Below are positions 1-64,000 of a stretch of DNA of 64,000 nucleotides, one piece after another; position 1 is the first letter of the stretch; each line of letters starts with the position of its first letter. The DNA lies in assembly GCA_020402745.1 (NCBI GenBank), contig JADBYZ010000001.1, positions 186,001-250,000 of the forward strand, given 5' to 3'. The translations under genes and the position numbers were made by a program. The notes under the pieces were generated by a model. That model saw only the letters and a program-made list of their open reading frames with translations, did not search any database and had not been told where the DNA came from. This DNA is from Phenylobacterium sp. GTDB taxonomy: Bacteria; Pseudomonadota; Alphaproteobacteria; Caulobacterales; Caulobacteraceae.

Positions 1-1320
1 TTCTTCTATAACAGCGGCGTTGCCTCTATTTACGAGTATCAGGAGCGTCGCTTCGGAACGACCTCGCGCGCCATCATGTCGAGCATCTTCCTGGTGACCC
101 AAGGACTGTCGACTGGTGCAATCCTCTACGCCACCGCCCTGGTGCTGCAGTTCATCACTGGCGTCCCCATCACCTGGGCCGTTGTCGCCATCACCGTACT
201 CGCCCTGATCTATACCACCATGGGGGGCATGCTGGCAGTGATCTGGACCGACGTGTTCCAGGCCGTGATCTTGTTCGGCGGGGCTATTGTCATCATGGTC
301 GCGATGATTCTCCTGATGCCTGAACCCATCGGCGATGTTCTGGGCAGTCTGAAGGCCGCTGGGCGGCTCACCGCCATCGACCCGACATTGGACGCCACCA
401 TTCCCACCACCATTTGGTCGGGCTTGATCGGCATGACCCTGTTCCACGTCACGGTCTATGGAGCCAACCAGATGATGGTGCAGCGGACCCTGGGGGCCAA
501 GTCGATCGGCGACGCCAAGAAATCCTATTTGCTGATGGGATATGCCGCCTTTCCGATCTATTTCCTGTTCTTCTTCATCGGCGTGCTGGCCTGGGGCTAT
601 TTCGGGGGACGCCCGTTCCAGAACACCAATGAGATCATACTGCAGTTCGCGCGGGATTCTGGCATCCCCGGCCTGCTTGGCATCCTCGCAGCGGCGGTGT
701 TGGCCGCGTCAATGTCGACACTCAGCTCAGCCTTCAACAGCATGGCGACGGCCAGTGTCGTCGATTTCTACCAGCGCTACTTCCGCACCCATGCCTCGGA
801 CGCGCACTATCTGGCCGTCACGCGCTGGATGACGCTCTTCTGGGGGGCGATCGTTATCGTCCCCGCCATCCTGTATGCGAACTCAAGCGGGTCGATTCTG
901 GAGTTACTAAGCAAGATCAGCAGCTATTTCGTGGGGGCGAAACTAGGCATGTACGGCTTGGGCTTCTTCTCGAAGCACACGACTGAGCGCGGTCTTTTGG
1001 TCGGGGTCTTCGCGGGCTTCGCCGTGATCTGGGCGGTGGCCACCCGCACCGATATCGCCTGGCCCTGGTACTGCTTGATCGGCGGAGGGGCAACCATGAT
1101 CGTAGGATGGGGCGCCAGCCGCCTTCTTACCGGGCGGCAGGCGGACTGGTCGCCTTACTCGATCCCCGGTCAACGCGCCCGGTTCGAGGCCAGCGGCGCA
1201 CCCACCTCGGTCGAGGGATGGAGCACCCTGCCGGGCACGATTGATCGTCAAAGCCTGTGGCTGATCGCCTATCTGGTCGTAACGATCGGTGGCTTGGTTT
1301 TGTTCGAAGCCTTGGTGTGA
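1..1320 (+). CDS. Sodium:solute symporter (SSS family), 5' truncated
   Basis: Integral-membrane Na+-coupled uptake carrier; the solute cannot be told from the sequence. The frame is open from the first base of the window, and its first codons read [15 protein letters not shown], the YEYLxxRFG-type signature of this family, so the true start lies upstream. The visible part is 439 residues with about ten hydrophobic segments. STLSSAFNS, encoded near 715-741, matches the TM8 stretch that supplies Na2-site hydroxyls in vSGLT/PutP carriers. The C-terminal tail (roughly the last 60 residues) is polar followed by one final hydrophobic helix. Downstream there is only a transposase remnant, so no operon partner shows the substrate. 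Family assignment is firm; substrate unknown. Confidence 0.9.
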
Positions 1321-1404
1321 CTTCCTCGATTAGGACCGTCCGGTGAACTCTGCCGGGTGCGCTGTCGCGCCAGTCCAAGCCCCTCACGTCGGCCCAACCC
1401 AGAT

Positions 1405-1584
1405 TGTGCTGGAGGTGTACTCCGCGCCGTAGTCGCGGAAGATAACGTCGGGACGTCCGCGGTAAGCGATGATGGCGTCGAGCTCGCGCGCCACCGTACG
1501 CCCCGACAGCGCGGTGTCCGCCACCAGGGCCAGACACTCGCGCGTACCGTTCTCGATCACGGTCAGTGCGCGGCTGCGCCGCAT
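1405..1584 (-). pseudogene. IS3-family transposase (OrfB) fragment
   Basis: A frame of about 60 codons reads TRECLALVADTALSGRTVA and then AYRGRPDVIFRDYGAEYTS. This matches the middle of the rve integrase core of IS3-family OrfB, with the second catalytic Asp region normally reading DNGxE(F/L)TS. Here DNG has become DYG. Neither transposase end, OrfA nor terminal inverted repeats are visible, so this is a small decayed fragment. It occupies most of the 369-base gap between the symporter and the fasciclin gene; nothing else is seen in that gap. Confidence 0.75.
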
Positions 1585-1689
1585 TCCGGCACATCGTCTT
1601 GCGACTGCAACACACAGCCCCTATTTCGCGAATTCGCACGCCGGGCTATACCGCCGGGAGTGCTTGCCACTCCGCGCCAAGGACTCATC

Positions 1690-2241
1690 ATGAAATCTGC
1701 CCAGCCGCACTCTCGCCGCCAATCCTTGAAGGCCGCCCTGGTCGCTATTGCCGCCGCCGGCCTGACGGCCTCCGCATTGCCGGCGCTCGCCGCGCCGAGC
1801 GCCAACGTCGTCGGCACCGCCGCCGGTTCTGCCGATCACACGACGTTGGTTGCCGCCGTCAAGGCCGCTGAGCTCGTCGACACGCTGTCGGGCAAGGGCC
1901 CGTTCACGGTCTTCGCGCCCACCAACGCTGCCTTCGCCAAGTTGCCAGTTGGCACCGTCGACAGTCTGTTGAAGCCTGAGAACAAGACGCAGCTCCAGTC
2001 GGTGCTGACCTATCATGTCGTCCCCGGCAAGCTGATGGCCAAGGACGTCCTCGCCGCAATCACGGCCGGCGGCGGCAAGGCTGTCGTCACCACCGTCCAG
2101 GGCGGCAAGCTGACCGCGTCGGTGATGGGCAACAAGGTCATGCTGACCGACGCCAAGGGCCGCACGTCTCACGTGACGGCTACCGATCTCGATACGACGA
2201 ACGGCGTCATTCACGTCGTTGACACCGTTCTCCTGCCGTAA
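1690..2241 (+). CDS. Secreted fasciclin (FAS1) domain protein
   Basis: A 183-residue extracytoplasmic protein with a single FAS1 domain, a fold used for adhesion or surface interactions in bacteria. Residues 8-14 read SRRQSLK, a twin-arginine-like motif, followed by a hydrophobic run and an Ala-rich cleavage zone near residue 35, so export (possibly by Tat) is likely. FAS1 landmarks are the H1 box FTVFAPTNAAF (near residue 72), the YHVVPGKL segment, and the H2 box GVIHVVDTVLLP at the very C terminus. The frame is open further upstream, but only this ATG gives a signal peptide. It is a single-gene unit closed by a strong terminator. Molecular partner unknown. Confidence 0.88.
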   Translation: MKSAQPHSRRQSLKAALVAIAAAGLTASALPALAAPSANVVGTAAGSADHTTLVAAVKAAELVDTLSGKGPFTVFAPTNAAFAKLPVGTVDSLLKPENKTQLQSVLTYHVVPGKLMAKDVLAAITAGGGKAVVTTVQGGKLTASVMGNKVMLTDAKGRTSHVTATDLDTTNGVIHVVDTVLLP

Positions 2242-2266
2242 ATCCGGCACGATCGCCAAACGATTG

Positions 2267-2296
2267 GGGGCGGGCCGGCAACGGCTCGCCCCTTTT
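2267..2296 (+). terminator. Rho-independent terminator of the fasciclin gene
   Basis: An 11-bp stem (one G-T pair) from GGGGCGGGCCG at 2267 to CGGCTCGCCCC ending at 2292, with a GCAA tetraloop, is followed directly by TTTT. It starts 25 bases after the fasciclin stop codon. Confidence 0.85.
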
Positions 2297-2473
2297 GGTT
2301 TGACGGCCTTTGTCGGTCCGGCTTGATCCAGGCCTGAGGGTGGCCCGGAGCTGGCGTTCGGGGATAGCCGGGAAGATGACGTAGGCCCTGAAGGCATAGG
2401 CGCCACTTGTCGCCGTTTTCACGCCGATGCCAGTCGCGCCGGTGAGGGCGTCGGCGGCGGCCACCATAAAGCA

Positions 2474-2521
2474 GATCGAGAAGGCCCCCTTTGGGCAGGA
2501 AGGGCAGACATATCAGGCTGA
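2474..2521 (-). pseudogene. Short relic of a GPH/MFS transporter gene
   Basis: This stretch matches 4680-4726, inside the nearby GPH-type transporter gene, at 43 of 48 positions by eye. It keeps the codons for CLPFLPKG on the minus strand. One extra T shifts the frame, and the sequence on both sides no longer aligns, so it is a decayed fragment. Apart from the terminator at 2267 and the palindromic element at 2601, nothing else is recognisable in the gap 2242-2680. Confidence 0.5.
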
Positions 2522-2600
2522 TAGCCTTCAATGATCCGCCAGAGCTCGTTCCTTTCGACAGAACGTTTGAAAGGGCAAAACAAGCTCTAAATCCAATATG

Positions 2601-2654
2601 TTAGATCATGCTTCGATCCGATAACCGGTTCCCACTCATCGGAACATGATCTAA
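2601..2654. repeat. Extragenic palindromic repeat element
   Basis: Perfect 10-bp outer arms TTAGATCATG (2601-2610) and CATGATCTAA (2645-2654) enclose a second inverted pair, TCCGAT/ATCGGA, around the core AACCGGTTCCCACTC. The ACCGGTTCCCACTxxTCGG core with GATCATG ends resembles a dispersed palindromic repeat that is frequent between genes in alphaproteobacterial genomes. It ends 26 bases before the start of the DASS transporter gene and may fold in the mRNA leader. No second copy was noticed in this window. Confidence 0.65.
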
Positions 2655-2680
2655 GCCTAGAGGGGCAGAGAGGGGTGATC

Positions 2681-4171
2681 ATGTCCAAAAGCTCGGCCGG
2701 CGAGATCGAGGCGGGCGGCGGGCCGGGCGAAGGCGGGGGGCTTGGCGCGTTCGGGCGCAGGCTGGGGCTCGTGCTGGGCCCGGCGATTGCGGCCGGACTT
2801 CAATTGATGGGCGCGCCGGAGGGTCTGTCTGTCCAGGCCTGGTGGGTCGTCTCGATCATGGCCCTGATGCTGGTCTGGTGGGTGACAGAGGCGGTCCCTA
2901 TCGCCGCCACGGCCCTGATCCCGCTCATCGCCTTGCCGCTGACCGGGGCGGCGAACACCGCCGATGCCGCGAAGCCCTATGCCGACCCGATCCTCTTTCT
3001 GTTCATCGGGGGCTTCATGCTGGCGGCCGCCATCGAGCGCTGGGGCCTGCACGCCAGGATCGCCCTGACGGTGGCCGGCGCCGTGGGCGCCCGTCCCGCG
3101 GCCCTGGTTGCGGGCTTCATCCTGGCGGCGGGGTTGCTGTCCCTGTGGATTTCCAACACGGCCACGGCCCTGATGCTGACACCCATAGCCGTCGCCGTCG
3201 CCGGCGCCATGGCCGACAACGGCCACAAGGATCCCCGTCTTGGCGCCGCGCTTGTGCTGGGTGTGGCCTATGCGGCGTCCATCGGCGGCATGGGCACGCC
3301 CGTAGGGTCTCCGACGAACGTGATCGCCATGGCGTTCCTGAATGAGCGCGGGGTGGACCTCTCCTTCGTCCAGTGGATGATGCTCGGCGTTCCGGTGGTC
3401 TCCATTCTGCTTCCCGTCCTGTGGTTCATCGTCAGCCGGGGCCTGGTGGCAGCGACCCCCGATGATGTGGCCCGGGGGCGTGGCGTCCTGCGGCGCGCCC
3501 GCGAAGCCCTCGGTCCGGCCAGCCCCGCGGAACGTCGGGTTCTGGCCGTCTTCGTCGTCGTCGCCTGCGCCTGGATACTGCGCGAGCTTGTGCTGGTGAG
3601 AATTCCCGGCCTGGAACGGCTGAGCGATATGGGGATCGCCATCGCCGGCGCGCTCGCCCTCTTCCTCCTGCCCTCCGGAGATCCCAAACGCCCCCGACTG
3701 CTGGACTGGTCCAGCGCCGAGCGCATTCCCTGGGGCATCGTCATCCTGTTCGGCGGCGGGCTGTCGATCGCAGCCGCCATGGACAGCACCGGCCTGTCCG
3801 AGTGGCTGGGCCTGGCGATGCAGGGCCTGCAGGGCTATGAGCCCCTGATCATTCTGGTCGTGCTGTTGCTCATCACCCTGATCGCGACAGAGATGATGTC
3901 GAACGTGGCGACCCTGACGGCCATGCTGCCGATTGTCGCCGCCTTGGCCGTCGCACTGGGGATCAATCCGCTGCTGCTGGTCTTCCCCGTGACCCTGACG
4001 GCTAGTCTGGGCTTCATGCTGCCGATCGCCACGGCTCCCAACGCCATTGCCTTCGCCACCGGCCTGCCCTCGCTTCGAACCATGTTGTGGACAGGGTTCT
4101 TCCTCAATCTCGCGGGCATAGCGGCGATCATGGCGGTGAACGCCCTGCTGGCGGAGACGATCCTGGGGTGA
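2681..4171 (+). CDS. DASS/SLC13-family sodium-coupled anion transporter
   Basis: Inner-membrane carrier of the divalent anion:Na+ symporter family (dicarboxylates, or sulfate in some members); 496 residues with about 11-12 hydrophobic segments. The two re-entrant hairpin signatures are visible: SNTATALMLT near residue 158 and SNVATLTAMLP near residue 407. These supply the paired SNT motifs that bind Na+ and substrate carboxylates in VcINDY; the second copy reads SNVAT, with the canonical Thr displaced by one place. GTPVGSPTN near residue 207 is also family-typical. The ATG at 2681 is preferred over the in-frame GTG at 2675 because AGAGAGGGG lies at the right distance. The gene stands alone; substrate not assigned. 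Confidence 0.88.
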   Translation: MSKSSAGEIEAGGGPGEGGGLGAFGRRLGLVLGPAIAAGLQLMGAPEGLSVQAWWVVSIMALMLVWWVTEAVPIAATALIPLIALPLTGAANTADAAKPYADPILFLFIGGFMLAAAIERWGLHARIALTVAGAVGARPAALVAGFILAAGLLSLWISNTATALMLTPIAVAVAGAMADNGHKDPRLGAALVLGVAYAASIGGMGTPVGSPTNVIAMAFLNERGVDLSFVQWMMLGVPVVSILLPVLWFIVSRGLVAATPDDVARGRGVLRRAREALGPASPAERRVLAVFVVVACAWILRELVLVRIPGLERLSDMGIAIAGALALFLLPSGDPKRPRLLDWSSAERIPWGIVILFGGGLSIAAAMDSTGLSEWLGLAMQGLQGYEPLIILVVLLLITLIATEMMSNVATLTAMLPIVAALAVALGINPLLLVFPVTLTASLGFMLPIATAPNAIAFATGLPSLRTMLWTGFFLNLAGIAAIMAVNALLAETILG

Positions 4172-4226
4172 TCAGGGACGGAGACGGCGTCCGCGCTGCG
4201 GCGCTGGCGCGGGCGTCACCCTCTCC

Positions 4227-5696
4227 TCACCCCCGCCCTTTCGGGCCGAGGTCAACGCCGGTGAGGGCTTCGGCCGCGGCGCCCGGGTCGGTCTCGCTGA
4301 TATCGAGAAGGTCGAGCTTGCGGCGGATCTCGGCGTGGCGCTCGGCGGTCAGCTTGTAGCCGAGGAAGCAGGCGCCGGCGGCCATCACGAAGATGATCGG
4401 ACCGACGATGTAGGCCAGCTCCAGGCCGCGGATCGCCTCAGGCGTGTTGGTGACCCCGGCGCCGACCCGGTATCCCACCAGCGCCAGGACGTTGAAGGTC
4501 AGGAAGATCGCGCCGGCTGTGGCCAGCTTCGCCGTGGCGGTCAGGCCGGCATAGATCAGGCCCATCCATTCCCGGCCGCTATCGAGCCGGAGCTCGTCGG
4601 CGATGTCGGCCGCGATGGCCCGCATCATGACCGTGAAGCCCGCCGCCATGGCGCCGACCACGAACATCAGCACCGAGAAGATCGGGAAGTCCCCCTTGGG
4701 CAGGAAGGGCAGACACATCAGGCCGACGGAATAGACGGTGGTCGTCACCAGGAAGGCGATGTGCTTGCTGATCTTGTTCGCAAGCCAGGCCGCCAGGGGC
4801 GCGCCGGCGAACCCGGCCGCGACATAGATCAGCAGCAGCAGGTTGGCGGCGGCGGTGTCAAACCCCCGGCTGTCCTTGAAGTAGAACAGGTAGAGCGCGG
4901 CCATCCAGCCCGGCCCGAGGGTGACCATGAGGTCGGCGGCCAGCAGCCGGATCACGTTCCCCCGGGTGAGCAGCTGGGCGTAGTCCTTGAGCGTGAACTG
5001 GGCGGGCCGATCCTGGGCGATGCGTTCCTGCGAGCTGAAGACCACGAGCATGCAGGTAAGCGCCGTGCTGGCGATGATGAACCAGATCATGGCCTGGACG
5101 CCCTGAGCGTCCGTAAAGCCCTGCTGGCTCATGACGATGGGGATCAGCAGCACGGCCATGGCGCCGATAACGCCCAGCCCCGTGATGGCCCCGAAGATCC
5201 GCGAGCGTTCCGTGTAGGTGGGGGCAAGCCGTCCGGCCCAGGCGAGGTGGGACAAAAGGACGCCGGAATAGCCGAGGTACATCACCAACAGCCACAGACC
5301 CAGGTAGAGTGGCCCGTCCCCGGAGCCGGTCATCAGCAGCATGTAGAATCCCAGCATCAGCACCGGAGCGCCGAGCGCCATCCAGACCCGGTAGCGACCG
5401 AAGCGGGTCTTGGTCCGGTCCATCGCCAGGCCCATGGCGGTGTCGATCGGAATGTCGATGAACCGGACCAGAGCGAACACCGTGCCGACCAGGGCCAGCG
5501 ACAGGCCGAGTTCAGCGGCGAAATAGCGCGGCAGGTGAACAGTGGCGGCGATGCCAAGCGCCCCGATGGGGACAGCCGCGCTGGCGAAGACCAGGGCTCG
5601 TGGCAAGGAGATCTGACCGCCCGTAGGGCCGGACTGGGATTGCGACACCGGAACTGGACTCCCCTCAAGGTCGCGTCTTCTGAACAGACGCTTCAT
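4227..5696 (-). CDS. MFS transporter, glycoside-pentoside-hexuronide (GPH) type
   Basis: A 489-residue inner-membrane symporter with 12 predicted helices. The GPH signature is present near residue 75: IPIDTAMGLAMDRTKTRFGR, with the conserved Asp residues and GRYRVW. GPH carriers couple glycoside, pentoside or uronide uptake to H+ or Na+, but distant members are common and the substrate is not readable here. A TTG at 5732 would extend the frame by 12 residues; the ATG at 5696 is preferred, although neither has a clear ribosome-binding site. It is a single gene, divergent from the GST-like gene. A 48-base degraded copy of one segment lies at 2474-2521. Confidence 0.85.
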   Translation of the reverse strand: MKRLFRRRDLEGSPVPVSQSQSGPTGGQISLPRALVFASAAVPIGALGIAATVHLPRYFAAELGLSLALVGTVFALVRFIDIPIDTAMGLAMDRTKTRFGRYRVWMALGAPVLMLGFYMLLMTGSGDGPLYLGLWLLVMYLGYSGVLLSHLAWAGRLAPTYTERSRIFGAITGLGVIGAMAVLLIPIVMSQQGFTDAQGVQAMIWFIIASTALTCMLVVFSSQERIAQDRPAQFTLKDYAQLLTRGNVIRLLAADLMVTLGPGWMAALYLFYFKDSRGFDTAAANLLLLIYVAAGFAGAPLAAWLANKISKHIAFLVTTTVYSVGLMCLPFLPKGDFPIFSVLMFVVGAMAAGFTVMMRAIAADIADELRLDSGREWMGLIYAGLTATAKLATAGAIFLTFNVLALVGYRVGAGVTNTPEAIRGLELAYIVGPIIFVMAAGACFLGYKLTAERHAEIRRKLDLLDISETDPGAAAEALTGVDLGPKGRG

Positions 5697-5923
5697 AGCG
5701 GGAGTTAGGCGCGAGCCGGGCCGTCGCCGCAAGGGGATTTCGATGGCCAGACTACGATGGCGGGTGGCTCAGCCGCCCTGCCTCTTGCCGAAGGGCGGCA
5801 TCTGAAGACATCCTGACGCCAGACCGACATCTTCAGCCTGGGGGCATGAGGTATTGGCGCCAGATCGACAAGGCGTGTCCAAGCGCAGGCAAGGACGCCC
5901 CACAGCATATTCAGGAATCCGGC

Positions 5924-7018
5924 ATGACCGACCTTGCTATGGGCCGCTACCGTATCCTGGGCGGACCGGGCTCGCCCTACTCGCTGAAGCTGCGCGCCGC
6001 GCTTCGCTGTCGTCGCCTCCCCCACGATTGGATCGTGCCGCCCGGCTATCTGGGAGAGGGCGGAGAACTGAAGGCCGCCGGCAAGGGCATGATCCCGGTG
6101 ATGCAGTTGCCCGACGGGCGGTACTGGGCCGACTCCTCGCCGATGATCCTGGCCCTTGAAGAGAGGCATCCGCGAGAGCGCAGCCTGCTGCCCGACGATC
6201 CCGGTGATCGATTCCTGGCCCTGCTGGTGGAGGACTTCGCGGACGAGTGGCTGGTGCAGCCCTTGTTCGACTTCCGCTGGGACGCCGAAGCGGACCAGGA
6301 CTTCTGCGCCCGCCGGCAGATGGCCGGGTGGCTGGGGGCGATGCCCAAGGCGCAGTTTGGTGAGATCATCGAGCGCTTCAGGGCGCGCCAGACCGGCGTA
6401 CTTGCCCGGCTGGGCGATCGCGAGGTGAACCGGCCCCTGCTGCGGTCGACCTATGGAGAGGTGCTGGCCGCGATCGAGGCGCAGCTGGAGGTCAGCCGGT
6501 TCCTGCTTGGCGGACGCCCCTCCATTGGTGACATCGGCCTGTTCGGCCAGTTGTCCCAATGCGCCATTGATCCCAGCGCATCGGCGATCATGCGGCGCGA
6601 CGCCGTGCGGACCTTTCAGTGGGTGCAGGATCTGGACGACGCCTCCGGCATCGAGGGCGAGTGGCGCGATCCGGCTGGCCCCATGGCTCCAGGTCTGGAG
6701 GGCTTGCTGGTCCTGATCGGAGAGGTGTTCCTGCCCTACATGGTCGCCAACGCCGCCGCCGTGCGGAGCGGCGCACCCACGGTCTCGATCACCCTTCGCG
6801 GCATGCCCTTCATCGCGCGCGCGGCCTCCTATCGGTCGGACTGTCTGGGATGGCTGAAACTGGCCCTCGCCGACGCCCTTGCGGCGGGGGCGGGGGACCT
6901 GGAGTCCACGCTGCGGCGCCATGGATGCTGGGATGCGCTTCAACTCGAGCCCGGAGAGCGGGAGACGATCCCGCCGTTGTCGCCGGAGTCGACCGGTCGG
7001 CGCTCCGCTCTCTTCTGA
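5924..7018 (+). CDS. Glutathione S-transferase-like protein
   Basis: A 364-residue cytosolic protein. Residues 8-85 form a GST N-terminal thioredoxin-like domain: YRILGGPGSPYSLKLRAALR, then GMIPVMQLPDG, then a DSSPMILALEE stretch equivalent to the glutathione-binding ES/DS motif. The rest is helical, with FLLGGRPSIGDIGLFGQL near residue 190, the usual GST-C 'A/S-x-D' core. The protein is about 130 residues longer than classical GSTs, with an extra C-terminal helical part. The start is set by AGGAA six bases upstream of the ATG. Substrate unknown; detoxification or an ether/thioether-cleaving role are possibilities. Confidence 0.75.
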   Translation: MTDLAMGRYRILGGPGSPYSLKLRAALRCRRLPHDWIVPPGYLGEGGELKAAGKGMIPVMQLPDGRYWADSSPMILALEERHPRERSLLPDDPGDRFLALLVEDFADEWLVQPLFDFRWDAEADQDFCARRQMAGWLGAMPKAQFGEIIERFRARQTGVLARLGDREVNRPLLRSTYGEVLAAIEAQLEVSRFLLGGRPSIGDIGLFGQLSQCAIDPSASAIMRRDAVRTFQWVQDLDDASGIEGEWRDPAGPMAPGLEGLLVLIGEVFLPYMVANAAAVRSGAPTVSITLRGMPFIARAASYRSDCLGWLKLALADALAAGAGDLESTLRRHGCWDALQLEPGERETIPPLSPESTGRRSALF

Positions 7019-7144
7019 GCAGGGGCTTCTGGCTATCGGCGTCCGGGTCGACCGCCCTTCCACCATGCGGTGGCTTGACGATGCCGCCCGTCCTATCTCT
7101 CCAAAGCGGCGCCTGAAGCGCCCGGCCTTGCAGGGAGGATGTCG

Positions 7145-7462
7145 ATGAGCTGGTTCTACCTGGTATTGGCGGGGGTCCTGGAGATTGGCTGGCCGGTCGG
7201 GCTGAAATGGGCGCAGTCGTCCTCGACCCGCTGGCAGGGGATCGCCGTGGCCGTCCTCTTCATGGCGGCGAGCGGTTTTTTTCTGTGGCTGGCCCAGCGC
7301 CACATCGCCATGGGCACCGCCTATGCGGTCTGGACCGGCATCGGAGCTTCAGGGACCTTCCTGGTGGGCGTGATGTTCTTCGGTGATCCTTCCTCGCTGA
7401 TGCGGTACCTGGGCGTGCTCCTCATCGTCGCCGGGGTCGTGACCCTGAAACTGGCGCACTGA
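7145..7462 (+). CDS. Small multidrug resistance (SMR) exporter, Gdx/SugE type
   Basis: A 105-residue four-helix membrane protein. LAGVLEIGWPVGLKWA near the N terminus carries the essential membrane-embedded Glu of SMR carriers, and YAVWTGIGASGTFLVG is the Gdx/SugE version of the TM3 signature (EmrE types read YAxWSGxG). Gdx proteins export guanidinium, so that is the best functional guess; quaternary ammonium export is the alternative. The ATG at 7145 lies six bases after GGAGG at 7134-7138 and matches the usual SugE N terminus; the upstream in-frame ATG at 7139 is too close to that site. No guanidine riboswitch could be supported upstream. Confidence 0.85.
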   Translation: MSWFYLVLAGVLEIGWPVGLKWAQSSSTRWQGIAVAVLFMAASGFFLWLAQRHIAMGTAYAVWTGIGASGTFLVGVMFFGDPSSLMRYLGVLLIVAGVVTLKLAH

Positions 7463-7617
7463 CGCCGCCGAGGGGCCGGCTTGGCCGTCAGGCAACCGGT
7501 CTCGCCCGCCCCAGAGGTTCGTTTCAGATGTCCAGGACAGGCGATCGTCCTGCGGGAGAGTTAGCATGAGACGGGAGGGGCCGAAGAGGACGGAAGCCAC
7601 GACCGTCTTGTCGGAAA

Positions 7618-7637
7618 TTGACTTGCATAATGCAAGT
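7618..7637. promoter_or_regulatory. Palindromic operator of the HxlR gene overlapping a -35-like hexamer
   Basis: ACTTGCAT-A-ATGCAAGT at 7621-7637 is a perfect 8-bp inverted repeat around one base. It overlaps TTGACT (7618-7623), which resembles a -35 element, and ends 15 bases before the chosen HxlR start codon. HxlR dimers bind such symmetric sites, so autoregulation is likely. Confidence 0.65.
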
Positions 7638-7652
7638 GAATACCCTCATGCC

Positions 7653-8084
7653 ATGTCGTCGATCAGCCCCTTGCGCTCTTCCTGCCCGATCAATGCACTG
7701 GTCGAAGCCATAGGCGACCCGTGGAGCCTGCTGATCCTCAGGGACGTTGTCCTGCGGCGCAGCTCCCGTTACTCGGAGTTTCAGAGGTCCGACGAGGGCA
7801 TCGCAACCAACATCCTCGCGGACCGGCTTAAGAAGTTGGTTCACCGTGGCTTCCTGGAGCGCCGTCCGGATCCAGGGGACAAGAGATCCAGTCTCTTTCT
7901 ACCGACCGATCGGACCCTCGACCTGATACCTGTCATGCTCGCCGCCATGGCGTGGGGCGCCCGTCATGAGCCCACGGCGAATGTTCATGCCGGGGTGGTC
8001 GTGGCCTACCTCGCCGACCCCCTCGGGACGGCGGAGCGGATCGCCGCAGGCATCCGCCGGGGACGTGAGGGACCCACGACATGA
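7653..8084 (+). CDS. HxlR-family winged-helix transcriptional regulator
   Basis: A 143-residue DNA-binding regulator. The family pattern is present from residue 9: CPINALVEAIGDPWSLLILRD with its N-terminal Cys, a redox or electrophile sensor in several HxlR proteins, then GIATNILADRLKKLVHRGFLER as recognition helix and wing. The frame is open back to 7566, but that extension would run through the palindrome at 7621-7637, so the ATG at 7653 is preferred. Its stop overlaps the start of the next gene (ATGA), so the two are translationally coupled. The membrane protein downstream is therefore the likeliest target besides itself. Confidence 0.85.
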   Translation: MSSISPLRSSCPINALVEAIGDPWSLLILRDVVLRRSSRYSEFQRSDEGIATNILADRLKKLVHRGFLERRPDPGDKRSSLFLPTDRTLDLIPVMLAAMAWGARHEPTANVHAGVVVAYLADPLGTAERIAAGIRRGREGPTT

Positions 8085-8749
8085 ACTTCTTCGTTTATGG
8101 ACTCGCCGGTGTGGCCGCGATCGTTTGTAGTTTCTACTTCCGCAGCCGTAGCCGGGCTCTGGCCCTCATTCTTCCTCTCTGGTTCGCGCTCGCCGTGGTT
8201 ATCGACCAGATCGGCGTTTTCCCCGTGGCCGGAGCCTGGGTAGATGGCGATCTCATCCGTTTCCTGATCTTTGGCGCCCTGATGTCACTGCCTGTTGTCA
8301 GCTACCTGGTCCTACCCAGGTTGGCGCCTGAAGCGCACAGGGCCCTCGCCGCGGCGCCTATTTGGGGTCTCGCGGGTCTTCAGACCTATCGCATTGGGGG
8401 TCTTGCGTTCCTCGTCGCCCTGCAGGACGGAGTGATGCCGGCGGCCCTTGCGATATCGGTTCTGATTCTGGATGTATTCATCGCGATCTCGGCGCTGGTC
8501 GTGGCCTACCTATTGCGGCGCGGTCGCGGCCACAGGACCGCCATCGCCTGGAACCTTGTTGGCCTGACTGACTTCACGGTTGCGGTCCTCCTGGTGGCCG
8601 GTTCGATCTTCGGGATACTGGCGCTCTCACCGGCGCCATCCGCCATCGGACAATCACCCTTCGTCCTGATATCTCTCTTCCAGCTCCCGCTCGGCGTCAT
8701 CATCCATGTCGAGATGCTGCGTCGGCTCATGCGACGGCGCGGCGGATAA
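8081..8749 (+). CDS. Uncharacterised multi-pass membrane protein
   Basis: A 222-residue hydrophobic protein with about seven predicted membrane segments separated by short loops, and a basic C-terminal tail rich in Arg. I recognise no catalytic or transport signature. Its start codon overlaps the HxlR stop by four bases, so it is co-expressed with the regulator and likely belongs to the same response. It is followed by decayed genes only. Function not assigned. Confidence 0.75.
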   Translation: MNFFVYGLAGVAAIVCSFYFRSRSRALALILPLWFALAVVIDQIGVFPVAGAWVDGDLIRFLIFGALMSLPVVSYLVLPRLAPEAHRALAAAPIWGLAGLQTYRIGGLAFLVALQDGVMPAALAISVLILDVFIAISALVVAYLLRRGRGHRTAIAWNLVGLTDFTVAVLLVAGSIFGILALSPAPSAIGQSPFVLISLFQLPLGVIIHVEMLRRLMRRRGG

Positions 8750-8759
8750 GGCGGCGGGG

Positions 8760-9053
8760 CGTGGCGATGCGCGGTAACGGCTTCACATCGAGAAGCGGGC
8801 CGCCGCCGGAGCCGGCGACCCCGTCGACAGAAGATCAGCAAAGCGGCCAAGCTTGTGATGCGGATCCGACGGGTTGGGTAGCCCGTACCCTCGGGATCAG
8901 ACAGGTCGGCCTCCACGAAGGCGATCCGAGCCTGTCCCATCCTGTCGGGAAGATCGCCGCGGCTGCGCCCCGCCGGGCGAAGGCCTCGAAGAGAGCGTAG
9001 CCGATGGCCCGCGAGGCCCCGGCGATGCAGATCGTGCGTCCTTGAAAGTCCAC
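8760..9053 (-). pseudogene. Short-chain dehydrogenase (SDR) pseudogene
   Basis: From the ATG at 9053 the frame encodes a clear SDR start with the Rossmann turn ICIAGASRAIGYALFEAFA. Similarity then jumps to a second frame (RIAFVEADLSDPEG, the DxxD segment after beta 3) and probably a third, so at least one frameshift interrupts it. The catalytic Ser-Tyr-Lys half is absent. With the Crp/Fnr remnant at 9091-9240 it fills the gap 8750-9238; nothing functional is seen there. Confidence 0.65.
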
Positions 9054-9090
9054 GAGCCTCTCCGTTCATTGGCGGGCGCCGAGAAAGGCC

Positions 9091-9240
9091 AACTCTAGCT
9101 TCCAGGCCTGGCTCCTCGAAGATAAGCGCCAGAGGGAGGAGGACCTACTGTGCCTCACCGCGGAGGCGAGGTACCTCGCCTTCATCCGCCGCGATCCGGA
9201 CCTGTCGCAACGTCTGGAACTGCAGGAGATCGCCGCCTTC
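9091..9240 (+). pseudogene. Crp/Fnr-family regulator, C-terminal remnant
   Basis: A 50-codon open stretch reads LTAEARYLAFIRRDPDLSQR and then LELQEIAAF. This matches the linker and first HTH helix of Crp/Fnr regulators of the type RYxxxLxxxPxLxxRxPxxxIAxYLG. Stop codons lie just upstream, and the recognition helix is lost where the VOC gene begins (its stop codon overlaps this end). Only this piece of the gene survives. Confidence 0.6.
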
Positions 9241-9607
9241 AGTCGTCCACGACATTGGAGAAGGTCAGGCGGTTGCCGAAGGGATCCCAGACGGTGAAGT
9301 CGCGAGTCCCCCAGGGCGTATCCTCCACCTGGGGACGGGCGTGCGGGTTGGCCCGGGCCTGGAGCTCGGCGCACAGGGCGTCCACGTCCGAGGTCACGAA
9401 CCGCACCGAGGCGCCCGGGCTGGCGTCGCCGTAGTGGGCGGAAAGGTGAAGGGTCAGGCCGTCCCGGCTGACCGCCAGGTAGAGGGGGGCGGTGGGCTCG
9501 AAGCGGTGCTCGAAGTCGACCTGGAAACCGAGGAAATCGAGATAGAAGGCGCGGGCCAGCGCTTCATCAAAGATCCGCAAAACGGGGGTGGATCGCAGCA
9601 GGCTCAT
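9239..9607 (-). CDS. VOC-family protein (glyoxalase/bleomycin-resistance fold)
   Basis: A 122-residue cytosolic protein with two beta-alpha-beta-beta-beta modules. The N-terminal STPVLRIFDEALARAFYLDF and C-terminal FTVWDPFGNRLTF are the standard VOC repeats. LHLSAHYGDASPGA in the middle is typical of the bleomycin-binding-protein branch. Metal-binding residues cannot be assigned with confidence. Such proteins bind drugs or act as isomerases/dioxygenases; the function here is open. It overlaps the end of the Crp/Fnr remnant and is monocistronic. Confidence 0.8.
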   Translation of the reverse strand: MSLLRSTPVLRIFDEALARAFYLDFLGFQVDFEHRFEPTAPLYLAVSRDGLTLHLSAHYGDASPGASVRFVTSDVDALCAELQARANPHARPQVEDTPWGTRDFTVWDPFGNRLTFSNVVDD

Positions 9608-9693
9608 GCAGGGGAAGCTCCGGATTGGCGTCCGCGCGTGAGCCTAGCAGGGTGCGCCTATCCGCCAAACACCCGATGGACCTCGCCCCAGCT

Positions 9694-10473
9694 TCAGGCT
9701 CCACCCCCGGAGCCGTCTCCCTCATCTGTCCGTCTTGCGATGTAGAAGCCGTAGCCGAAGTAGGCGCCGAGCGCCTCGTAAAGACGGATCTCCCGAATCT
9801 CGGCCTCCACAATCTCGCGCGCTGCGGCCGAGGACGAGTTCGCCTCGACGAAGGCCGCGAACCTTCTTTCCATGGGCCTGTAGAAGTTCTCGAGCCAGCA
9901 GGACTCCGGCAGCACGAAGTAGCCCAGCGGGCTGTAGCCCTGCTTCTCCAGCACCGCCATCTTCGCCGCGGCGGTGTCGACCTCGCTGTAGGCGCTCAGC
10001 CAGTGCGCCTCCAGGTCCGGTGGCCGGGTCGCCGTCAGCCAGGTCAACTCCGACACGGCGAGTATGCCGCCGGGCTTCAGGAACCTGCGCCAGGCCGCGA
10101 CCCCGGCCTCAAACCCCATGTTGTAGATGGCGCCTTCCGACCAGATGGCGTCGAGCTCACCCTCTGCAAAGGGAAGGCTTGTCATTGGGCAGGCGAGCGT
10201 CCGGACCCTGTCGCCGAGCCCCGCTGCGTCCGCCTCAGCCCGGAGCCGATCGAGAAAGGCGGGTACGAGGTCAACGGCGGTCACCTGGGCCCCGAGGCTG
10301 GCGGCCAGCACCATTGTGGCGGCGCCGGTTCCACACCCGATGTCCGCGATCCTGAGGTCGGGCGATGGCGACAGGCCGGCGATCTGGATCGCCAACCGGG
10401 TCTGCGCCTCACCGCCCGGACCCTGGCGGGCCCCTCCCCCATGCAGTTCAGCCATCAGTCGGAGGTAATCCAT
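9694..10473 (-). CDS. Class I SAM-dependent methyltransferase
   Basis: A 259-residue cytosolic methyltransferase. Motif I is IADIGCGTGAATMVLA near residue 42, followed by AVDLVPAFLDRL (acidic residue binding the ribose), and ALGDRVRT-type and LPFAEGELDAIWSEGAIYN segments (motifs II/III), then FLKPGGILAVSE. The frame runs open to 10785, but the added residues resemble no family and the ATG at 10473 follows GGGGA, so it is chosen. It is divergent from the SDR gene. The substrate is probably a small molecule; not identified. Confidence 0.8.
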   Translation of the reverse strand: MDYLRLMAELHGGGARQGPGGEAQTRLAIQIAGLSPSPDLRIADIGCGTGAATMVLAASLGAQVTAVDLVPAFLDRLRAEADAAGLGDRVRTLACPMTSLPFAEGELDAIWSEGAIYNMGFEAGVAAWRRFLKPGGILAVSELTWLTATRPPDLEAHWLSAYSEVDTAAAKMAVLEKQGYSPLGYFVLPESCWLENFYRPMERRFAAFVEANSSSAAAREIVEAEIREIRLYEALGAYFGYGFYIARRTDEGDGSGGGA

Positions 10474-10593
10474 TCGTTCATTTCCCCACCGGAGCCTCTC
10501 AACTGGCCCTTCGAATGAGCCTGCCCGGCTCCTGAGTTCCGGCACAAGGCCCGATATGCGCCTGGGCCGGGAGAGATCGCACATGGAGGGCCG

Positions 10594-10615
10594 GGTCCGG
10601 CTTGCGAAGCGGACC
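10594..10615. promoter_or_regulatory. Inverted repeat in the divergent methyltransferase/SDR promoter region
   Basis: GGTCCG (10594-10599) and CGGACC (10610-10615) form perfect arms around a ten-base centre with a further CTT/AAG pairing. It sits between two divergently transcribed genes and could be an operator or simply a hairpin. Confidence 0.3.
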
Positions 10616-10698
10616 GAACGGTTCAGAATGCGGCCCATCTTGACCGGAAGCTTCGGCAATCCTGGCCTCGCCAGCCCGCCCACTTGAAGGAGCAGATC

Positions 10699-11487
10699 AT
10701 GTCCAAACCCGTCTGCCTCATCCTCGGCGCCGGCGCGGGCATCGGCGGCAATGTCGCAAAGCGCTTCGCCCGCGAGGGCTACCATGCCTGTCTTGCGCGC
10801 CGCAGCGACAGGGCGGGCCTGGACAGGCTGGTGGCCGAGATCGAGGCGGAAGGCGGCTCCGCCAGCGGCTACATGGTCAATGCGGTCGACGAAGGCAGCA
10901 TCGAGCAGCTGGTGACCGATATCGAAGCCGATGTTGGCCCGATCACTGTCGCGGTGTTCAACCTTGGCGCCCAGATCGGAGACCGAGGCCTGGCGAGCAC
11001 ATCGCTCAAGGCCTTCGAGATGGGGTGGCGGATGGCCACCCTGAGCCTCTTCCGACTGGCCCAGGTGCTGTTCCCCTATATGGAGGCGCGCGGTTCAGGG
11101 GTACTGCTCGTGACCTCCGCCACCTCAGCCATGCGCGGCAACGCCGGACAGCATTCCCATGCGGCGGCCATCGGCGGGCGGCGCATGCTGTGCCAGTCGC
11201 TCAATGCCCAGTTCGCCAGCAAGGGCATCCACGTCGCCCACATCGTCGTTGACGGCGCTGTGGACGCGCCGGACACCCTCGGGAAACTGCTGGGTCCCGA
11301 GCGATTCCAGGCGCTTCGTGAGACCAAGGGCCTGGAACATGACGGCCTGATCCTGCCCGCCGAAGTGGCCAACACCTACTTTCATCTGGCGCACCAGCAC
11401 CGTTCGGCCTGGACCTTCGAGCTGGACCTGCGCGCCTTTTCCGACCTCGCCTGGTGGAACCACGCCGGCAGCCCCACCCTGAAGTAG
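10699..11487 (+). CDS. SDR-fold protein lacking the catalytic Tyr and Lys
   Basis: A 262-residue protein with a normal NAD(P) Rossmann start, CLILGAGAGIGGNVAKRFA, and an NLGA segment in place of NNAG. At the active site, where SDR enzymes read YxxxK, it reads HSHAAAIGGRRML: Tyr is replaced by His and Lys by Ile, although the upstream Ser (TSATS) is kept. Relatives with the same GIHVAHIVVDGAVD segment often already lack the Tyr but keep the Lys. It may be a binding protein or use a different chemistry. AAGGAG six bases upstream fixes the ATG at 10699. The 2-hydroxychromene-2-carboxylate isomerase-like gene follows 69 bases later, probably in one unit. Confidence 0.8.
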   Translation: MSKPVCLILGAGAGIGGNVAKRFAREGYHACLARRSDRAGLDRLVAEIEAEGGSASGYMVNAVDEGSIEQLVTDIEADVGPITVAVFNLGAQIGDRGLASTSLKAFEMGWRMATLSLFRLAQVLFPYMEARGSGVLLVTSATSAMRGNAGQHSHAAAIGGRRMLCQSLNAQFASKGIHVAHIVVDGAVDAPDTLGKLLGPERFQALRETKGLEHDGLILPAEVANTYFHLAHQHRSAWTFELDLRAFSDLAWWNHAGSPTLK

Positions 11488-11556
11488 GACCCCTTCCCAT
11501 CGGCGGGCGGCGGAGGCAGGTGACCTCTGCGAGACGCCCGCCCCCAGGAGAGCGAC

Positions 11557-12168
11557 ATGAGCAAGACCCTTGAACTGATCTTCGATTTCGTGAGTCCCAA
11601 CGCCTATCTGGTCTGGCGACCCCTGCGCGAGATCGCCGCACGGCAGGGGGCGGACCTCAGGATCACGCCGGTCTTCCTGGGCGGCATGCACAAGCTGACG
11701 GGGAACGCCCCACCCTTCATCCGGGACGCCGAAGTGAAGGGCAAGAACGCCTACGCCTCGCTGGAAATGCAGCGCTTCATCAAGAAGCATGGCCTCAACA
11801 GATTCAGGATGAACCCGAAGTTCCCCTTCAACCCCGTGAACCTGCTGCGGATGCTGGTCTCTCTGGAGGGTGAAGACCATATCCGCTTCATCGAGGCGCT
11901 GAATCCCGCCATCTGGGAGCGGGAGCTGGATGTCGCTGACGCCGGAGCGGTCGCCGCCGTGCTGACCGAAGCCGGCTTCGACGCCGAGGCCCTCTCCGCG
12001 CGGACACAGGACGCAGCGATCAAGCAGGCTCTGATCGACAATACCGAGCGCGCGGTCGAGCGTGGGACCTTCGGCATTCCCACCTTCTACATCGGCGACG
12101 AGATGTTCTTCGGGAAGGAACGCCTCGGGCAGATTGAGGAAATGCTGGCGGATAGCGGATCAAACTGA
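11557..12168 (+). CDS. 2-hydroxychromene-2-carboxylate isomerase-like protein (DsbA/GST-kappa fold)
   Basis: A 203-residue cytosolic protein of the HCCA isomerase family, which interconverts 2-hydroxychromene-2-carboxylate and trans-o-hydroxybenzylidenepyruvate in naphthalene-type degradation using glutathione. The N-terminal LELIFDFVSPNAYLVW carries the catalytic Ser in the thioredoxin-like position. The C-terminal GIPTFYIGDEMFFGKERL, with the cis-Pro, is diagnostic. AGGAG precedes the ATG. Many paralogs act on other aromatic or lipid substrates, so the exact reaction is uncertain; the neighbouring SDR-fold and MFS genes suggest a small catabolic unit. Confidence 0.82.
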   Translation: MSKTLELIFDFVSPNAYLVWRPLREIAARQGADLRITPVFLGGMHKLTGNAPPFIRDAEVKGKNAYASLEMQRFIKKHGLNRFRMNPKFPFNPVNLLRMLVSLEGEDHIRFIEALNPAIWERELDVADAGAVAAVLTEAGFDAEALSARTQDAAIKQALIDNTERAVERGTFGIPTFYIGDEMFFGKERLGQIEEMLADSGSN

Positions 12169-12445
12169 GACCTCTTCTGACCTGCCCGGTTGCCGGCGCC
12201 AGTCTGTCAGCCCGTGTTCGACCCGGCCTAAACAGCCGGTCAACGCTTTCGACTTAAGCTTTCGGGCCGGAATCCGCCCTCGGGCCCAATTCTGGTTAGG
12301 GCCACAGGAAACAACATCAAAATGCCTTGGTGTCGTCTGAATCCCTGCAATGATGCGTCCGCCGCACGCCTGACACCCCGGAGCCCCGGGACGGCGGCCC
12401 CCGTTCGCGGCCGGAGCGCCGCGGGGCCGGGTGTAGACCCCTTGA

Positions 12446-13972
12446 ATGGAGCCTGCATTGTCGACCGATCTGACCCAAGCCACACCCGCCAGCCCCGACC
12501 CCGCAACGCCCGGACAGCCGCTCACTCCCGGCCAGGTGCGTTACGCCCTGTGGCTCCTTCTCATCATCTACACGCTGAACTTTCTCGATCGCCAGATCGT
12601 CAACATTCTCGCTGGCCCCATCAAGGCGGAGTTCAACCTCTCCAACACCCAGATGGGCCTGCTGACCGGCCTCGCCTTCGCCTTTGTCTACACAGTCCTC
12701 GGCATCCCGATCGCGCGGTATGCCGACCGCTTCTCCTCTAACCGCGTCGGTATCATCGCCGCAGCACTTGTGGTGTGGTCGATGTTCACCGCCCTGTGCG
12801 GCCTCGCCCAGAACTTCCTCCAGCTCCTCCTGGCGCGGGTTGGCGTCGGGATTGGCGAGGCCGGCTGCACACCGCCCGCCCACTCGCTGATCTCGGATAC
12901 GGCTCCGCCGGAGAAGCGCGCCTCCGCCCTGGCCTTCTATTCCATGGGCGTGCCCATCGGCACCTTCTTCGCCTTCGCCTTCGGCGGCTGGATCGCACAG
13001 GCCCTCGACTGGCGCTGGGCCTTCCTGATGGTCGGTCTGCCCGGCGTGCTGCTGGCGGCCATAGCCTGGTTTACCATCAGGGAACCCCGCAAGCTTGGCC
13101 TGATCGCGCCGCCGAAGGCGGATGCGCCGACCCTGAGTTTCGGTCAGGCCCTGAAGGCGCTCGGATCCATCCGGTCCTATTGGTTCGCCAGCTTCGGCGC
13201 CGCCGTGCTCGCCTTCATCGGCTACGGTCAGATCGCCTTCCTTGGGATCTTCTATGGCGAGGTTCACACCACCCCCCTGGCCCAGATCGGACTGGCCCTC
13301 GCGATCGTCATCGGAATCGGCGGGGCCGTCGGGACCTATGCGGGGGGGCAGATCGCGGACGCCGCCGCCAAGAAGGATACCCGCGCCTATTTCGGCGTAC
13401 CGGCCATCGCCATGATCGCCTCGACCCCGCTCTTCTTCGTCGCCATGCTTCTGCCGAGCGGCCCGCCCGGCCTTTCGGGAGGATTGGGCGACCCGACGTT
13501 CTGGTCGCTCGCCCTCCTCATTGTCCCGATCCTCCTGAACTCCCTTTGGTACGGGCCTGTCTACGCCTCAATCCAGGGCGTGGTTGGACCGGAGCTTCGG
13601 GCCTCCGCGGTCGCCATCATGCTGTTCATCGTCAACATGATCGGGCTTGGCTTCGGCCCCACCCTGCTCGGCATGCTCGCCGACGGGCTCAGCAACTGGC
13701 GGCTTGCGGACCTCATCGCCGTCGGCAAGGACTTCAACTCGGCCTGTCTTCCGATGTTCGCCGACAACCGTCTGATAGCTGCCGGCCAGCTGGGACAGGG
13801 CCTCGCCGCCGCCAATCCGGAGCTGGCGGCCGCCTGCAGCCTGGCCCGTGACGATGGGCTGCGTTGGGGCCTGATCGTGAGTGGGCTCATCGGTCTCGTG
13901 GCTGTCGCGCTCTTCTGGCTCGGCAGGGGCTCGATCCGGGAGGACCTCGCCCGGGCCAACGCCAGGTCCTGA
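12446..13972 (+). CDS. Spinster-type MFS transporter
   Basis: A 508-residue inner-membrane carrier with 12 predicted helices. TM1 contains NFLDRQIVNILAGPIKAEF and the next helix LTGLAFAFVYTVLGIPIARY with ADRFSSNRV (motif A), the pattern of proteobacterial spinster-like proteins. A long loop-rich segment precedes the last helix. These carriers are widespread in sphingomonads and caulobacters next to aromatic, steroid or terpenoid catabolic genes; the substrate is unknown. No clear ribosome-binding site precedes the ATG. The 277-base leader upstream shows no recognisable feature. Confidence 0.85.
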   Translation: MEPALSTDLTQATPASPDPATPGQPLTPGQVRYALWLLLIIYTLNFLDRQIVNILAGPIKAEFNLSNTQMGLLTGLAFAFVYTVLGIPIARYADRFSSNRVGIIAAALVVWSMFTALCGLAQNFLQLLLARVGVGIGEAGCTPPAHSLISDTAPPEKRASALAFYSMGVPIGTFFAFAFGGWIAQALDWRWAFLMVGLPGVLLAAIAWFTIREPRKLGLIAPPKADAPTLSFGQALKALGSIRSYWFASFGAAVLAFIGYGQIAFLGIFYGEVHTTPLAQIGLALAIVIGIGGAVGTYAGGQIADAAAKKDTRAYFGVPAIAMIASTPLFFVAMLLPSGPPGLSGGLGDPTFWSLALLIVPILLNSLWYGPVYASIQGVVGPELRASAVAIMLFIVNMIGLGFGPTLLGMLADGLSNWRLADLIAVGKDFNSACLPMFADNRLIAAGQLGQGLAAANPELAAACSLARDDGLRWGLIVSGLIGLVAVALFWLGRGSIREDLARANARS

Positions 13973-14025
13973 GAGGTTGGGGCCAGCGTCATGAATCTTT
14001 CGGCGTTCTATGGCAAAACATCGAC

Positions 14026-15426
14026 ATGACACAAACGGCCTCCCTTCCCTCCCGCCGGGGCCTTGTCCTGTCGGCCGCGGCTCTCGCCTTCTCCGGCCTG
14101 GGCGCCCGCGCCGCCCAGGCGACCGAAAGCGGCGACATTATCGATCAGGTGCAGGGCTACGGGGCCCTGAAGCGCGATCCAGCCGGGGTGCTGGACCTGC
14201 CGGAGGGCTTCTCCTACCGGGTCTTGTCGTCCGCGGGCGAGATCATGGACGATGGGTTCATCACGCCCGACAAGTTCGACGGCATGGGATGCCTGTCCCT
14301 TCCAGACGGGCGTTTGGCGCTGGTGCGGAATCACGAGCTGGATCCCGACGAAATCCGGCTGGGCCCCACGGGCGGTCGACCGGAGCTTGAGGCCCGGCTC
14401 GCCACCCTGCCCGCCTATGATCGCCGGGCTGATGGACGGGTCCTGCCCGGCGGGGTGACAACCCTGGTGGTCGATCCCGCCGGCGGTCGGCGTGTGCGCG
14501 AGTCCCTGACTCTCGCGGGGACTGTTGTGAACTGCGCCGGCGGCGCCACGCCCTGGGGCTCATGGCTGACCTGCGAGGAGACAACAATCTCGGCTCCAAG
14601 GACGGGCGCCAGCCATGGCTGGGTCTTTGAGGTCCCGGCCAGCGCCACCGGGCCGGTTGCTCCAGTTCCCCTGACCGCCATGGGCCGCTTCAGGCATGAG
14701 GCGGCGGCGGTCGATCCGGAAACCGGGACGGTCTACCTGACGGAGGACAGGGAGGACGGGCTCCTGTACCGCTTCCTTCCCCGGTCGCCCGGTCGCCTTT
14801 CGGAAGGCGGAAGACTGCAGGCCCTGGCGTTTGAATCCGGCGGGAGTGACAGCCGGAACTGGCGTCGGGCTGACATGACCGTCGGCGAGGTCCGAGCCGT
14901 GCGCTGGATCGACCTCGATGAGGTGGAAAGCCCCAAGGATGACCTTCGCCTGCGAGGCCATGCTGCGGGCGGTGTCCTGTTCGCCCGGGGTGAGGGCATT
15001 CATCTGGCGACGAGGCCTGAGGGGGGATGCGATGTCTTCTTCACCTGCACCTCGGGGGGAGATCGGCGGCTTGGACAGATCTTCCGCTTGACGTCGCAGC
15101 CCAAGGCCGGGTCGGACAAGCTATGCCTCTTCCTGGAATCCCGGGATCCGCGGGTGATGGACTATGCAGACAACTTGACCATAGCCCCCTGGGGGCACCT
15201 CGTGGTCTGCGAGGATCGCGTCGGCCTTAAGACCAACCACCTCAGGGTCGTCACCTCCGCGGGCCAGGTCTGCGCCCTCGCCCGCCTCCGGATGAGAACC
15301 GAGCTGGCCGGAGCCTGCTTCTCGCCCGATGGCCGCATCCTGTTTGTGAACGCCTATTCACCCGGAAGGACCTTCGCCATCGAGGGGCCCTGGAGCGCCT
15401 TCAGCGAGACTCCGACTCCCGCCTGA
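14026..15426 (+). CDS. PhoX/DUF839-family protein with Tat signal
   Basis: A 466-residue periplasmic protein related to PhoX alkaline phosphatases, six-bladed beta-propeller enzymes using Ca2+ and Fe3+. The N terminus has SRRGLVLSAAALAFSGLGA, a twin-arginine signal ending near AQA at residue 32. Propeller landmarks are GMGCLSLPDGRLALVRNHE, TPWGSWLTCEET, and GRFRHEAAAVDPETGTVYLTED, which in PhoX hold metal ligands (the HE and E/ED pairs). It could be a phosphatase or another phosphoesterase of the same fold. The open frame extends upstream to 13864 inside the MFS gene, but only the ATG at 14026 gives a signal peptide. Confidence 0.8.
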   Translation: MTQTASLPSRRGLVLSAAALAFSGLGARAAQATESGDIIDQVQGYGALKRDPAGVLDLPEGFSYRVLSSAGEIMDDGFITPDKFDGMGCLSLPDGRLALVRNHELDPDEIRLGPTGGRPELEARLATLPAYDRRADGRVLPGGVTTLVVDPAGGRRVRESLTLAGTVVNCAGGATPWGSWLTCEETTISAPRTGASHGWVFEVPASATGPVAPVPLTAMGRFRHEAAAVDPETGTVYLTEDREDGLLYRFLPRSPGRLSEGGRLQALAFESGGSDSRNWRRADMTVGEVRAVRWIDLDEVESPKDDLRLRGHAAGGVLFARGEGIHLATRPEGGCDVFFTCTSGGDRRLGQIFRLTSQPKAGSDKLCLFLESRDPRVMDYADNLTIAPWGHLVVCEDRVGLKTNHLRVVTSAGQVCALARLRMRTELAGACFSPDGRILFVNAYSPGRTFAIEGPWSAFSETPTPA

Positions 15427-15459
15427 TCTCTGGCCTTTGGCGGGTCTATGCCCAACGGT

Positions 15460-16491
15460 TCAGAGGCGGATCAGCGGCCGGAAGGCGGAACTGGCGCCCA
15501 GGTCGTCGATGGCCTGGTTGATTTCCTCCAGGTCGTATCGGTTGCTCAGCAGGCGCTCGAGGGGAAGCTTTCCGTCGAGGTACATGCGGGCGAAGAGGGG
15601 GACGTCGCGGTCCGGGAGGGAAGCGCCGCCCCAGGTGCCCTTCAGGCCCTTCCCTGAGATCAGGTCATGCGGATCGACGGAGATCTTCTGACCCGCCGGC
15701 GGATGGGAAGCGAAGACGCACTGGCCGCCGAACTTGCGGGTGCTCTCGAAGGCTTGCTCGATCGTCTGCACTCGTCCGGCCGCCTCCACGGCGCAGTCCA
15801 CTCCCCGTCCCGACGTGAGGGAACGGATCGCGGTGACCGGATCCTCCCGGTTGGCGTCGATCACATGGGTGGCGCCGCAGTCGAGGGCCGCCTGAAGCTT
15901 GGCAGGGGCGATGTCCACGGCGATGATCGGATCGCAGCCGGCAGCCACCAGGGCCATGAGTGCGGTCAGGCCAATGCCGCCGAGGCCGAAGACCGCGGCG
16001 CTGGCGCCGGGTGCGGGCTTCAGTTCGTTTGTGACGATCCCGGCCCCGGTGGGCGCCGCGCATCCCAACAGCACCCCGATCTCGTCGGGTACGCCTTCCG
16101 GCAGGCGCTGGCACCGGTTCTCGGCGATCAGGGCGTGGGTGTTGAAGGTAGTGACAGCGCCGGCGTTCAGGTCGAGGCCCCGCCAGCGGTAGCGGATGGG
16201 ATCGGCGTCCAGGCCCTGCCCCTTGATCCAGCCCAGCACCACCCTGTCGCCTGGCGCCACCCGGGTGACCCCCTCCCCTACCGCCAGGACCGTCCCCACG
16301 CCCTCATGGCCCAGGAGGTGTGGCAGATAGGGGTCGAGCCCGCGGCCGCCACGGACCTCCATGACCTGGCTATGGCAAACGCCTGCGTGGGACAGGGCGA
16401 CGAAGACCTGTCCGCGACCTGGCGGCGGCGCCTCGACGTCTTCGAGGATCCGGAGAGGCTCGCCTGTCTGGAAGAGGACTGCAGCCTTCAT
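15460..16491 (-). CDS. Zinc-dependent alcohol dehydrogenase (MDR family)
   Basis: A 343-residue NAD(P)-dependent oxidoreductase. Catalytic zinc ligands are visible as GVCHSQ (Cys39) and GHEGVG (His/Glu near 60-61), with LLGCAAPTGAG (Cys near 150) as the third; the Rossmann motif is VFGLGGIGLTALMA. The four-cysteine structural zinc loop of classical ADHs is missing: its place is taken by RYRWRGLDLN. This is the last gene of a nine-gene minus-strand operon, 21 bases after the E1beta gene, so it probably reduces the carbonyl product of the ThDP step or oxidises a sugar alcohol. The exact substrate is inferred only. Confidence 0.85.
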   Translation of the reverse strand: MKAAVLFQTGEPLRILEDVEAPPPGRGQVFVALSHAGVCHSQVMEVRGGRGLDPYLPHLLGHEGVGTVLAVGEGVTRVAPGDRVVLGWIKGQGLDADPIRYRWRGLDLNAGAVTTFNTHALIAENRCQRLPEGVPDEIGVLLGCAAPTGAGIVTNELKPAPGASAAVFGLGGIGLTALMALVAAGCDPIIAVDIAPAKLQAALDCGATHVIDANREDPVTAIRSLTSGRGVDCAVEAAGRVQTIEQAFESTRKFGGQCVFASHPPAGQKISVDPHDLISGKGLKGTWGGASLPDRDVPLFARMYLDGKLPLERLLSNRYDLEEINQAIDDLGASSAFRPLIRL

Positions 16492-16512
16492 ATCGGCATT
16501 CCCACCATGTGT

Positions 16513-17556
16513 TCAGAAGGGACCCTGAAACTCGGCGCCGGGGACATCATGAGGATGGCTGCGCCGCGACAGCGAGGCGGACTCCAGCTGGAGCCCCAGC
16601 AGCTCACCAATGGCCGTGGCGATGTGCTCGGCGCGAACATGATAGCCCTGTGTCAGGGCGGGGCTGGTGGACTCTGGTGCATCAGGCATGGCCAAGCGAC
16701 GCGGCGGCGCGCGAAGATGTCCCCAGCAGCGGGTGGTGAGTCGGGCGATGATCTCCCCTGCAACGCCGCCGGTCTCATGGCCTGGATCCAGGACCAGGAG
16801 CCGGCCAGTCCTCTGAACGGAGGTCTCGATGGCCTCCCAGTCCAGGGGGCGGATCGAGCGGAGGTCGATCAGGTCGCAGGCGACTCCTTGCGCAGCGACG
16901 TGATCGACCGCCTGCAGGGCCTCGAGGCTCAGGATCGAACTGGCGACGACAGTCACGTCCCCGCCCTGCCGCAGTTGATGGGCCCTGCCGATGGGAACCC
17001 GGTGGTCACCCGCCGGAGTCTCGCCTCGGGCGCCGTGCAGCCACCGGTGCTCCAGGAAAATGACCGGATCCTCCCCGAAAATGGCGGAGAGCAGCAGGCC
17101 CTTGGCATCCGCGGGTGTGGCGGGGCTCACAACGCAGAGGCCGGGTATGTGGGCGAACACGGCCTGCAGATTCTGGGAATGTGTGGGTCCCTGTCCCCAG
17201 CCCCTTCCCAGGATCATCCGGATCGTCAGCGGAACCCCGCGACGCCCGCCAAACATGAAACGCCACTTGGCTGCGTTGTTGATGATCTGGTCCAGGGAAA
17301 GAAGAGCGAAGTCGAGCCTCTGGTGGGTCAGAACGGGCCGCAGCCCCCCCAAGGCGGCTCCGATCCCGACCCCGGTCATAGCGTTCTCTGCCGTCGGCAT
17401 GTCGAACACCCGGTCCTGGCCGAAACGTTGCTGCAGTCCCAGGGTCGTACCGAAGACCCCCTTGGGATCAGGAGCGCCCAGGCCATAGACGATCACCGAC
17501 GGGTCCTGCTCCAGGGCCACCGCCAGGGCGTCGCGTACCGCTTCGGCGTAGGTCAT
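16513..17556 (-). CDS. ThDP-dependent 2-oxoacid dehydrogenase-type E1, beta subunit
   Basis: A 347-residue homolog of pyruvate/acetoin dehydrogenase E1 beta. The cofactor-activating Glu sits in FDMPTAENAMTGVGIGAAL (Glu57), and GPTHSQNLQAVFAHIPGL carries the conserved active-site His. The C-terminal transketolase-C domain includes VVASSILSLEALQAV and IDLRSIRPLDWEAI. Its start overlaps the E1alpha stop by one base (TGATG), so the subunits are co-translated. No E2, E3 or lipoyl gene is nearby, which argues against a classical complex and for free-standing carboligation or decarboxylation in a sugar pathway, as in antibiotic pathways that use E1 pairs for two-carbon transfer. The last 25 residues are atypically polar. 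Confidence 0.87.
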   Translation of the reverse strand: MTYAEAVRDALAVALEQDPSVIVYGLGAPDPKGVFGTTLGLQQRFGQDRVFDMPTAENAMTGVGIGAALGGLRPVLTHQRLDFALLSLDQIINNAAKWRFMFGGRRGVPLTIRMILGRGWGQGPTHSQNLQAVFAHIPGLCVVSPATPADAKGLLLSAIFGEDPVIFLEHRWLHGARGETPAGDHRVPIGRAHQLRQGGDVTVVASSILSLEALQAVDHVAAQGVACDLIDLRSIRPLDWEAIETSVQRTGRLLVLDPGHETGGVAGEIIARLTTRCWGHLRAPPRRLAMPDAPESTSPALTQGYHVRAEHIATAIGELLGLQLESASLSRRSHPHDVPGAEFQGPF

Positions 17557-18530
17557 CAGGGGAATGGGGCCATCTCCCGGGAGTAGATGTCTGCAGATGC
17601 TAGAGAGGACTCCGGGAACGGTGAAGCCTCAGCGAAGGTGAAAGCGGCGTCGATCTCCGCCTGGATTTCGTCATGCACGGCCGCCAGCCAGACCGCGTCG
17701 ATCACGCCGTCCGACAGGAGGCTCTGCCTCAGCCTCGGGATGGGGTCCCTCGCCTTCCAAGCCAGAAACTCCGACTCGGTGCGATAGCCGAGTTCATTAT
17801 CAAACATGGGTCCACAATGTTCGCGCCATCGGTAAGTGGCCAGTTCCACGAACTGGGGACCAGCGCCGGATCGCACCCGGTCTGCGGCGGTCCTGAGGAG
17901 GCTATAGGCGGCCTGGGGGTCATTGCCGTCCCCAGAGGACGACCCCAGGCCCAAGGCGGCGGCTACGCCAGCCAGGGCGCGGCCAGCGGGTTGGCGAACG
18001 TCCAGAGGGGAGTAGACCGAGTAGAGGTTGTTCTCGCAGACGAAGAGAACGGGCAGCTTGCGCACGGCGGCGAAGCCGGCGGACTCGTAGAAGACCCCCG
18101 TCTCCAGGACGGCGTCGCCAATGAAGATGCAGACCAGGCCAGGCTTGCGGGCGATGGCGAGCGATAAGGCGAGACCGACGCCGACCGGGACCGTACCTCC
18201 GACGATGGCGGTTGAACCCATGAACCCCACCGCTTCATCGACAAGGTGCATGGAGCCGCCGTTGCCCCGGGAGCAGCCCGTAGCCTTGCCGTAGATCTCG
18301 GCGATCATGGCCGGCAGGTCCCCGCCCTTGGCGAGGTAGTGGGCGTGCGCCCGGTGACCGCTGACCGCCAGGTCCTGGCCGTCCAGGACCGCGCCCGCCG
18401 CCGCAGCAGGTCCCTCCTGGCCGATAGACAGGTGGGTGGGGCAGCGCATCTTCTGCTCGGCGTAGCGGTCGGCGATCGCCTCCTCCACCGCCCGAATGCG
18501 GATCATGTCGCGCAGGATGCGGCGGGACAC
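17556..18530 (-). CDS. ThDP-dependent 2-oxoacid dehydrogenase-type E1, alpha subunit
   Basis: A 324-residue E1 alpha homolog. CSRGNGGSMHLVDEAVGFMG is the substrate/ThDP entry region, and the Mg-ThDP motif runs from GDA (residues 138-140) with exactly 26 residues to NN (167-168, in CENN). Canonical proteins read GDG; here Gly is replaced by Ala. The frame is open to 18638, inside the methyltransferase gene; the GTG at 18530, eight bases after that gene's stop, is preferred and gives a normal N terminus (MSRRILRDMIRIRAVEEAI). ATG 18506 is the alternative. It pairs with the next gene as an alpha2beta2 enzyme. Placement among NDP-sugar genes suggests that it transfers an acyl-anion unit to a ketosugar; inferred. 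Confidence 0.85.
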   Translation of the reverse strand: MSRRILRDMIRIRAVEEAIADRYAEQKMRCPTHLSIGQEGPAAAAGAVLDGQDLAVSGHRAHAHYLAKGGDLPAMIAEIYGKATGCSRGNGGSMHLVDEAVGFMGSTAIVGGTVPVGVGLALSLAIARKPGLVCIFIGDAVLETGVFYESAGFAAVRKLPVLFVCENNLYSVYSPLDVRQPAGRALAGVAAALGLGSSSGDGNDPQAAYSLLRTAADRVRSGAGPQFVELATYRWREHCGPMFDNELGYRTESEFLAWKARDPIPRLRQSLLSDGVIDAVWLAAVHDEIQAEIDAAFTFAEASPFPESSLASADIYSREMAPFP

Positions 18531-18538
18531 GCCGGGAT

Positions 18539-19210
18539 CTAGGGGATGAACCAATAGTAGTCCCCCGTATAGCCGGACCGGGCGAAGAAGGCCTTCCAGT
18601 CCTCGGCGTGTTTGATCGTCAGGGCGGTGAGGTTCCACGCCTCCATGCGACGCCGTTGTTCATCATCGAAATAGGCGTCGACGGTCACAAAGGCGCCCCT
18701 GCGGGCGACCCGCTCAATCTCGGAGAGCGCCCGGGCGCAGTCCGCCTCGGCGAGGTTGTGGATGGTGTTGACCGAGATCACCACGTCGAAGGCCTTGTCC
18801 GGGAAGGGCAGCCTGTCCGCGCTGGCGACCTGGACGTGGTCGCGCATGTCCTCGATGGCGTTTTCGATGGCGTAGGCCGAGATGTCGACGCCCTTGACCT
18901 GGATGCCCGGGATCAACGCGGCCATGTCGTGTATCATGAACCCCTTGGCGCAGCCCACGTCGAGCACGCTGTCGCCCGCCTTCAGGCCGAAGTGGGACTG
19001 AAAGGTAGGGATGACGGGGGTCCAGAAGCGGGGGTTGTAGGAAAAACCGCCATAACCGTGGGCTCTGTCGCCGTCGAAGAAGTCCTTGCCGAACTGGCGG
19101 GCGAGTGCACGGTCCGCTTCAGTCTTGGTCTGGCCGCGCTCATCGACATTGCGACGGGTCCGCGGATAGTTCGCAAGGAGATCGATTTCCTGGCCCATGT
19201 GCTCGCTCAC
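18539..19210 (-). CDS. Class I SAM-dependent methyltransferase of the sugar operon
   Basis: A 223-residue protein. Motif I is VLDVGCAKGFMIHDMA (residues near 85-100), followed by VKGVDISAYAIENA and ADRLPFPDKAFDVVISVNTIHNL. An N-terminal YGGFSYNPRFWTPVIPTF block is conserved in methyltransferases found with sugar genes. The start is a GTG that overlaps the upstream stop (GTGA), so it is coupled to the dehydratase gene. It probably O- or C-methylates the nucleotide sugar or its intermediate. Which position is methylated cannot be read from the sequence. Confidence 0.82.
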   Translation of the reverse strand: MSEHMGQEIDLLANYPRTRRNVDERGQTKTEADRALARQFGKDFFDGDRAHGYGGFSYNPRFWTPVIPTFQSHFGLKAGDSVLDVGCAKGFMIHDMAALIPGIQVKGVDISAYAIENAIEDMRDHVQVASADRLPFPDKAFDVVISVNTIHNLAEADCARALSEIERVARRGAFVTVDAYFDDEQRRRMEAWNLTALTIKHAEDWKAFFARSGYTGDYYWFIP

Positions 19211-20199
19211 GGCTTGTGGATGTAGGATTGGGGAAGACGCTTCAGATCGTCGAGGTTGGCGTCGACCCAGGCCAGGGTCTCGTCGATACCGGCGTCGAGG
19301 GACAGGGTGTCCGACCAGCCGAGCTCTCTGCGGATCTTCTGGCTGTCGAGGGTGTAGAAGGCGTCCTTGCCGACCCGCTCCTCCGCCACATCGGCCACGG
19401 ACTCCAGGGCCACGCCCATCCGCGCGCAGATCGTCTCCACCAGGGCGCGGATGGTGATCTGGTCCTGGGTGGCGATGTGATAAGTCTCGCCGGGGCGGCC
19501 CTCCAGGGCGACCCTGAGGGTGGCGTCGCAGACATCGCGGATGTGGATGAAGGACCGCTGAGAGGCGCCCCCGCCGTGCAGCTTAAGCCTCTCGCCTGTG
19601 CGGATGCAGAAGAGCGTGCGGGGAATGATCCGGTAGAGAGGCTGGCCCGGTCCATAGACGTTCGCCGCACGGGTGGTGACCACGGGAAAGCCATAAGCTG
19701 CATGATAGGTGCGCAGGCTCATGTCGGCGGCTGCGCGGGAGACGGCGTAGGGGGTGCTGGGATTGAAGGGCGCGTCTTCCGTCACCGCGCCCGAGGTGCT
19801 GCCGTACACCTCCGGCGTCGAGACGTGCACGTAGCGCTCGAGGAAGGGCATGGTCCTCAGCGCCTCATGCAGACGGATGGTCGAGACGACGTTGGTCATG
19901 AACCAGTGGTCTGGATTGGCCCAGCTCTCGGCCACCATGCTCTGGGCGGCGAAGTTGACCACCCGCGGCGGCTTGAGCGTGTTCAGGAGGTCGCAGATCT
20001 TCGGAAGCTGGGTGTTCAGGTCGAGCTGGTGGAACACCAACCCCTTGCGGTCCGGTCTCCAGAGATAGGGCGTCAGGGCCGGATGCCCCTCGGGCGACCG
20101 GCTGACCGCAACAACCGAGTAGCCCTGCTCCAGGAGGAAGGACGTGAAGCTGGCGCCCGAGAACGAATTACTGCCGATGACGAGAAAATCAGGTTTCAA
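19207..20199 (-). CDS. RmlB-like NAD-dependent sugar 4,6-dehydratase/epimerase (extended SDR)
   Basis: A 330-residue extended SDR acting on a nucleotide sugar. It has VVNFAAQSMVAESWANPDHW (RmlB-type hexose contacts), VHVSTPEVYG (Thr and Glu kept, but Pro replaces the catalytic Asp of TDE), and SRAAADMSLRTYHAAYG. The YxxxK motif reads YAVSR, Arg for Lys. The dinucleotide loop is GSNSFSG instead of GxxGxxG. These changes leave open whether it dehydrates C4-C6 or only epimerises or oxidises. The start is a TTG, 9 bases after the SIS gene stop; the ribosome-binding site is weak. Confidence 0.82.
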   Translation of the reverse strand: MKPDFLVIGSNSFSGASFTSFLLEQGYSVVAVSRSPEGHPALTPYLWRPDRKGLVFHQLDLNTQLPKICDLLNTLKPPRVVNFAAQSMVAESWANPDHWFMTNVVSTIRLHEALRTMPFLERYVHVSTPEVYGSTSGAVTEDAPFNPSTPYAVSRAAADMSLRTYHAAYGFPVVTTRAANVYGPGQPLYRIIPRTLFCIRTGERLKLHGGGASQRSFIHIRDVCDATLRVALEGRPGETYHIATQDQITIRALVETICARMGVALESVADVAEERVGKDAFYTLDSQKIRRELGWSDTLSLDAGIDETLAWVDANLDDLKRLPQSYIHKP

Positions 20200-20208
20200 C
20201 GTCGCCGC

Positions 20209-20787
20209 TCACGTGTGCTTCGCCGTTTCGGCCATCATCCACTGCATGACCATGTGGCCCACGATCAGCTGCAGGTCCTCAGAGATCTGCATGTCATCAA
20301 CGGGGAAGTGGATGGGCACATCGACAAGGGTCTTGGCCTTGCCGCCTGAGTACCCAAGGATGGCGAAGGTCCTCATCCCCAGGGCGCGACCCTTCTCGAT
20401 GGCCTTAAGGATATTCGGGGAGTTCCCGCTTCCTGAGAGGGCCAGAAGAATGTCGCCGGGCTGACCGAAGGTCTGGAGCTGGAGGGAGAAAATCTCAGAA
20501 TAGTCGGTATCATTCGCCAGGCAGGTCAGAACCGCGGCGTTTGCCGGCAGCGCGTGGGCGCGAAGGCCGGGGCCCTTACCCCGCACCGCGCCGAAAATGA
20601 AATCGTTCACCAGGTGAATGGCGTTCCCGGCGCTGCCGCCATTGCCGCAGAGATAGACGCTTCGACCCGTGCGCCAGGCCTCAAGCATGGCCCCCGCGAG
20701 AGTCTCGACCGGAGCGAGGTCCGCCTCCGCGAGCGTCTTGCGGAGCCGTTCGGCATAGTCAGCGAAGAAGGCGGGCTGAGAGGTCAC
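20209..20787 (-). CDS. SIS-domain isomerase, GmhA (sedoheptulose-7-phosphate isomerase)-like
   Basis: A 192-residue single-SIS protein. YLCGNGGSAGNAIHLVNDF (from residue 45) is the GmhA phosphate-binding and metal-site region; the family reads CGNGGSAADAQHxAxEL, so His is kept and the zinc-ligand Glu is Asp. ALSGSGNSPNILKAI is the second phosphate loop, and SEDLQLIVGHMV is the C-terminal QExxxH-like site. GmhA converts sedoheptulose 7-phosphate to D-glycero-heptopyranose 7-phosphate, the entry to heptose sugars. The GTG at 20787 overlaps the epimerase stop (GTGA) and follows AGAGGA; the ATG at 20808 is an alternative start. Together with the kinase/nucleotidylyltransferase upstream it makes a heptose pathway likely. 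Confidence 0.82.
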   Translation of the reverse strand: MTSQPAFFADYAERLRKTLAEADLAPVETLAGAMLEAWRTGRSVYLCGNGGSAGNAIHLVNDFIFGAVRGKGPGLRAHALPANAAVLTCLANDTDYSEIFSLQLQTFGQPGDILLALSGSGNSPNILKAIEKGRALGMRTFAILGYSGGKAKTLVDVPIHFPVDDMQISEDLQLIVGHMVMQWMMAETAKHT

Positions 20788-21719
20788 GCTATCATCCTCT
20801 GCATCCACTTCAGGTTGTGCCAGCGGTCGATATCCTTGAGGTCCCCGCGCTGGTAGGCCACCACGATCTCTCGGATGGCGTCGTCTATGGTCTTGCGGGG
20901 CGTAAAGCCTGCCTGGCGGAGCTTGTCCGAATTCTGGCGGTAGGACCGGGGATCGTTGGAGGGGGTGATGAGGATTTCCGCCGGTATGCTTCGGGCGACG
21001 CGCTCTGCGATCTCCCGGATCGAGACATTCTCGAACCCGGCGTTGAAGACGCCCGTGATCCCCGGGCGCTCAAGGAGGAAGACATAGAGGTCCGTAATGT
21101 CGTCAATGTGGATGTTCGGCCGGACCTGGTCGCCGCCGAACACCGTGATCCGGCCGTTGGTCAGGGCCTGCATGGTGAGCATGTTCACCGAGACGTCGAG
21201 ACGCATCCGGGGGCTGACGCCGCAGACTGTGGCCGGCCGGACGATCTGCACCGCCATCTGGTCGGCGTAGCTGAGCAGGACCCGCTCGGCGACCATCTTG
21301 GTCTTGTTGTACTCCGTCAGGGGCTCGGGCTCGAGGTCCTCGGTGACCTCGGGGTCATCCTTCACGCCATAGACGCTTCCGGACGAGGCGTAGATGAACT
21401 GCCGGACGCCCCTGCGAACCGCGTGGTCGGCCAGACGCATGGTGGCCAGGGCGCTGATCTCCCAGGTCAGGCGGGGGTCGAGGTCACCGCAAGGGTCGTT
21501 GGCCACCGAGGCCAGGTGGATGATGGCGTCGACACCCTCAAGCGGCACGGAGTGGATGTCGCGGACATCGCCGGCGATCACGGTCAGGAGATCGTGCGTC
21601 GGCAGTTCATTACCGAACCATTGGACGTCGAAGGCCGTCACCCGATGCCCTGCGGCGAGCAGTTTCGGCACAAGGACGGACCCCTTGTAGCCACACGCAC
21701 CGGTCACAAGGAGATTCAT
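20784..21719 (-). CDS. NAD-dependent nucleotide-sugar epimerase (extended SDR)
   Basis: A 311-residue enzyme with intact extended-SDR motifs: LLVTGACGYKGSVLV (dinucleotide loop), IIHLASVANDPCGDLDP, IYASSGSVYG (catalytic Ser) and TEYNKTKMVAER (YxxxK). RPATVCGVSPRMRLD and VRPNIHIDD shape the sugar site. It most resembles enzymes that epimerise or reduce a 4-keto NDP-sugar, but the sugar is not identifiable. Unlike the RmlB-like neighbour, its catalytic residues are all present. It lies 84 bases after the nucleotidyltransferase gene, the longest gap in the operon. Confidence 0.85.
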   Translation of the reverse strand: MNLLVTGACGYKGSVLVPKLLAAGHRVTAFDVQWFGNELPTHDLLTVIAGDVRDIHSVPLEGVDAIIHLASVANDPCGDLDPRLTWEISALATMRLADHAVRRGVRQFIYASSGSVYGVKDDPEVTEDLEPEPLTEYNKTKMVAERVLLSYADQMAVQIVRPATVCGVSPRMRLDVSVNMLTMQALTNGRITVFGGDQVRPNIHIDDITDLYVFLLERPGITGVFNAGFENVSIREIAERVARSIPAEILITPSNDPRSYRQNSDKLRQAGFTPRKTIDDAIREIVVAYQRGDLKDIDRWHNLKWMQRMIA

Positions 21720-21803
21720 CTGCGTCCATCTCGGCGTCTGAGGAGCTCAGTCTGGGGATATTGACGTGATTCCCGCCGGGCCCACGCATTCGGCTTCTTG
21801 GGC

Positions 21804-22529
21804 CTAAGGGGACCCATGAGGCCAGGAACGGTCTGGAAATCGCGCCTCGGCGTCCGCCAGCGCCTCCGGACTGCCGATATCCCGGAAAAAGCCCGAGTGC
21901 ACCCGGGCCTGGATCCTGGGGACGAGGAAGGGGATCACCTCTGTGGAGAGATCGATCACGGGCCGGCGAAGTGCGGTCAGGCGGTCCAGGATTTCCGGCG
22001 CAAACACGTAGATGGCGCCGTTCGCCAGATCGCCCGGCGGATCGGTGACCTTCTCGTGGAAGGCCGTCACCCGGCCCCGCGGGTCCAGCTCAAGGATTCC
22101 GCAGTCCCGTGGCCGGTCGGTCCGGAAGGCCAGCAGGGTCAGCAGGATATCAGCGTCAGCAGCCCTGTGCGCTGCGACGAGATCGCCAACGTCAGCATCC
22201 GTCAGGTTGTCGGCATGAAGAACAAGGAAGGGGTCGCTTCCAAACCATTCACGGCTCGCCAGGACAGTGCCGCCGGTACCCAGCAGGGTCTCCTCGTGAA
22301 CCAGTTCGATGCGATCCCGCCAGCGGCTCTGCGCCACATGCGCGCGCACCTGACCAGCCAGATGGTGAGTGTTGATCCGGACTGAATCGACGATCTCGTC
22401 ACCGAGCAGGTGATCAAGCCAGTGATCCAGAAGGGGACGCCCCCGGATGGGAACCAGACACTTGGGAAGGGTGTCTGTGAGGGGACGCAGGCGGGTTCCC
22501 AAGCCAGCGGCCAGAAGGAAGGCCTTCAC
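21804..22529 (-). CDS. Sugar-1-phosphate nucleotidyltransferase (HddC/RmlA-like)
   Basis: A 241-residue NTP-transferase. The N-terminal signature LLAAGLGTRLRPLTDTLPKC and then LVPIRGRPLLDHWL is diagnostic, FLVLHADNLTDAD holds the metal-binding Asp, and FHEKVTDP is the sugar-phosphate contact. Size and pattern fit the HddC or mannose-1-phosphate guanylyltransferase group, so it may activate a heptose 1-phosphate; the nucleotide is not readable. The start is GTG, overlapping the stop of the permuted HldE gene (GTGA). With that gene it gives the operon two distinct nucleotidylyltransferase activities. Confidence 0.87.
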   Translation of the reverse strand: MKAFLLAAGLGTRLRPLTDTLPKCLVPIRGRPLLDHWLDHLLGDEIVDSVRINTHHLAGQVRAHVAQSRWRDRIELVHEETLLGTGGTVLASREWFGSDPFLVLHADNLTDADVGDLVAAHRAADADILLTLLAFRTDRPRDCGILELDPRGRVTAFHEKVTDPPGDLANGAIYVFAPEILDRLTALRRPVIDLSTEVIPFLVPRIQARVHSGFFRDIGSPEALADAEARFPDRSWPHGSP

Positions 22530-24016
22530 GGCCGTAACTCGTTCATCCTCACCGTAGGCAGGGAGACCTCTCGGATAAGCTCAGCCGCAAGCATGGGAGT
22601 GTTCCCGACATGGGAAACCTGCCAAGCGGCCGCCAGAGAACCAAGATAAGACGCCTGCCAGATATCGGCCCCCACGCGCAGCGCCATAGCTGTGCAGGTG
22701 AAGAAGCTGTCGCCAGCACCCGCGACATCCCGCGGCGAGCGGTTGAAGGCTGGCAGACGGTCCGTATGGTGAGCCCGACCCTTGGGGGCGAAGATCAGCA
22801 CGCCTTCTCCACCCAGCGTAACCACCACATTCTCTGCTCCCGAGGCGTGTTGGAGGCGCTCGGCGATCATGATCAGGCCCGCCTCCTCATCCCGCATCGC
22901 CAGTCGGGCTTCATGCTCGGTGGGTGTAATCAGTGACATGCCCCTGAACCGGGAGATGTCGGACATTTGGGAGGAGGCCTGACTATCGGCAGCCATCAGG
23001 ACATCCAGTTCCCGAGCTCGGGCGGAGAGATGCTCCACGACCGATTGAGGCAAGCATCCATAGTTGAAATCCGAGAACAGCAGGAGATCCGCCGTCTGCA
23101 GTGCCGCTCCGGCGGCTTTATTCAAACGGGCCTGCAGATCCGGGTCGATGGAGCCCTGTCTCAGAAGGTTGACGCGCAGGAGGGTCTTGCCGGAAGCGCG
23201 GTACCTTTGCTTCAGGGTCGTCGGACGTGTCGGATCGGTCAGAAGGCTGAGCTGAACACCAGCTGCTGAGAGCTGATCCTTCGCGAACTGGGCGGCCTCA
23301 TCCTTACCACTCACACTAACGAAGGTCACGGTGGCCCCCAGCGCCTTAGCGTGTGCCGCCACGACGCCCGCACCCCCTACGAACCGGCGACTCTCCACCG
23401 GGGTCACCACAAGTGTCGGGTCCTCCCGGGACATGCCAAGGGGGTCGCAGTTGATGTACTCGTCAACAATAAGGTCGCCGATAGTGACGACGTTGAGGTC
23501 TCTGAACGCTTCGATAATCCCGACAAGGTCCGTGATGCGAAAACGGTTTCGTTCGACGAAGTCCAGAGGTTTGAAGATCTCGGAACCGGGCAGGCGTCCC
23601 ATGTCCGGGGACATCAGCTCGGAGGAGTAAAGCCGAGCCTCCCCAGAGCTGAAGACCAGCCTCCCACCGTACGCCGATACGGCCTCTTGCTCACTGTTGA
23701 AGACGTCCCGGTACTCCCGACCCTTGACCACGATCTCTGGGCGAAGACGGGAGATGAAGGACACGACCGGTTCGTCGAGAGCGACCACCTCCCGCACGGC
23801 TCTGATCGCCTTGACGTCGCGAACTCGATTGGCCTGCGGGACGGTCACCCCGTCGGCGCCATCTGGCGACACCCCGACCACAAGGCGACCCCCCAGCCCC
23901 GAAGCGAAGCGCAGCAGCCGGAGATGACCTGTGTGGAGGACATTGAAGTTGCCCGCCACAAAGACAATGCCTTCGTCCGACGCCCGCGACCGGATCTCGC
24001 GGACCATCTGGTCCAT
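22526..24016 (-). CDS. Domain-permuted HldE-like enzyme: nucleotidylyltransferase followed by PfkB-type heptose kinase
   Basis: A 496-residue bifunctional protein at the head of the operon. Residues about 15-145 are a cytidylyltransferase-like domain with AGNFNVLHTGHLRLLRFA (HxGH at 28-31). Residues about 165-480 are a PfkB/ribokinase kinase: NVVTIGDLIVDEYI, FVGGAGVVAAHAKALGA, RPTTLKQRYRA, and the catalytic GAGDSFF near 433. Canonical HldE, also in this window at 47554-49014, has the kinase first. The kinase blocks of both proteins share RPTTLK(Q/T)R and LLRVxxxxxGS/P segments, so both probably phosphorylate heptose 7-phosphate at C1. The ATG at 24016 follows GAGGGTG; a TTG at 24079 would add 21 residues. 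Base composition looks less GC-rich than its neighbours. Confidence 0.85.
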   Translation of the reverse strand: MDQMVREIRSRASDEGIVFVAGNFNVLHTGHLRLLRFASGLGGRLVVGVSPDGADGVTVPQANRVRDVKAIRAVREVVALDEPVVSFISRLRPEIVVKGREYRDVFNSEQEAVSAYGGRLVFSSGEARLYSSELMSPDMGRLPGSEIFKPLDFVERNRFRITDLVGIIEAFRDLNVVTIGDLIVDEYINCDPLGMSREDPTLVVTPVESRRFVGGAGVVAAHAKALGATVTFVSVSGKDEAAQFAKDQLSAAGVQLSLLTDPTRPTTLKQRYRASGKTLLRVNLLRQGSIDPDLQARLNKAAGAALQTADLLLFSDFNYGCLPQSVVEHLSARARELDVLMAADSQASSQMSDISRFRGMSLITPTEHEARLAMRDEEAGLIMIAERLQHASGAENVVVTLGGEGVLIFAPKGRAHHTDRLPAFNRSPRDVAGAGDSFFTCTAMALRVGADIWQASYLGSLAAAWQVSHVGNTPMLAAELIREVSLPTVRMNELRP

Positions 24017-24152
24017 CAGGACACCCTCACCCGGAACGGTGCTTTGCACGCGGCCAGCCTCCAGCGTCGGAAGAACCAAAGAATCGACGGCAGGCTAATC
24101 CTGTTCGCGGGTCTGCAACAGACAGACCAAGCTGCCTCACAAAAGACGACTT

Positions 24153-24180
24153 GACCCCGGAAGCCGAAACTTCTGGGGTC
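24153..24180 (-). terminator. Hairpin downstream of katG
   Basis: An 11-bp stem with one G-T pair (arms GACCCCGGAAG and CTTCTGGGGTC, loop CCGAAA) lies 27 bases past the katG stop. Read on the minus strand it is followed, after a short spacer, by TCTTTT. It likely ends katG transcription ahead of the sugar operon. Confidence 0.6.
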
Positions 24181-24206
24181 TGTGAGCCGGCCAGGCTGCC
24201 CGTGGC

Positions 24207-26489
<2,283 letters not shown>

Positions 26490-26625
26490 TCACCATCGCT
26501 TGTCTCGATACTGGGCTGGCGCGCCGGCCTTGGCCGTCTTCAGGGCCAGCCTCAGAGCCACGGACAGGCTGTTCACCCCGCCCCTCTCGTGATTGCATCC
26601 CCGGAATTAAAGGGAGGAGACCGCC

Positions 26626-28170
26626 ATGGGCAAGCTGTGGTGCGGCGATCGCGAGACGACGGCCGAGGCGATCCGGGAGCGCGCCCTGAGGGCCGCCTCC
26701 GGGCTGGAGAGCCTGGGGGTGCGCGAGGGGGACGCGGTCGCCTTCTGCCTGAGGAACGAATTCGCCTTCTTCGAGGTCGGCCAGGCGGCGGGCATCCTCG
26801 GCGCCTTTCCCGTCGCCGTGAACTGGCACTGCACCCTGGATGAGGCGGACTATGTCCTGAAGGACTGCGGGGCCCGGGTGCTGGTCATCCACGCCGACCT
26901 GCTGGCCAGCCTCCGCCCGGCGGTCCCGGAAGGTGTGCAGGTCATCGGCGTCCGAACGCCGACGGAAATCGCGGCCGCCTACGGGCTTGCGCCGGGGGAC
27001 TGTGAGGTCGCCCCGGGGGACATCGAATGGGGATCCTGGCTCGAAGGCTTTGCGCCTTGGTCTGGAGAAGCACGCCGGGCGCCCAGCGTGATCATCTACA
27101 CCTCAGGCACGACCGGCCGGCCCAAGGGGGTCAAGCGTGGGGTGGCGAGCGATGAGCAGGCCCAGGCCTCGACGGCCATGCTGCTGCGCTCCTACGGCTA
27201 TGCGGACTGGATGGACCGTCCGCAGGAGATCGTCACCGCCGTAGTGGGCCCGATCTACCACTCCGCCCCGAACGCCCATTCGAACGTCTCGGTGAACATC
27301 GGCGCCAATGTCGCCGTCATGCCGAGGTTCGATCCCGAGGCCCTGCTCGCCCTGATCCAGGAGAAGCGGATCACCCACCTGAACATGGCGCCCATCATGT
27401 TCAACCGACTCGTGAAGCTGCCGCAGGCCGTACGGGATCGCTACGATCTGTCATCCCTGCTTTTCGTGGTCCACGCCGCAGCTCCGGTCTCACCTCCCGT
27501 GAAGCGCGAGATGATCGAATGGTGGGGGCCTGTGATCAACGAGTACTACGGCTCGACCGAGATGGGGAACGTCACCTTCTGCACCTCGGAGGAATGGCTG
27601 GCCCATCCGGGGACCGTGGGAAAGCCCATGCCCAACGCCATTGTCCGCGTGGTCGATGCGGACGGAAACGACTGCGCCGTGGGCGTGCCCGGCGAGGTGC
27701 TGGGCCGCAACATCGGCTCGGTGGATTTCACCTACCACGGGGACGAGGCCAAGCGCCGTCGGGCGGAGAAGTTCGGCCTGATCTCGCCGGGGGACATTGG
27801 CTATTTCGACGCCGACGGCTTCCTGCACCTCTGCGACCGCAGCTCCGACATGGTCATCAGCGGCGGGGTGAACATCTACCCGGCCGAAATCGAGGCCATC
27901 CTCCTGAAGATGCCCGGCGTGGCGGACTGCGCCGTGTTCGGCATCCCGGACGAGGAGTATGGCGAGGCCCTCTGCGCCGTGGTCCAGCCCCAGGAGGGCC
28001 AGGACATCGACCCGCAGGACGTGAAGCTCTGGATCCGCAGGCAGCTGGCCAGCTTCAAGGTCCCGCGGGAGGTGCAGTTCAGCGCCGCCCTGCCCCGCGA
28101 GGACTCCGGCAAGATCTTCAAGCGCAAGCTGCGCGAGCCCTGGTGGGAGGGACGCGAGCGGCGGATCTGA
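26626..28170 (+). CDS. Acyl-CoA synthetase (AMP-forming, ANL superfamily)
   Basis: A 514-residue enzyme that activates a carboxylic acid to its CoA thioester through an acyl-adenylate. SVIIYTSGTTGRPKGVKRG is the ATP loop (motif A3), INEYYGSTEMGNVTF is A5, and GDIGYFDADGFLHLCDRSSD with MVISGGVNIYPAEIE are A7/A8. PREDSGKIFKRKLREPWW carries the catalytic A10 Lys. GGGAGGAG precedes the ATG. The acid cannot be told; fatty, bile or aromatic acids are possible. The convergent alkylsulfatase gene ends four bases after it. Confidence 0.9.
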   Translation: MGKLWCGDRETTAEAIRERALRAASGLESLGVREGDAVAFCLRNEFAFFEVGQAAGILGAFPVAVNWHCTLDEADYVLKDCGARVLVIHADLLASLRPAVPEGVQVIGVRTPTEIAAAYGLAPGDCEVAPGDIEWGSWLEGFAPWSGEARRAPSVIIYTSGTTGRPKGVKRGVASDEQAQASTAMLLRSYGYADWMDRPQEIVTAVVGPIYHSAPNAHSNVSVNIGANVAVMPRFDPEALLALIQEKRITHLNMAPIMFNRLVKLPQAVRDRYDLSSLLFVVHAAAPVSPPVKREMIEWWGPVINEYYGSTEMGNVTFCTSEEWLAHPGTVGKPMPNAIVRVVDADGNDCAVGVPGEVLGRNIGSVDFTYHGDEAKRRRAEKFGLISPGDIGYFDADGFLHLCDRSSDMVISGGVNIYPAEIEAILLKMPGVADCAVFGIPDEEYGEALCAVVQPQEGQDIDPQDVKLWIRRQLASFKVPREVQFSAALPREDSGKIFKRKLREPWWEGRERRI

Positions 28171-28173
28171 GGA

Positions 28174-30030
28174 TCAGGGCGTCACGATCCCGAACCAGAG
28201 GTCGAACCGGTCGAGCACGGACAGCAGGGCCTGCAGGGCCGCCTCGCCGGGCTGCCCCACCGCGATGTCCTTCAGCTCGGCGGCGCCGAGGACCAGGTCG
28301 ATGAGTTGGTCCCGGGTAAGGGCGACTTGTGGCGCGCCCTCTCCCTCGCGGTGATGCAGGACGGCGTTCTCGATACGTAGGGTGAAGGTCCCCTCCCCGT
28401 CCGGGAAGACGAGGGTGAGGTCCAGCTCCATCTCGCCGGCCGCCTCGCCGTTCAGCCGCACCGAGAGGCTGTCCAGCAGGCTCTCGGCGGGCAGGTTGCG
28501 AAGCTGGTTGCCCGCCGCCTGGCGAGGCGTCTCCGATGCGGGGATCGGGGTCCGGAGTTCCTGCGCCCCGGTCAGGTAGAAGTCCCGCCAGGGCCCGGAC
28601 TCCGACTGGTAGCCCATCTGCTCCAACAGGTCGGCCTGCAGGTTGCGGGCCTCGGCGTTGGCGGGGTCGGCGAAAACCAGGTGGTTCAGCACCTGGGCGG
28701 CCCAGCGATAATCGCCCTCCGCTTGCGCCCGGCGGGCCTCGGCCAGTACCGCCCCTGCCCCGCCCATCGCCTGGACATAACGGCGCCCCGCCTCCGCCGG
28801 CGGATGGGGGTTAAGGTTAGCCGGATTGCCGTCGAACCAGCCGAGGTAGCGCTGGTAGACCGCCTTGGCGTTGTGGCTGACGGTTCCGTAGAAGCCGCGG
28901 GTGTACCACTCCGAGGCCAGGGTCGGCGGCAGGCGCAGGACCTCGGCGATCTCCAGGGCGTTCAGGCCATGGTTGGCCAGCCGCAGGGTCTGGTCATGGA
29001 TGAACTTGTAGAGGTCGCGCTGCTTGCGCAGGAAGACGTCGATCTGCGGCCCGCCCCAGCGCGGCCAGTGGTGGCTGGCGAACATCACGTCGGTGTCGGT
29101 CCCGAACAGGTCGCGGGCCTCGTCGATGTAACGGCTCCAGGATTTGGAATCCCGCACCTGCGCGCCCCTCGGAGTGTAGATGTTGTGCAGGTGACAGGTG
29201 CAGTTCTCGGCCATGCATAGGGCGCGGAACTTCGGGAAGAAGAAGTTCATCTCGGCCGGCGCCTCGGCGTCGGGCGTCACCTGGAAGACGATCTCCACCC
29301 CGTCCACGACGAGGCGCTCGCCCGTCCGGGAGATGGAGACCGTGGGCGGGACCAGGGCGACCTTGCCGCCGGACACGCCCTTGCCCAGGCCGGAGTCCAC
29401 ATGGCCGCGGGGATCCTTCGGCAACAGGGCGCCGTACATGTAGGTCGCGCGGCGGCTCATGGCGTTGCCGGCCAGGACGTTCTCGCTGACGGCCTCCTTG
29501 AGGAATCCCTCCGGCGCGATGATCGGCAGGCCCGCGGCGATTTCCTCGGGCGAGACGACCCCCAGGATGCCGCCGTAATGGTCGACATGGCTGTGGGTGT
29601 AGATCACCGCCGTGACCGGCCGGTCGCCCTTGTGGACGCGCATCAGTTCCAGGGCTGTCCGGGCCGGTTGGGCCGAGGTCAGGGGGTCGACGACGATGTA
29701 GCCCCGCTCGCCCTCGATGAAGGTCACCGTCGAGATATCGAACCCGCGCACCTGGTAGACCCCGGGGGTCACCTCATAGAGACCATGGCGCGAGTTCAGC
29801 TGGGCCTGTCGCCAGAGGCCGGGGTGGACGGTGGGCGCAGGCTCTCCCTGCAGGAAGGCGTAGGGCTTGAGGCTCCAGGCCCCCGGAATGTCGGCGTCCG
29901 GGATTGTGGCGATGAAGCCCCGGTCGGCCAGGCGGAAATCCTCGCCGTCGTCGGGCGGAAGGCTGGCCCCGGCGGCCTCGAGGGCGGCGCGGGTGGCGGC
30001 GCTGGCGTCCTTGCGCTCGGTGTCGGTCAT
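28174..30030 (-). CDS. Alkylsulfatase-like metallo-beta-lactamase-fold hydrolase
   Basis: A 618-residue enzyme of the SdsA1/alkyl-aryl sulfatase family, which hydrolyses primary or secondary alkyl sulfates with two zinc ions. THSHVDHYGG (HxHxDH) is the metal site, and ENCTCHLHNIYTPRGAQVRD with MFASHHWPRWG supply further ligands. A helical dimerisation domain (SRRATYMYG and YQRYLGWFDGNPANLNP) and a C-terminal SCP2-like lipid-binding domain follow in the usual order. No signal peptide is seen, so it appears cytosolic, unlike secreted SdsA1. AGGAGG six bases upstream fixes the ATG at 30030. It is divergent from the Rieske oxygenase gene. Confidence 0.88.
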   Translation of the reverse strand: MTDTERKDASAATRAALEAAGASLPPDDGEDFRLADRGFIATIPDADIPGAWSLKPYAFLQGEPAPTVHPGLWRQAQLNSRHGLYEVTPGVYQVRGFDISTVTFIEGERGYIVVDPLTSAQPARTALELMRVHKGDRPVTAVIYTHSHVDHYGGILGVVSPEEIAAGLPIIAPEGFLKEAVSENVLAGNAMSRRATYMYGALLPKDPRGHVDSGLGKGVSGGKVALVPPTVSISRTGERLVVDGVEIVFQVTPDAEAPAEMNFFFPKFRALCMAENCTCHLHNIYTPRGAQVRDSKSWSRYIDEARDLFGTDTDVMFASHHWPRWGGPQIDVFLRKQRDLYKFIHDQTLRLANHGLNALEIAEVLRLPPTLASEWYTRGFYGTVSHNAKAVYQRYLGWFDGNPANLNPHPPAEAGRRYVQAMGGAGAVLAEARRAQAEGDYRWAAQVLNHLVFADPANAEARNLQADLLEQMGYQSESGPWRDFYLTGAQELRTPIPASETPRQAAGNQLRNLPAESLLDSLSVRLNGEAAGEMELDLTLVFPDGEGTFTLRIENAVLHHREGEGAPQVALTRDQLIDLVLGAAELKDIAVGQPGEAALQALLSVLDRFDLWFGIVTP

Positions 30031-30115
30031 GGGCGTCCTCCTGGATCGCCAATTAGCCCCCGGATCGCCCAAGACCAAGCCTCATCACCCATGCGTAACC
30101 GGGCTGCAGAAATGT

Positions 30116-30178
30116 GTGCCGGGGGTTCTTGAAAGGCCCAGACGATAGACCAGTTCCATTCTTAGAACCGGCGGGCAC
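30116..30178. promoter_or_regulatory. Long imperfect inverted repeat between sulfatase and oxygenase genes
   Basis: Arms GTGCCGGGGGTTCT (30116-30129) and AGAACCGGCGGGCAC (30164-30178) pair imperfectly, with GGTTCT/AGAACC and GTGCC/GGCAC perfect, across 34 bases. It lies in the 194-base divergent promoter region and may be a shared operator. Confidence 0.35.
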
Positions 30179-30224
30179 GAGGACGCTTCGCTCCCATGGA
30201 GGAAATCCGAATGGTGGAAGAGGC

Positions 30225-31301
30225 ATGACATCCCGGCCCGTTATCGAGGCCTACAGGACAGTCAGCGAGGATCCGGCGAGGGCCATGGCCCTGCCCGGCG
30301 TTGCCTACACCGATCCCTCGGTTCTCGAGGCGGAGCGCGAGAGGGTGCTTCGGGCGGGCTGGCTTCCGGTGGCCCGTCTGGACCAGTTGGTCAACCCGGG
30401 GGACTATGCCTGCACCGATGTGGCCGGCGCGCCCGTAGTCGCCCTGCGCGACGGGGCCGGAACACTCAGGGTCCTTTCGGCTATCTGTCGGCACCGGGGC
30501 ATGCCCGTCGTCTCCGGCGAGGGACGGACCGATGTCCTGACCTGTCCCTACCATCTCTGGCGCTACGGACTTGACGGGGCGCTCCTGTCCGCGCCGGCGA
30601 TGCGGGGTTCGGAGGTCTTCAATCCCAAGGACCGCCGTCTTCCTGAATTGCGTTCGGAGGCCTGGGGCGGGTGGCTCTGGGTCAACGCCGATGGCGGGGC
30701 GGGTCCCCTGTCGGAGCAGCTCCTCACCTTATCTGACCGCCTGGCGCCCCTGGCCCCTGAGACGATGACAACGGTCGGCGTGATCGAGATGGAGTCGCCC
30801 TGGAACTGGAAGGTGATGGTCGAGAACTTCCTGGAGTCCTACCACCACATCGGTCCTCACGCCCGCTCGCTCCAGTTGACACACCCGGGGCTGGGAACCT
30901 TCGAGGGCGAAGGGAGCGACGCCTTCACCGTCCTCGAGAATCCTCCGGCCGACCCCCATGGCCATGGATTCGTGGTCGCTTGCGTCTTTCCCATCGGACT
31001 TATGTTCTTCACCGAGGATGAAGCTCCCGTGGGGGCCTGGTACCAGATGGACCGCCTTCAGCCGGATCGCTTCCGGCTACGCATCCACCTTCTGGCGTCG
31101 CCGGCCCTGGCTGGCCTTCCCGGCTTCGCTGAGGGCTACCGGGAGCAGGTGGCGGCGGTCCACTCGGAGGACATCGCCGTCTGTGAAGGCGTACAGTCCG
31201 GCGTCTCCAGCCCGGATTATCGGCCAGGGCCTTTAAGTCCTCTGGAGCGGCCGCTGTGGCGCTTTCACCGGCACCTGGCCCGGCGGATGAGTGGCCAATG
31301 A
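30225..31301 (+). CDS. Rieske-type ring-hydroxylating oxygenase, alpha subunit
   Basis: A 358-residue non-heme iron oxygenase. The Rieske 2Fe-2S ligands are C88, H90, C107 and H110 (CRHRG and CPYHLW). The mononuclear iron site is in VENFLESYHHIGPH, with H207 and H212, completed by the acidic residue of HSEDIAVCEG near residue 325. VENFLE carries the bridging acid. No small beta subunit gene follows, so it is probably an alpha-only enzyme, as in carnitine/choline or terpenoid oxygenases, needing a reductase encoded elsewhere. The ATG at 30225 follows GGAAGAGG; the frame is open further up without family similarity. Confidence 0.88.
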   Translation: MTSRPVIEAYRTVSEDPARAMALPGVAYTDPSVLEAERERVLRAGWLPVARLDQLVNPGDYACTDVAGAPVVALRDGAGTLRVLSAICRHRGMPVVSGEGRTDVLTCPYHLWRYGLDGALLSAPAMRGSEVFNPKDRRLPELRSEAWGGWLWVNADGGAGPLSEQLLTLSDRLAPLAPETMTTVGVIEMESPWNWKVMVENFLESYHHIGPHARSLQLTHPGLGTFEGEGSDAFTVLENPPADPHGHGFVVACVFPIGLMFFTEDEAPVGAWYQMDRLQPDRFRLRIHLLASPALAGLPGFAEGYREQVAAVHSEDIAVCEGVQSGVSSPDYRPGPLSPLERPLWRFHRHLARRMSGQ

Positions 31302-31406
31302 CGGAAGCGCCCGACGGGCGGTTTTCTTTTCCGGGCCGGGGCGCCATATGGGTTGAGACGGGACGAAGGCCGGGATCGCGGCACGCCCCCTGGGAGGAGA
31401 TAAGAG

Positions 31407-33104
31407 TTGCATTATCAGGAACTGAAGACGGCCTGGGATGAACTGACCGCGCCGGGAGCCCCCTTTGAGCTGGTGGTCCAGGAGGTCCGCGGCACCCCCT
31501 TGAAGGTGTTCAAGAACGCCCCGCCAAATGTCCGCGCCATCTGGCTCTCCACAGCCGCCTTCGCGGACCGCACCTATCTCGTCTTCGAGAACGAGAGGAT
31601 CACCTACGCCGAAGCCCACATCCTCGTGGCGAGCATCGCCAACTGGCTGCACGCGCACGGCGTCAAGCGCGGGGACCGCGTCGCCATCGCCATGCGCAAC
31701 TTTCCCGAGTGGATGTTGATCTACTGGGCCTGCGTTTCCGTGGGCGTGACCGTCGTCGGCATGAACGCCTGGTGGACGGCCGAGGAAATGTCATACGGCT
31801 TCAAGGACGCCCAGCCGAAAGTCGCCTTTGTCGATCCTGAGCGGATGGCGCGCATCGCCGAGAGGCCCGAGATGGTCGAGGGTATCAGCCTCGTCGCCGT
31901 CCGTGCGCCGGCGACGGCGGGCTATGTCGCCTGGTCCGACGTCATCGCCACGGGTGGGACCATGCCCGTCGCCGAGATCGACCCGGATGACGACGCCTGC
32001 ATCTTCTACACCTCGGGCACGACGGGCTTCCCGAAGGGCGCCCAGCTGACCCACCGGGGCTGCGTGGCCAACCTCTTCAACATGATGTTCTCCGGCCAGG
32101 CCCAGGCCCTGGCCACCCAGCGCGCCACCGGCGTGGCGCCGGACCCCAATGCTCCGGTCCCAGTCCCCATCGCCCTCCTCACCACCCCCCTGTTCCACGT
32201 CACGGCCAACAACTGTGGCGCCTACGCGACGACCGCAGCGGGCGGGACCATTGTGCTGATGTACAAGTGGGACGCCGGCGAGGCCCTGCGGATCATCGAG
32301 GCCGAGAAGGTCACCTCCATGAGCGGCGTGCCCACCATGGCGAGGGAGGTCCTGACCCATCCCGATTTCGCCAGCCGCGATACTTCCAGTCTCCTGAGCC
32401 TTGGCGGCGGCGGGGCCCAGGTGCCGCCGGACCTGGTCCACAAGATCGACGCCCAGGTGAAGACCGCCCGGCCGAACACCGGCTACGGCATGACTGAGAC
32501 CTGCGGCATCATCACCGCCATCGCGGCCGACTTCTTCGTCGATCGCCCGGACAGCGCCGGGCCGGCCATGCCCGCCTTTGAAGCGCGCTGCGTAGATGAC
32601 GAGGGCGATACCGTTCCGCTCGGCCAGGTGGGCGAGCTCTGGGTGCGCGGCTCGCCGGTCATCAAGGGCTATATCAACCGCCCTGAGGCCACCGCAGAGA
32701 CCATCACGGACGGCTGGCTGCATACCGGCGACATCGCCCGCATGGACGAGGACGGCTTCATCTACATCGTCGACCGCAAGAAGGACATGGTGCTCCGCGG
32801 CGGCGAGAACATCTACTGCGCCGAGGTGGAGGCCAACCTCTACCGTCATCCGGCCGTCGCCGAATGTTCGGTCTTCGGAGTCCCAGACGAACGACTGGGC
32901 GAGGAGGTCGGGGTCGCCATCGTGCTTCGGCCTGGTCACTCGGCCACGCCCGACGAGCTCCGCGAGCACTGCGCTTCCATCGCCGCCAAGCACAAGACAC
33001 CGCGGTACATCTGGATCCGTGAGGAGGCCCTGCCCCGGAACGCCAGCGGCAAGTTCCTCAAGCGCGAGCTGAGGGATACCTTGCGGCTGGAGGATGCCGG
33101 CTAG
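31407..33104 (+). CDS. Long-chain-type acyl-CoA ligase (ANL superfamily)
   Basis: A 565-residue AMP-forming ligase. CIFYTSGTTGFPKGAQLTHR is the ATP loop, NTGYGMTETCG is A5, WLHTGDIARMDEDGFIYIVD with RKKDMVLRGGENIYCAEVE are A7/A8, and LPRNASGKFLKREL holds the catalytic Lys. Length and motif spelling fit the FadD/DitJ-like group. The start is the TTG at 31407: GGGAGGAGA ends six bases upstream and no better ATG exists nearby. The next gene (M61 peptidase) overlaps its last 11 bases. The substrate is probably a fatty or terpenoid acid; inferred from the surrounding oxygenase and CaiB-type genes. Confidence 0.9.
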   Translation: MHYQELKTAWDELTAPGAPFELVVQEVRGTPLKVFKNAPPNVRAIWLSTAAFADRTYLVFENERITYAEAHILVASIANWLHAHGVKRGDRVAIAMRNFPEWMLIYWACVSVGVTVVGMNAWWTAEEMSYGFKDAQPKVAFVDPERMARIAERPEMVEGISLVAVRAPATAGYVAWSDVIATGGTMPVAEIDPDDDACIFYTSGTTGFPKGAQLTHRGCVANLFNMMFSGQAQALATQRATGVAPDPNAPVPVPIALLTTPLFHVTANNCGAYATTAAGGTIVLMYKWDAGEALRIIEAEKVTSMSGVPTMAREVLTHPDFASRDTSSLLSLGGGGAQVPPDLVHKIDAQVKTARPNTGYGMTETCGIITAIAADFFVDRPDSAGPAMPAFEARCVDDEGDTVPLGQVGELWVRGSPVIKGYINRPEATAETITDGWLHTGDIARMDEDGFIYIVDRKKDMVLRGGENIYCAEVEANLYRHPAVAECSVFGVPDERLGEEVGVAIVLRPGHSATPDELREHCASIAAKHKTPRYIWIREEALPRNASGKFLKRELRDTLRLEDAG

Positions 33105-35049
33105 CCGCATGAGCTGGCGCATCCCTGGCCTTGCGGCGACCGTCGCCCTGATCCTGGGCGTGGGCGCCGCCATCGCGGCGCCGGGGCAGCGCTCCCTGCC
33201 CCAGCCTGAGCCCCTGCCCCCGCCCATCGTCGCCCCCCGCGACGTCGCCTATCCGGGAACCCTCAGGCTGCAGGTGGACGCCACGGACCTGGAGCGCCGG
33301 ATCTTCCGGGTTCGCCAGAGCATTCCCCTGGCCGGAACCGGACCGATCACCCTGCTCTATCCCCAGTGGTTGCCGGGGCGACACCGGCCGTTCGCCCCGG
33401 TGGAGCACCTCACCGGCCTGACCATCACATCGGAAGGCCGCAGGGTTCCCTGGCGACGCGACGCTGTCGAGATCGCAGCCTTTCACGTCGATCCACCCCC
33501 CGGCGCCCGCTCGCTGGAGCTGGAGTTCCAGTTCGTTTCGGCCCTCGCCAGCGGCCAGGGGCGTACGGTCATGACCCCGGCCATGATGAACGTCCAGTGG
33601 AATAGCGTCGCCCTCTATCCCGCAGGCTGGTTCACGCGGCGGATACCCATCGAGGCCAGCATCCGTTTGCCGGCGGGCTGGGGGTATGGGGTTGCGCTGG
33701 ACACCGCATCGAACCGGGACAACCTCGTCACCTTCAAGCCTGTGAGTTTCGAGACGCTGGTCGACTCCCCCATGTTCGCCGGGCGCTGGTTCAAGCGGGT
33801 GGACCTGGATCCCGGCGGGCGGTCGCCCGTGGTCCTCAACATGGTCGCAGACGAACCCGCCAGCCTGGAGATGACTCCTGAGCAGTTGCAGGCCCACCGG
33901 AACCTGGTGGTTCAGGCCGACCGGCTCTTCGGCGCCCGTCATTTCGACCGCTATGACTTCCTGCTCGCCCTGACCAGCGAACTGGGAGGCATCGGGCTGG
34001 AGCACCATCGCTCAAGCGAGAACTCGGTGTCCCCCGGCTATTTCACGGCCTGGGACCGGACCGCTCCCGAGCGCGACCTGCTGCCCCATGAGTATGTCCA
34101 CTCCTGGAACGGCAAGTACCGCCGTCCCGCCGAGCTCTGGACCCCCACCTTCAATACGCCCATGCGCGGCAGCCTGCTCTGGGTCTATGAGGGGCAGACC
34201 CAGTACTGGGGCTATGTGCTCGCCGCCCGTTCCGGGCTGATCAGCCGGCAGGACGCCCTCGACGCCCTGGCCATGACCGCTGCAGCCTACCAGAACCGGA
34301 TCGGGCGGACTTGGCGGCCCCTGGCGGACACCACCCTGGATCCAGTGATCGCCAATCGGCGCCCGCTTCCGTGGGTCAGCTGGCAGCGCAGCGAGGACTA
34401 TTACTCAGAGGGACAGCTGATCTGGCTCGAGGTGGACACCCTCCTGCGCGAGAAGAGCGGGGGAAGGACGTCTCTGGATGACTTCGCCCGGGCCTTCTTC
34501 GGGATGAACGATGGCGACTGGGGCGTCCTGACCTATCGCGACGACGATGTGGCCCAGACGCTGAACCAACTCCTGCCCATGGACTGGGCGGGCTACCTTC
34601 GGGCCCGCGTAGAAGAGGTTGCTGTCCGCCCACCCCTCGAAGGGCTTGAGCGCGGCGGATGGAGGCTGACCTACTCAGAGACGCCGACCGCCTTCTTCAC
34701 CGCCGATGAGGCCGACCGACGGATCACCGACCTGACCTATTCGCTTGGCCTGATCGTGAACCGGGACGGGGACCTGACAAGCGTCCTGTGGGACGGCCCC
34801 GCCTTTCGGGCGGGGCTGGCCACTGGCAACCGGCTTGTGGCGATCAATGGACGGGCCTGGTCGGCAGACCTCCTGCGCACGGCCGTGACGGAGGCCAAGA
34901 CCACAGGGAAGGTCGACCTCCTCCTGCGCTCGGGGGATCGTTTCCGGACCGTTTCGGTCCCCTGGACCGGCGGCCTGCGCTATCCGCGCCTTGAACGGGT
35001 TGCGGGAACGCCGGACCGTCTTGGGGAAATCTTCGCGCCCCGTCCATGA
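33094..35049 (+). CDS. M61-family metallopeptidase with PDZ domain, exported
   Basis: A 651-residue peptidase of the glycyl aminopeptidase type. A signal peptide (LAATVALILGVGAAIAAP) is followed by a beta-rich N-terminal domain. The zinc site HEYVHSWNGK starts at residue 332, and the third ligand Glu366 lies in WVYEGQTQYWG, the family's HExxH...E arrangement. A PDZ-like domain (SLGLIVNRDGDLTSVLWDGPA) and GNRLVAINGRAW end the protein. It is periplasmic or envelope-bound. The ATG at 33109 (MSWRIPG) is an alternative start that would avoid overlap with the ligase gene. It overlaps the TusA-like gene by four bases. Confidence 0.9.
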   Translation: MPASRMSWRIPGLAATVALILGVGAAIAAPGQRSLPQPEPLPPPIVAPRDVAYPGTLRLQVDATDLERRIFRVRQSIPLAGTGPITLLYPQWLPGRHRPFAPVEHLTGLTITSEGRRVPWRRDAVEIAAFHVDPPPGARSLELEFQFVSALASGQGRTVMTPAMMNVQWNSVALYPAGWFTRRIPIEASIRLPAGWGYGVALDTASNRDNLVTFKPVSFETLVDSPMFAGRWFKRVDLDPGGRSPVVLNMVADEPASLEMTPEQLQAHRNLVVQADRLFGARHFDRYDFLLALTSELGGIGLEHHRSSENSVSPGYFTAWDRTAPERDLLPHEYVHSWNGKYRRPAELWTPTFNTPMRGSLLWVYEGQTQYWGYVLAARSGLISRQDALDALAMTAAAYQNRIGRTWRPLADTTLDPVIANRRPLPWVSWQRSEDYYSEGQLIWLEVDTLLREKSGGRTSLDDFARAFFGMNDGDWGVLTYRDDDVAQTLNQLLPMDWAGYLRARVEEVAVRPPLEGLERGGWRLTYSETPTAFFTADEADRRITDLTYSLGLIVNRDGDLTSVLWDGPAFRAGLATGNRLVAINGRAWSADLLRTAVTEAKTTGKVDLLLRSGDRFRTVSVPWTGGLRYPRLERVAGTPDRLGEIFAPRP

Positions 35050-35285
35050 CTGGCGCAGACGAGGATCTTCTATTGGACGCCCGGGGGCACCATTGCCCGG
35101 TCCCGACCCTCAGGCTGCGCCGGGCCCTCGAGGGCGCAGGAGGCCGGGTGGTTCGTCTGCTTGCGGACGATCCGATGGCTCGGATCGATGTGCCGCACTT
35201 CGTTCAGGAGGCCGGCGCCGAGCTGGTCGAGTCTACCGAGTCCGGCGGGGTCCTGACCTTCCGGGTGCGACGCCCTCAGGCTTGA
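35046..35285 (+). CDS. TusA/SirA-like sulfur-carrier protein
   Basis: A 79-residue cytosolic protein with the TusA motif ARGHHCPVPTLRLRRAL, where the Cys of CPxP carries persulfide sulfur in relays for tRNA thiolation or cofactor synthesis. The beta-alpha-beta-alpha-beta-beta fold pattern fits. The start overlaps the M61 gene stop (ATGA). The C terminus overlaps the convergent YihY gene by ten bases. The specific relay is not determined. Confidence 0.85.
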   Translation: MTGADEDLLLDARGHHCPVPTLRLRRALEGAGGRVVRLLADDPMARIDVPHFVQEAGAELVESTESGGVLTFRVRRPQA

Positions 35286-36094
35286 CCCCTGGTGACCTTC
35301 AGGCGCTGCTCCATCTCTGTAGCGAGCGCACCGCCGAAGAACACCGCCTGGACCGACCAGGACAGCCAGATCAGCAGGATCACCACCGCGGTGACGGAGC
35401 CGTAGGCGGCGCCCAGTCCCTGGCTGGCGTTGACATAAGCCGCAGCTCCCCAGCTCGCCAGGAGCGTCAGTCCGGACGCGCACACGGCCCCTGCGGCGGA
35501 GGCCTGCCAGAGGACCGGTCGGCTCGACATGGCGAAGCGATAAATGAGGGTGAGGGACAGGATGAGACCGCCCCCTGCAGCCAGCCATTGCGCGCCCTCG
35601 CTCCCGACCTCCAGTCCGAGCGTCCTTGCGGCGAACTGTAGGGCGAGAAAGGCGACGGATAGGGCGGGCAGAAGCACGAAGGCCGCCGCCAGCGCGCCAA
35701 GCGCGAGAAGGTTGAACCGGACCAGACCCGAGGGTGCGTCGTCGCCGTGCACGAAGGACAGCCCTGCAATCAGGGCCTTGAACCCCCGGTGTGCAGCGTA
35801 GATCGCCACAAGCAGGGCCATGCCGCTCTGGGCGGAAAGGGCCTGAACGGGCGCATGGGCCAGCCGTTGAAGCTCGCCCGCCAATAGAGCCCGTGCGCCA
35901 GAAGGCATCAGGGCGGCGAGGCCCTGAGCCTGGTCCGCCGCAGCCTCCGGCGTCGACACCATGCCGTACAGACCGACAAGGAGCATGAGCCCGGGGAAGG
36001 TGGCGAGCATGACGAAGAAGGACACGCCGCCGACGAACAGCATCATGTCACGGCCCCAGAGCCGCCTGAGGCTCCGCCAGAAGACGCCGAGCAA
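35276..36094 (-). CDS. YihY/virulence factor BrkB family membrane protein
   Basis: A 272-residue inner-membrane protein with six predicted helices. The family core FVGGVSFFVMLATFPGLMLL and the C-terminal GAAYGSVTAVVILLIWLSWS with GGALATEME are typical. The family's function is not settled. The start is taken as a TTG five bases after the CaiB gene stop; a downstream ATG (MMLFVGG) is possible. It probably forms a unit with the CoA-transferase gene upstream. Confidence 0.85.
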   Translation of the reverse strand: MLGVFWRSLRRLWGRDMMLFVGGVSFFVMLATFPGLMLLVGLYGMVSTPEAAADQAQGLAALMPSGARALLAGELQRLAHAPVQALSAQSGMALLVAIYAAHRGFKALIAGLSFVHGDDAPSGLVRFNLLALGALAAAFVLLPALSVAFLALQFAARTLGLEVGSEGAQWLAAGGGLILSLTLIYRFAMSSRPVLWQASAAGAVCASGLTLLASWGAAAYVNASQGLGAAYGSVTAVVILLIWLSWSVQAVFFGGALATEMEQRLKVTRGQA

Positions 36095-36099
36095 CGCCT

Positions 36100-37233
36100 C
36101 TAGCCGTTCAGGGCGCCGTTAGCCTTCAGGGCCGAGACGTCCGCCTCGGAGAAGCCCCAGTCCCGCAGCGCTTCCTGGTCGTGGGCGCCGATGGCCGGCG
36201 GGGGCCCCTGGATCGCCCCGGGTGTCTTCGAAAAGCGCGGGGCCGGCGCCGGCTGGGTCACCCCTGCGAGCTCCACGAAGGTCTGGCGGGCGACGTTGTG
36301 GGCGTGCTTCGGCGCCTCGTCCAGGTCGAGGACTGGTGCGAAGCAGACGTCCGTGGCCTCCATCAGGTCGCACCACTCGGACTGGGTCTTGGTGGCGATC
36401 ACGGCGGCGAGCTTGGCCTTCAGGTCCGGCCAGGCGCCACGGTCCATCTGGGCCTTGAAGGCAGGGTCGGAGATTCCTGTCTTTTCAAGGAGAAGCGCGT
36501 AGAACTGAGGCTCGATGGAGCCGATCGAAACCCACTTTCCGTCCGAACACTGGTAGGTGTCGTAGAAATGCGCGCCGCCATCGAGCAGGTTCGAGCGGCG
36601 GTTTTCGGTCCAGGCGCCCGAGGCCTTGAAGCCATAGAACATGGCCATCAGCGAAGCCGCGCCGTCGCTCATGGCGCAGTCGATAACCTGTCCCTCGCCG
36701 GTCTCGCGGGCCTTGATCACGCCGGCCAGGATCCCGAAGGCGAGGTAGAGAGCACCGCCCCCGAAATCGCCCACCAGGTTGAGCGGCGGGATCGGCTTGT
36801 CCTCGGTCCCGATCGCATGCAGGGCGCCGGTGATGGCGATGTAGTTCATGTCATGGCCCGCGGCCTGCGCGTAGGGACCGAACTGGCCCCAACCGGTCAT
36901 GCGACCGTAGACCAGCTTGGGATTGCGCTTCAGGGCCACGTCCGGGCCGAGGCCCAGCCGCTCCATCACGCCGGGCCGGAAGCCCTCGAAGACCACATCG
37001 GCGGTTTCAAACAGCTTCAGGCAAGTTTCGATGGAGGCTGGGTTCTTCAGGTCCAGGCCCACGGAGCGGCGACCGCGCGCGGTGATGTCTGCGGGGCTGC
37101 CCCGCCCCTGCCCCTTGCGGTCGATCCGGACGACGTCCGCGCCCAGGTCTGACAGCAGCATGCCGCAGAAGGGGCCGGGCCCGATACCGGCGAACTCGAT
37201 GATCTTGAGGCCCGTCAGAGGTCCCTGGCGCAT
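36100..37233 (-). CDS. CaiB/BaiF CoA-transferase family protein (alpha-methylacyl-CoA racemase-like)
   Basis: A 377-residue family III CoA-transferase fold protein. [20 protein letters not shown] with [10 protein letters not shown] is the family's N terminus. [16 protein letters not shown] and [17 protein letters not shown] carry the His and Asp that act as acid/base in alpha-methylacyl-CoA racemases. This subgroup epimerises 2-methyl-branched acyl-CoAs so that they can enter beta-oxidation, which fits the acyl-CoA ligases nearby. GGGAG six bases before the ATG sets the start. CoA transfer is the alternative reaction. Confidence 0.88.
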
Positions 37234-37305
37234 GACTGTCTCCCTGATGTCTTTGGCCGGTCTATCTGGACCGAGTTTGGCGCGCTGACGCCGGGTCAGG
37301 CAAGG

Positions 37306-38082
37306 TCAGCCGCCCCCGGGGAGCGACTGGCCGTCGTCGATGGTGATGATGCTGCCGGCAATCGCCCGGGCGGCGGGACCGCAGAGCATCAGGAAGGCGG
37401 CGTCGAGGTCCGTCGCCTCCATCAGGCGCCGCCGTGGGAAGTGCTTGAGCTGTTTCTGGCCGCCCTCTGTGCCCCACCAGAAACTGTTGATGTCGGTCTC
37501 GATGTAGCCAGGGCAAAGGGCGTTCACGGCGATGCCTCGGCGGGACCACTCTCTCGCCAAGCTTCGGGTTAGCATGGCGGTGGCGGCCTTGGAGGCGTTG
37601 TAGGCTGAGAGGCCGGGAAGGACGGTGTGGCTGGCGACGGAGGCGATATTGACGATTCGAGCTTCGGCGCGATCGGCGGCGCCGTTGGCCATCATCAACC
37701 GGGCGGCGGCCTGGGCCGAGAAGAAGACCCCGCGGGTGTTCACGGCAAAGGTCCGGTCCCAGTCCTCAATGGACAGGTCAATGGCGAGGCCCTCGCCCCC
37801 CACCCCCGCGTTGTTGATCAGGATCGATACCGGGCCCAGCGCCGACTCGATCTCGGCGAAAGCTGGCGCGATGGTTTCAGCCTCCGCGACATCAAGGCGA
37901 AGGGCCATGGCCCTGCCGCCGGAGCCCGCGATCTCACCCGCCAGGGTCTCAACCATATCCAAACGACGGGCGGTGAGGGCTACCGTCGCCCCCTCGGAGG
38001 CCAACAGGCGAGCGAAATGGGCTCCCAATCCACCCGAAGCCCCCGTAATGATGGCGGTCTGCCCTGCAAGAATTCGATCCAT
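37306..38082 (-). CDS. Short-chain dehydrogenase/reductase (classical SDR)
   Basis: A 258-residue NAD(P)-dependent oxidoreductase with every classical motif: AIITGASGGLGAHFARLL, ILINNAGVGGEG, IVNIASVAS (catalytic Ser) and YNASKAATAML (catalytic Tyr and Lys), then CPGYIETDIN. An Arg in TARRLD after beta 2 suggests NADPH preference. It lies 72 bases upstream of the racemase gene on the same strand, so it probably works on acyl-CoA or fatty/terpenoid intermediates. The substrate is not readable. Confidence 0.88.
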   Translation of the reverse strand: MDRILAGQTAIITGASGGLGAHFARLLASEGATVALTARRLDMVETLAGEIAGSGGRAMALRLDVAEAETIAPAFAEIESALGPVSILINNAGVGGEGLAIDLSIEDWDRTFAVNTRGVFFSAQAAARLMMANGAADRAEARIVNIASVASHTVLPGLSAYNASKAATAMLTRSLAREWSRRGIAVNALCPGYIETDINSFWWGTEGGQKQLKHFPRRRLMEATDLDAAFLMLCGPAARAIAGSIITIDDGQSLPGGG

Positions 38083-38197
38083 ACTGAGTCCCGAAACAAC
38101 GGGGTGTCCAACCGCCCCCGAGTCACCTTTAATTCACCTCTATCTATCGCCGCATTCTGCGGCCTGTCGCGTCCATTCTTTTCTGGATCCATGTTCC

Positions 38198-39580
38198 ATG
38201 TTCCTGCAGGCGCGTCTCCTAATCGTCGCTCAAGAGGATGATCTCGCAGGTCCGCTGTCGGAGGGGCTGGACCAGCTCGGCTGGCCGACGGTCACAGCGC
38301 GGGGTCCTTACGCGGCCGAAGCGGCACTTTCAGACCTTGGTATCGAGGCCGTTGTGCTCGACCTGTCCGACGGGTTTGAGGAAGCGCAGGTTCTCGCCCG
38401 TCGGCTTCGTGAGCTTTCCGATCCCAGGCGGATCGCGATTGTCGCCGTCGGCGGTGATGCAGCCCATGTTCACGCAGGCGAATTTGATCTGAGGCTGGCT
38501 CTGCCAGTCCAGCCCGCGCAGGTCGCGATGTGGCTGGACAGCCTAGTCAGGACAGCCCTTGCAGAGGAGGAGCATCGGCTGCGTCAGGAGACGCTCGCCG
38601 ATCTGGGCGTTCACCTCAAGGATGTTGAAGTTTCGGACACGCCCCTAAGGATTCTGGCCGTAGGTGATCCAAACCCTCAGTTCCTCGGGCTCACCAACAG
38701 CCTAGAAGCTTTGGGAGCCCGGGTGGTTGGCGCCTTCACCAGCTATTCAGCATTCGACTTCCTGCATGAGACGGAGTTCGACACGGTCGTTCTTTGGGGG
38801 GGAGACGCCGCAGACAGCGCCATGGCGATCGCCGGGGGGATGCGCAGAAACAGTCGCCTCTACCACATCCCCACCCTACTCTATCTGACGTCACTGAAAG
38901 GCTTGTCAGCGCACGAGGCCTACCGGCGGGGTGTCTTTGATGTCGCCTCTCCCGAAACGCCGGAGCCCGAGACCGCCTGGCGCGCTTTGGAGCTTGCTCG
39001 GAGTTATCGCCGTCAATCGAGTGTCCGATCTGCGCTTGAGGCGATGCGAAGCTTGAAGCTCATGGACCCGCAAACCGGACTGTTCACCCCGGAACTCTTT
39101 TCACGGCACCTTGTTAGGCTCGGCGCCTCCGTGCCCGTCCGTAACCGCCCGATGACCCTGTGTGTCCTTCGGGTTCGCGAGAGCGAAGACCTCGCTGAGG
39201 CTGACCGGACCGGATGGCTTGAAAAGGCCTTCCCCCTGCTGAGTTCGATGATCTCGCGCCTCATCCGGATGGAAGACAGTGCGGCCAGAATCGGGATGGA
39301 TCGCTTCGCAATTGCATTACCCGCCACATCGGAAGATGTCGCTCGCACCGTCGCCGAGCGGATCGCGGCGGTTATCAGCCGGACAGCCTTTGATGGCGGC
39401 GAGGGTCGCCCACCCTTCGGACTTGAGTTCGACATAGGAGCCGTCGAGGTGCAGGATCCCTCGCAGGTGGATCAGGCCCTGGAGCGCGCCTGCGAGATGT
39501 CGCGCAGTGAAGCGAACAGATACCGGACTTCAGGTCGCGAGATCCGAGAGGGCTTTCAGGATCAGGTCCGCAGCGTTTAG
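38198..39580 (+). CDS. popA: PopA-like c-di-GMP effector: two receiver domains and a degenerate GGDEF domain
   Basis: A 460-residue protein built as receiver (about 1-125), receiver (about 150-275) and GGDEF domain (about 290-455), the PleD/PopA layout. The GGDEF domain opens with LMDPQTGLFTPELF. The active-site loop reads GMDRF (366-370) instead of GGDEF, so diguanylate cyclase activity is unlikely. The RxxD I-site that binds c-di-GMP is intact as RMED (357-360), exactly five residues upstream. In Caulobacter, PopA uses its I-site to localise and to help ClpXP degrade CtrA. Both receivers are also degenerate. It overlaps the convergent mfd gene by 51 bases. The symbol is a best match, not proof of orthology. 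Confidence 0.8.
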   Translation: MFLQARLLIVAQEDDLAGPLSEGLDQLGWPTVTARGPYAAEAALSDLGIEAVVLDLSDGFEEAQVLARRLRELSDPRRIAIVAVGGDAAHVHAGEFDLRLALPVQPAQVAMWLDSLVRTALAEEEHRLRQETLADLGVHLKDVEVSDTPLRILAVGDPNPQFLGLTNSLEALGARVVGAFTSYSAFDFLHETEFDTVVLWGGDAADSAMAIAGGMRRNSRLYHIPTLLYLTSLKGLSAHEAYRRGVFDVASPETPEPETAWRALELARSYRRQSSVRSALEAMRSLKLMDPQTGLFTPELFSRHLVRLGASVPVRNRPMTLCVLRVRESEDLAEADRTGWLEKAFPLLSSMISRLIRMEDSAARIGMDRFAIALPATSEDVARTVAERIAAVISRTAFDGGEGRPPFGLEFDIGAVEVQDPSQVDQALERACEMSRSEANRYRTSGREIREGFQDQVRSV

Positions 39581-42500
39581 TCTCTGGGCAGGTGTCTCCC
39601 ACTCCCCCTTGATCACCACTTTGTGGTCAGGACGAATCCTCCAGGTGACGGCATTCTTCTGTACAAGCTGGACCAGGCCCGCCGGGTTCCCGAAAATGTC
39701 GTTGCGGAAACTTACGACGGCCCCCTTGGGGCCAACGTCGATCTTGGAGACGTTGGCTTGGCGGCACATGCCCTTAATGCCCACCACTTTCAGGAGCTGG
39801 ACGGCCTCGGGCGGCAGGGGCCCGAAGCGATCGATCAGCTCAGCCGCTAGGGCCTCGCGGTCGGAAGCCTGTTCGGCGTCGGAGAGCCGCCGATAGAGAG
39901 CCAGTCGGACATTGAGGTCCGGAACATAAGCCTCGGGGATCAGGACGGCGGCCCCGGTATTGATCTGGGGGCTCCAGCCTCGGTCGGACGCCGGAGTGGA
40001 GCCTCCTCGCGCTTTGAGTTCGGCGACAGCGTCCTCCAGCATCTGCTGGTAAAGCTCGACCCCGACCTCGCGGATATGGCCCGACTGTTCCTCGCCCAGG
40101 AGGTTACCCCCGCCCCTTTGGTCAAGATCATGGCTGGCCAGCTGGAACCCCGCCCCCAGGCTATCGAGCGATTGTAGGACCTTTAGTCGCCGCTCGGCGG
40201 CCGGGGTGATCTGCTTCTCGGAAGGCGTCGTCAGATAGGCGTAAGCCCGCGCCTTGGCCCGGCCGACCCGGCCCCGGAGCTGATAGAGCTGGGCCAGGCC
40301 GAACATGTCCGCCCGGTGGATGACCAGGGTGTTGGCGGTTGGGATGTCGAGGCCGCTTTCCACGATGGTGGTCGACAGAAGAACGTCGTACTCGCCGTCG
40401 TAGAAGGCGGTCATCACCGCCTCTATCTGTGTCGGCGCCATCTGGCCATGGCCGACAACGAAGCGCACCTCAGGGACCTGTTCGCGCAAGAAACGCTCAA
40501 TGTCCGGCAGATCGGAGATTCGAGGCGCCACGTAATAGGCTTGGCCGCCGCGGAACTTCTCCCGGAGCAGCGCCTCTCTCACGGCCACGGCGTCGAAGGG
40601 CGTGACATAGGTGCGGACAGCCAGCCGATCGACCGGCGGCGTGGCGATGATCGACATTTCCCGGATGCCGGACAGGGCCATCTGAAGGGTCCGCGGGATC
40701 GGGGTCGCCGTCAGGGTCAGCATGTGGACGTCGGCGCGGAGCTCCTTAAGCTTCTCCTTGTGCTTGACGCCGAAGTGCTGCTCCTCATCGACGATCACCA
40801 GGCCGAGGTGGGAGAACTCCACCTGCTTGGACAGGACGGCGTGGGTGCCGATGACGACCTCGATCTCACCCTTCTTCAGGCCCTCGCGGGTCTCCGCCGC
40901 CTCTCGGCTCGGCGTGAGGCGGGATAGCCGCGACACCCGGACAGGCCAGCCCTGGAAGCGCTCGCTGAAGGTCTTGTAGTGCTGGCGGGCCAACAGCGTG
41001 GTGGGGGCGATCACCGCGACCTGCAGGCCGCTCATGGCGGCCACGAAGGCAGCGCGCAGGGCCACTTCGGTCTTGCCGAAGCCCACGTCGCCGCAGATCA
41101 GGCGATCCATCGGATGGCCAGCGGCGAAGTCACCCAAGACGTCCTCGATGGCCGCCAGCTGGTCGTCGGTCTCCTCGAAGGGGAACCGGGCGCAGAACTC
41201 CTCAAATACGCCCTGTGGCGGGGTCACGGGATCCGTCGTGCGCATGGAGCGTTCGGCGGCGATGCGGATCAGGCCCTCGGCCATATCGCGCAGGCGCGCC
41301 TTGGCCCGAGCCTTACGCGACTGCCAGGCCGCACCGCCCAGTCGGTCGAGCTGGACCCCCTCCCCCTCAGAGCCGTAGCGCGTCAGGAGGTCGATGTTTT
41401 CAACCGGCAGGTAGAGCTTTGCCTCGCCGCCGTACTGGAGCTCCAGGCAGTCATGCGGGGCGCCCTGGACGTCCAGGGTTTGCAGGCCCTCGTACCGCCC
41501 GATCCCGTGGTCGATATGGACCACCAGGTCGCCCGGGGTCAGGGCTGAAGCCTCGGCCAGGAAGTTGGAGGCCCGCCGGCGCCGCCCGGGCCGGGCGAGT
41601 CGGTCGCCGAGGATGTCGGTCTCGGCGATGACCGCCAGGTCCGGGGTCTCGAACCCCCCATCCAGCGGCAGGACCACCCTCTGGGGGACCTTGGGGTCGG
41701 CTGCCCGGGCAGCGTCCCAGTAGGGCGCCAGGGGCGCCGCCCCCAGGCCGTGGTCGGCCAGCATCAGGCCGAGGCGCTCTGACGACCCCTCGGTCCAGGA
41801 GGCGAAGAGCACCCGCTTACCCGCCGAGGTCAGGGCCCGTGCATGGCCGACGGCCGCCTCGAACAGGTTGACCGAGTCCTGCCGGCGCTCGGCGCTGAAG
41901 GTGCGTCCGGCCCGTGCACCCATGTCGAGGGCCACCGCGCCGGCGTCTCCCGACAGGGCGGAAAACCTGCGCACCGCGAGGGAGGACAGGCGAGCCCCGA
42001 AGCGCTCCGGCGAGAGGTAGAGACCTTCGGGCGGCAACGGTCGGTACTGGCTACGGCGATCCGCCTGGTCGCGGGCGTCGAAGGCGTCCGTCACCTGTAG
42101 CCAGCGGTCAGCCAGGGCGCTGTCGGCCAGACTGTCCAGCGCCGCCAACAGGCCCTCGGGCAAGTAGTCGAACAGGGTCTCCAGTTCGCCGTAGTACAGT
42201 GGCAGCCAGTGCTCCATACCCGCCCGTCGGCCACCCCCGCTGACGGTCTCGTAAAGGGGGTCGCCCCCCGGGGCCCCGAAGGCCTCGGCATACCCGCGGC
42301 GGAACCGCGAGATCGAGGTCTCGTCCAGTAGCACCTCGCTGGCGGGCGGCAGGGACACCTCGGTCAGCTGCCGAGTCGATCTCTGGGTCTCGGGGTCGAA
42401 GGCCCGGATCGATTCCAGGGTGTCGCCGAAGAGGTCAAGGCGGACCGGCTCATCCGACGCCGTCGGGAAGACATCGATCACCCCGCCCCGGATGGCGAAC

Positions 42501-43018
42501 TCGCCCTTCTCCGAGACGGTGGAGGCCCGGTGATAGCCATTAACGGCGAAATAGCGTTCCAGATCGGCGACATTGACCACCCGCCCCACCCGCGTGGAGT
42601 AGCCGGCGGCGACAAGCGCCTGGCGGGGCGGCAGCCTCTGGCTGACGGCGGCGACGGTGCTGGCGACCAGCAGTGGGCGGTCGCCCGCGCCGTCCTGGGC
42701 CAGCCTCGCCAGGACGGCCATCCGGCGCGCCGAGATCCCGGCCGAGGGGCCTGAGCGGTCATAGGGCAGGCAGTCCCAAGAGGGAAACTCTAGGACCTCA
42801 ACGCCCTGGCCGAAGAAGCGGAAGGAGTCGACAAAGGCGGACAGGCGGGCGCCGTCTCGAGCAATGAACAGGGCCGGACCCCTGCGGCGCCGGAGGATGT
42901 CAGCGAGGACCAGGGCGTCAAAGCCCTCAGGAGCGCCGCAGACATCCAGCCGCCCCGGGTCGTCCGCAAGCCGTCTGAGGTCGGCCGGGCCAGGGGAGGC
43001 CGCGCCGTCAGCCGCCAC
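39530..43018 (-). CDS. mfd: Transcription-repair coupling factor Mfd
   Basis: A 1162-residue ATP-dependent translocase that removes stalled RNA polymerase and recruits UvrA. Order: the UvrB-like D1a/D2/D1b block with SWDCLPYDRSGPS, the RNA polymerase-interacting domain (GDLVVHIDHGIGRYEGL and KLYLPVENIDLLTRY), then the RecG-like motor with Walker A GDVGFGKTEV near residue 640, DEEQHFG, TATPIPRTLQMAL and QLRGRVGRA, and a C-terminal TRCF/UvrA-binding domain. The length is typical. The start is GTG 43018, which overlaps the sdhE stop by 11 bases and follows GGGAG; the open frame runs on to 43108 inside sdhE. Confidence 0.97.
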   Translation of the reverse strand: MAADGAASPGPADLRRLADDPGRLDVCGAPEGFDALVLADILRRRRGPALFIARDGARLSAFVDSFRFFGQGVEVLEFPSWDCLPYDRSGPSAGISARRMAVLARLAQDGAGDRPLLVASTVAAVSQRLPPRQALVAAGYSTRVGRVVNVADLERYFAVNGYHRASTVSEKGEFAIRGGVIDVFPTASDEPVRLDLFGDTLESIRAFDPETQRSTRQLTEVSLPPASEVLLDETSISRFRRGYAEAFGAPGGDPLYETVSGGGRRAGMEHWLPLYYGELETLFDYLPEGLLAALDSLADSALADRWLQVTDAFDARDQADRRSQYRPLPPEGLYLSPERFGARLSSLAVRRFSALSGDAGAVALDMGARAGRTFSAERRQDSVNLFEAAVGHARALTSAGKRVLFASWTEGSSERLGLMLADHGLGAAPLAPYWDAARAADPKVPQRVVLPLDGGFETPDLAVIAETDILGDRLARPGRRRRASNFLAEASALTPGDLVVHIDHGIGRYEGLQTLDVQGAPHDCLELQYGGEAKLYLPVENIDLLTRYGSEGEGVQLDRLGGAAWQSRKARAKARLRDMAEGLIRIAAERSMRTTDPVTPPQGVFEEFCARFPFEETDDQLAAIEDVLGDFAAGHPMDRLICGDVGFGKTEVALRAAFVAAMSGLQVAVIAPTTLLARQHYKTFSERFQGWPVRVSRLSRLTPSREAAETREGLKKGEIEVVIGTHAVLSKQVEFSHLGLVIVDEEQHFGVKHKEKLKELRADVHMLTLTATPIPRTLQMALSGIREMSIIATPPVDRLAVRTYVTPFDAVAVREALLREKFRGGQAYYVAPRISDLPDIERFLREQVPEVRFVVGHGQMAPTQIEAVMTAFYDGEYDVLLSTTIVESGLDIPTANTLVIHRADMFGLAQLYQLRGRVGRAKARAYAYLTTPSEKQITPAAERRLKVLQSLDSLGAGFQLASHDLDQRGGGNLLGEEQSGHIREVGVELYQQMLEDAVAELKARGGSTPASDRGWSPQINTGAAVLIPEAYVPDLNVRLALYRRLSDAEQASDREALAAELIDRFGPLPPEAVQLLKVVGIKGMCRQANVSKIDVGPKGAVVSFRNDIFGNPAGLVQLVQKNAVTWRIRPDHKVVIKGEWETPAQRLNAADLILKALSDLAT

Positions 43019-43301
43019 GCACCGCTCCCGGGAGCTGGTGGACCTGATCGCGGAAGCGACGGAGCGCCGCCAGGGCTTCGGCGTCCACCTCAGGGGGCGG
43101 GGGCTCACGCTCGACGATCCAGGCGTAGAGATCCTGGTCGGGATATGCCAGCAGGTCTTCCAGGGCGTCCAGACCCTCGGGGCTCAGGTCGCGCGCATGC
43201 GCATCGACGAAGGGACCCAGGATCAGGTCCGCTTCGCGGAAGCCCCGCCGCCAGGCGCGGAAGGAGAGCCTCTTCAGGCGTGTTTCATCGTGGATAGACA
43301 T
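43008..43301 (-). CDS. sdhE: Succinate dehydrogenase flavinylation factor SdhE
   Basis: A 97-residue protein of the SdhE/SDHAF2 family, needed to attach FAD covalently to SdhA. The hallmark RLSFRAWRRGFREADLILG contains the RGxxE-type motif (here RGFREAD), and LEDLLAYPDQDLYAWIV follows. The frame is open further upstream through the divergent promoter region, but the ATG at 43301 gives the family length. It is translationally coupled to mfd (11-base overlap) and divergent from recG with 61 bases between starts. Confidence 0.92.
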   Translation of the reverse strand: MSIHDETRLKRLSFRAWRRGFREADLILGPFVDAHARDLSPEGLDALEDLLAYPDQDLYAWIVEREPPPPEVDAEALAALRRFRDQVHQLPGAVRGG

Positions 43302-43362
43302 GTGACGGCGCGGGTATAGTGCGCGATGGCCGCCTTGGCCAGCGGCGGTCGGAAAAGGACCC

Positions 43363-45435
43363 ATGCGGCCCGAGATTCTCTTTCCCTTGTTCGCGCCGGT
43401 CGCCAGCCTCCGCGGCGTTGGGCCGCGGATCGCACCCGCCCTGGAGCGGATTGCAGGACCACTGGTCCGCGACGTCCTGTTTCTGGCCCCGCACGGGATT
43501 ATCCGCCGACCCCGGATCTCCCTTGCCGAGGTGCGGCCCGAGGAGACCGCCACCCTGCGGGTGACCATCGAGGAGTACCTGAAGCCGCGGTCACCGCAGC
43601 AACCGCTCAGGATCCGAACTTCTGACGGGGATGAGCGTCTGGACCTCGTCTGGTTCGGCAATGCGGCGCGGGGCCTTGAGGCGCGGCTTCCCGTCGGCGC
43701 GCGCCGGTGGGTTTCCGGCCGGCTCGAGCGCTTTGGCCTGGGCCTGCAGATGATCCATCCGGACTATGTGGTGGAGGAGTCCCGGGCGGGCGAGATCCCC
43801 GAGGTCGAGACCGTCTACCCGGCGGGCGGCGGAATCGCGCCCCGGGTGATCCGCCGTATCGTGCAGGGCGCCCTTGAGCGGACGCCGGACCTTCCCGAAT
43901 GGCACGATCCGGCCTGGAAGGCGGGACGCGGCTTTCCCTCCTGGCGAGAGGCGATCCTGCGGCTTCACGCCCCGGAGAGCGAGGCTGACCTGTCCCCGGC
44001 CTCACCGGCCCGGGCGCGGCTGGCCTACGATGAACTTCTTGCCCACCAACTGGCCATGGCCCAGAGGCGCGCGCACCGCAGGGCGGGCCCGGGCGCCCGG
44101 CTGCCCGCCTCCGGCCTGGCCCAAGGGGTGGAGGCCGCCCTGCCCTTCACCCTGACCCCGGACCAGCGCACCGCCCTCGCCGAGATCCGCGCAGACCTTT
44201 TGTCCGGGCATCGGATGAGCCGCCTGCTACAGGGCGATGTGGGCTCCGGCAAGACGGTGGTGGCCATGCTGGCGCTCGCGGATGCGGCGGCAGCCGGGGC
44301 CCAGGCCGCCCTGATGGCGCCGACGGAGATCCTGGCGCGACAGCATTTCGAGACTCTGTCTGCGCCCCTCGAGGCCGCTGGGATCGGCGTGGTCCTGCTG
44401 ACCGGCCGGGATCGCGGGCCGGTGCGCCGGGAGAAGCTAGAGCGCCTCGTTTCGGGACAGACGGCTGTGGCGGTGGGGACCCACGCCCTCTTCCAGGACG
44501 AGGTCAGGTTCGCCCGCCTCTCGCTGGCGGTCATCGACGAGCAGCACAGGTTCGGGGTCGGGGAGCGCCAGAGGCTTCTGGACAAGGGCGAGGGCGTGCA
44601 TCTCCTGTCCATGTCCGCGACGCCCATCCCCCGGACCCTCGAACTGGCGGCCTATGGCGACCTCGACGTCAGCCGCATCATCGGGAAACCTCCGGGCCGC
44701 ACCACCGTCGCCACCCGAGCCGCGCCCATGACCCGGGTGACGGAGGTTGAGGATCGCCTGGTGGCGGCGGTCCTGGGCGGGGCGCAGGCCTTCTGGATCT
44801 GCCCCCTGGTGAGCGAGTCCGAGCTGATTGACCTCAAGGCCGCCGAGCAGAGGGCCCAGGACCTTCGCCTCCGGCTCGGTGACCGCGTCGGACTGGTCCA
44901 TGGCAAGCTGGCCCCGGCCGAGAAGGACGCTGTCATGGCGGATTTCGCCTCAGGCAAGGTCAAGGTCCTGGTGGCCACCACCGTGGTCGAAGTGGGGGTC
45001 AACGTCCCCAACGCGACCATCATGGTCATCGAGCAGGCCGAGCGGTTCGGCCTGGCCCAGCTGCACCAACTCCGGGGCCGGGTGGGGCGCGGACGGGCGG
45101 AGAGCGCCTGCGTCCTCCTTTACGATCCCCCCCTGTCCGACACTGCCCAGAAGCGCCTCGACATCCTGCGCCGTTCGGATGACGGGTTCGCCATTGCGGA
45201 AACCGACCTGGAACTGCGGGGCGGAGGCGACGCCCTGGGCCTGCGCCAATCCGGATTTCCGGACTACGTCTTCGTCGATCCCTTCCTGCATCGGGACCTG
45301 ATCCTCGCCGCAGGGGACGACGCCCGGCTCATCCTCGCCCGGGATCCCGGCTTCAGCACGCCGAGGGGCGAGGCCCTCAGGGTGCTGCAGGCCCTGTTCG
45401 ACTGGCGTCCGGAGACGGGGACAAAGGGCGCCTGA
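43363..45435 (+). CDS. recG: ATP-dependent DNA helicase RecG
   Basis: A 690-residue branch-migrating helicase that remodels stalled forks and Holliday junctions. An N-terminal wedge/OB domain (residues 1-240) has RGVGPRIAPALERI (helix-hairpin-helix-like) and VSGRLERFGLGLQMIHPDY. The motor domains follow: Walker A GDVGSGKTVV near residue 292, DEQH in AVIDEQHRFGV, SATPIPRTLELA, and VVEVGVNVPNATIM with LHQLRGRVGRG. The start has AAGGAC upstream. Its last 59 bases overlap the convergent DUF3089 gene. It is divergent from sdhE-mfd, so three repair/respiration genes share one short promoter region. Confidence 0.97.
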   Translation: MRPEILFPLFAPVASLRGVGPRIAPALERIAGPLVRDVLFLAPHGIIRRPRISLAEVRPEETATLRVTIEEYLKPRSPQQPLRIRTSDGDERLDLVWFGNAARGLEARLPVGARRWVSGRLERFGLGLQMIHPDYVVEESRAGEIPEVETVYPAGGGIAPRVIRRIVQGALERTPDLPEWHDPAWKAGRGFPSWREAILRLHAPESEADLSPASPARARLAYDELLAHQLAMAQRRAHRRAGPGARLPASGLAQGVEAALPFTLTPDQRTALAEIRADLLSGHRMSRLLQGDVGSGKTVVAMLALADAAAAGAQAALMAPTEILARQHFETLSAPLEAAGIGVVLLTGRDRGPVRREKLERLVSGQTAVAVGTHALFQDEVRFARLSLAVIDEQHRFGVGERQRLLDKGEGVHLLSMSATPIPRTLELAAYGDLDVSRIIGKPPGRTTVATRAAPMTRVTEVEDRLVAAVLGGAQAFWICPLVSESELIDLKAAEQRAQDLRLRLGDRVGLVHGKLAPAEKDAVMADFASGKVKVLVATTVVEVGVNVPNATIMVIEQAERFGLAQLHQLRGRVGRGRAESACVLLYDPPLSDTAQKRLDILRRSDDGFAIAETDLELRGGGDALGLRQSGFPDYVFVDPFLHRDLILAAGDDARLILARDPGFSTPRGEALRVLQALFDWRPETGTKGA

Positions 45436-46546
45436 GGGCCCTGAAGGCCGCGAGGCGGCTCTGCGCATCCGCCTCGATATCGGCGTAGAACAGATTGAAC
45501 CCCGGTGTCCGGAGACGGTCTTCCCAGGAGCCCGACGGCCTCAGCATCCGCGCCTCGGGACGTGAGACCCGAAGAATTCCGTCCCGGCACTGGGCCTCGA
45601 CCTGGCGGGTGACAAAGGGCGGGCGGGCGCCCCACTCCAGGCCCGTCGCATTCGTAGCCCCCCGAGCCAGCCGGGCCGGGGCGGCAGCGTCCGTGACGGT
45701 CTGCAGCAGGGGGTTGTAGCAGAGCGGCCGACGGGCCCCGAGATTGACGAGATCGCCGCCGGACCAGACCAGGGAGCGGTCCTGGAGATCCCGAGCTCGC
45801 AGATCATCTCCTGAATAGGCCCAGACCCAGGCTGCGAGGCATCCCGCCTCCTTCGGGGTCTGGCAGGGCTTCAGTGGTGGGGCGTCGGCAGGGACCACGG
45901 CGTCGATCACCCAGGCCCCGACAAGGCGCGACCGGACGGCCGCGGCGGCCCCGGGCTCGGCCAGCAGCCTGGCGACAAGATCGCCCCCTTGCTCCACCCC
46001 CACCACCAGAATGGGACGATCCCCGGTCCGCGACAGGAAGTTCAGGAAGGCCGCCTCGGCGTCGGCGTAGGCGAAGCGGCGCGCCTCGCGGGCGTCCTCT
46101 CGAAGGGTGGTCAGGGAATAGAGGCCCGCCTGACGGTAGCGCGGGGCGAAGACCGCCCCGGCGGCGGCGAAGGGCCCGGCATGGTTCGGCGCCATGACGC
46201 GACGGAACACCTCCGCAGAGTCTGGGTCGTCAATGGGCCCAATCCAGTGCTCTGCCCCGGAGTAGGTTGTGGGCCCCAGGAAGAAGACCGCGGCCTCGCC
46301 CGCCCGAAGCGGCGCGTCGGGCAAGAGGGCCCAGGCCTCGGGACGATCGTAGTCGGGCGCCTGAGGGGGTGTGTAAATCTGGAAGGGCTTGCCCGGATCC
46401 ATGGCGGCCAGGCGGATGTCGTCGCGTCGGATGAAGGCGAAGGCGGCGAGCAGTATGACGAGGACCAGGCCGGCTACCAGCCCGAGTGAAGGCCGCCGCC
46501 GGATACGCCAGGAGCCTTCGGGTTCGGCCTCGGGGGCGCCGGCCAT
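45377..46546 (-). CDS. DUF3089 alpha/beta-hydrolase-like protein with altered nucleophile elbow
   Basis: A 389-residue membrane-anchored protein with an N-terminal helix (LGLVAGLVLVILLAAFAFI). DUF3089 landmarks are FFLGPTTYSG-type and FAPRYRQAGLYSL segments, and FAYADAEAAFLNFL before the elbow. Where the family normally has GHSQG, a serine-hydrolase nucleophile, this protein reads VVGVEQGGDLVARLL, with Glu replacing Ser. It may therefore be catalytically dead or use another chemistry. It lies nine bases after hldD and is probably the last gene of the kdsA-hldE-hldD operon, an envelope context. Its end overlaps recG by 59 bases. Confidence 0.75.
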   Translation of the reverse strand: MAGAPEAEPEGSWRIRRRPSLGLVAGLVLVILLAAFAFIRRDDIRLAAMDPGKPFQIYTPPQAPDYDRPEAWALLPDAPLRAGEAAVFFLGPTTYSGAEHWIGPIDDPDSAEVFRRVMAPNHAGPFAAAGAVFAPRYRQAGLYSLTTLREDAREARRFAYADAEAAFLNFLSRTGDRPILVVGVEQGGDLVARLLAEPGAAAAVRSRLVGAWVIDAVVPADAPPLKPCQTPKEAGCLAAWVWAYSGDDLRARDLQDRSLVWSGGDLVNLGARRPLCYNPLLQTVTDAAAPARLARGATNATGLEWGARPPFVTRQVEAQCRDGILRVSRPEARMLRPSGSWEDRLRTPGFNLFYADIEADAQSRLAAFRALRRPLSPSPDASRTGPAAP

Positions 46547-46555
46547 CTCGATAGC

Positions 46556-47557
46556 CTACCGGTAGGGCGTATCTGTCGCCAGGTACCGGCGGACATAGTC
46601 CTCGATCCCGGCTTCCAGCGGCGCAAAGCCGGCCGTGTAGCCCGCCTCGGCCAACCGCTCCATCCGCGCCTCGGTGAAGTACTGGTAACGGTCGCGGATA
46701 CCCGCCGGCATGGGGATGTAGTCAATCTTTGGCGCCTGGCCGGCGGCGGAGAAGACGGCCCGCGCCAGGTCCTCGAAGGTCCGCGCCTGCCCGGACCCCA
46801 GGTTGTAGACCCCGTTCACCTGCGGGGAGGCGAGCAGCCAGGCCGCCACCTCCGCGATGTCGCGGACATAGACGAAGTCACGCTTCTGTCCCCCGTCGGG
46901 AATGCCCTCCCGGTAGGACCGGAACAGCTGCACGCCCTGCCCGTCACGGATTGAGGGCCAGATCTGGGCGGCCACCGATTTCATCGGCCCCTTGTGCCCT
47001 TCATTGGGGCCGTAGACGTTGAAGAACTTCAAACCGGCCCACTGGGGCGGCGCGTATCCCCGACCCGCCTGCCGCACGGCGAACATGTCGAACTGGGCCT
47101 TGGACCAGCCGTAAGCGTTGAGGGGGCGCAGGGCCGCCAGACTTTCGAAATCATCCCTGTCAGCAAACCCGAGGGCCCCGTCGCCATAGGTCGCCGCCGA
47201 CGAGGCGTAAATGAAGCGCCGCTGCCGATCGGCGCACCACCGGAAGAGGTCGCGGCTGAGGCCGAAATTGGTTTGGATGATCCGGTCGGCGTCAGGCTCC
47301 GTAGTGGAGGAGATGGCGCCCATGTGGATCACCGCCTCGACGTCGCGCCAGCGCTTCTCAAGCCAGTCGAACATCTCGTCCGGCGGTACGAAGTCGCCGA
47401 TGGCGTGGTTGGCGAGGTTCCGCCACTTGCCGAGGTCAGCCTCGCGAAGCCGGTCGCAAACGACGACGTCCAAGCCCCGGTCCTCAGCCAGGCGGGCGAC
47501 GATATTCGAGCCGATGAAGCCGGCGCCGCCGGTGACGAAAATGATCCTGCGGGTCAC
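46556..47557 (-). CDS. hldD: ADP-L-glycero-D-manno-heptose 6-epimerase HldD
   Basis: A 333-residue extended SDR that inverts C6 of ADP-D-glycero-D-manno-heptose to give the L,D form used in the LPS inner core. IIFVTGGAGFIGSNIVARL binds NADP, MGAISSTTEPDAD is the HldD-specific loop, IYASSAATYGDG holds the catalytic Ser, and YGWSKAQFDMFAV the Tyr/Lys pair. KFFNVYGPNEGHKGPMKSVA is also characteristic. The start is a GTG overlapping the hldE stop (GTGA). The product joins the HldE product in one pathway. Confidence 0.95.
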   Translation of the reverse strand: MTRRIIFVTGGAGFIGSNIVARLAEDRGLDVVVCDRLREADLGKWRNLANHAIGDFVPPDEMFDWLEKRWRDVEAVIHMGAISSTTEPDADRIIQTNFGLSRDLFRWCADRQRRFIYASSAATYGDGALGFADRDDFESLAALRPLNAYGWSKAQFDMFAVRQAGRGYAPPQWAGLKFFNVYGPNEGHKGPMKSVAAQIWPSIRDGQGVQLFRSYREGIPDGGQKRDFVYVRDIAEVAAWLLASPQVNGVYNLGSGQARTFEDLARAVFSAAGQAPKIDYIPMPAGIRDRYQYFTEARMERLAEAGYTAGFAPLEAGIEDYVRRYLATDTPYR

Positions 47558-49014
47558 GGCTCGCCCTCCCCGGCCATCCGCCGGATGGCGGCGGTTGTAG
47601 AATAGCCGTGCACGAGGGGCGCCAGCCGCACTTCTCCACCCCATTCCCGGACGAGGTCGCCGCCGACCACCTGGGACTCCGAGTAATCCGCACCCTTGAC
47701 GAGAACGTCGGGACGGGCCGCGCGGATGAGTTCGAGAGGCGTTTCCTCATCGAAAGGAGCCACGAGATCGACGCTGGCGAGGCCTGCCAGAACCATGGCC
47801 CGGCTTTCCAGGTCGTTGACCGGTCGCCCCTCCCCCTTCAGCGCCCGGACCGACCGGTCGGAATTCAAGCCGACAATGAGCCGGTCGCACCAGGACCGCG
47901 CCTGGGCGAGGTAGGCCACGTGACCCCGGTGAAGAATGTCGAAGCAGCCATTCGTGAACCCGACCCGCAGGCCCCGGGCCCGCCAGCGGGCGACCTCCTC
48001 GACCATTCGCTCGGGGGTGGCGATCTTGGCGTCCGCCGCAGCCATGTGGACGGAACGCGCCGCATCGACCAACTCCGCGGGCGAGACGGCCGCTGTGCCG
48101 ACCTTGCCGACGGCGACCCCTGAAGCCAGCAGGGCGAATGCGATGGCGTCCTCGAGGGGACCGCCGGCTGCGATCCCGACGCCGAGGGCGGAGATGGCGG
48201 TGTCCCCCGCGCCGGAGGCGTCGAAGACCTCGCGAGGCGTGCCCGGAAAATGCTGCACAGGCTGGCCGCGCACCGCCAGCGACATGCCCTGTGCCGCACG
48301 GGTGACTAGGATGGCGCGAGCCTCGCAGAGCTCCAGCGCTAGGGCCAAGGCGGCCTCGACCTCGGCGTCCGTGCCCGTGGGCAGGCCGGCGGCATGGGCG
48401 AGCTCGGAAGCATTGGGCTTGATGATATCCACCGCGCCGTAACGGCTGAAGGAGCGGGCCTTGGAATCAACGATCACGGGAAGGCCCGAGGCCCGGCAGG
48501 CGGCGATCACCTCGTCCGTGACAACGCCCTTGCCGTAGTCGGACAGGATGATGACCCCGGCGCCGACGGCGACGTCTCGGATCGTCCGGGCGAGGCGCGC
48601 AGAGGTGTCCGCGCTGACGGGGCCCGTCTCCTCCACGTCCACCCGCAGGAGCTGCTGACCGCCTGAGACGAAGCGGGTTTTCAAGGTGGTCGGCCGGGTG
48701 GTGTCGGTGACCAGGGCCCCCTCGATCCGCCCATCATCCCCCACCAGCCGGAGGGCCTCATGACCTTCCGGGTCCGAACCGATCACCCCCACGAGGGCGG
48801 CCTGACCGCCGAGGCCGGCGACGTTGCGGGCCACGTTTCCGGAAGCGCCGAGCATGACCAGCTCGCGCTTCCGCGCCAGCACCGGGATCGGCGCCTCGGG
48901 TGACATCCGGCTGACTTCGCCATAGACGAAGCGATCAACCATCACATCACCAACGCAGACCACCCGGACGCCGGCGCCGCGGGCGATCAGGTCCTGGAGG
49001 GCGGCGAAGTCCAC
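47554..49014 (-). CDS. hldE: Bifunctional heptose-7-phosphate kinase/heptose-1-phosphate adenylyltransferase HldE (canonical order)
   Basis: A 486-residue enzyme. Residues about 1-320 are the PfkB-type kinase (VCVGDVMVDRFVYG, LGASGNVARNVAGLGG, DASGAGDTAISALGVG near 270). Residues about 345-480 are the adenylyltransferase with GFTNGCFDILHRGHVAYLAQ (HxGH). It phosphorylates D-glycero-D-manno-heptose 7-phosphate at C1 and, after GmhB acts, adds AMP. The order is the standard kinase-transferase one, in contrast with the permuted paralog at 22526-24016. The start is GTG, five bases after the kdsA stop. It sits in the LPS core operon kdsA-hldE-hldD. Confidence 0.95.
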   Translation of the reverse strand: MDFAALQDLIARGAGVRVVCVGDVMVDRFVYGEVSRMSPEAPIPVLARKRELVMLGASGNVARNVAGLGGQAALVGVIGSDPEGHEALRLVGDDGRIEGALVTDTTRPTTLKTRFVSGGQQLLRVDVEETGPVSADTSARLARTIRDVAVGAGVIILSDYGKGVVTDEVIAACRASGLPVIVDSKARSFSRYGAVDIIKPNASELAHAAGLPTGTDAEVEAALALALELCEARAILVTRAAQGMSLAVRGQPVQHFPGTPREVFDASGAGDTAISALGVGIAAGGPLEDAIAFALLASGVAVGKVGTAAVSPAELVDAARSVHMAAADAKIATPERMVEEVARWRARGLRVGFTNGCFDILHRGHVAYLAQARSWCDRLIVGLNSDRSVRALKGEGRPVNDLESRAMVLAGLASVDLVAPFDEETPLELIRAARPDVLVKGADYSESQVVGGDLVREWGGEVRLAPLVHGYSTTAAIRRMAGEGEP

Positions 49015-49019
49015 GCGGC

Positions 49020-49874
49020 TCAGCCCTTGCGCCGCTTGGCGAGGGCGTCGAAGGCCAGCAGGTCCGCCATCAGGCCCTCGAACTCGGACAGGGGCACCAT
49101 GTTGGGCCCATCGCAGGGGGCGTTGTCGGGATCAGGATGGGTCTCCATGAAGATGGTCGCGACACCGACCGCCACGGCCGCCCGCGCCAGTACGGGGACA
49201 AACTCCCGCTGGCCGCCGGATCGGTCGCCCTGGCCGCCGGGCTGCATGACGGAGTGGGTCGCATCGAACACCACCGGGCAGCCGATCTCGGCCAGGATGG
49301 GCAGGGCCCGCATGTCGCTGACCAGGGCGTTGTAGCCGAAGGTCACCCCGCGTTCCGTCGCCAGGGCGTTCGGATTGCCGGCGCCGCTGATCTTGGCGAT
49401 GACGTTCTTCATGTCGCCGGGCGCGAGGAACTGTCCCTTCTTGACGTTGACCGCCCGGCCGGTCTCGGCGGCGGCGATCAGGAGATCGGTCTGGCGACAC
49501 AGGAAGGCCGGTATCTGAAGCACATCCACCGCCTCGGCGACGGGCGCGCATTGCTCGCGTTCATGCACATCGGTCAGGACGGGCAGGCCGAGGCTCTCGC
49601 GGATCTCGGCGAAGATCGGAAGTGCAGCTTTCAACCCGACCCCCCGGGCCGCCCGGGCAGAAGTGCGGTTGGCCTTGTCGAAGGAGGTCTTGTAGATCAA
49701 GCCGATGTCCAACCTTTGGGCGATGTCCCGAAGTAGGGAGGCGGTCTCCAGGGCGTGTTGGCGGCTTTCAAGCTGGCAAGGACCGGCGATGACCGTCAGC
49801 CGCTCGCGGTTTCCGATCCGCACCGAACGACCGGAGGGCGGCGCCAACTCGACGATGGCGTTAAGGCTGGACAA
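49020..49874 (-). CDS. kdsA: 3-deoxy-D-manno-octulosonate-8-phosphate synthase KdsA
   Basis: A 284-residue aldolase that condenses phosphoenolpyruvate with arabinose 5-phosphate to Kdo-8-phosphate, the first committed Kdo step. [76 protein letters not shown] and [12 protein letters not shown] are the family blocks in order. The start is taken as the TTG at 49874 because AGGAG lies seven bases upstream and the length then matches the family; ATG 49904 lacks a ribosome-binding site. It heads the LPS operon and is divergent from cfa. Confidence 0.95.
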
Positions 49875-50001
49875 TTGGGCGCTCCTGAGAGACGACTGCG
49901 GCATCAGGAGCGTTAAATGGCTTGGAGCGAACGGCGGCACAAGCTCGAAATGAGCCTGTCTGCGCCGGCCTGCAGCCGGAGATGCCAAGGAGTTGCAGGG
50001 C

Positions 50002-51258
50002 GTGTCTTCTGTTCATGAAATCTGTCTCACCACGCTCGCCCTTCGACCGGGAGCCGTGAAGCGATCACCTGCGCTCAAGGGGCTTCCGGTCATTTTCAGA
50101 TCCGCTCTGGATACCATGACGCGGGGCTGGATGGCGGGCGATGTCACTTTCGTGACCCCCGACGGCCGATCGCTGCGGATCACGTCTGGGTCCAGCGGAC
50201 CCTCTGCGACCATCCGCATCCGGAGTTTCCGCTTCATTCGCCGAGCCCTCCTCGCAGGCGATATAGGTTTCGCCGAGGCCTATGCGGCAGGCGAATGGGA
50301 TACCCCTGATCTCACAGCGGTGCTGTCTGTTTTCAGCCTGAACTTCCAGAACCTGACCCAAGTCACTGAGGGAAATCCCTTTATCGGGGTGTTCAACTTC
50401 ATCGGGCACCTGCTGAACGCCAATTCCCGTCGTGGTTCTCGGCGGAACATCCACGCGCATTACGACCTCGGCAACGCCTTCTATTCCCAGTGGCTCGATC
50501 CGACGATGACCTACTCCGCGGCGCGCTTCCGCGATGGGGCCGATAGCCTCGAAGCAGCCCAGCAGCAGAAGTACGCGTCGCTTTCGCGTCAGATGGAGTT
50601 GTCGACGGATCAACAGGTTCTGGAAATCGGTTGTGGTTGGGGCGGTTTCGCCGAGTTTGCGGCAAAGGAGGTCGGCGCCCGGGTCACCGCCATCACGATT
50701 TCAAGGGAACAGCATGACTTCGCCCGCCGTCGAATCTTCCAGGCCGGTCTGGCGGAGCGGGCATCGATCCAGCTGATCGATTATCGCGACATCACCGGCG
50801 TATTCGACCGCGTGGCCTCGATCGAGATGTTTGAGGCCGTTGGGGAGAAGTACTGGCCCACCTACTTCCAGACCGTGCATGACCGCCTCAAGCCAGGAGG
50901 CCGGGCCGGACTGCAGATTATCACCATCCAGGATGAGCTCTTCGAGGGTTACCGTCGACGGGCGGACTTCATTCAGCGCTACATTTTTCCCGGCGGGATG
51001 CTGATCTCGGAGTCGCGGCTTCAGAAGGAGACGGCCCGCGCCAACCTCCGGTGGAGCGAACCTGACCGGTTCGGACTGGACTACGCCGCCACCCTTGCGG
51101 TCTGGAAGCAGCGCTTTGGCGTAGCGTGGGAGGATATCCGTCGCCTGGGCTTTGACGAGCGCTTCCGGCGAATCTGGGACTTTTATCTCAGCTACTGCGA
51201 GGCGGGATTCCGCACTCACAGAACAGACGTGATCCAGGTCGGTCTCGTACGGGCCTGA
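50002..51258 (+). CDS. cfa: Cyclopropane-fatty-acyl-phospholipid synthase (CFA synthase)
   Basis: A 418-residue enzyme that adds a methylene from SAM to cis double bonds of membrane phospholipid acyl chains. The N-terminal lipid-binding domain includes [19 protein letters not shown]. The catalytic part has [36 protein letters not shown] (SAM motif I), [11 protein letters not shown], and [16 protein letters not shown] with the active-site Glu. A C-terminal [16 protein letters not shown] closes it. The start is GTG 50002, nine bases after AAGGAG; the TTG at 49993 is too close. It is followed after 43 bases by the cysK-sseA-metC set, possibly one operon. Confidence 0.92.
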
Positions 51259-51301
51259 TCACAGCATGGCGCCGGCGCCGATATCGCCCTAGACTGGCCC
51301 T

Positions 51302-52303
51302 ATGTATATCGCCCGGAACGTCCTGGAAGCCATCGGCCGGACACCTTTGATCCGCCTGAACCGGGCCAGTGAGGCGACCGGCTGCGAAATTCTCGGTAAG
51401 GCCGAGTTCATGAACCCCGGGCAGTCGGTCAAGGACCGCGCCGCCCTCTACATTATCAGGGACGCGGAACGGCGCGGATTATTGCGCCCTGGCGGTCGGA
51501 TCGTGGAGGGAACGGCGGGGAATACCGGTATCGGGCTCGCCATGGTTGGGCAGGCGCTGGGCTATCGCACCACCATCGTCATCCCGCGCACCCAGAGCCA
51601 GGAAAAGAAGGACGCCATCCGTCTTCTCGGCGCCGAGCTGGTCGAGGTTGACGCCGTCCCTTACTCAAATCCGGACAACTATGTTCGCTTTTCCGGGCGC
51701 TTGGCGGAGGAGTTCAATCAGACAGAGCCAAACGGGGCGATCTGGGCCAATCAGTTCGACAATGTCGCCAATCGACAGGCCCATGTCGAAACCACCGGCC
51801 CTGAGATCTGGGAACAAACCGAAGGGCGTATCGATGGATTCATCTGCGCCGTGGGGTCAGGCGGAACTTTAGCCGGTGTCGCCGAGGCCTTGCGATCCCG
51901 TCGATCAGACATCCGCATCGGACTCGCCGACCCTATGGGGGCATCCCTTTATCACTGGTACGCCCATGGTGAGCTAAAGGCCGAAGGAACCTCGATCTCC
52001 GAAGGAATCGGCCAGGGGCGGATCACGGCCAACCTGGAGGGCCTCTCCGTAGACAAGCCCTATCAGGTCTCCGATGAGGAGATGCTTCGGGTGATCTTCG
52101 ACCTCGCGACCCATGAGGGCCTCATCATGGGAGGCTCGACAGGCATAAATGTCGCTGGCGCGATCCGACTGGCGCAGGACCTCGGACCGGGCCACACCAT
52201 CGTCACCATCCTTTGCGATCAGGGGGCCCGTTACCAAAGCAAGATCTACAACCCCGCCTTCCTTCGGGAGCGCGGGCTTCTTGTCCCGGAGTGGCTGACG
52301 TGA
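51302..52303 (+). CDS. cysK: Cysteine synthase-family PLP enzyme (CysK-like)
   Basis: A 333-residue fold-type II PLP enzyme. The Schiff-base Lys is in MNPGQSVKDRAA (near residue 44), GTAGNTGIGLA binds substrate carboxylate, and CAVGSGGTLAGVAEAL binds the PLP phosphate. SEGIGQGRITANL resembles the cysteine synthase segment. It most likely makes cysteine from O-acetylserine and sulfide. A cystathionine beta-synthase role cannot be excluded because the bound sulfur genes sseA and metC follow with four-base overlaps. GGSTGINVAGAI near the end is family-typical. The ATG is at the first in-frame site. Confidence 0.88.
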   Translation: MYIARNVLEAIGRTPLIRLNRASEATGCEILGKAEFMNPGQSVKDRAALYIIRDAERRGLLRPGGRIVEGTAGNTGIGLAMVGQALGYRTTIVIPRTQSQEKKDAIRLLGAELVEVDAVPYSNPDNYVRFSGRLAEEFNQTEPNGAIWANQFDNVANRQAHVETTGPEIWEQTEGRIDGFICAVGSGGTLAGVAEALRSRRSDIRIGLADPMGASLYHWYAHGELKAEGTSISEGIGQGRITANLEGLSVDKPYQVSDEEMLRVIFDLATHEGLIMGGSTGINVAGAIRLAQDLGPGHTIVTILCDQGARYQSKIYNPAFLRERGLLVPEWLT

Positions 52304-53148
52304 ACGCCTCTCCACTGATAGCTGCGGCTGAGCTGGCCGTTCGGCTTGACGATCCTCAGATCCGGGTGCTGGACGCCAGCTGGTTTCTGCCGACCGAGGG
52401 ACGGTCCGGACGCAACGAGTTTGAAGAGGTGCGGATTCCGGGGTCGGCCTTCTTTGACATTGACGCCATCTCCGACGCCTCAGTTGACCTTCCCCACATG
52501 CTGCCCGCCCCGGAGGCGTTCGCCGTCGCCGCCGCCGCACTGGGCCTGACGCCTGACGCCGAAGTCGTGGTCTATGACAGCTTTGGCATACGCTCCGCGG
52601 CCCGGGTCTGGTGGACGCTGAGGGTCATGGGTTTCGATCGGGTCCGGGTCCTGGATGGAGGCCTGCGGGTCTGGAAGGCGGAAGGTTTTCCGGTCGAGAC
52701 CGGCGCACCGAAGCCGCCCTCCCAGGGCGTCGCCTCGATACGGTTCGACCCAGCCCGGCTCCGGGATCACGCGGCGGTCACGGCCGCACTTGTTTCCGGT
52801 TCAGCCCAGGTTGTCGATGCGCGTAGCGCCCCCCGGTTCCGGGGCGAAGCCCCTGAGCCTCGACCGGGTCTCCGGTCAGGCCACATGCCCGGCGCCTTCA
52901 ACCTCCCTTTCGACCGCCTCCTGACCGAGGAAGGGCGACTGAAGCCGCCGGCGGCCCTGGCCGAGGCCTTCCGCGAGGCCGGCGTGGACCTTGGCCGCCC
53001 CATCATCGCCACCTGTGGATCGGGGGTAACAGCCTCTGTCCTTGCCCTCGCCCTGGAGTTGCTCGACGCCCCTGCAGCCGTCTACGACGGCTCATGGGCA
53101 GAGTGGGGTCGGGAGGACGGCGGAGAGGTCGCCGTGGGCGGAGCATGA
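52300..53148 (+). CDS. sseA: 3-mercaptopyruvate sulfurtransferase SseA
   Basis: A 282-residue protein of two rhodanese domains. The N-terminal inactive domain has LDASWFLPTEGRSGRNEFEE and VVVYDSFGIRSAARVWW. The C-terminal active domain ends with the loop CGSGVTAS, the CG(S/T)GVTA form that marks mercaptopyruvate sulfurtransferases (thiosulfate enzymes read CRxGx[R/T]). It moves sulfur from 3-mercaptopyruvate to thiol acceptors. The start is a GTG overlapping the cysK stop (GTGA), and its stop overlaps metC (ATGA). Confidence 0.92.
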   Translation: MNASPLIAAAELAVRLDDPQIRVLDASWFLPTEGRSGRNEFEEVRIPGSAFFDIDAISDASVDLPHMLPAPEAFAVAAAALGLTPDAEVVVYDSFGIRSAARVWWTLRVMGFDRVRVLDGGLRVWKAEGFPVETGAPKPPSQGVASIRFDPARLRDHAAVTAALVSGSAQVVDARSAPRFRGEAPEPRPGLRSGHMPGAFNLPFDRLLTEEGRLKPPAALAEAFREAGVDLGRPIIATCGSGVTASVLALALELLDAPAAVYDGSWAEWGREDGGEVAVGGA

Positions 53149-54308
53149 AGCCATCGACCCGCCTGGTGCACCCGCCAGCGCCTTCGGGAAGTGCGCCACA
53201 GACCGTGAACCCGGTCATCCAGAAGGGCTCAACCGTCCTTCTCCCCGATGCGGCGGCGCTCTACGACGACGATGCGTACGTCACCTATGGCCGGGGGGGT
53301 CTTTCAGTCCATGAGGTCCTCAAGGCCGCCCTCTGCGACCTTGAGCAGGCGACAGCGGTTGAGCTCTATCCCAGTGGTGTCGCCGCCGTTGGTGGAGCCC
53401 TGCTCGCCGTCCTTCAGGCCGGTGATGAGCTCCTGATGACCGACACGGCCTACAAACCTACCCGACGTTTCTGTGACCGCACCCTGGCGCGCTTCGGCAT
53501 ACAGACCCGTTACTACGATCCGACCCTTCCCACAGAGACCATTGCAGGCCTGATCGGGCCCCGCACGCGGGCGCTGTTCCTGGAGAGCCCCGGATCCCTG
53601 AGCTTCGAGATGCAGGATGTCCCGGCCTTGGCCGCCCTCGCCCGAAGTCGCGGCATGCTCAGTCTGATCGACAACACCTGGGCCGCCGGCCACCTCTTCA
53701 AGCCCCTCAATGTGGGTGTCGACATCTCGATCCAGGCCCTGACCAAGTATGTCGGCGGGCATAGCGACGCCTTCATGGGCTCGGCGGCGTCCCGTGATCG
53801 CGACGTCGCTGCTCGCCTGCACGCAGGCGTGGTTGACCTCGGCTGGTCGGTGGCGGCTGAGGACGCCTATGTGATGATACGAGGGCTCCGGACCCTTGAT
53901 CTCCGGATGCAGCGGCATGGTGAGAACGGTCTCAGGGTGGCCCGCTGGCTTGAGGGGCGCGCCGAGGTCGCCGCTGTTCTGCATCCCGCCTTACCCACCT
54001 CCCCAGCTCACGAAATCTGGAGACGAGACTTCACCGGGGCCTGCGGCCTCTTTGCCTTTGTGCTCAAGCCTGCACCTCCAGACGCGACGGCGGCCTTTCT
54101 CAACGCACTGGAGTTGATTGGCCTTGGCTTTTCCTGGGGCGGTTTCGAGAGCCTGGCCATCGATTGCGATCCCCAGCTCAAGGTTCGCAGCTTCTGCAAG
54201 CACTACGGCGGCGCGCTGGTTCGCCTGCATATCGGGCTGGAGGACCCTGCAGACATCATTGCAGACCTCGAAGCGGGCTTCGCCGCCTATCGCGACGGGG
54301 CTGCCTGA
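53145..54308 (+). CDS. metC: Cystathionine beta-lyase MetC
   Basis: A 387-residue fold-type I PLP enzyme that splits cystathionine to homocysteine, pyruvate and ammonia in methionine synthesis. VNPVIQKGSTVLLP and YGRGGLSVHEVLKAAL form the N-terminal part, ELYPSGVAAVGGALLAVL stacks on PLP, SLIDNTWAAGHLFKPL holds the PLP Asp, and ALTKYVGGHSDAFMGS the Schiff-base Lys. The C-terminal LIGLGFSWGGFESLAI is specific for MetC against gamma-lyases. The ATG overlaps the sseA stop (ATGA). The end overlaps the convergent M20 gene by 22 bases. Confidence 0.93.
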   Translation: MKPSTRLVHPPAPSGSAPQTVNPVIQKGSTVLLPDAAALYDDDAYVTYGRGGLSVHEVLKAALCDLEQATAVELYPSGVAAVGGALLAVLQAGDELLMTDTAYKPTRRFCDRTLARFGIQTRYYDPTLPTETIAGLIGPRTRALFLESPGSLSFEMQDVPALAALARSRGMLSLIDNTWAAGHLFKPLNVGVDISIQALTKYVGGHSDAFMGSAASRDRDVAARLHAGVVDLGWSVAAEDAYVMIRGLRTLDLRMQRHGENGLRVARWLEGRAEVAAVLHPALPTSPAHEIWRRDFTGACGLFAFVLKPAPPDATAAFLNALELIGLGFSWGGFESLAIDCDPQLKVRSFCKHYGGALVRLHIGLEDPADIIADLEAGFAAYRDGAA

Positions 54309-55606
54309 GCAGCCGCCAGCCGGCTCATCAGGAGGGCGGCCCGGCGGGTCTGCCGCTGCATGGCGGGAATGTCCATGGTTTCGCCGGGAGCATGGGCGCC
54401 CTCTCCGGCGGCTCCCAGGCCCACCAGACCGTCGACCAGGTGCGAGACGAAGGCGATGTCTCCGGCGCCGCGACGGAGGGGATCAAGCTCGCGCATGACG
54501 GGATAGCCAAGGTCCCGGTTCACCAGGTTCAACTCTCCCAGCAGCCGGCGCGCGCCCTCGGTCGGCGGCATGGCCGGATAGCCCTCCGTGAACTCCAAGG
54601 TCGCCTTGGCGCCGGGAAGGCTGTCCGCGACAATGGCCTCCATCCGGGCCTTGAGCCGGTCTGTCTGATCGTTGGACAGGGTCCGCAGGTCTCCGATGGC
54701 CAGTGCCTCGCCGGGGATGATGTTCCCCTTGCCCGAGGCCTTTCCGCCGGTGGAGTCGCGGTTGAAGGCGGCGTCTGCGCCTCCGAGGACAAGACCGACG
54801 CTGTAGGTGGCGTTCGGTTCCCGGAGCTGTTCGCGGAAGGTGTCGAGAATACGGGCCAGCTCATAGATGGCGCCGTATCCGGCGCTCTCTGAGAAGACCC
54901 CGGAGGAATGGCCCGACTTGGCCTTGATCCTGACCGTCCAGGTGTTGGAGGAGCGGCGGGCGATGGACCCCATGTCGGCGCCGTTCTCCCGGGCGAGACC
55001 TTCGAAATCGAGGGCGACGTCAGACTCCCGTGCGGCCGCAATCAGGTCGCGGCGGGCGATCTCAACAGGTCTCCCGACGCGCTCTTCATCACCGGTGAGA
55101 ACAACGGTGATGTCCGCGCCCTTGAGGGTCCCGGCGGCCTTCATGGCGCGAAGCGCTCCGATCATGATGACGATGCCGCCCTTCATGTCGTTCACCCCCG
55201 GTCCGACGACGGTGTCGCCGCTGCGGACATATCCCTTGAAGGGGCTATCGGGCTCGAAGACGGTGTCCAGATGGCCGATGAGAAGCATGCGACGCCCCCC
55301 GCCCCCGCCTCGGTGGACGGCGATCAGATGCCCTGCCCGGCCCGTTTCGGCCATGGGGCTCCAGCGGACCTCAAAGCCGAGATCCTGGAACTCCCTGGCC
55401 ACCCGCCGGCCGACGGCCTCGACCCCCGCCAGGTTCATGGTGCCGGAGTTGATCGCGACCAGCTCTTCCAGAAGCGCCAGTTGGGCCTCCTGTCCGGCGT
55501 CGATGCTCGTGACCATCTTCCGCTCCGCAGCGGAAAGGCTGGCGGCGGAGGCGGGGAGCGCGAAGACAAGAGCGCAGGCCAGCCCAAAGGCGAGACGCGA
55601 GAACAT
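54287..55606 (-). CDS. Exported M20-family metallohydrolase (glutamate carboxypeptidase-like)
   Basis: A 439-residue two-zinc hydrolase. The signal peptide LAFGLACALVFALPASAA predicts export. Metal-site blocks are LIGHLDTVFEP (His/Asp), GVNDMKGGIVIMIGALRAMK (bridging Asp), VLTGDEERVGRP (Glu pair) and a final IAFVSHLVDG His. The dimerisation domain carries RIKAKSGHSSGVF. It resembles carboxypeptidase G2-type enzymes that remove C-terminal Glu from peptides or folates. GAGGAGG eight bases before the ATG at 55606 sets the start. It is divergent from the aldehyde dehydrogenase gene. Confidence 0.9.
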   Translation of the reverse strand: MFSRLAFGLACALVFALPASAASLSAAERKMVTSIDAGQEAQLALLEELVAINSGTMNLAGVEAVGRRVAREFQDLGFEVRWSPMAETGRAGHLIAVHRGGGGGRRMLLIGHLDTVFEPDSPFKGYVRSGDTVVGPGVNDMKGGIVIMIGALRAMKAAGTLKGADITVVLTGDEERVGRPVEIARRDLIAAARESDVALDFEGLARENGADMGSIARRSSNTWTVRIKAKSGHSSGVFSESAGYGAIYELARILDTFREQLREPNATYSVGLVLGGADAAFNRDSTGGKASGKGNIIPGEALAIGDLRTLSNDQTDRLKARMEAIVADSLPGAKATLEFTEGYPAMPPTEGARRLLGELNLVNRDLGYPVMRELDPLRRGAGDIAFVSHLVDGLVGLGAAGEGAHAPGETMDIPAMQRQTRRAALLMSRLAAAQAAPSR

Positions 55607-55728
55607 GGAACCCTCCTCTTTCGGTTGACCGGGAGATTGACCCGCCGCAACCGCCAGGCGCAACCCCGGGCTTGATTGGCGCGACGTCATTCCCCCATTG
55701 TGCCGCCAACATTTCGCGGGAGGACGAC

Positions 55729-57135
55729 ATGGGTCCCTACAAGCTGCTTATCGATGGCCAACTGGTCGACGGCGACGCTGTCATGCCGGTGATCAACCCG
55801 GCGACCGAGGAGGTGCTGGTCGAGTGCCCGCGCGCCTCGAAGGCCCAGCTGGACCAGGCCGTCGCCGCGGCCAAGCGCGCCTTCCCCGCCTGGGCCGCCA
55901 CCCCGATGGATGAGCGCCGCAAGGCCCTGCTCGCCATGGCCGACGCCATCCAGGGCGACCTGGAGACCCTGTCCCGCACCCTCGTCCAGGAACAGGGCAA
56001 GCCCCTGCAGGACGCCATGGGCGAGGTTTTCGGTGCGGCCGCCTTCTTCCGCTACTTCGCCAGCCTGGACCTGCCTGAGAAGGTCATCGAGGACTCCGAC
56101 GCCCGCAAGGTGATCTCCCGCCGCCGGCCCCTGGGCGTAGTCGGCGCCATCGTGCCCTGGAACTTCCCGATCATTCTGATGGCCTTCAAGGTCCCGGCCG
56201 CCCTGCTGGCCGGAAACACCGTGATCCTCAAGCCCGCCGCCACCACGCCCCTGACCACCCTGCGCATTGGCGAGCTGGTGAAGGACATCCTGCCCCCCGG
56301 CGTCCTGAACGTGATCTCCGACGCCAACGACCTGGGCGGCGCCATCACCGCCCATCCGGACATCCGCAAGGTCTCCTTCACCGGCTCCACCGAGACCGGC
56401 AAGAAGGTCATGGCCGGCGCCGCCGAGGCGCTGAAGCGCATCACCCTGGAGCTCGGCGGCAATGACGCCGCCATCGTCCTCGACGGCGTCGACCCCAAGG
56501 AGGCCGCCCCCAAGATCTTCGGCGCCGCCTTCCAGAACTCCGGCCAGGTCTGCATCGCCGTAAAGCGGGCCTATGTCCACGAGAGCATCTACGACGCCAT
56601 GTGCGACGAGCTGGCCAAGCTGGCCGACGCCGCCGTGATGGGCGACGGCCTCCAGCAGGGTGTGACCCTGGGCCCGCTCCAGAACAAGAGCCAGTTCGAG
56701 AAGGTCCTCGGTCTGATCGAGGACGCCAAGACAAAGGGCAAGGTCATTGCAGGCGGCGGTCGCGCCGAGGGCAAGGGCTATTTCATTCGCCCCACCATCG
56801 TCCGCGACATCGAGGACGGCGCCCGACTGGTGGACGAGGAACAGTTCGGTCCGGTCCTGCCGGTCATCAAGATCAAGGACGGCGAGGACGCCGTGCGCCG
56901 GGCCAATGCGTCCGAGTACGGCCTGGGGGGTTCCATCTGGGCCAAGGACCTCGACCGCGCCCTCGACCTGGCCGGCCGCATGGATGCCGGTACGGTCTGG
57001 ATCAACAAGCACGCGGAACTGGCCCCCAACATCCCCTTCGGCGGCGCCAAGTTCTCGGGCGTGGGCAACGAGCTGGGTGAGGAAGGCCTCGCCGAATTCA
57101 CCCAGCAGCACGTCATCAACATGGCCAAGGTCTGA
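55729..57135 (+). CDS. NAD(P)-dependent aldehyde dehydrogenase
   Basis: A 468-residue member of the ALDH superfamily. PWNFPIILMAFKVPAALLAG with NTVILKPA forms the cofactor site, FTGSTETGKKVM follows, LELGGNDAAIVLDG carries the general-base Glu, and FQNSGQVCIAVKRAYV the catalytic Cys. EEQFGPVLPVIK and SEYGLGGSIWAKD complete the set. It oxidises an aldehyde to the acid; the substrate is not determined. GGGAGG precedes the ATG at 55729. Codon usage is strongly GC-biased, more than its neighbours, which suggests high expression. Confidence 0.92.
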   Translation: MGPYKLLIDGQLVDGDAVMPVINPATEEVLVECPRASKAQLDQAVAAAKRAFPAWAATPMDERRKALLAMADAIQGDLETLSRTLVQEQGKPLQDAMGEVFGAAAFFRYFASLDLPEKVIEDSDARKVISRRRPLGVVGAIVPWNFPIILMAFKVPAALLAGNTVILKPAATTPLTTLRIGELVKDILPPGVLNVISDANDLGGAITAHPDIRKVSFTGSTETGKKVMAGAAEALKRITLELGGNDAAIVLDGVDPKEAAPKIFGAAFQNSGQVCIAVKRAYVHESIYDAMCDELAKLADAAVMGDGLQQGVTLGPLQNKSQFEKVLGLIEDAKTKGKVIAGGGRAEGKGYFIRPTIVRDIEDGARLVDEEQFGPVLPVIKIKDGEDAVRRANASEYGLGGSIWAKDLDRALDLAGRMDAGTVWINKHAELAPNIPFGGAKFSGVGNELGEEGLAEFTQQHVINMAKV

Positions 57136-57136
57136 T

Positions 57137-57152
57137 CCGCCTGCACAGGCGG
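57137..57152 (+). terminator. Possible terminator hairpin after the aldehyde dehydrogenase gene
   Basis: CCGCCT-GCAC-AGGCGG forms a six-bp stem one base after the stop codon. No T-run follows, so it may only stabilise the mRNA end or work with Rho. Confidence 0.35.
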
Positions 57153-57198
57153 GCAGGATGAGAGGAATACACCTGAAGCGATTGTTCGCCCTCGCTGC

Positions 57199-58254
57199 CT
57201 ACCAGGCCCCTTCACTGGCCATGACGGTCATTCCCTTGCCGTGGTTGTCAGGCAGTACGGGCGCCTGGGTGACAAGAACCGTGGATCCCGGAACGATGAC
57301 CTCGGCGAGGGCGGCGTGAAAGCCCCTTGGCATGCGCAGATGGTTCAGGATGCCGCTGTCCAGGGGAAGGCCATCATCACCGGCGTGCCCCGGAACCCCG
57401 ACCAGCACCCAGCGCGGCCGTCCGTCGGCCTGCGGTGCATAGGTCAGCACGTGCGTTTCAAAGTCATTGGCGGAAACCTCTGCCCGTGACCGCCCGATCT
57501 CGACCCCATTCCTGAGGACCAGGATTCTCTGATCGCTGCGGGAGACGATGACTGTCACTGGCCCCTCAGGGGAGATCTCCGGCATCCAGCGGTAGGGTTC
57601 ATAATCCGCCAAGGGAACATGGGGCGTGGCCACTCCCATCTCGCCCTGGGCCGCCAGGACGCCTGCAGCCGGAGCCAGCATGGACTTGCCCGCCTCCCCG
57701 GCGACAATCACGGTGGCGCCCAGATGGGTTTCGCCGAAAAGCAGCCGGGCGAACTCGTAGGGGAGGTGAACGCAGCCGTGGCTCTCAGGATAGCCGGGCA
57801 AGCCACCCGCATGCAGAGCCACGCCATCCCAGGTCAGCCGTTGCTGGTAGGGCATGGGTGCGTTGTTGTACTTGCTCGAGCGATGCTTGGCGTCTTTCTG
57901 GAGGATTGTGAAGACGCCTGTCGGGGTCTCATGTCCCGGTTTGCCGCTCGAGACCGTGGAGACGCCGATCCGGACCCCGTTCCTGTAGACGGTGGCCACC
58001 TGCCGCGAGAGGTCGACATAGACGGTGATCGGTCCGTCTGGAGCGATCTCAGGCGCCCAGACCCACTGGCCTGGCTTGAGTTGGTCAGCCTGCCGCGCAA
58101 GTTCGATCACGGATGAGGCCCGAGCGCCCTGGCCCAGGGCTTCCCCCGCCCCGCACAGCAAGAGCGCGGTCGCCCCCGCCGCAATGGCTACACCGTGGTT
58201 GCGCAAGGCAGCCTCCTGAAGAAACGCAGAGGCGCCCTGAGCGGAAGCCTCCAT
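57199..58254 (-). CDS. L,D-transpeptidase (YkuD) family protein with a second, degenerate repeat
   Basis: A 351-residue envelope protein that cross-links peptidoglycan through meso-DAP or attaches proteins to it. A hydrophobic N-terminal segment (residues 20-42) suggests export. The YkuD domain has H148 in VALHAGGLPG and the catalytic C161 in SHGCVHLP (usual SHGCxR; the Arg is His here). Residues 221-254 repeat residues 64-97: WAPEIAPDGPITVYV against WMPEISPEGPVTVIV, both followed by RNGVxIG. The second copy has no SHGC, so it is a non-catalytic duplicate. The exact start is uncertain; later Met/Val codons are possible. Confidence 0.85.
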   Translation of the reverse strand: MEASAQGASAFLQEAALRNHGVAIAAGATALLLCGAGEALGQGARASSVIELARQADQLKPGQWVWAPEIAPDGPITVYVDLSRQVATVYRNGVRIGVSTVSSGKPGHETPTGVFTILQKDAKHRSSKYNNAPMPYQQRLTWDGVALHAGGLPGYPESHGCVHLPYEFARLLFGETHLGATVIVAGEAGKSMLAPAAGVLAAQGEMGVATPHVPLADYEPYRWMPEISPEGPVTVIVSRSDQRILVLRNGVEIGRSRAEVSANDFETHVLTYAPQADGRPRWVLVGVPGHAGDDGLPLDSGILNHLRMPRGFHAALAEVIVPGSTVLVTQAPVLPDNHGKGMTVMASEGAW

Positions 58255-58318
58255 TGAATACCAGCACCTTCCCCGCAGCCCCGCCTCCGGCGCTCCCCCA
58301 GATGTCCTGCGCCCCGGC

Positions 58319-58395
58319 TGGCGCGCCCGGCAGGACTCGAACCTGCAACCGTCCGCTTAGAAGGCGGATGCTCTATCCGGTTGAGCTACGGGCGC
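58319..58395 (-). tRNA. tRNA-Arg (anticodon TCT)
   Basis: The reverse strand folds into a full cloverleaf: acceptor GCGCCCG/CGGGCGC, anticodon loop CTTCTAA with TCT, T-arm GCAGGTTCGAGTCCTGC, and an encoded CCA end (58319-58321). 77 bases. Confidence 0.95.
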
Positions 58396-58414
58396 TCCGG
58401 TCCAAGCGACGGCC

Positions 58415-58720
58415 TTAGTGGGTCCAGGGCTGCTTGCGATCCGCGGAGAAGTTGTCGGCATAGGCCTTGAGAATGCGTTTCGGGGCCTTTGGTTCGGTCA
58501 CCCGGAAGGCCAAGCCGTGCTTCTGGGCGTAGGCTACGGCATCCTCCCGCGTCTCGAACGTCAGGCGAACCTGAGCGCTGGTGTCGTCGGTGAGGGTCCA
58601 ACCCATCAGCGGGTCGGGCATTCTTGCGGAAGCGGGAGCGAACTCCAGCACCCAGTCGCGGGCGCGCGCCTTGCCGGACTGCATAGCTGTCTTCGCGGGA
58701 CTGAAAATGCGCGCGATCAT
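58415..58720 (-). CDS. NDUFS4-like NADH:ubiquinone oxidoreductase accessory subunit
   Basis: A 101-residue protein of the ETC complex I subunit (NDUFS4) family, a small supernumerary subunit shared by alphaproteobacteria and mitochondria that docks near the NADH module. The diagnostic run is RDWVLEFAPASARMPDPLMG, then WTLTDDTSAQVRLTF and AVAYAQKHGLAFRV, ending in the family's C-terminal basic Lys/Arg-rich tail around YADNFSADRKQPWTH. It lies between two tRNA genes and far from any nuo gene, as is usual in these bacteria. The ATG gives the full family length. Confidence 0.88.
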   Translation of the reverse strand: MIARIFSPAKTAMQSGKARARDWVLEFAPASARMPDPLMGWTLTDDTSAQVRLTFETREDAVAYAQKHGLAFRVTEPKAPKRILKAYADNFSADRKQPWTH

Positions 58721-58747
58721 GTCTGCCCTCGGTCTCCTTGCCGGCTC

Positions 58748-58824
58748 TGGTCGGGGCGGCGTGATTCGAACACGCGACCCTCTGCTCCCAAAGCAGATGC
58801 GCTACCAGGCTGCGCTACGCCCCG
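58748..58824 (-). tRNA. tRNA-Pro (anticodon TGG)
   Basis: The reverse strand gives a complete cloverleaf: acceptor CGGGGCG/CGCCCCG, anticodon loop with TGG, T-arm with GTTCGAATC, discriminator A and encoded CCA (58748-58750). 77 bases. Confidence 0.95.
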
Positions 58825-58873
58825 AAGAGCGCCGGCTACGGTTCGCGATAGCCCTCTTCGGGGCGATCTGCAA

Positions 58874-59326
58874 TCAGTCCGCAGCCTTGCGCATGAGTTT
58901 AAAGACTCCGCTGGCCCGGACCAGGTCGCCGCCCCCTGCATAGGCCCGGCCTTCAACAAAGGCTACCTCACGGGTCAGACGGGTCACGCGGCTCTCCCCG
59001 AAGACCCATTCACCCACCCGGGCCATGTGCAGAAAGTCGACGCTGAGATGAATGGTCACGCTTGACCGGCGAGAGGCTCGCCAGACGGCGGCGGCCAGGA
59101 GGCCGTCTATGAACGAGGTCAGCATGCCCCCGTGCACCAGGCCCAGCCCATTGGCGTGCCGCGGCAGGGCGAAAAAGGCGTGCTCGGTCGCCTCTCTCTG
59201 GGGGTCTCTGTGGAAGTAAGGGCCGTTGTGGGTGGAGTATGGGCCCCGGGTCGACGATAGAATGAAACCCGGCGGCGGTTGAATGTTTCCCTCGGCATGA
59301 GGGTCAGCAGTGGGCGTGAGGCTCAT
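58874..59326 (-). CDS. PaaI-type hotdog-fold thioesterase
   Basis: A 150-residue cytosolic thioesterase. ANGLGLVHGGMLTSFIDGLL is the hotdog central helix with the HGG active-site segment, and VTIHLSVDFLHMARVGEWV forms the following strands. Such enzymes hydrolyse acyl-CoA thioesters, often of aromatic acids; the substrate is not identified. The start overlaps the DUF192 gene stop (ATGA), so the two are coupled. Confidence 0.87.
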   Translation of the reverse strand: MSLTPTADPHAEGNIQPPPGFILSSTRGPYSTHNGPYFHRDPQREATEHAFFALPRHANGLGLVHGGMLTSFIDGLLAAAVWRASRRSSVTIHLSVDFLHMARVGEWVFGESRVTRLTREVAFVEGRAYAGGGDLVRASGVFKLMRKAAD

Positions 59327-59829
59327 GGACGGGCCCGGAAAATCGAGAAGTCGACGCGGTCTCCTGGCTGAAGCCCAATCTGCGCCGCCCGCCCGCCGGC
59401 CAGCTCCAGGACGCCCAGGATGGGACCACCAGCGGGTCGAGGGGTCTCATCCAGGGGCCTTGCATTGCGAACAATCGACCTGACCACGCCATCCTTCCGG
59501 ATGTAGATGATGTCGAGCGGGATCAGTGTGTTGCGCATCCAGAAGGCGGCGTCTGGGCGCTCGCGGCCGAAATCGAAGAGCATGCCTCGATCGGGCGCCA
59601 GGCTTCGCCGGCACATCATGCCCAGTTCACGCTCACGATCGGTGTCGGCGACCTCGACGAGGAATCGGTACTCCCCTCTCACCGTGCGAACCGTGAGGGG
59701 CCTGAGGGGCTTCAGTTCGGGATTACCTACGCACGACCCAGCCTCTGACGCCGCAAGGGCGACCGCCGACGGAGGCCCAGCGAAGACACAAAGTCCTGCA
59801 AGAAAGAGGATCAGAGGGAGAGATCGCAT
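59323..59829 (-). CDS. Exported DUF192 protein
   Basis: A 168-residue protein with a signal peptide (LPLILFLAGLCVFAG to VALAA). DUF192 landmarks are FLVEVADTDRERELGMMCRR, GMLFDFGRERPDAAFWMRNT, IPLDIIYIRKDGVV and the closing VLELAGGRAAQIGLQPGD. The function of this family is unknown. It lies 36 bases after the cold-shock gene on the same strand and overlaps the thioesterase gene by four bases, so all three are probably one transcript. Confidence 0.85.
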   Translation of the reverse strand: MRSLPLILFLAGLCVFAGPPSAVALAASEAGSCVGNPELKPLRPLTVRTVRGEYRFLVEVADTDRERELGMMCRRSLAPDRGMLFDFGRERPDAAFWMRNTLIPLDIIYIRKDGVVRSIVRNARPLDETPRPAGGPILGVLELAGGRAAQIGLQPGDRVDFSIFRARP

Positions 59830-59865
59830 CTCTTGGCCTTACCTCCGGCAGGCCCGGGGCGCCAG

Positions 59866-60507
59866 TCAGATCAGCTGCACCTCGGCCACCACCATTCCCT
59901 TGGGGCCTTTGCCGAAGCGGACCAGCAGGTCCTCTCCCGGCTGGAGGTCCTCAATCCCGACCCGTCGCAGCGTCTCTATATGGACAAAAATGTCCCCGGC
60001 CTCCTGCTCACGGACCACGAAGCCATAACCCTTCGTACGGTTGAACCACTTCACCTTCGCGCGCTCAAAGGGCCCCTCCGGATCCGGCGTTCGCCCCCCT
60101 CCGCTGGCGCTGGACCGGGGCTGAAAGCCGCCCCTGCCGCCGCGGTCAAACCCTTCGCGGGCGTAGCCGGCGCCGCCGGAATCGCGCTCGCGATGCCCTC
60201 CGTAATCCCTGTCTGTTCGACGCGCCGAATGCGGTTGGGCCGTACTCTCGTCGAAGTCGTGTATCTCGGAGACCTGCCACCCCTTGGGCCGTCGGATAGC
60301 CGAGCAGGACAAGGTCGCGCCTTCCGGCGCGTCCTCCCGCCCTACACCGCGAAGCGAGGTCACATGGATCAGCACATCCTTTCGGTCTGTAAGTTCAGGC
60401 TGATCGGGAACGATGAAGCCGTATCCCTTTCCCTCGTCGAACCATTTTACACGACCGCTGATCCGGACTGAGCTCTCCCGATCATCATCAAACCCGAAAC
60501 CGGACAT
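59866..60507 (-). CDS. Two-domain cold-shock (CspA-type) protein with RG-rich linker
   Basis: A 213-residue nucleic-acid-binding protein. The first cold-shock domain (about 16-85) has [16 protein letters not shown] and VLIHVTSL; the second (about 148-212) has [16 protein letters not shown] and IFVHIETL, so RNP1 and RNP2 are present in both. The linker (about 90-145) is polar and rich in Gly, Arg and Ser ([18 protein letters not shown]), reminiscent of RGG tracts in RNA-binding proteins. Double cold-shock proteins occur in Caulobacter and relatives, where they act as RNA chaperones in stress and stationary phase. GAGAGGGGG precedes the ATG. Confidence 0.9.
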
Positions 60508-60689
60508 GGCCCCCTCTCGTCCGACTGGCGCGAGCTCCGGACAGAAACTCCGCAGACGAAAGTCTTTTCTTGTCTGTTACCCAACGTCAATGGCCGATTT
60601 TCGACGAGCGTGTTCGTTTCTCGCAACACCAACGCCCCCTTCGGCCAAACGCCACTTACGCCCTCAACTTACGGGCCGCCGAGAAGGCG

Positions 60690-61135
60690 CGGCTCCCCAA
60701 GAGCAGGCGCCGCCAGCTTATGGACTATCTGCAAGTGGCCCGGCAGGTCAGCATGCGGCGCGCCAGCGGGGCGCTCAGGGCGGAACGATCCAGCCACCAC
60801 TGCAGGGGCAAGCGGGCCGATCCTGTTGCCTTGGAGAAGCGGATCAAGGAGATCGCCCAGACGCGGGTGCGCGACGGCCACCGGCGGATCCCGAAGTTGC
60901 TCAAACGCGGGGGATGGCCGGTCCTGGATCCCCGCTTCGCTTTCACGGCGCACGACGTTGTCGAGACCCTCGATCGGGCCGGCAAGGGGGTGGGTTATCC
61001 AAAGACCATACGGGTCGATAACGGCCCGGAGTTTGTCTCCTGTGACCTGGATCTGTGGGCCTATCGGCGCGGCTCACCCTGGACTTTAGCCGCCCGGGAA
61101 GGCGAAGGACAACGCCCCCTCAAAATGCGAGGCTT
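60690..61135 (+). pseudogene. IS3-family transposase (OrfB) remnant with internal deletion and frameshifts
   Basis: Translation gives LMDYLQVARQVSMRRASGAL and KRIKEIAQTRVRDGHRRIPK, the N-terminal part of IS3-type OrfB. It then jumps near 60925 to VVETLDRAGKGVGYPKTIRV and DNGPEFVS, the end of the rve core, so the middle with the first catalytic Asp is deleted. After DLDLWAYRRG a missing base shifts the frame (TLDFSRPG continues in another frame near 61070). No terminal repeats were recognised. It is the only feature seen in the gap 60508-61344. Confidence 0.75.
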
Positions 61136-61344
61136 GGCGTAGGGTCACCCATGAACCTTGTCCCCACAGCGCGCGCGGCGCCAAGTGCCCGGTCGGCTGA
61201 TGAACGGCGCCGGGCCATCGGGCCCGACCGGCGCCTGACCGGCGGGAAAACCCAGCCCTCCCCGGTCCACGGGTGAGGGGCAAGGGCACGAGGACGTGTT
61301 CCCATCCGTCAAAACTTTAAGAGTCCCGGAGATTCAACCTCGTG

Positions 61345-61419
61345 TGGCAGTCCCTAGGGGAGTCGAACCCCTCTCTCCAGGTTGAAAACCTGGCGTCCTA
61401 ACCGATAGACGAAGGGACC
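61345..61419 (-). tRNA. tRNA-Glu (anticodon TTC)
   Basis: The reverse strand folds as a cloverleaf: acceptor GGTCCCT/AGGGACT, anticodon stem CCAGG/CCTGG with loop TTTTCAA (TTC), T-arm GAGGGGTTCGACTCCCCT, discriminator G and encoded CCA (61345-61347). 75 bases. Confidence 0.95.
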
Positions 61420-61500
61420 GCAGACGCGAGAGCGGCGTCTATATCCGCCTTCCTGGGACCGTGCAAGACACCCCTCCCGGTTTTCCCGGAGCTCTGCGCC

Positions 61501-63300
61501 TCATTGCGTTGTAGCCTGCCGGGGGTCGGCTGCGTCCTCGATCTCGAGTTCAACCGAAGCCTTCCCCTGCCAGTCATCGGCCCGCAGGCGACCGGCGACG
61601 TGAAGGACTCCGCCCGCCAGCAAAGCCTGGCCAAGAGGCGTGTCCTCCGCCCTCCAGGCCACCGCCTTGAGACGTCCTCCAGCGGAGTCAGAAAGGGTCA
61701 CCCGGACATGGCCCCCGCGCATGGGAATGGGACGCTCGATGCGCACGGAGGCGGCGGCGAAGACGGGCTCCGGGTTGCCCGGGCCGAAAGGCGCCAGCCG
61801 GGCGAAGGCGTCCAGAAGGGCGCGGTCCGTTCCCCGGGGCGTGATGAGGGCGTCGACCTCCAGGGCGTCGGCCTCCGCAGCCCGGGCCTGGTCCTCCCCG
61901 AGCCGGGCGGCGAGAAAGTCGGCGAGATCGGCGATCCGGTCCGGGCGGATGGACAGGCCCGCGGCCATCGCGTGTCCGCCCCCGGAGAGCAGAAGTCCCG
62001 CCTCGAAGGCCGCCTGCACCGCCGCCCCGAGGTTGACGCCGGGCTGGGACCGCCCCGATCCCTTCCCCACCCCGGCCGCCGTGTCCACGCCGATCACGAC
62101 CGCTGGGCGTCGATAACGCTCGCGCAGTCGGCCGGCGACGATGCCGATCACCCCGGGGGGCCAGCCCTGGGCTGACACCACCAGGACCGGCGCCGTCTCA
62201 AAGCTGCGGTCAGCCTCGAGGATCGCCACGGCCTCGTCGAGAACCGCCTGTTCCACCGCCTTGCGCTGGCCGTTCAGCTCATCCAGTTGGGCGGCCAGGA
62301 GAGCGGCCTCGGCGGGATCGTCTGTCGCCAGCAGGCGCGCCCCCAGATCGGAACGGCCAATGCGCCCGCCCGCGTTGATCCGCGGTCCCAGGATGAATCC
62401 GGCGTGGAAAGTGGTGGCGTTCCCGCTGACCTTGCCGATGTCCGCCAGCGCCTTCAGACCGGGGTTGGCCCAGCGCGACATCACCTTCAGCCCCTGCGCC
62501 GTCAGGGCGCGGTTGAAGCCTGTCAGGGCGGTGACGTCGCACACGGCGCCCAGGGCGGCGAGGTCGAGCCACTGCCGCAGGTCGGGCTCCGGGCGGTCCT
62601 TGAAGAGACCTTGCTGTCGGGCCTCCCGGTTGAGGGCGGCGAGCAGGACAAAGGCCACGCCCGCAGCCGCCAGCATCCCCTGACCTGAATTGTCGTCAGG
62701 CCGGTTTGGATTGACCAGGGCCAGGGCCGGAGGAACCTCGCCCGGCCGCATCAGGTGGTGATCGATCACCACGACGTCGAGGCCGATCTCCTGCGCCGCC
62801 GCCAGGGCGTCTACGGCGGCCGCCCCACAGTCGAGGGTGACGACCAGGTCGGCGCCCTTCTCCTTAAGCGACCTGAAGATGGCCGGGCTGGGTCCGTAGC
62901 CCTCCGTGACGCGGTCAGGAATGTAGACCGGAACCTCCCGGCCCATGGCGCGCATCCAGCGCACCAGTTGGGCCGCGCTGGCGGCGCCGTCGACATCGTA
63001 GTCCGCAAAGACGACCATTGCGCGCTCCTTCACGAGCGCATCGACCAGCACCTCCGCCGCCCGGTCCATGTCGCGGAAGGATGAGGGGTTGGGAAACTGG
63101 GCCTTCAGAGTAGGGTTGAGGTAGATCTCACCCTCATCGGGCCCCACTCCCCTAGAGGCGAGGGCGCGGGCGAGGGGCTCGCTGAGCCCCAGGGCGCTCT
63201 GGTGCCGGCGGACCAGCTCGGCCTCCGCCGGCCGGGCCGCCCAGGTGCGCCCCGTCAGGGATCGGGCCACTCCGAGAAACGGGCCCTCCCTTTCAGTCAC
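61501..63300 (-). CDS. recJ: Single-stranded-DNA-specific exonuclease RecJ
   Basis: A 599-residue 5'-3' ssDNA exonuclease used in recombination and mismatch repair. The DHH core has VVFADYDVDGAASAAQLVRW (motif I), VVTLDCGAA, VVIDHHLM (DHH motif III) and CDVTALTGFNR. The DHHA1 domain has LSGGGHAMAAG, and an OB domain ends the protein. GPRINAGGRIGRSDLGA links the domains. The GTG at 63300 lies four bases after the glpX stop; the open frame continues to 63339 inside glpX but without similarity. It is probably co-transcribed with glpX. Confidence 0.95.
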   Translation of the reverse strand: MTEREGPFLGVARSLTGRTWAARPAEAELVRRHQSALGLSEPLARALASRGVGPDEGEIYLNPTLKAQFPNPSSFRDMDRAAEVLVDALVKERAMVVFADYDVDGAASAAQLVRWMRAMGREVPVYIPDRVTEGYGPSPAIFRSLKEKGADLVVTLDCGAAAVDALAAAQEIGLDVVVIDHHLMRPGEVPPALALVNPNRPDDNSGQGMLAAAGVAFVLLAALNREARQQGLFKDRPEPDLRQWLDLAALGAVCDVTALTGFNRALTAQGLKVMSRWANPGLKALADIGKVSGNATTFHAGFILGPRINAGGRIGRSDLGARLLATDDPAEAALLAAQLDELNGQRKAVEQAVLDEAVAILEADRSFETAPVLVVSAQGWPPGVIGIVAGRLRERYRRPAVVIGVDTAAGVGKGSGRSQPGVNLGAAVQAAFEAGLLLSGGGHAMAAGLSIRPDRIADLADFLAARLGEDQARAAEADALEVDALITPRGTDRALLDAFARLAPFGPGNPEPVFAAASVRIERPIPMRGGHVRVTLSDSAGGRLKAVAWRAEDTPLGQALLAGGVLHVAGRLRADDWQGKASVELEIEDAADPRQATTQ

Positions 63301-63304
63301 GGGA

Positions 63305-64000
63305 TCAGACCGGCCGCCGCATCCGCACTTCGCGGACATCGCCAGTGGAGGAGTTCATCACCAGGCTGTGGGTGATGATGTACCCGCCCTCACGCCGGAT
63401 TCCGTCCAGAAGGGCGCCCTTGGTCACCCCTGTGGCCGCGAAGATGGCGTCGGCCCGGACCATCTCGTGGAGGTCGTACTTCTTGTCGAGGTCGGTGATC
63501 CCGACCCGCCGGGCGCGCTCCTTCTCATCGACGTTCCGGAAGACCAGGCGCCCCTGGAACTGCCCGCCGACGCACTTGAGGGCGGCGCAGGCCAGCACCC
63601 CCTCGGGGGCGCCTCCCTGCCCGACATAGAGGTCAATCCCCGTAGCTGGGTCTGCCGTGTGCATGACGCCGGCGACGTCGCCGTCTGTGATCAAATTGAC
63701 CCGGGCGCCGACCGAGCGGATCGAGGTGATGACCTCGGCGTGACGGGGCCGGTCCAGAACACAGACAGTGATCTCCTCAGGCGAGACCCCCTTGGCCGCG
63801 GCCAGAGCCCGAACATTGTCGGCCGCCGAGCGGTCAAGGTCGATCACCCCAGCGGGATAACCCGGCCCGCAGGCGATCTTGTCCATATAGGTGTCAGGGG
63901 CGTTCAGAAGGGTGCCCTTGGGCGCCCACGCCATCACCGCAAGGGCGTTGGCCATGGCCTTGGCGGTAAGGGTCGTGCCTTCCAGTGGGTCGAGGGCGAT
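63305..64000 (-). CDS. glpX: Class II fructose-1,6-bisphosphatase GlpX, 5' truncated by the window end
   Basis: The C-terminal 231 residues of a Li+-sensitive metal-dependent phosphatase that makes fructose 6-phosphate in gluconeogenesis. At the window edge it reads ALDPLEGTTLTAKAMANALA, the metal-binding DPxxGT motif. LITDGDVAGVM and GQGGAPEGVLACAALKCVGG follow, the glpX-specific substrate loop with the catalytic region. The gene runs off the right end, so about 95-100 N-terminal residues are missing. recJ follows after four bases. Confidence 0.93.
   Translation of the reverse strand: MALDPLEGTTLTAKAMANALAVMAWAPKGTLLNAPDTYMDKIACGPGYPAGVIDLDRSAADNVRALAAAKGVSPEEITVCVLDRPRHAEVITSIRSVGARVNLITDGDVAGVMHTADPATGIDLYVGQGGAPEGVLACAALKCVGGQFQGRLVFRNVDEKERARRVGITDLDKKYDLHEMVRADAIFAATGVTKGALLDGIRREGGYIITHSLVMNSSTGDVREVRMRRPV

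Follow-up and report, generated by a model that had tools for sequence, protein, structure and literature searches.

The window, as we call the whole 64,000-nucleotide stretch of Phenylobacterium sp. DNA that was analysed, carries nine intact open reading frames on the minus strand at 15460-24016, here called A to I. Their order is the one given in a preliminary description of this DNA, and the family names proposed there were borne out by Pfam and NCBIfam:

22526..24016, minus strand: A, permuted bifunctional protein, a nucleotidylyltransferase domain followed by a PfkB/HldE-like kinase domain (Pfam CTP_transf_like 20-114, PfkB 175-473)
21804..22529, minus strand: B, sugar-1-phosphate nucleotidyltransferase (Pfam NTP_transferase)
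20784..21719, minus strand: C, extended SDR, proposed NDP-heptose 4-dehydrogenase (Pfam Epimerase)
20209..20808, minus strand: D, GmhA-like ketose-phosphate isomerase, start possibly GTG 20787 (Pfam SIS_2)
19207..20199, minus strand: E, RmlB-like SDR of a T-P-E/YxxxR subfamily (TIGR01181, 208 bits; cut-off 365.1)
18539..19210, minus strand: F, SAM-dependent methyltransferase (Pfam Methyltransf_11; 12-relative alignment)
17556..18530, minus strand: G, E1alpha-like ThDP subunit, GTG 18530 start preferred (Pfam E1_dh; TIGR03182, 258 bits; cut-off 393.85)
16513..17556, minus strand: H, E1beta-like ThDP subunit (Pfam Transket_pyr, Transketolase_C)
15460..16491, minus strand: I, zinc-type medium-chain alcohol dehydrogenase, proposed branch-ketone reductase (Pfam ADH_N, ADH_zinc_N)

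The tight packing held on measurement, with intergenic distances (negative where genes overlap) of -4 for A/B, 84 for B/C, 9 for D/E, -4 for E/F, -1 for G/H and 21 for H/I; the C/D distance is -25 with the listed D start and -4 with GTG 20787. The longest G reading frame starts at GTG 18638; the first in-frame start past the methyltransferase stop is GTG 18530, from which the F/G gap is 8 (the G search query, P0007, had four additional N-terminal residues relative to this start). Neither a glycosyltransferase nor a GmhB phosphatase is present among the nine genes, as had been described. The grouping exceeds chance, because the whole nine-gene order is preserved at two other loci, L034 and L032 (the latter with a gene inserted between H and I), and partial versions of the set turn up widely, in distant bacteria among others.

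Heptose-type genes and the likely source of the ketone

A shares both of its domain families with HldE of the ADP-heptose pathway; however, the domain order is reversed and both parts score below the HldE equivalog cut-offs (kinase 199.9 versus 345 bits; nucleotidyltransferase 56.9 versus 181.5). A standard-order HldE is encoded at 47554-49014 in the same window. A B-type gene was found in 64/70 loci centred on A. D, the sole SIS_2 match in the genome, reaches 121.5 bits against TIGR00441 (GmhA), below the equivalog cut-off of 209.45, and carries an Asp at the position where solved GmhA chains have a Glu; its substrate may therefore differ. Although absent from the window operon, GmhB-like genes occur in 9/70 A loci, and another part of the genome encodes a GmhB/histidinol-phosphatase-type protein (G000:C5 273855-274295; TIGR01656, 130.6 bits), which by inspection we assign to the GmhB type.

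Two SDRs could supply a ketone. The best solved relative of C was 6vo6 (E 6.8e-30, top of 12 matches at E <= 1e-15), which we take to be the heptose C4-dehydrogenase Cj1427. E lacks the two hallmark dehydratase residues, having T-P-E and YxxxR in place of the T-D-E and YxxxK of solved dehydratases; these motifs are found in 25/28 and 23/28 of its family matches, respectively, and make 4,6-dehydration by E an unlikely source of the ketone. Based on these residues, the ketone is more likely to be made by C than by the RmlB-like E.

The E1alpha/E1beta pair and its recurrence with sugar genes

Pfam and NCBIfam call both G and H pyruvate dehydrogenase E1-like, and they might accordingly be read as an ordinary 2-oxoacid dehydrogenase E1 serving an E2 encoded elsewhere. 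This was one of two findings that the preliminary description had named as fatal to its own reading, and there is no spare lipoyl E2 in the genome: it has two lipoyl E2 genes in total, and these belong to complete PDH and OGDH operons that include E1 genes of their own. Similarly, in the Sulfurimonas genome G446 the cluster E1alpha is the only E1alpha match and PF00198 has no match. In an E1alpha tree of 71 rows, from which L192 and all but two genus-relative E1alpha rows were left out, one branch (99/88) separates 52 rows from 19. On the 52-row side, 48 adjoin sugar genes (at least one HMM match scoring over 70 bits within the stretch, to any of A, C-F or GmhB) and none adjoins an E2; on the 19-row side, 16 are E2-linked and none adjoins sugar genes. 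Among these 16, the row from the PDH operon of the window's own genome was checked, and REL_L011 and REL_L018 were assigned by hand as canonical PDH. The same split appeared in another tree of this analysis. Because E2-linked E1alpha sequences contributed to the training of the G profile, its score cannot part the two kinds; trees and identity do separate them. In E1beta, a WGQGxxHS motif is present in 40/52 sugar-type versus 0/11 E2-adjacent sequences. By pattern search, most E1alpha and E1beta members retain GD(A/G)...NN, YRxxEH and PxxEN, which are presumably ThDP-binding and active-site motifs. The lack of a spare E2 and the tree split together led us to reject ordinary PDH function for G and H, a reading that we regard as highly improbable. 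The E1alpha/E1beta pair is no stray metabolic enzyme.

The other such finding would have been separation of the E1 genes from the sugar genes elsewhere; instead, 19/26 E1-centred loci have a permuted kinase, GmhA-like or GmhB-like gene within the fetched stretch. The remaining 7/26 are without A, D and GmhB, and several of these are short contigs. Among 385 alphaproteobacteria, the A-type kinase is found in 31 genomes, this E1 in 25 and both in 17, each count including the window's own genome. A scan for the permuted kinase/nucleotidylyltransferase yielded 70 usable loci (gene counts from six-frame HMM matches, leaving out L098, L102 and L103): 20 have the E1 pair, 22 a split transketolase and only one, L083, has both (Fisher p 0.0034). 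In L040 and L041, E and I flank the split transketolase where the window has G and H. An I-type alcohol dehydrogenase accompanies the pair in 18/20 E1 loci, and three E1 loci (L188, L189 and L194) combine GmhA-like, GmhB-like and HldE-like genes. An acetolactate-synthase-like ThDP gene is found in 11/70 A loci.

No A match was obtained in the plasmid and phage collections (tblastn, E 1e-40), and on this result from both we rejected the idea that plasmids or phages carry the cassette; E1alpha alone was found on seven plasmid records at E 1e-55. A sister operon has an extra gene (L021 1820-2932) with homologues in L022 and L035, present in 1/35 relatives and not found in the window's genome. Searches with two members gave no Pfam match at E 0.001 and two weak, unrelated matches at E 5; a guess that it encodes a glycosyltransferase is unsupported.

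A proposed route to branched heptoses

From gene content, protein families, the lack of a spare E2 and co-occurrence, all of them observed, we infer a pathway, including what its substrates and donor are, the order of its steps and where the branch is placed. Sedoheptulose 7-phosphate would be isomerised by D and phosphorylated at C1 by the kinase domain of A, and a GmhB-type phosphatase encoded elsewhere would take off the 7-phosphate. Nucleotidyl transfer, by the corresponding domain of A, by B or by both, would then give an NDP-heptose, which C would oxidise to a ketosugar, probably at C4. Working without a lipoyl E2, E1alpha/E1beta would generate a two-carbon carbanion on ThDP, with pyruvate or a ketose as donor, and add it to the ketone; the resulting tertiary alcohol would carry an acyl branch, which I, perhaps with E, would reduce. 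F would methylate. We put a rough probability of 0.55 on this reading, in which the operon's product is a nine-carbon sugar, a nucleotide-activated heptose bearing a two-carbon branch, and is probably destined for a surface glycan. Of what had been proposed earlier, the heptose origin and the ThDP-dependent two-carbon step both fit the comparative evidence; the product itself is a prediction.

We counted in favour of the branched heptose the E2 operons, G446, the tree split, the 17-genome overlap, the transketolase exchange, the GmhB-like loci, the likeness of C to 6vo6 and the AviB1/AviB2 and Pau11/Pau12 precedents. Counted against it were the L200 pair described below, the 7/26 loci without A, D and GmhB, the Asp of D, L083, the presence of two nucleotidylyltransferase activities (A and B), the lack of a role for E and the lack of an operon glycosyltransferase.

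Two further readings were weighed against it. The ThDP enzyme could act early, on an aldehyde, extending the chain of a sugar phosphate linearly in the manner of transketolase or DXS, with D isomerising the longer ketose phosphate for activation and a linear higher-carbon sugar as the product. That a split transketolase can stand in for E1 in related loci, and that D departs from GmhA at one conserved residue, would suit such a route; however, the GmhA-like, GmhB-like and HldE-like sets of L188, L189 and L194 need no chain extension, the best solved relative of C is a presumed NDP-heptose C4 oxidase, and the sugar enzymes of E1 type treated in PMC12247030 branch ketosugars. We consider linear extension unlikely. 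Less likely again is that two pathways share the operon, A, B, C and D making an ordinary NDP-heptose while the ThDP pair, F and I make, for example, an acyl-carrier two-carbon unit. In its favour, either part can occur without the other: no ThDP gene lies near A in 26/70 loci, and L200, on a Streptomyces plasmid, has a pair within the E1 clade beside NRPS/PKS-type genes with no annotated sugar genes. Yet 16 of those 26 stretches are shorter than 21 kb, and among the 20 whose genomes were checked, six have an E1beta at least 51% identical; moreover, the operon genes overlap, A and E1 coincide in the 17 genomes, and no carrier-protein gene was noticed among the nine.

More tentatively, and at somewhat less than even odds, we speculate that the branched-heptose operon belongs to a pathway that is widespread but unrecognised and makes NDP-heptoses of nine carbons, with a two-carbon branch, for surface glycans. 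A single conserved heptose cassette would accommodate unrelated ThDP carboligases in exchange for one another (E1alpha/beta, split transketolase, perhaps also a decarboxylase like YerE), each giving its own kind of branch, and a reductase or transaminases would complete the product. PMC12247030, in the portions bearing on these enzymes, assigns sugar branching of the E1 and transketolase types chiefly to specialised natural products and that of the YerE type to LPS; it describes the acceptance of ketones by transketolases as unproven. If our proposal is true, branching by E1-type enzymes and split transketolases would extend to heptoses, in the glycan gene clusters of many bacteria; nine-carbon sugars would be predicted as a class, natural acceptors would become available for assaying these branching enzymes, and "pyruvate dehydrogenase" E1 genes without an E2 would be accounted for. 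A literature search returned no paper on the cassette, the Krug et al. 2024 survey (reference 70 of PMC12247030) being outside its scope.

Comparison with known systems

NapB/NapD had been offered as the precedent for G and H; their homologues are named two-component transketolases in the relevant part of PMC7570522, and AviB1/AviB2 and Pau11/Pau12 are nearer. The latter, of avilamycin (eurekanate) and paulomycin respectively, are proposed in the pertinent sections of PMC4425429 and PMC4753412 to put two carbons on a 4-ketosugar. Together with alpha-KADH2 (PMC12247030, in part), they resemble the window in encoding E1alpha/E1beta with sugar genes and in the proposed branching of a ketosugar followed by ketone reduction. 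Three features that mark alpha-KADH2 were found for G and H, which keep the motifs, have no partner lipoyl E2 and are encoded with nucleotide-sugar genes. Compared by description, AviB1/AviB2 and Pau11/Pau12 serve deoxyhexose-type sugars of actinomycete antibiotics, whereas the window-type genes accompany a heptose set in many bacteria. The two-gene split transketolases of miharamycin and amipurimycin, for which hydroxyacetyl transfer to a ketosugar is proposed in the corresponding section of PMC12247030, are of the type that takes the place of E1 in related loci; the window has E1alpha/beta instead. YerE, of yersiniose in Yersinia O-antigen, likewise offers ThDP-dependent two-carbon branching of a surface-polysaccharide ketosugar, but belongs to the decarboxylase-type ThDP superfamily, which is absent from the window operon. 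Finally, the GDP-heptose pathway of the Campylobacter jejuni capsule comprises an isomerase, a kinase, a phosphatase, a guanosyltransferase and the heptose C4-dehydrogenase Cj1427 described in PMC10680097, the same types of step as those proposed here before branching; the passages of that paper on the pathway mention no ThDP step, and the window's kinase is in contrast HldE-like and permuted.

Genes of the operon and its proposed heptose chemistry

All nine genes of the minus-strand operon proposed in the preliminary description are intact open reading frames, and their families were named with Pfam and NCBIfam. The only intergenic gap above 25 bases, of 84, separates B from C, and no glycosyltransferase lies within the nine genes. 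Our E1alpha query (P0007) was begun at a CTA codon and therefore carried four additional residues in the searches.

Genes of the operon
22526-24016, minus strand, A, permuted nucleotidylyltransferase-kinase
21804-22529, minus strand, B, nucleotidyltransferase
20784-21719, minus strand, C, SDR
20209-20808, minus strand, D, GmhA-like (start possibly GTG 20787)
19207-20199, minus strand, E, RmlB-like SDR
18539-19210, minus strand, F, methyltransferase
17556-18530, minus strand, G, E1alpha (start most likely GTG 18530)
16513-17556, minus strand, H, E1beta
15460-16491, minus strand, I, alcohol dehydrogenase

Besides the operon, the genome encodes a heptose pathway of the ordinary kind. A standard-order HldE and two neighbours named by inspection form an ordinary LPS-core cluster (46556-49988), 24 kb from the operon.

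47554-49014, standard-order HldE
46556-47644, HldD-like SDR, beside HldE
49020-49988, KdsA-like gene, beside HldE

D is the single SIS_2 match across the genome, and a GmhB/histidinol-phosphatase-type protein is encoded outside the operon (G000, the window's genome, contig C5, 273855-274295). Because D carries an Asp for the Glu of the best-matched solved GmhA chain (a replacement read by eye in 21 of the 23 aligned D sequences), its entry sugar may differ from that of GmhA. Candidates for NDP-sugar formation are a domain of A and B. For the ketone, the best solved relative of C is 6vo6 (E 6.8e-30), which we take to be Campylobacter jejuni Cj1427. Excerpts of PMC10680097 describe Cj1427 as a GDP-heptose C4-dehydrogenase. 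E belongs to a conserved RmlB-like subfamily, with T-P-E in 25 and YxxxR in 23 of 28 matches. The aligned solved dehydratases have T-D-E and YxxxK, residues with a role in 4,6-dehydration, and their replacement argues against a plain 4,6-dehydration by E.

Distribution of the cassette and its ThDP genes

An alignment of three A proteins was scanned against one genome per species (84,980 species). This yielded 72 loci, a lower bound since the scan covers only what passes a preselection by two short peptides; after inclusion of the window and removal of L098, L102 and L103, 70 were counted. Gene content was read from six-frame HMM matches in fetched stretches reaching roughly 10 kb to either side. 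Many of the records come from metagenome assemblies, whose titles cannot be relied on; in three titled Bordetella parapertussis (L038, L039, L045), gene A is 50-54% identical and the labels are apparently misassigned.

Gene content of the 70 A-centred loci
B, 64/70
C, 24/70
D, 21/70
GmhB-like, 9/70
E, 23/70
F, 32/70
E1 pair (G and H), 20/70
Split transketolase, 22/70
Acetolactate-synthase-like ThDP protein, 11/70
I, 36/70

Only L083 has both the E1 pair and the transketolase, where simple arithmetic predicts about six such loci (Fisher p 0.0034, kinship ignored). L040 and L041 both read A B C D E TKN TKC I, where TKN and TKC are the transketolase halves; the pair thus occupies the slot of F, G and H, L040 having F farther downstream. 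Two-carbon units are what transketolases transfer, and this replacement therefore supports a two-carbon step. A ThDP gene was absent from the fetched stretch in 26 of the 70 loci, 16 of these stretches being shorter than 21 kb. An E1beta search in 20 of those 26 genomes found one at least 51% identical in six, by coordinates just outside the fetched stretch in three (L037, L095, L100) and on other contigs in three. In each of the genomes of L037, L095 and L100 (G848, G849, G850), two E1beta genes share a contig at a distance of about 28-32 kb; they have 72-75% and 41-45% identity to the E1beta of the window and, by coordinates, flank the cassette.

Within the A-centred loci, F is 48-100% identical to the window's F beside an E1 pair versus 35-45% beside a transketolase; since the range in loci centred on cluster-type E1alpha is 34 to 73%, this separation is no strict rule. 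Gene I is present at 18 of the 20 loci with an E1 pair, at 13 of the 22 with a transketolase and at 4 of the 26 that show no ThDP gene. I and DegT aminotransferases, found in 5 and 7 of the 26 E1-centred loci, never occur together there; they do so in 3 of the 20 A-centred E1 loci. In five transketolase loci (L053, L058, L059, L062, L072) the transketolase pair is surrounded by two radical SAM genes, and I is missing. According to section 7 of a review (PMC12247030), branch ketones of E1-type sugars are reduced, methylated, oxidised or transaminated. Its section 9 lists 13 candidate branching transketolases, all split-gene, all from Streptomycetes and described there as untested; nowhere does the review's main text use the word heptose.

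Lineage and partners of the E1 pair

Among 385 alphaproteobacterial genomes, A-like proteins (E <=1e-60) were found in 31, cluster-type E1alpha (E <=1e-75) in 25 and both in 17 (hypergeometric 1.2e-15, kinship ignored), the window's genome being included in all three counts. The 26 fetched E1 loci (L174-L199) contain A in 17 cases, A, D or a GmhB-like gene in 19, and one or more of the set A, C, D, E and GmhB-like in 22.

In a 71-row E1alpha tree, a single branch (support 99/88) parts 52 rows from 19. By labels that we assigned, two of the 16 E2-linked ones by hand, the larger side holds 48 rows beside sugar genes, four other and none E2-linked, and the smaller 16 E2-linked, three other and none beside sugar genes. 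A 67-row tree gave the identical split (100/98). The sugar side spans Pseudomonadota, Campylobacterota, Bdellovibrionota, Cyanobacteriota, Thermodesulfobacteriota and Actinomycetota, plus a cassette-bearing record titled Oceanobacillus (L097) whose E1alpha falls among alphaproteobacteria, possibly a contamination. Motifs track this split in part: WGQGxxHS in E1beta (40/52 sugar-type, 0/11 E2-adjacent, 0/3 unlinked), and [GST]HRxHxH (34/49, 0/14, 3/3) and YRxxEH (40/49, 0/14, 2/3) in E1alpha. One of the four other rows is L200, on Streptomyces griseofuscus plasmid pSGRIFU1. The L200 pair adjoins condensation-domain, ketosynthase and acyl-carrier genes (NRPS/PKS-type), a context suggesting that the same clade is also active in non-sugar pathways.

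A PF00198 search found no spare lipoyl E2 for the pair. The window's genome, listed as 100% complete, encodes two E2 proteins, both in their own complexes: one in a PDH operon with E1alpha, a lipoyl-bearing E1beta and E3, the other flanked by SucA and an E3. In ten genomes, reached from ten E1 loci, PF00198 had no match in two, Sulfurimonas G446, whose sole E1alpha match is that of the cluster, and a 0.9-Mb, single-cell and possibly incomplete SAR86 genome.

Comparison with known branching systems

The operon thus stands as first described, and the core reading, a heptose joined to a ThDP two-carbon step, survives with corrections the refutations named for it (E1 genes apart from sugar genes elsewhere, or an E2 partner in this genome). 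E1-type ketosugar branching would here be joined to a heptose cassette, the split transketolase being its equivalent at related loci; substrate, donor, branch position and product are predicted. A family of about 340-370 residues without a clear Pfam match lies within a sister genome's operon and beside A in two others, and has no sequence match in the window's genome.

1820-2932 of L021 (= L032 17582-18694), sister-operon family member
17052-18071 of L022, sister-operon family member
7996-8994 of L035, sister-operon family member

By description rather than sequence, the window's pair resembles AviB1/AviB2 and Pau11/Pau12, PDH-like pairs for which excerpts of PMC4425429 and PMC4753412 propose a pyruvate-derived two-carbon addition to a 4-ketosugar, followed by ketoreduction. 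NapB/NapD, also invoked in the preliminary description, is a less close precedent for the E1 pair: its homologues are termed two-component transketolases in PMC7570522, which places NapB/NapD closer to the transketolase variant.
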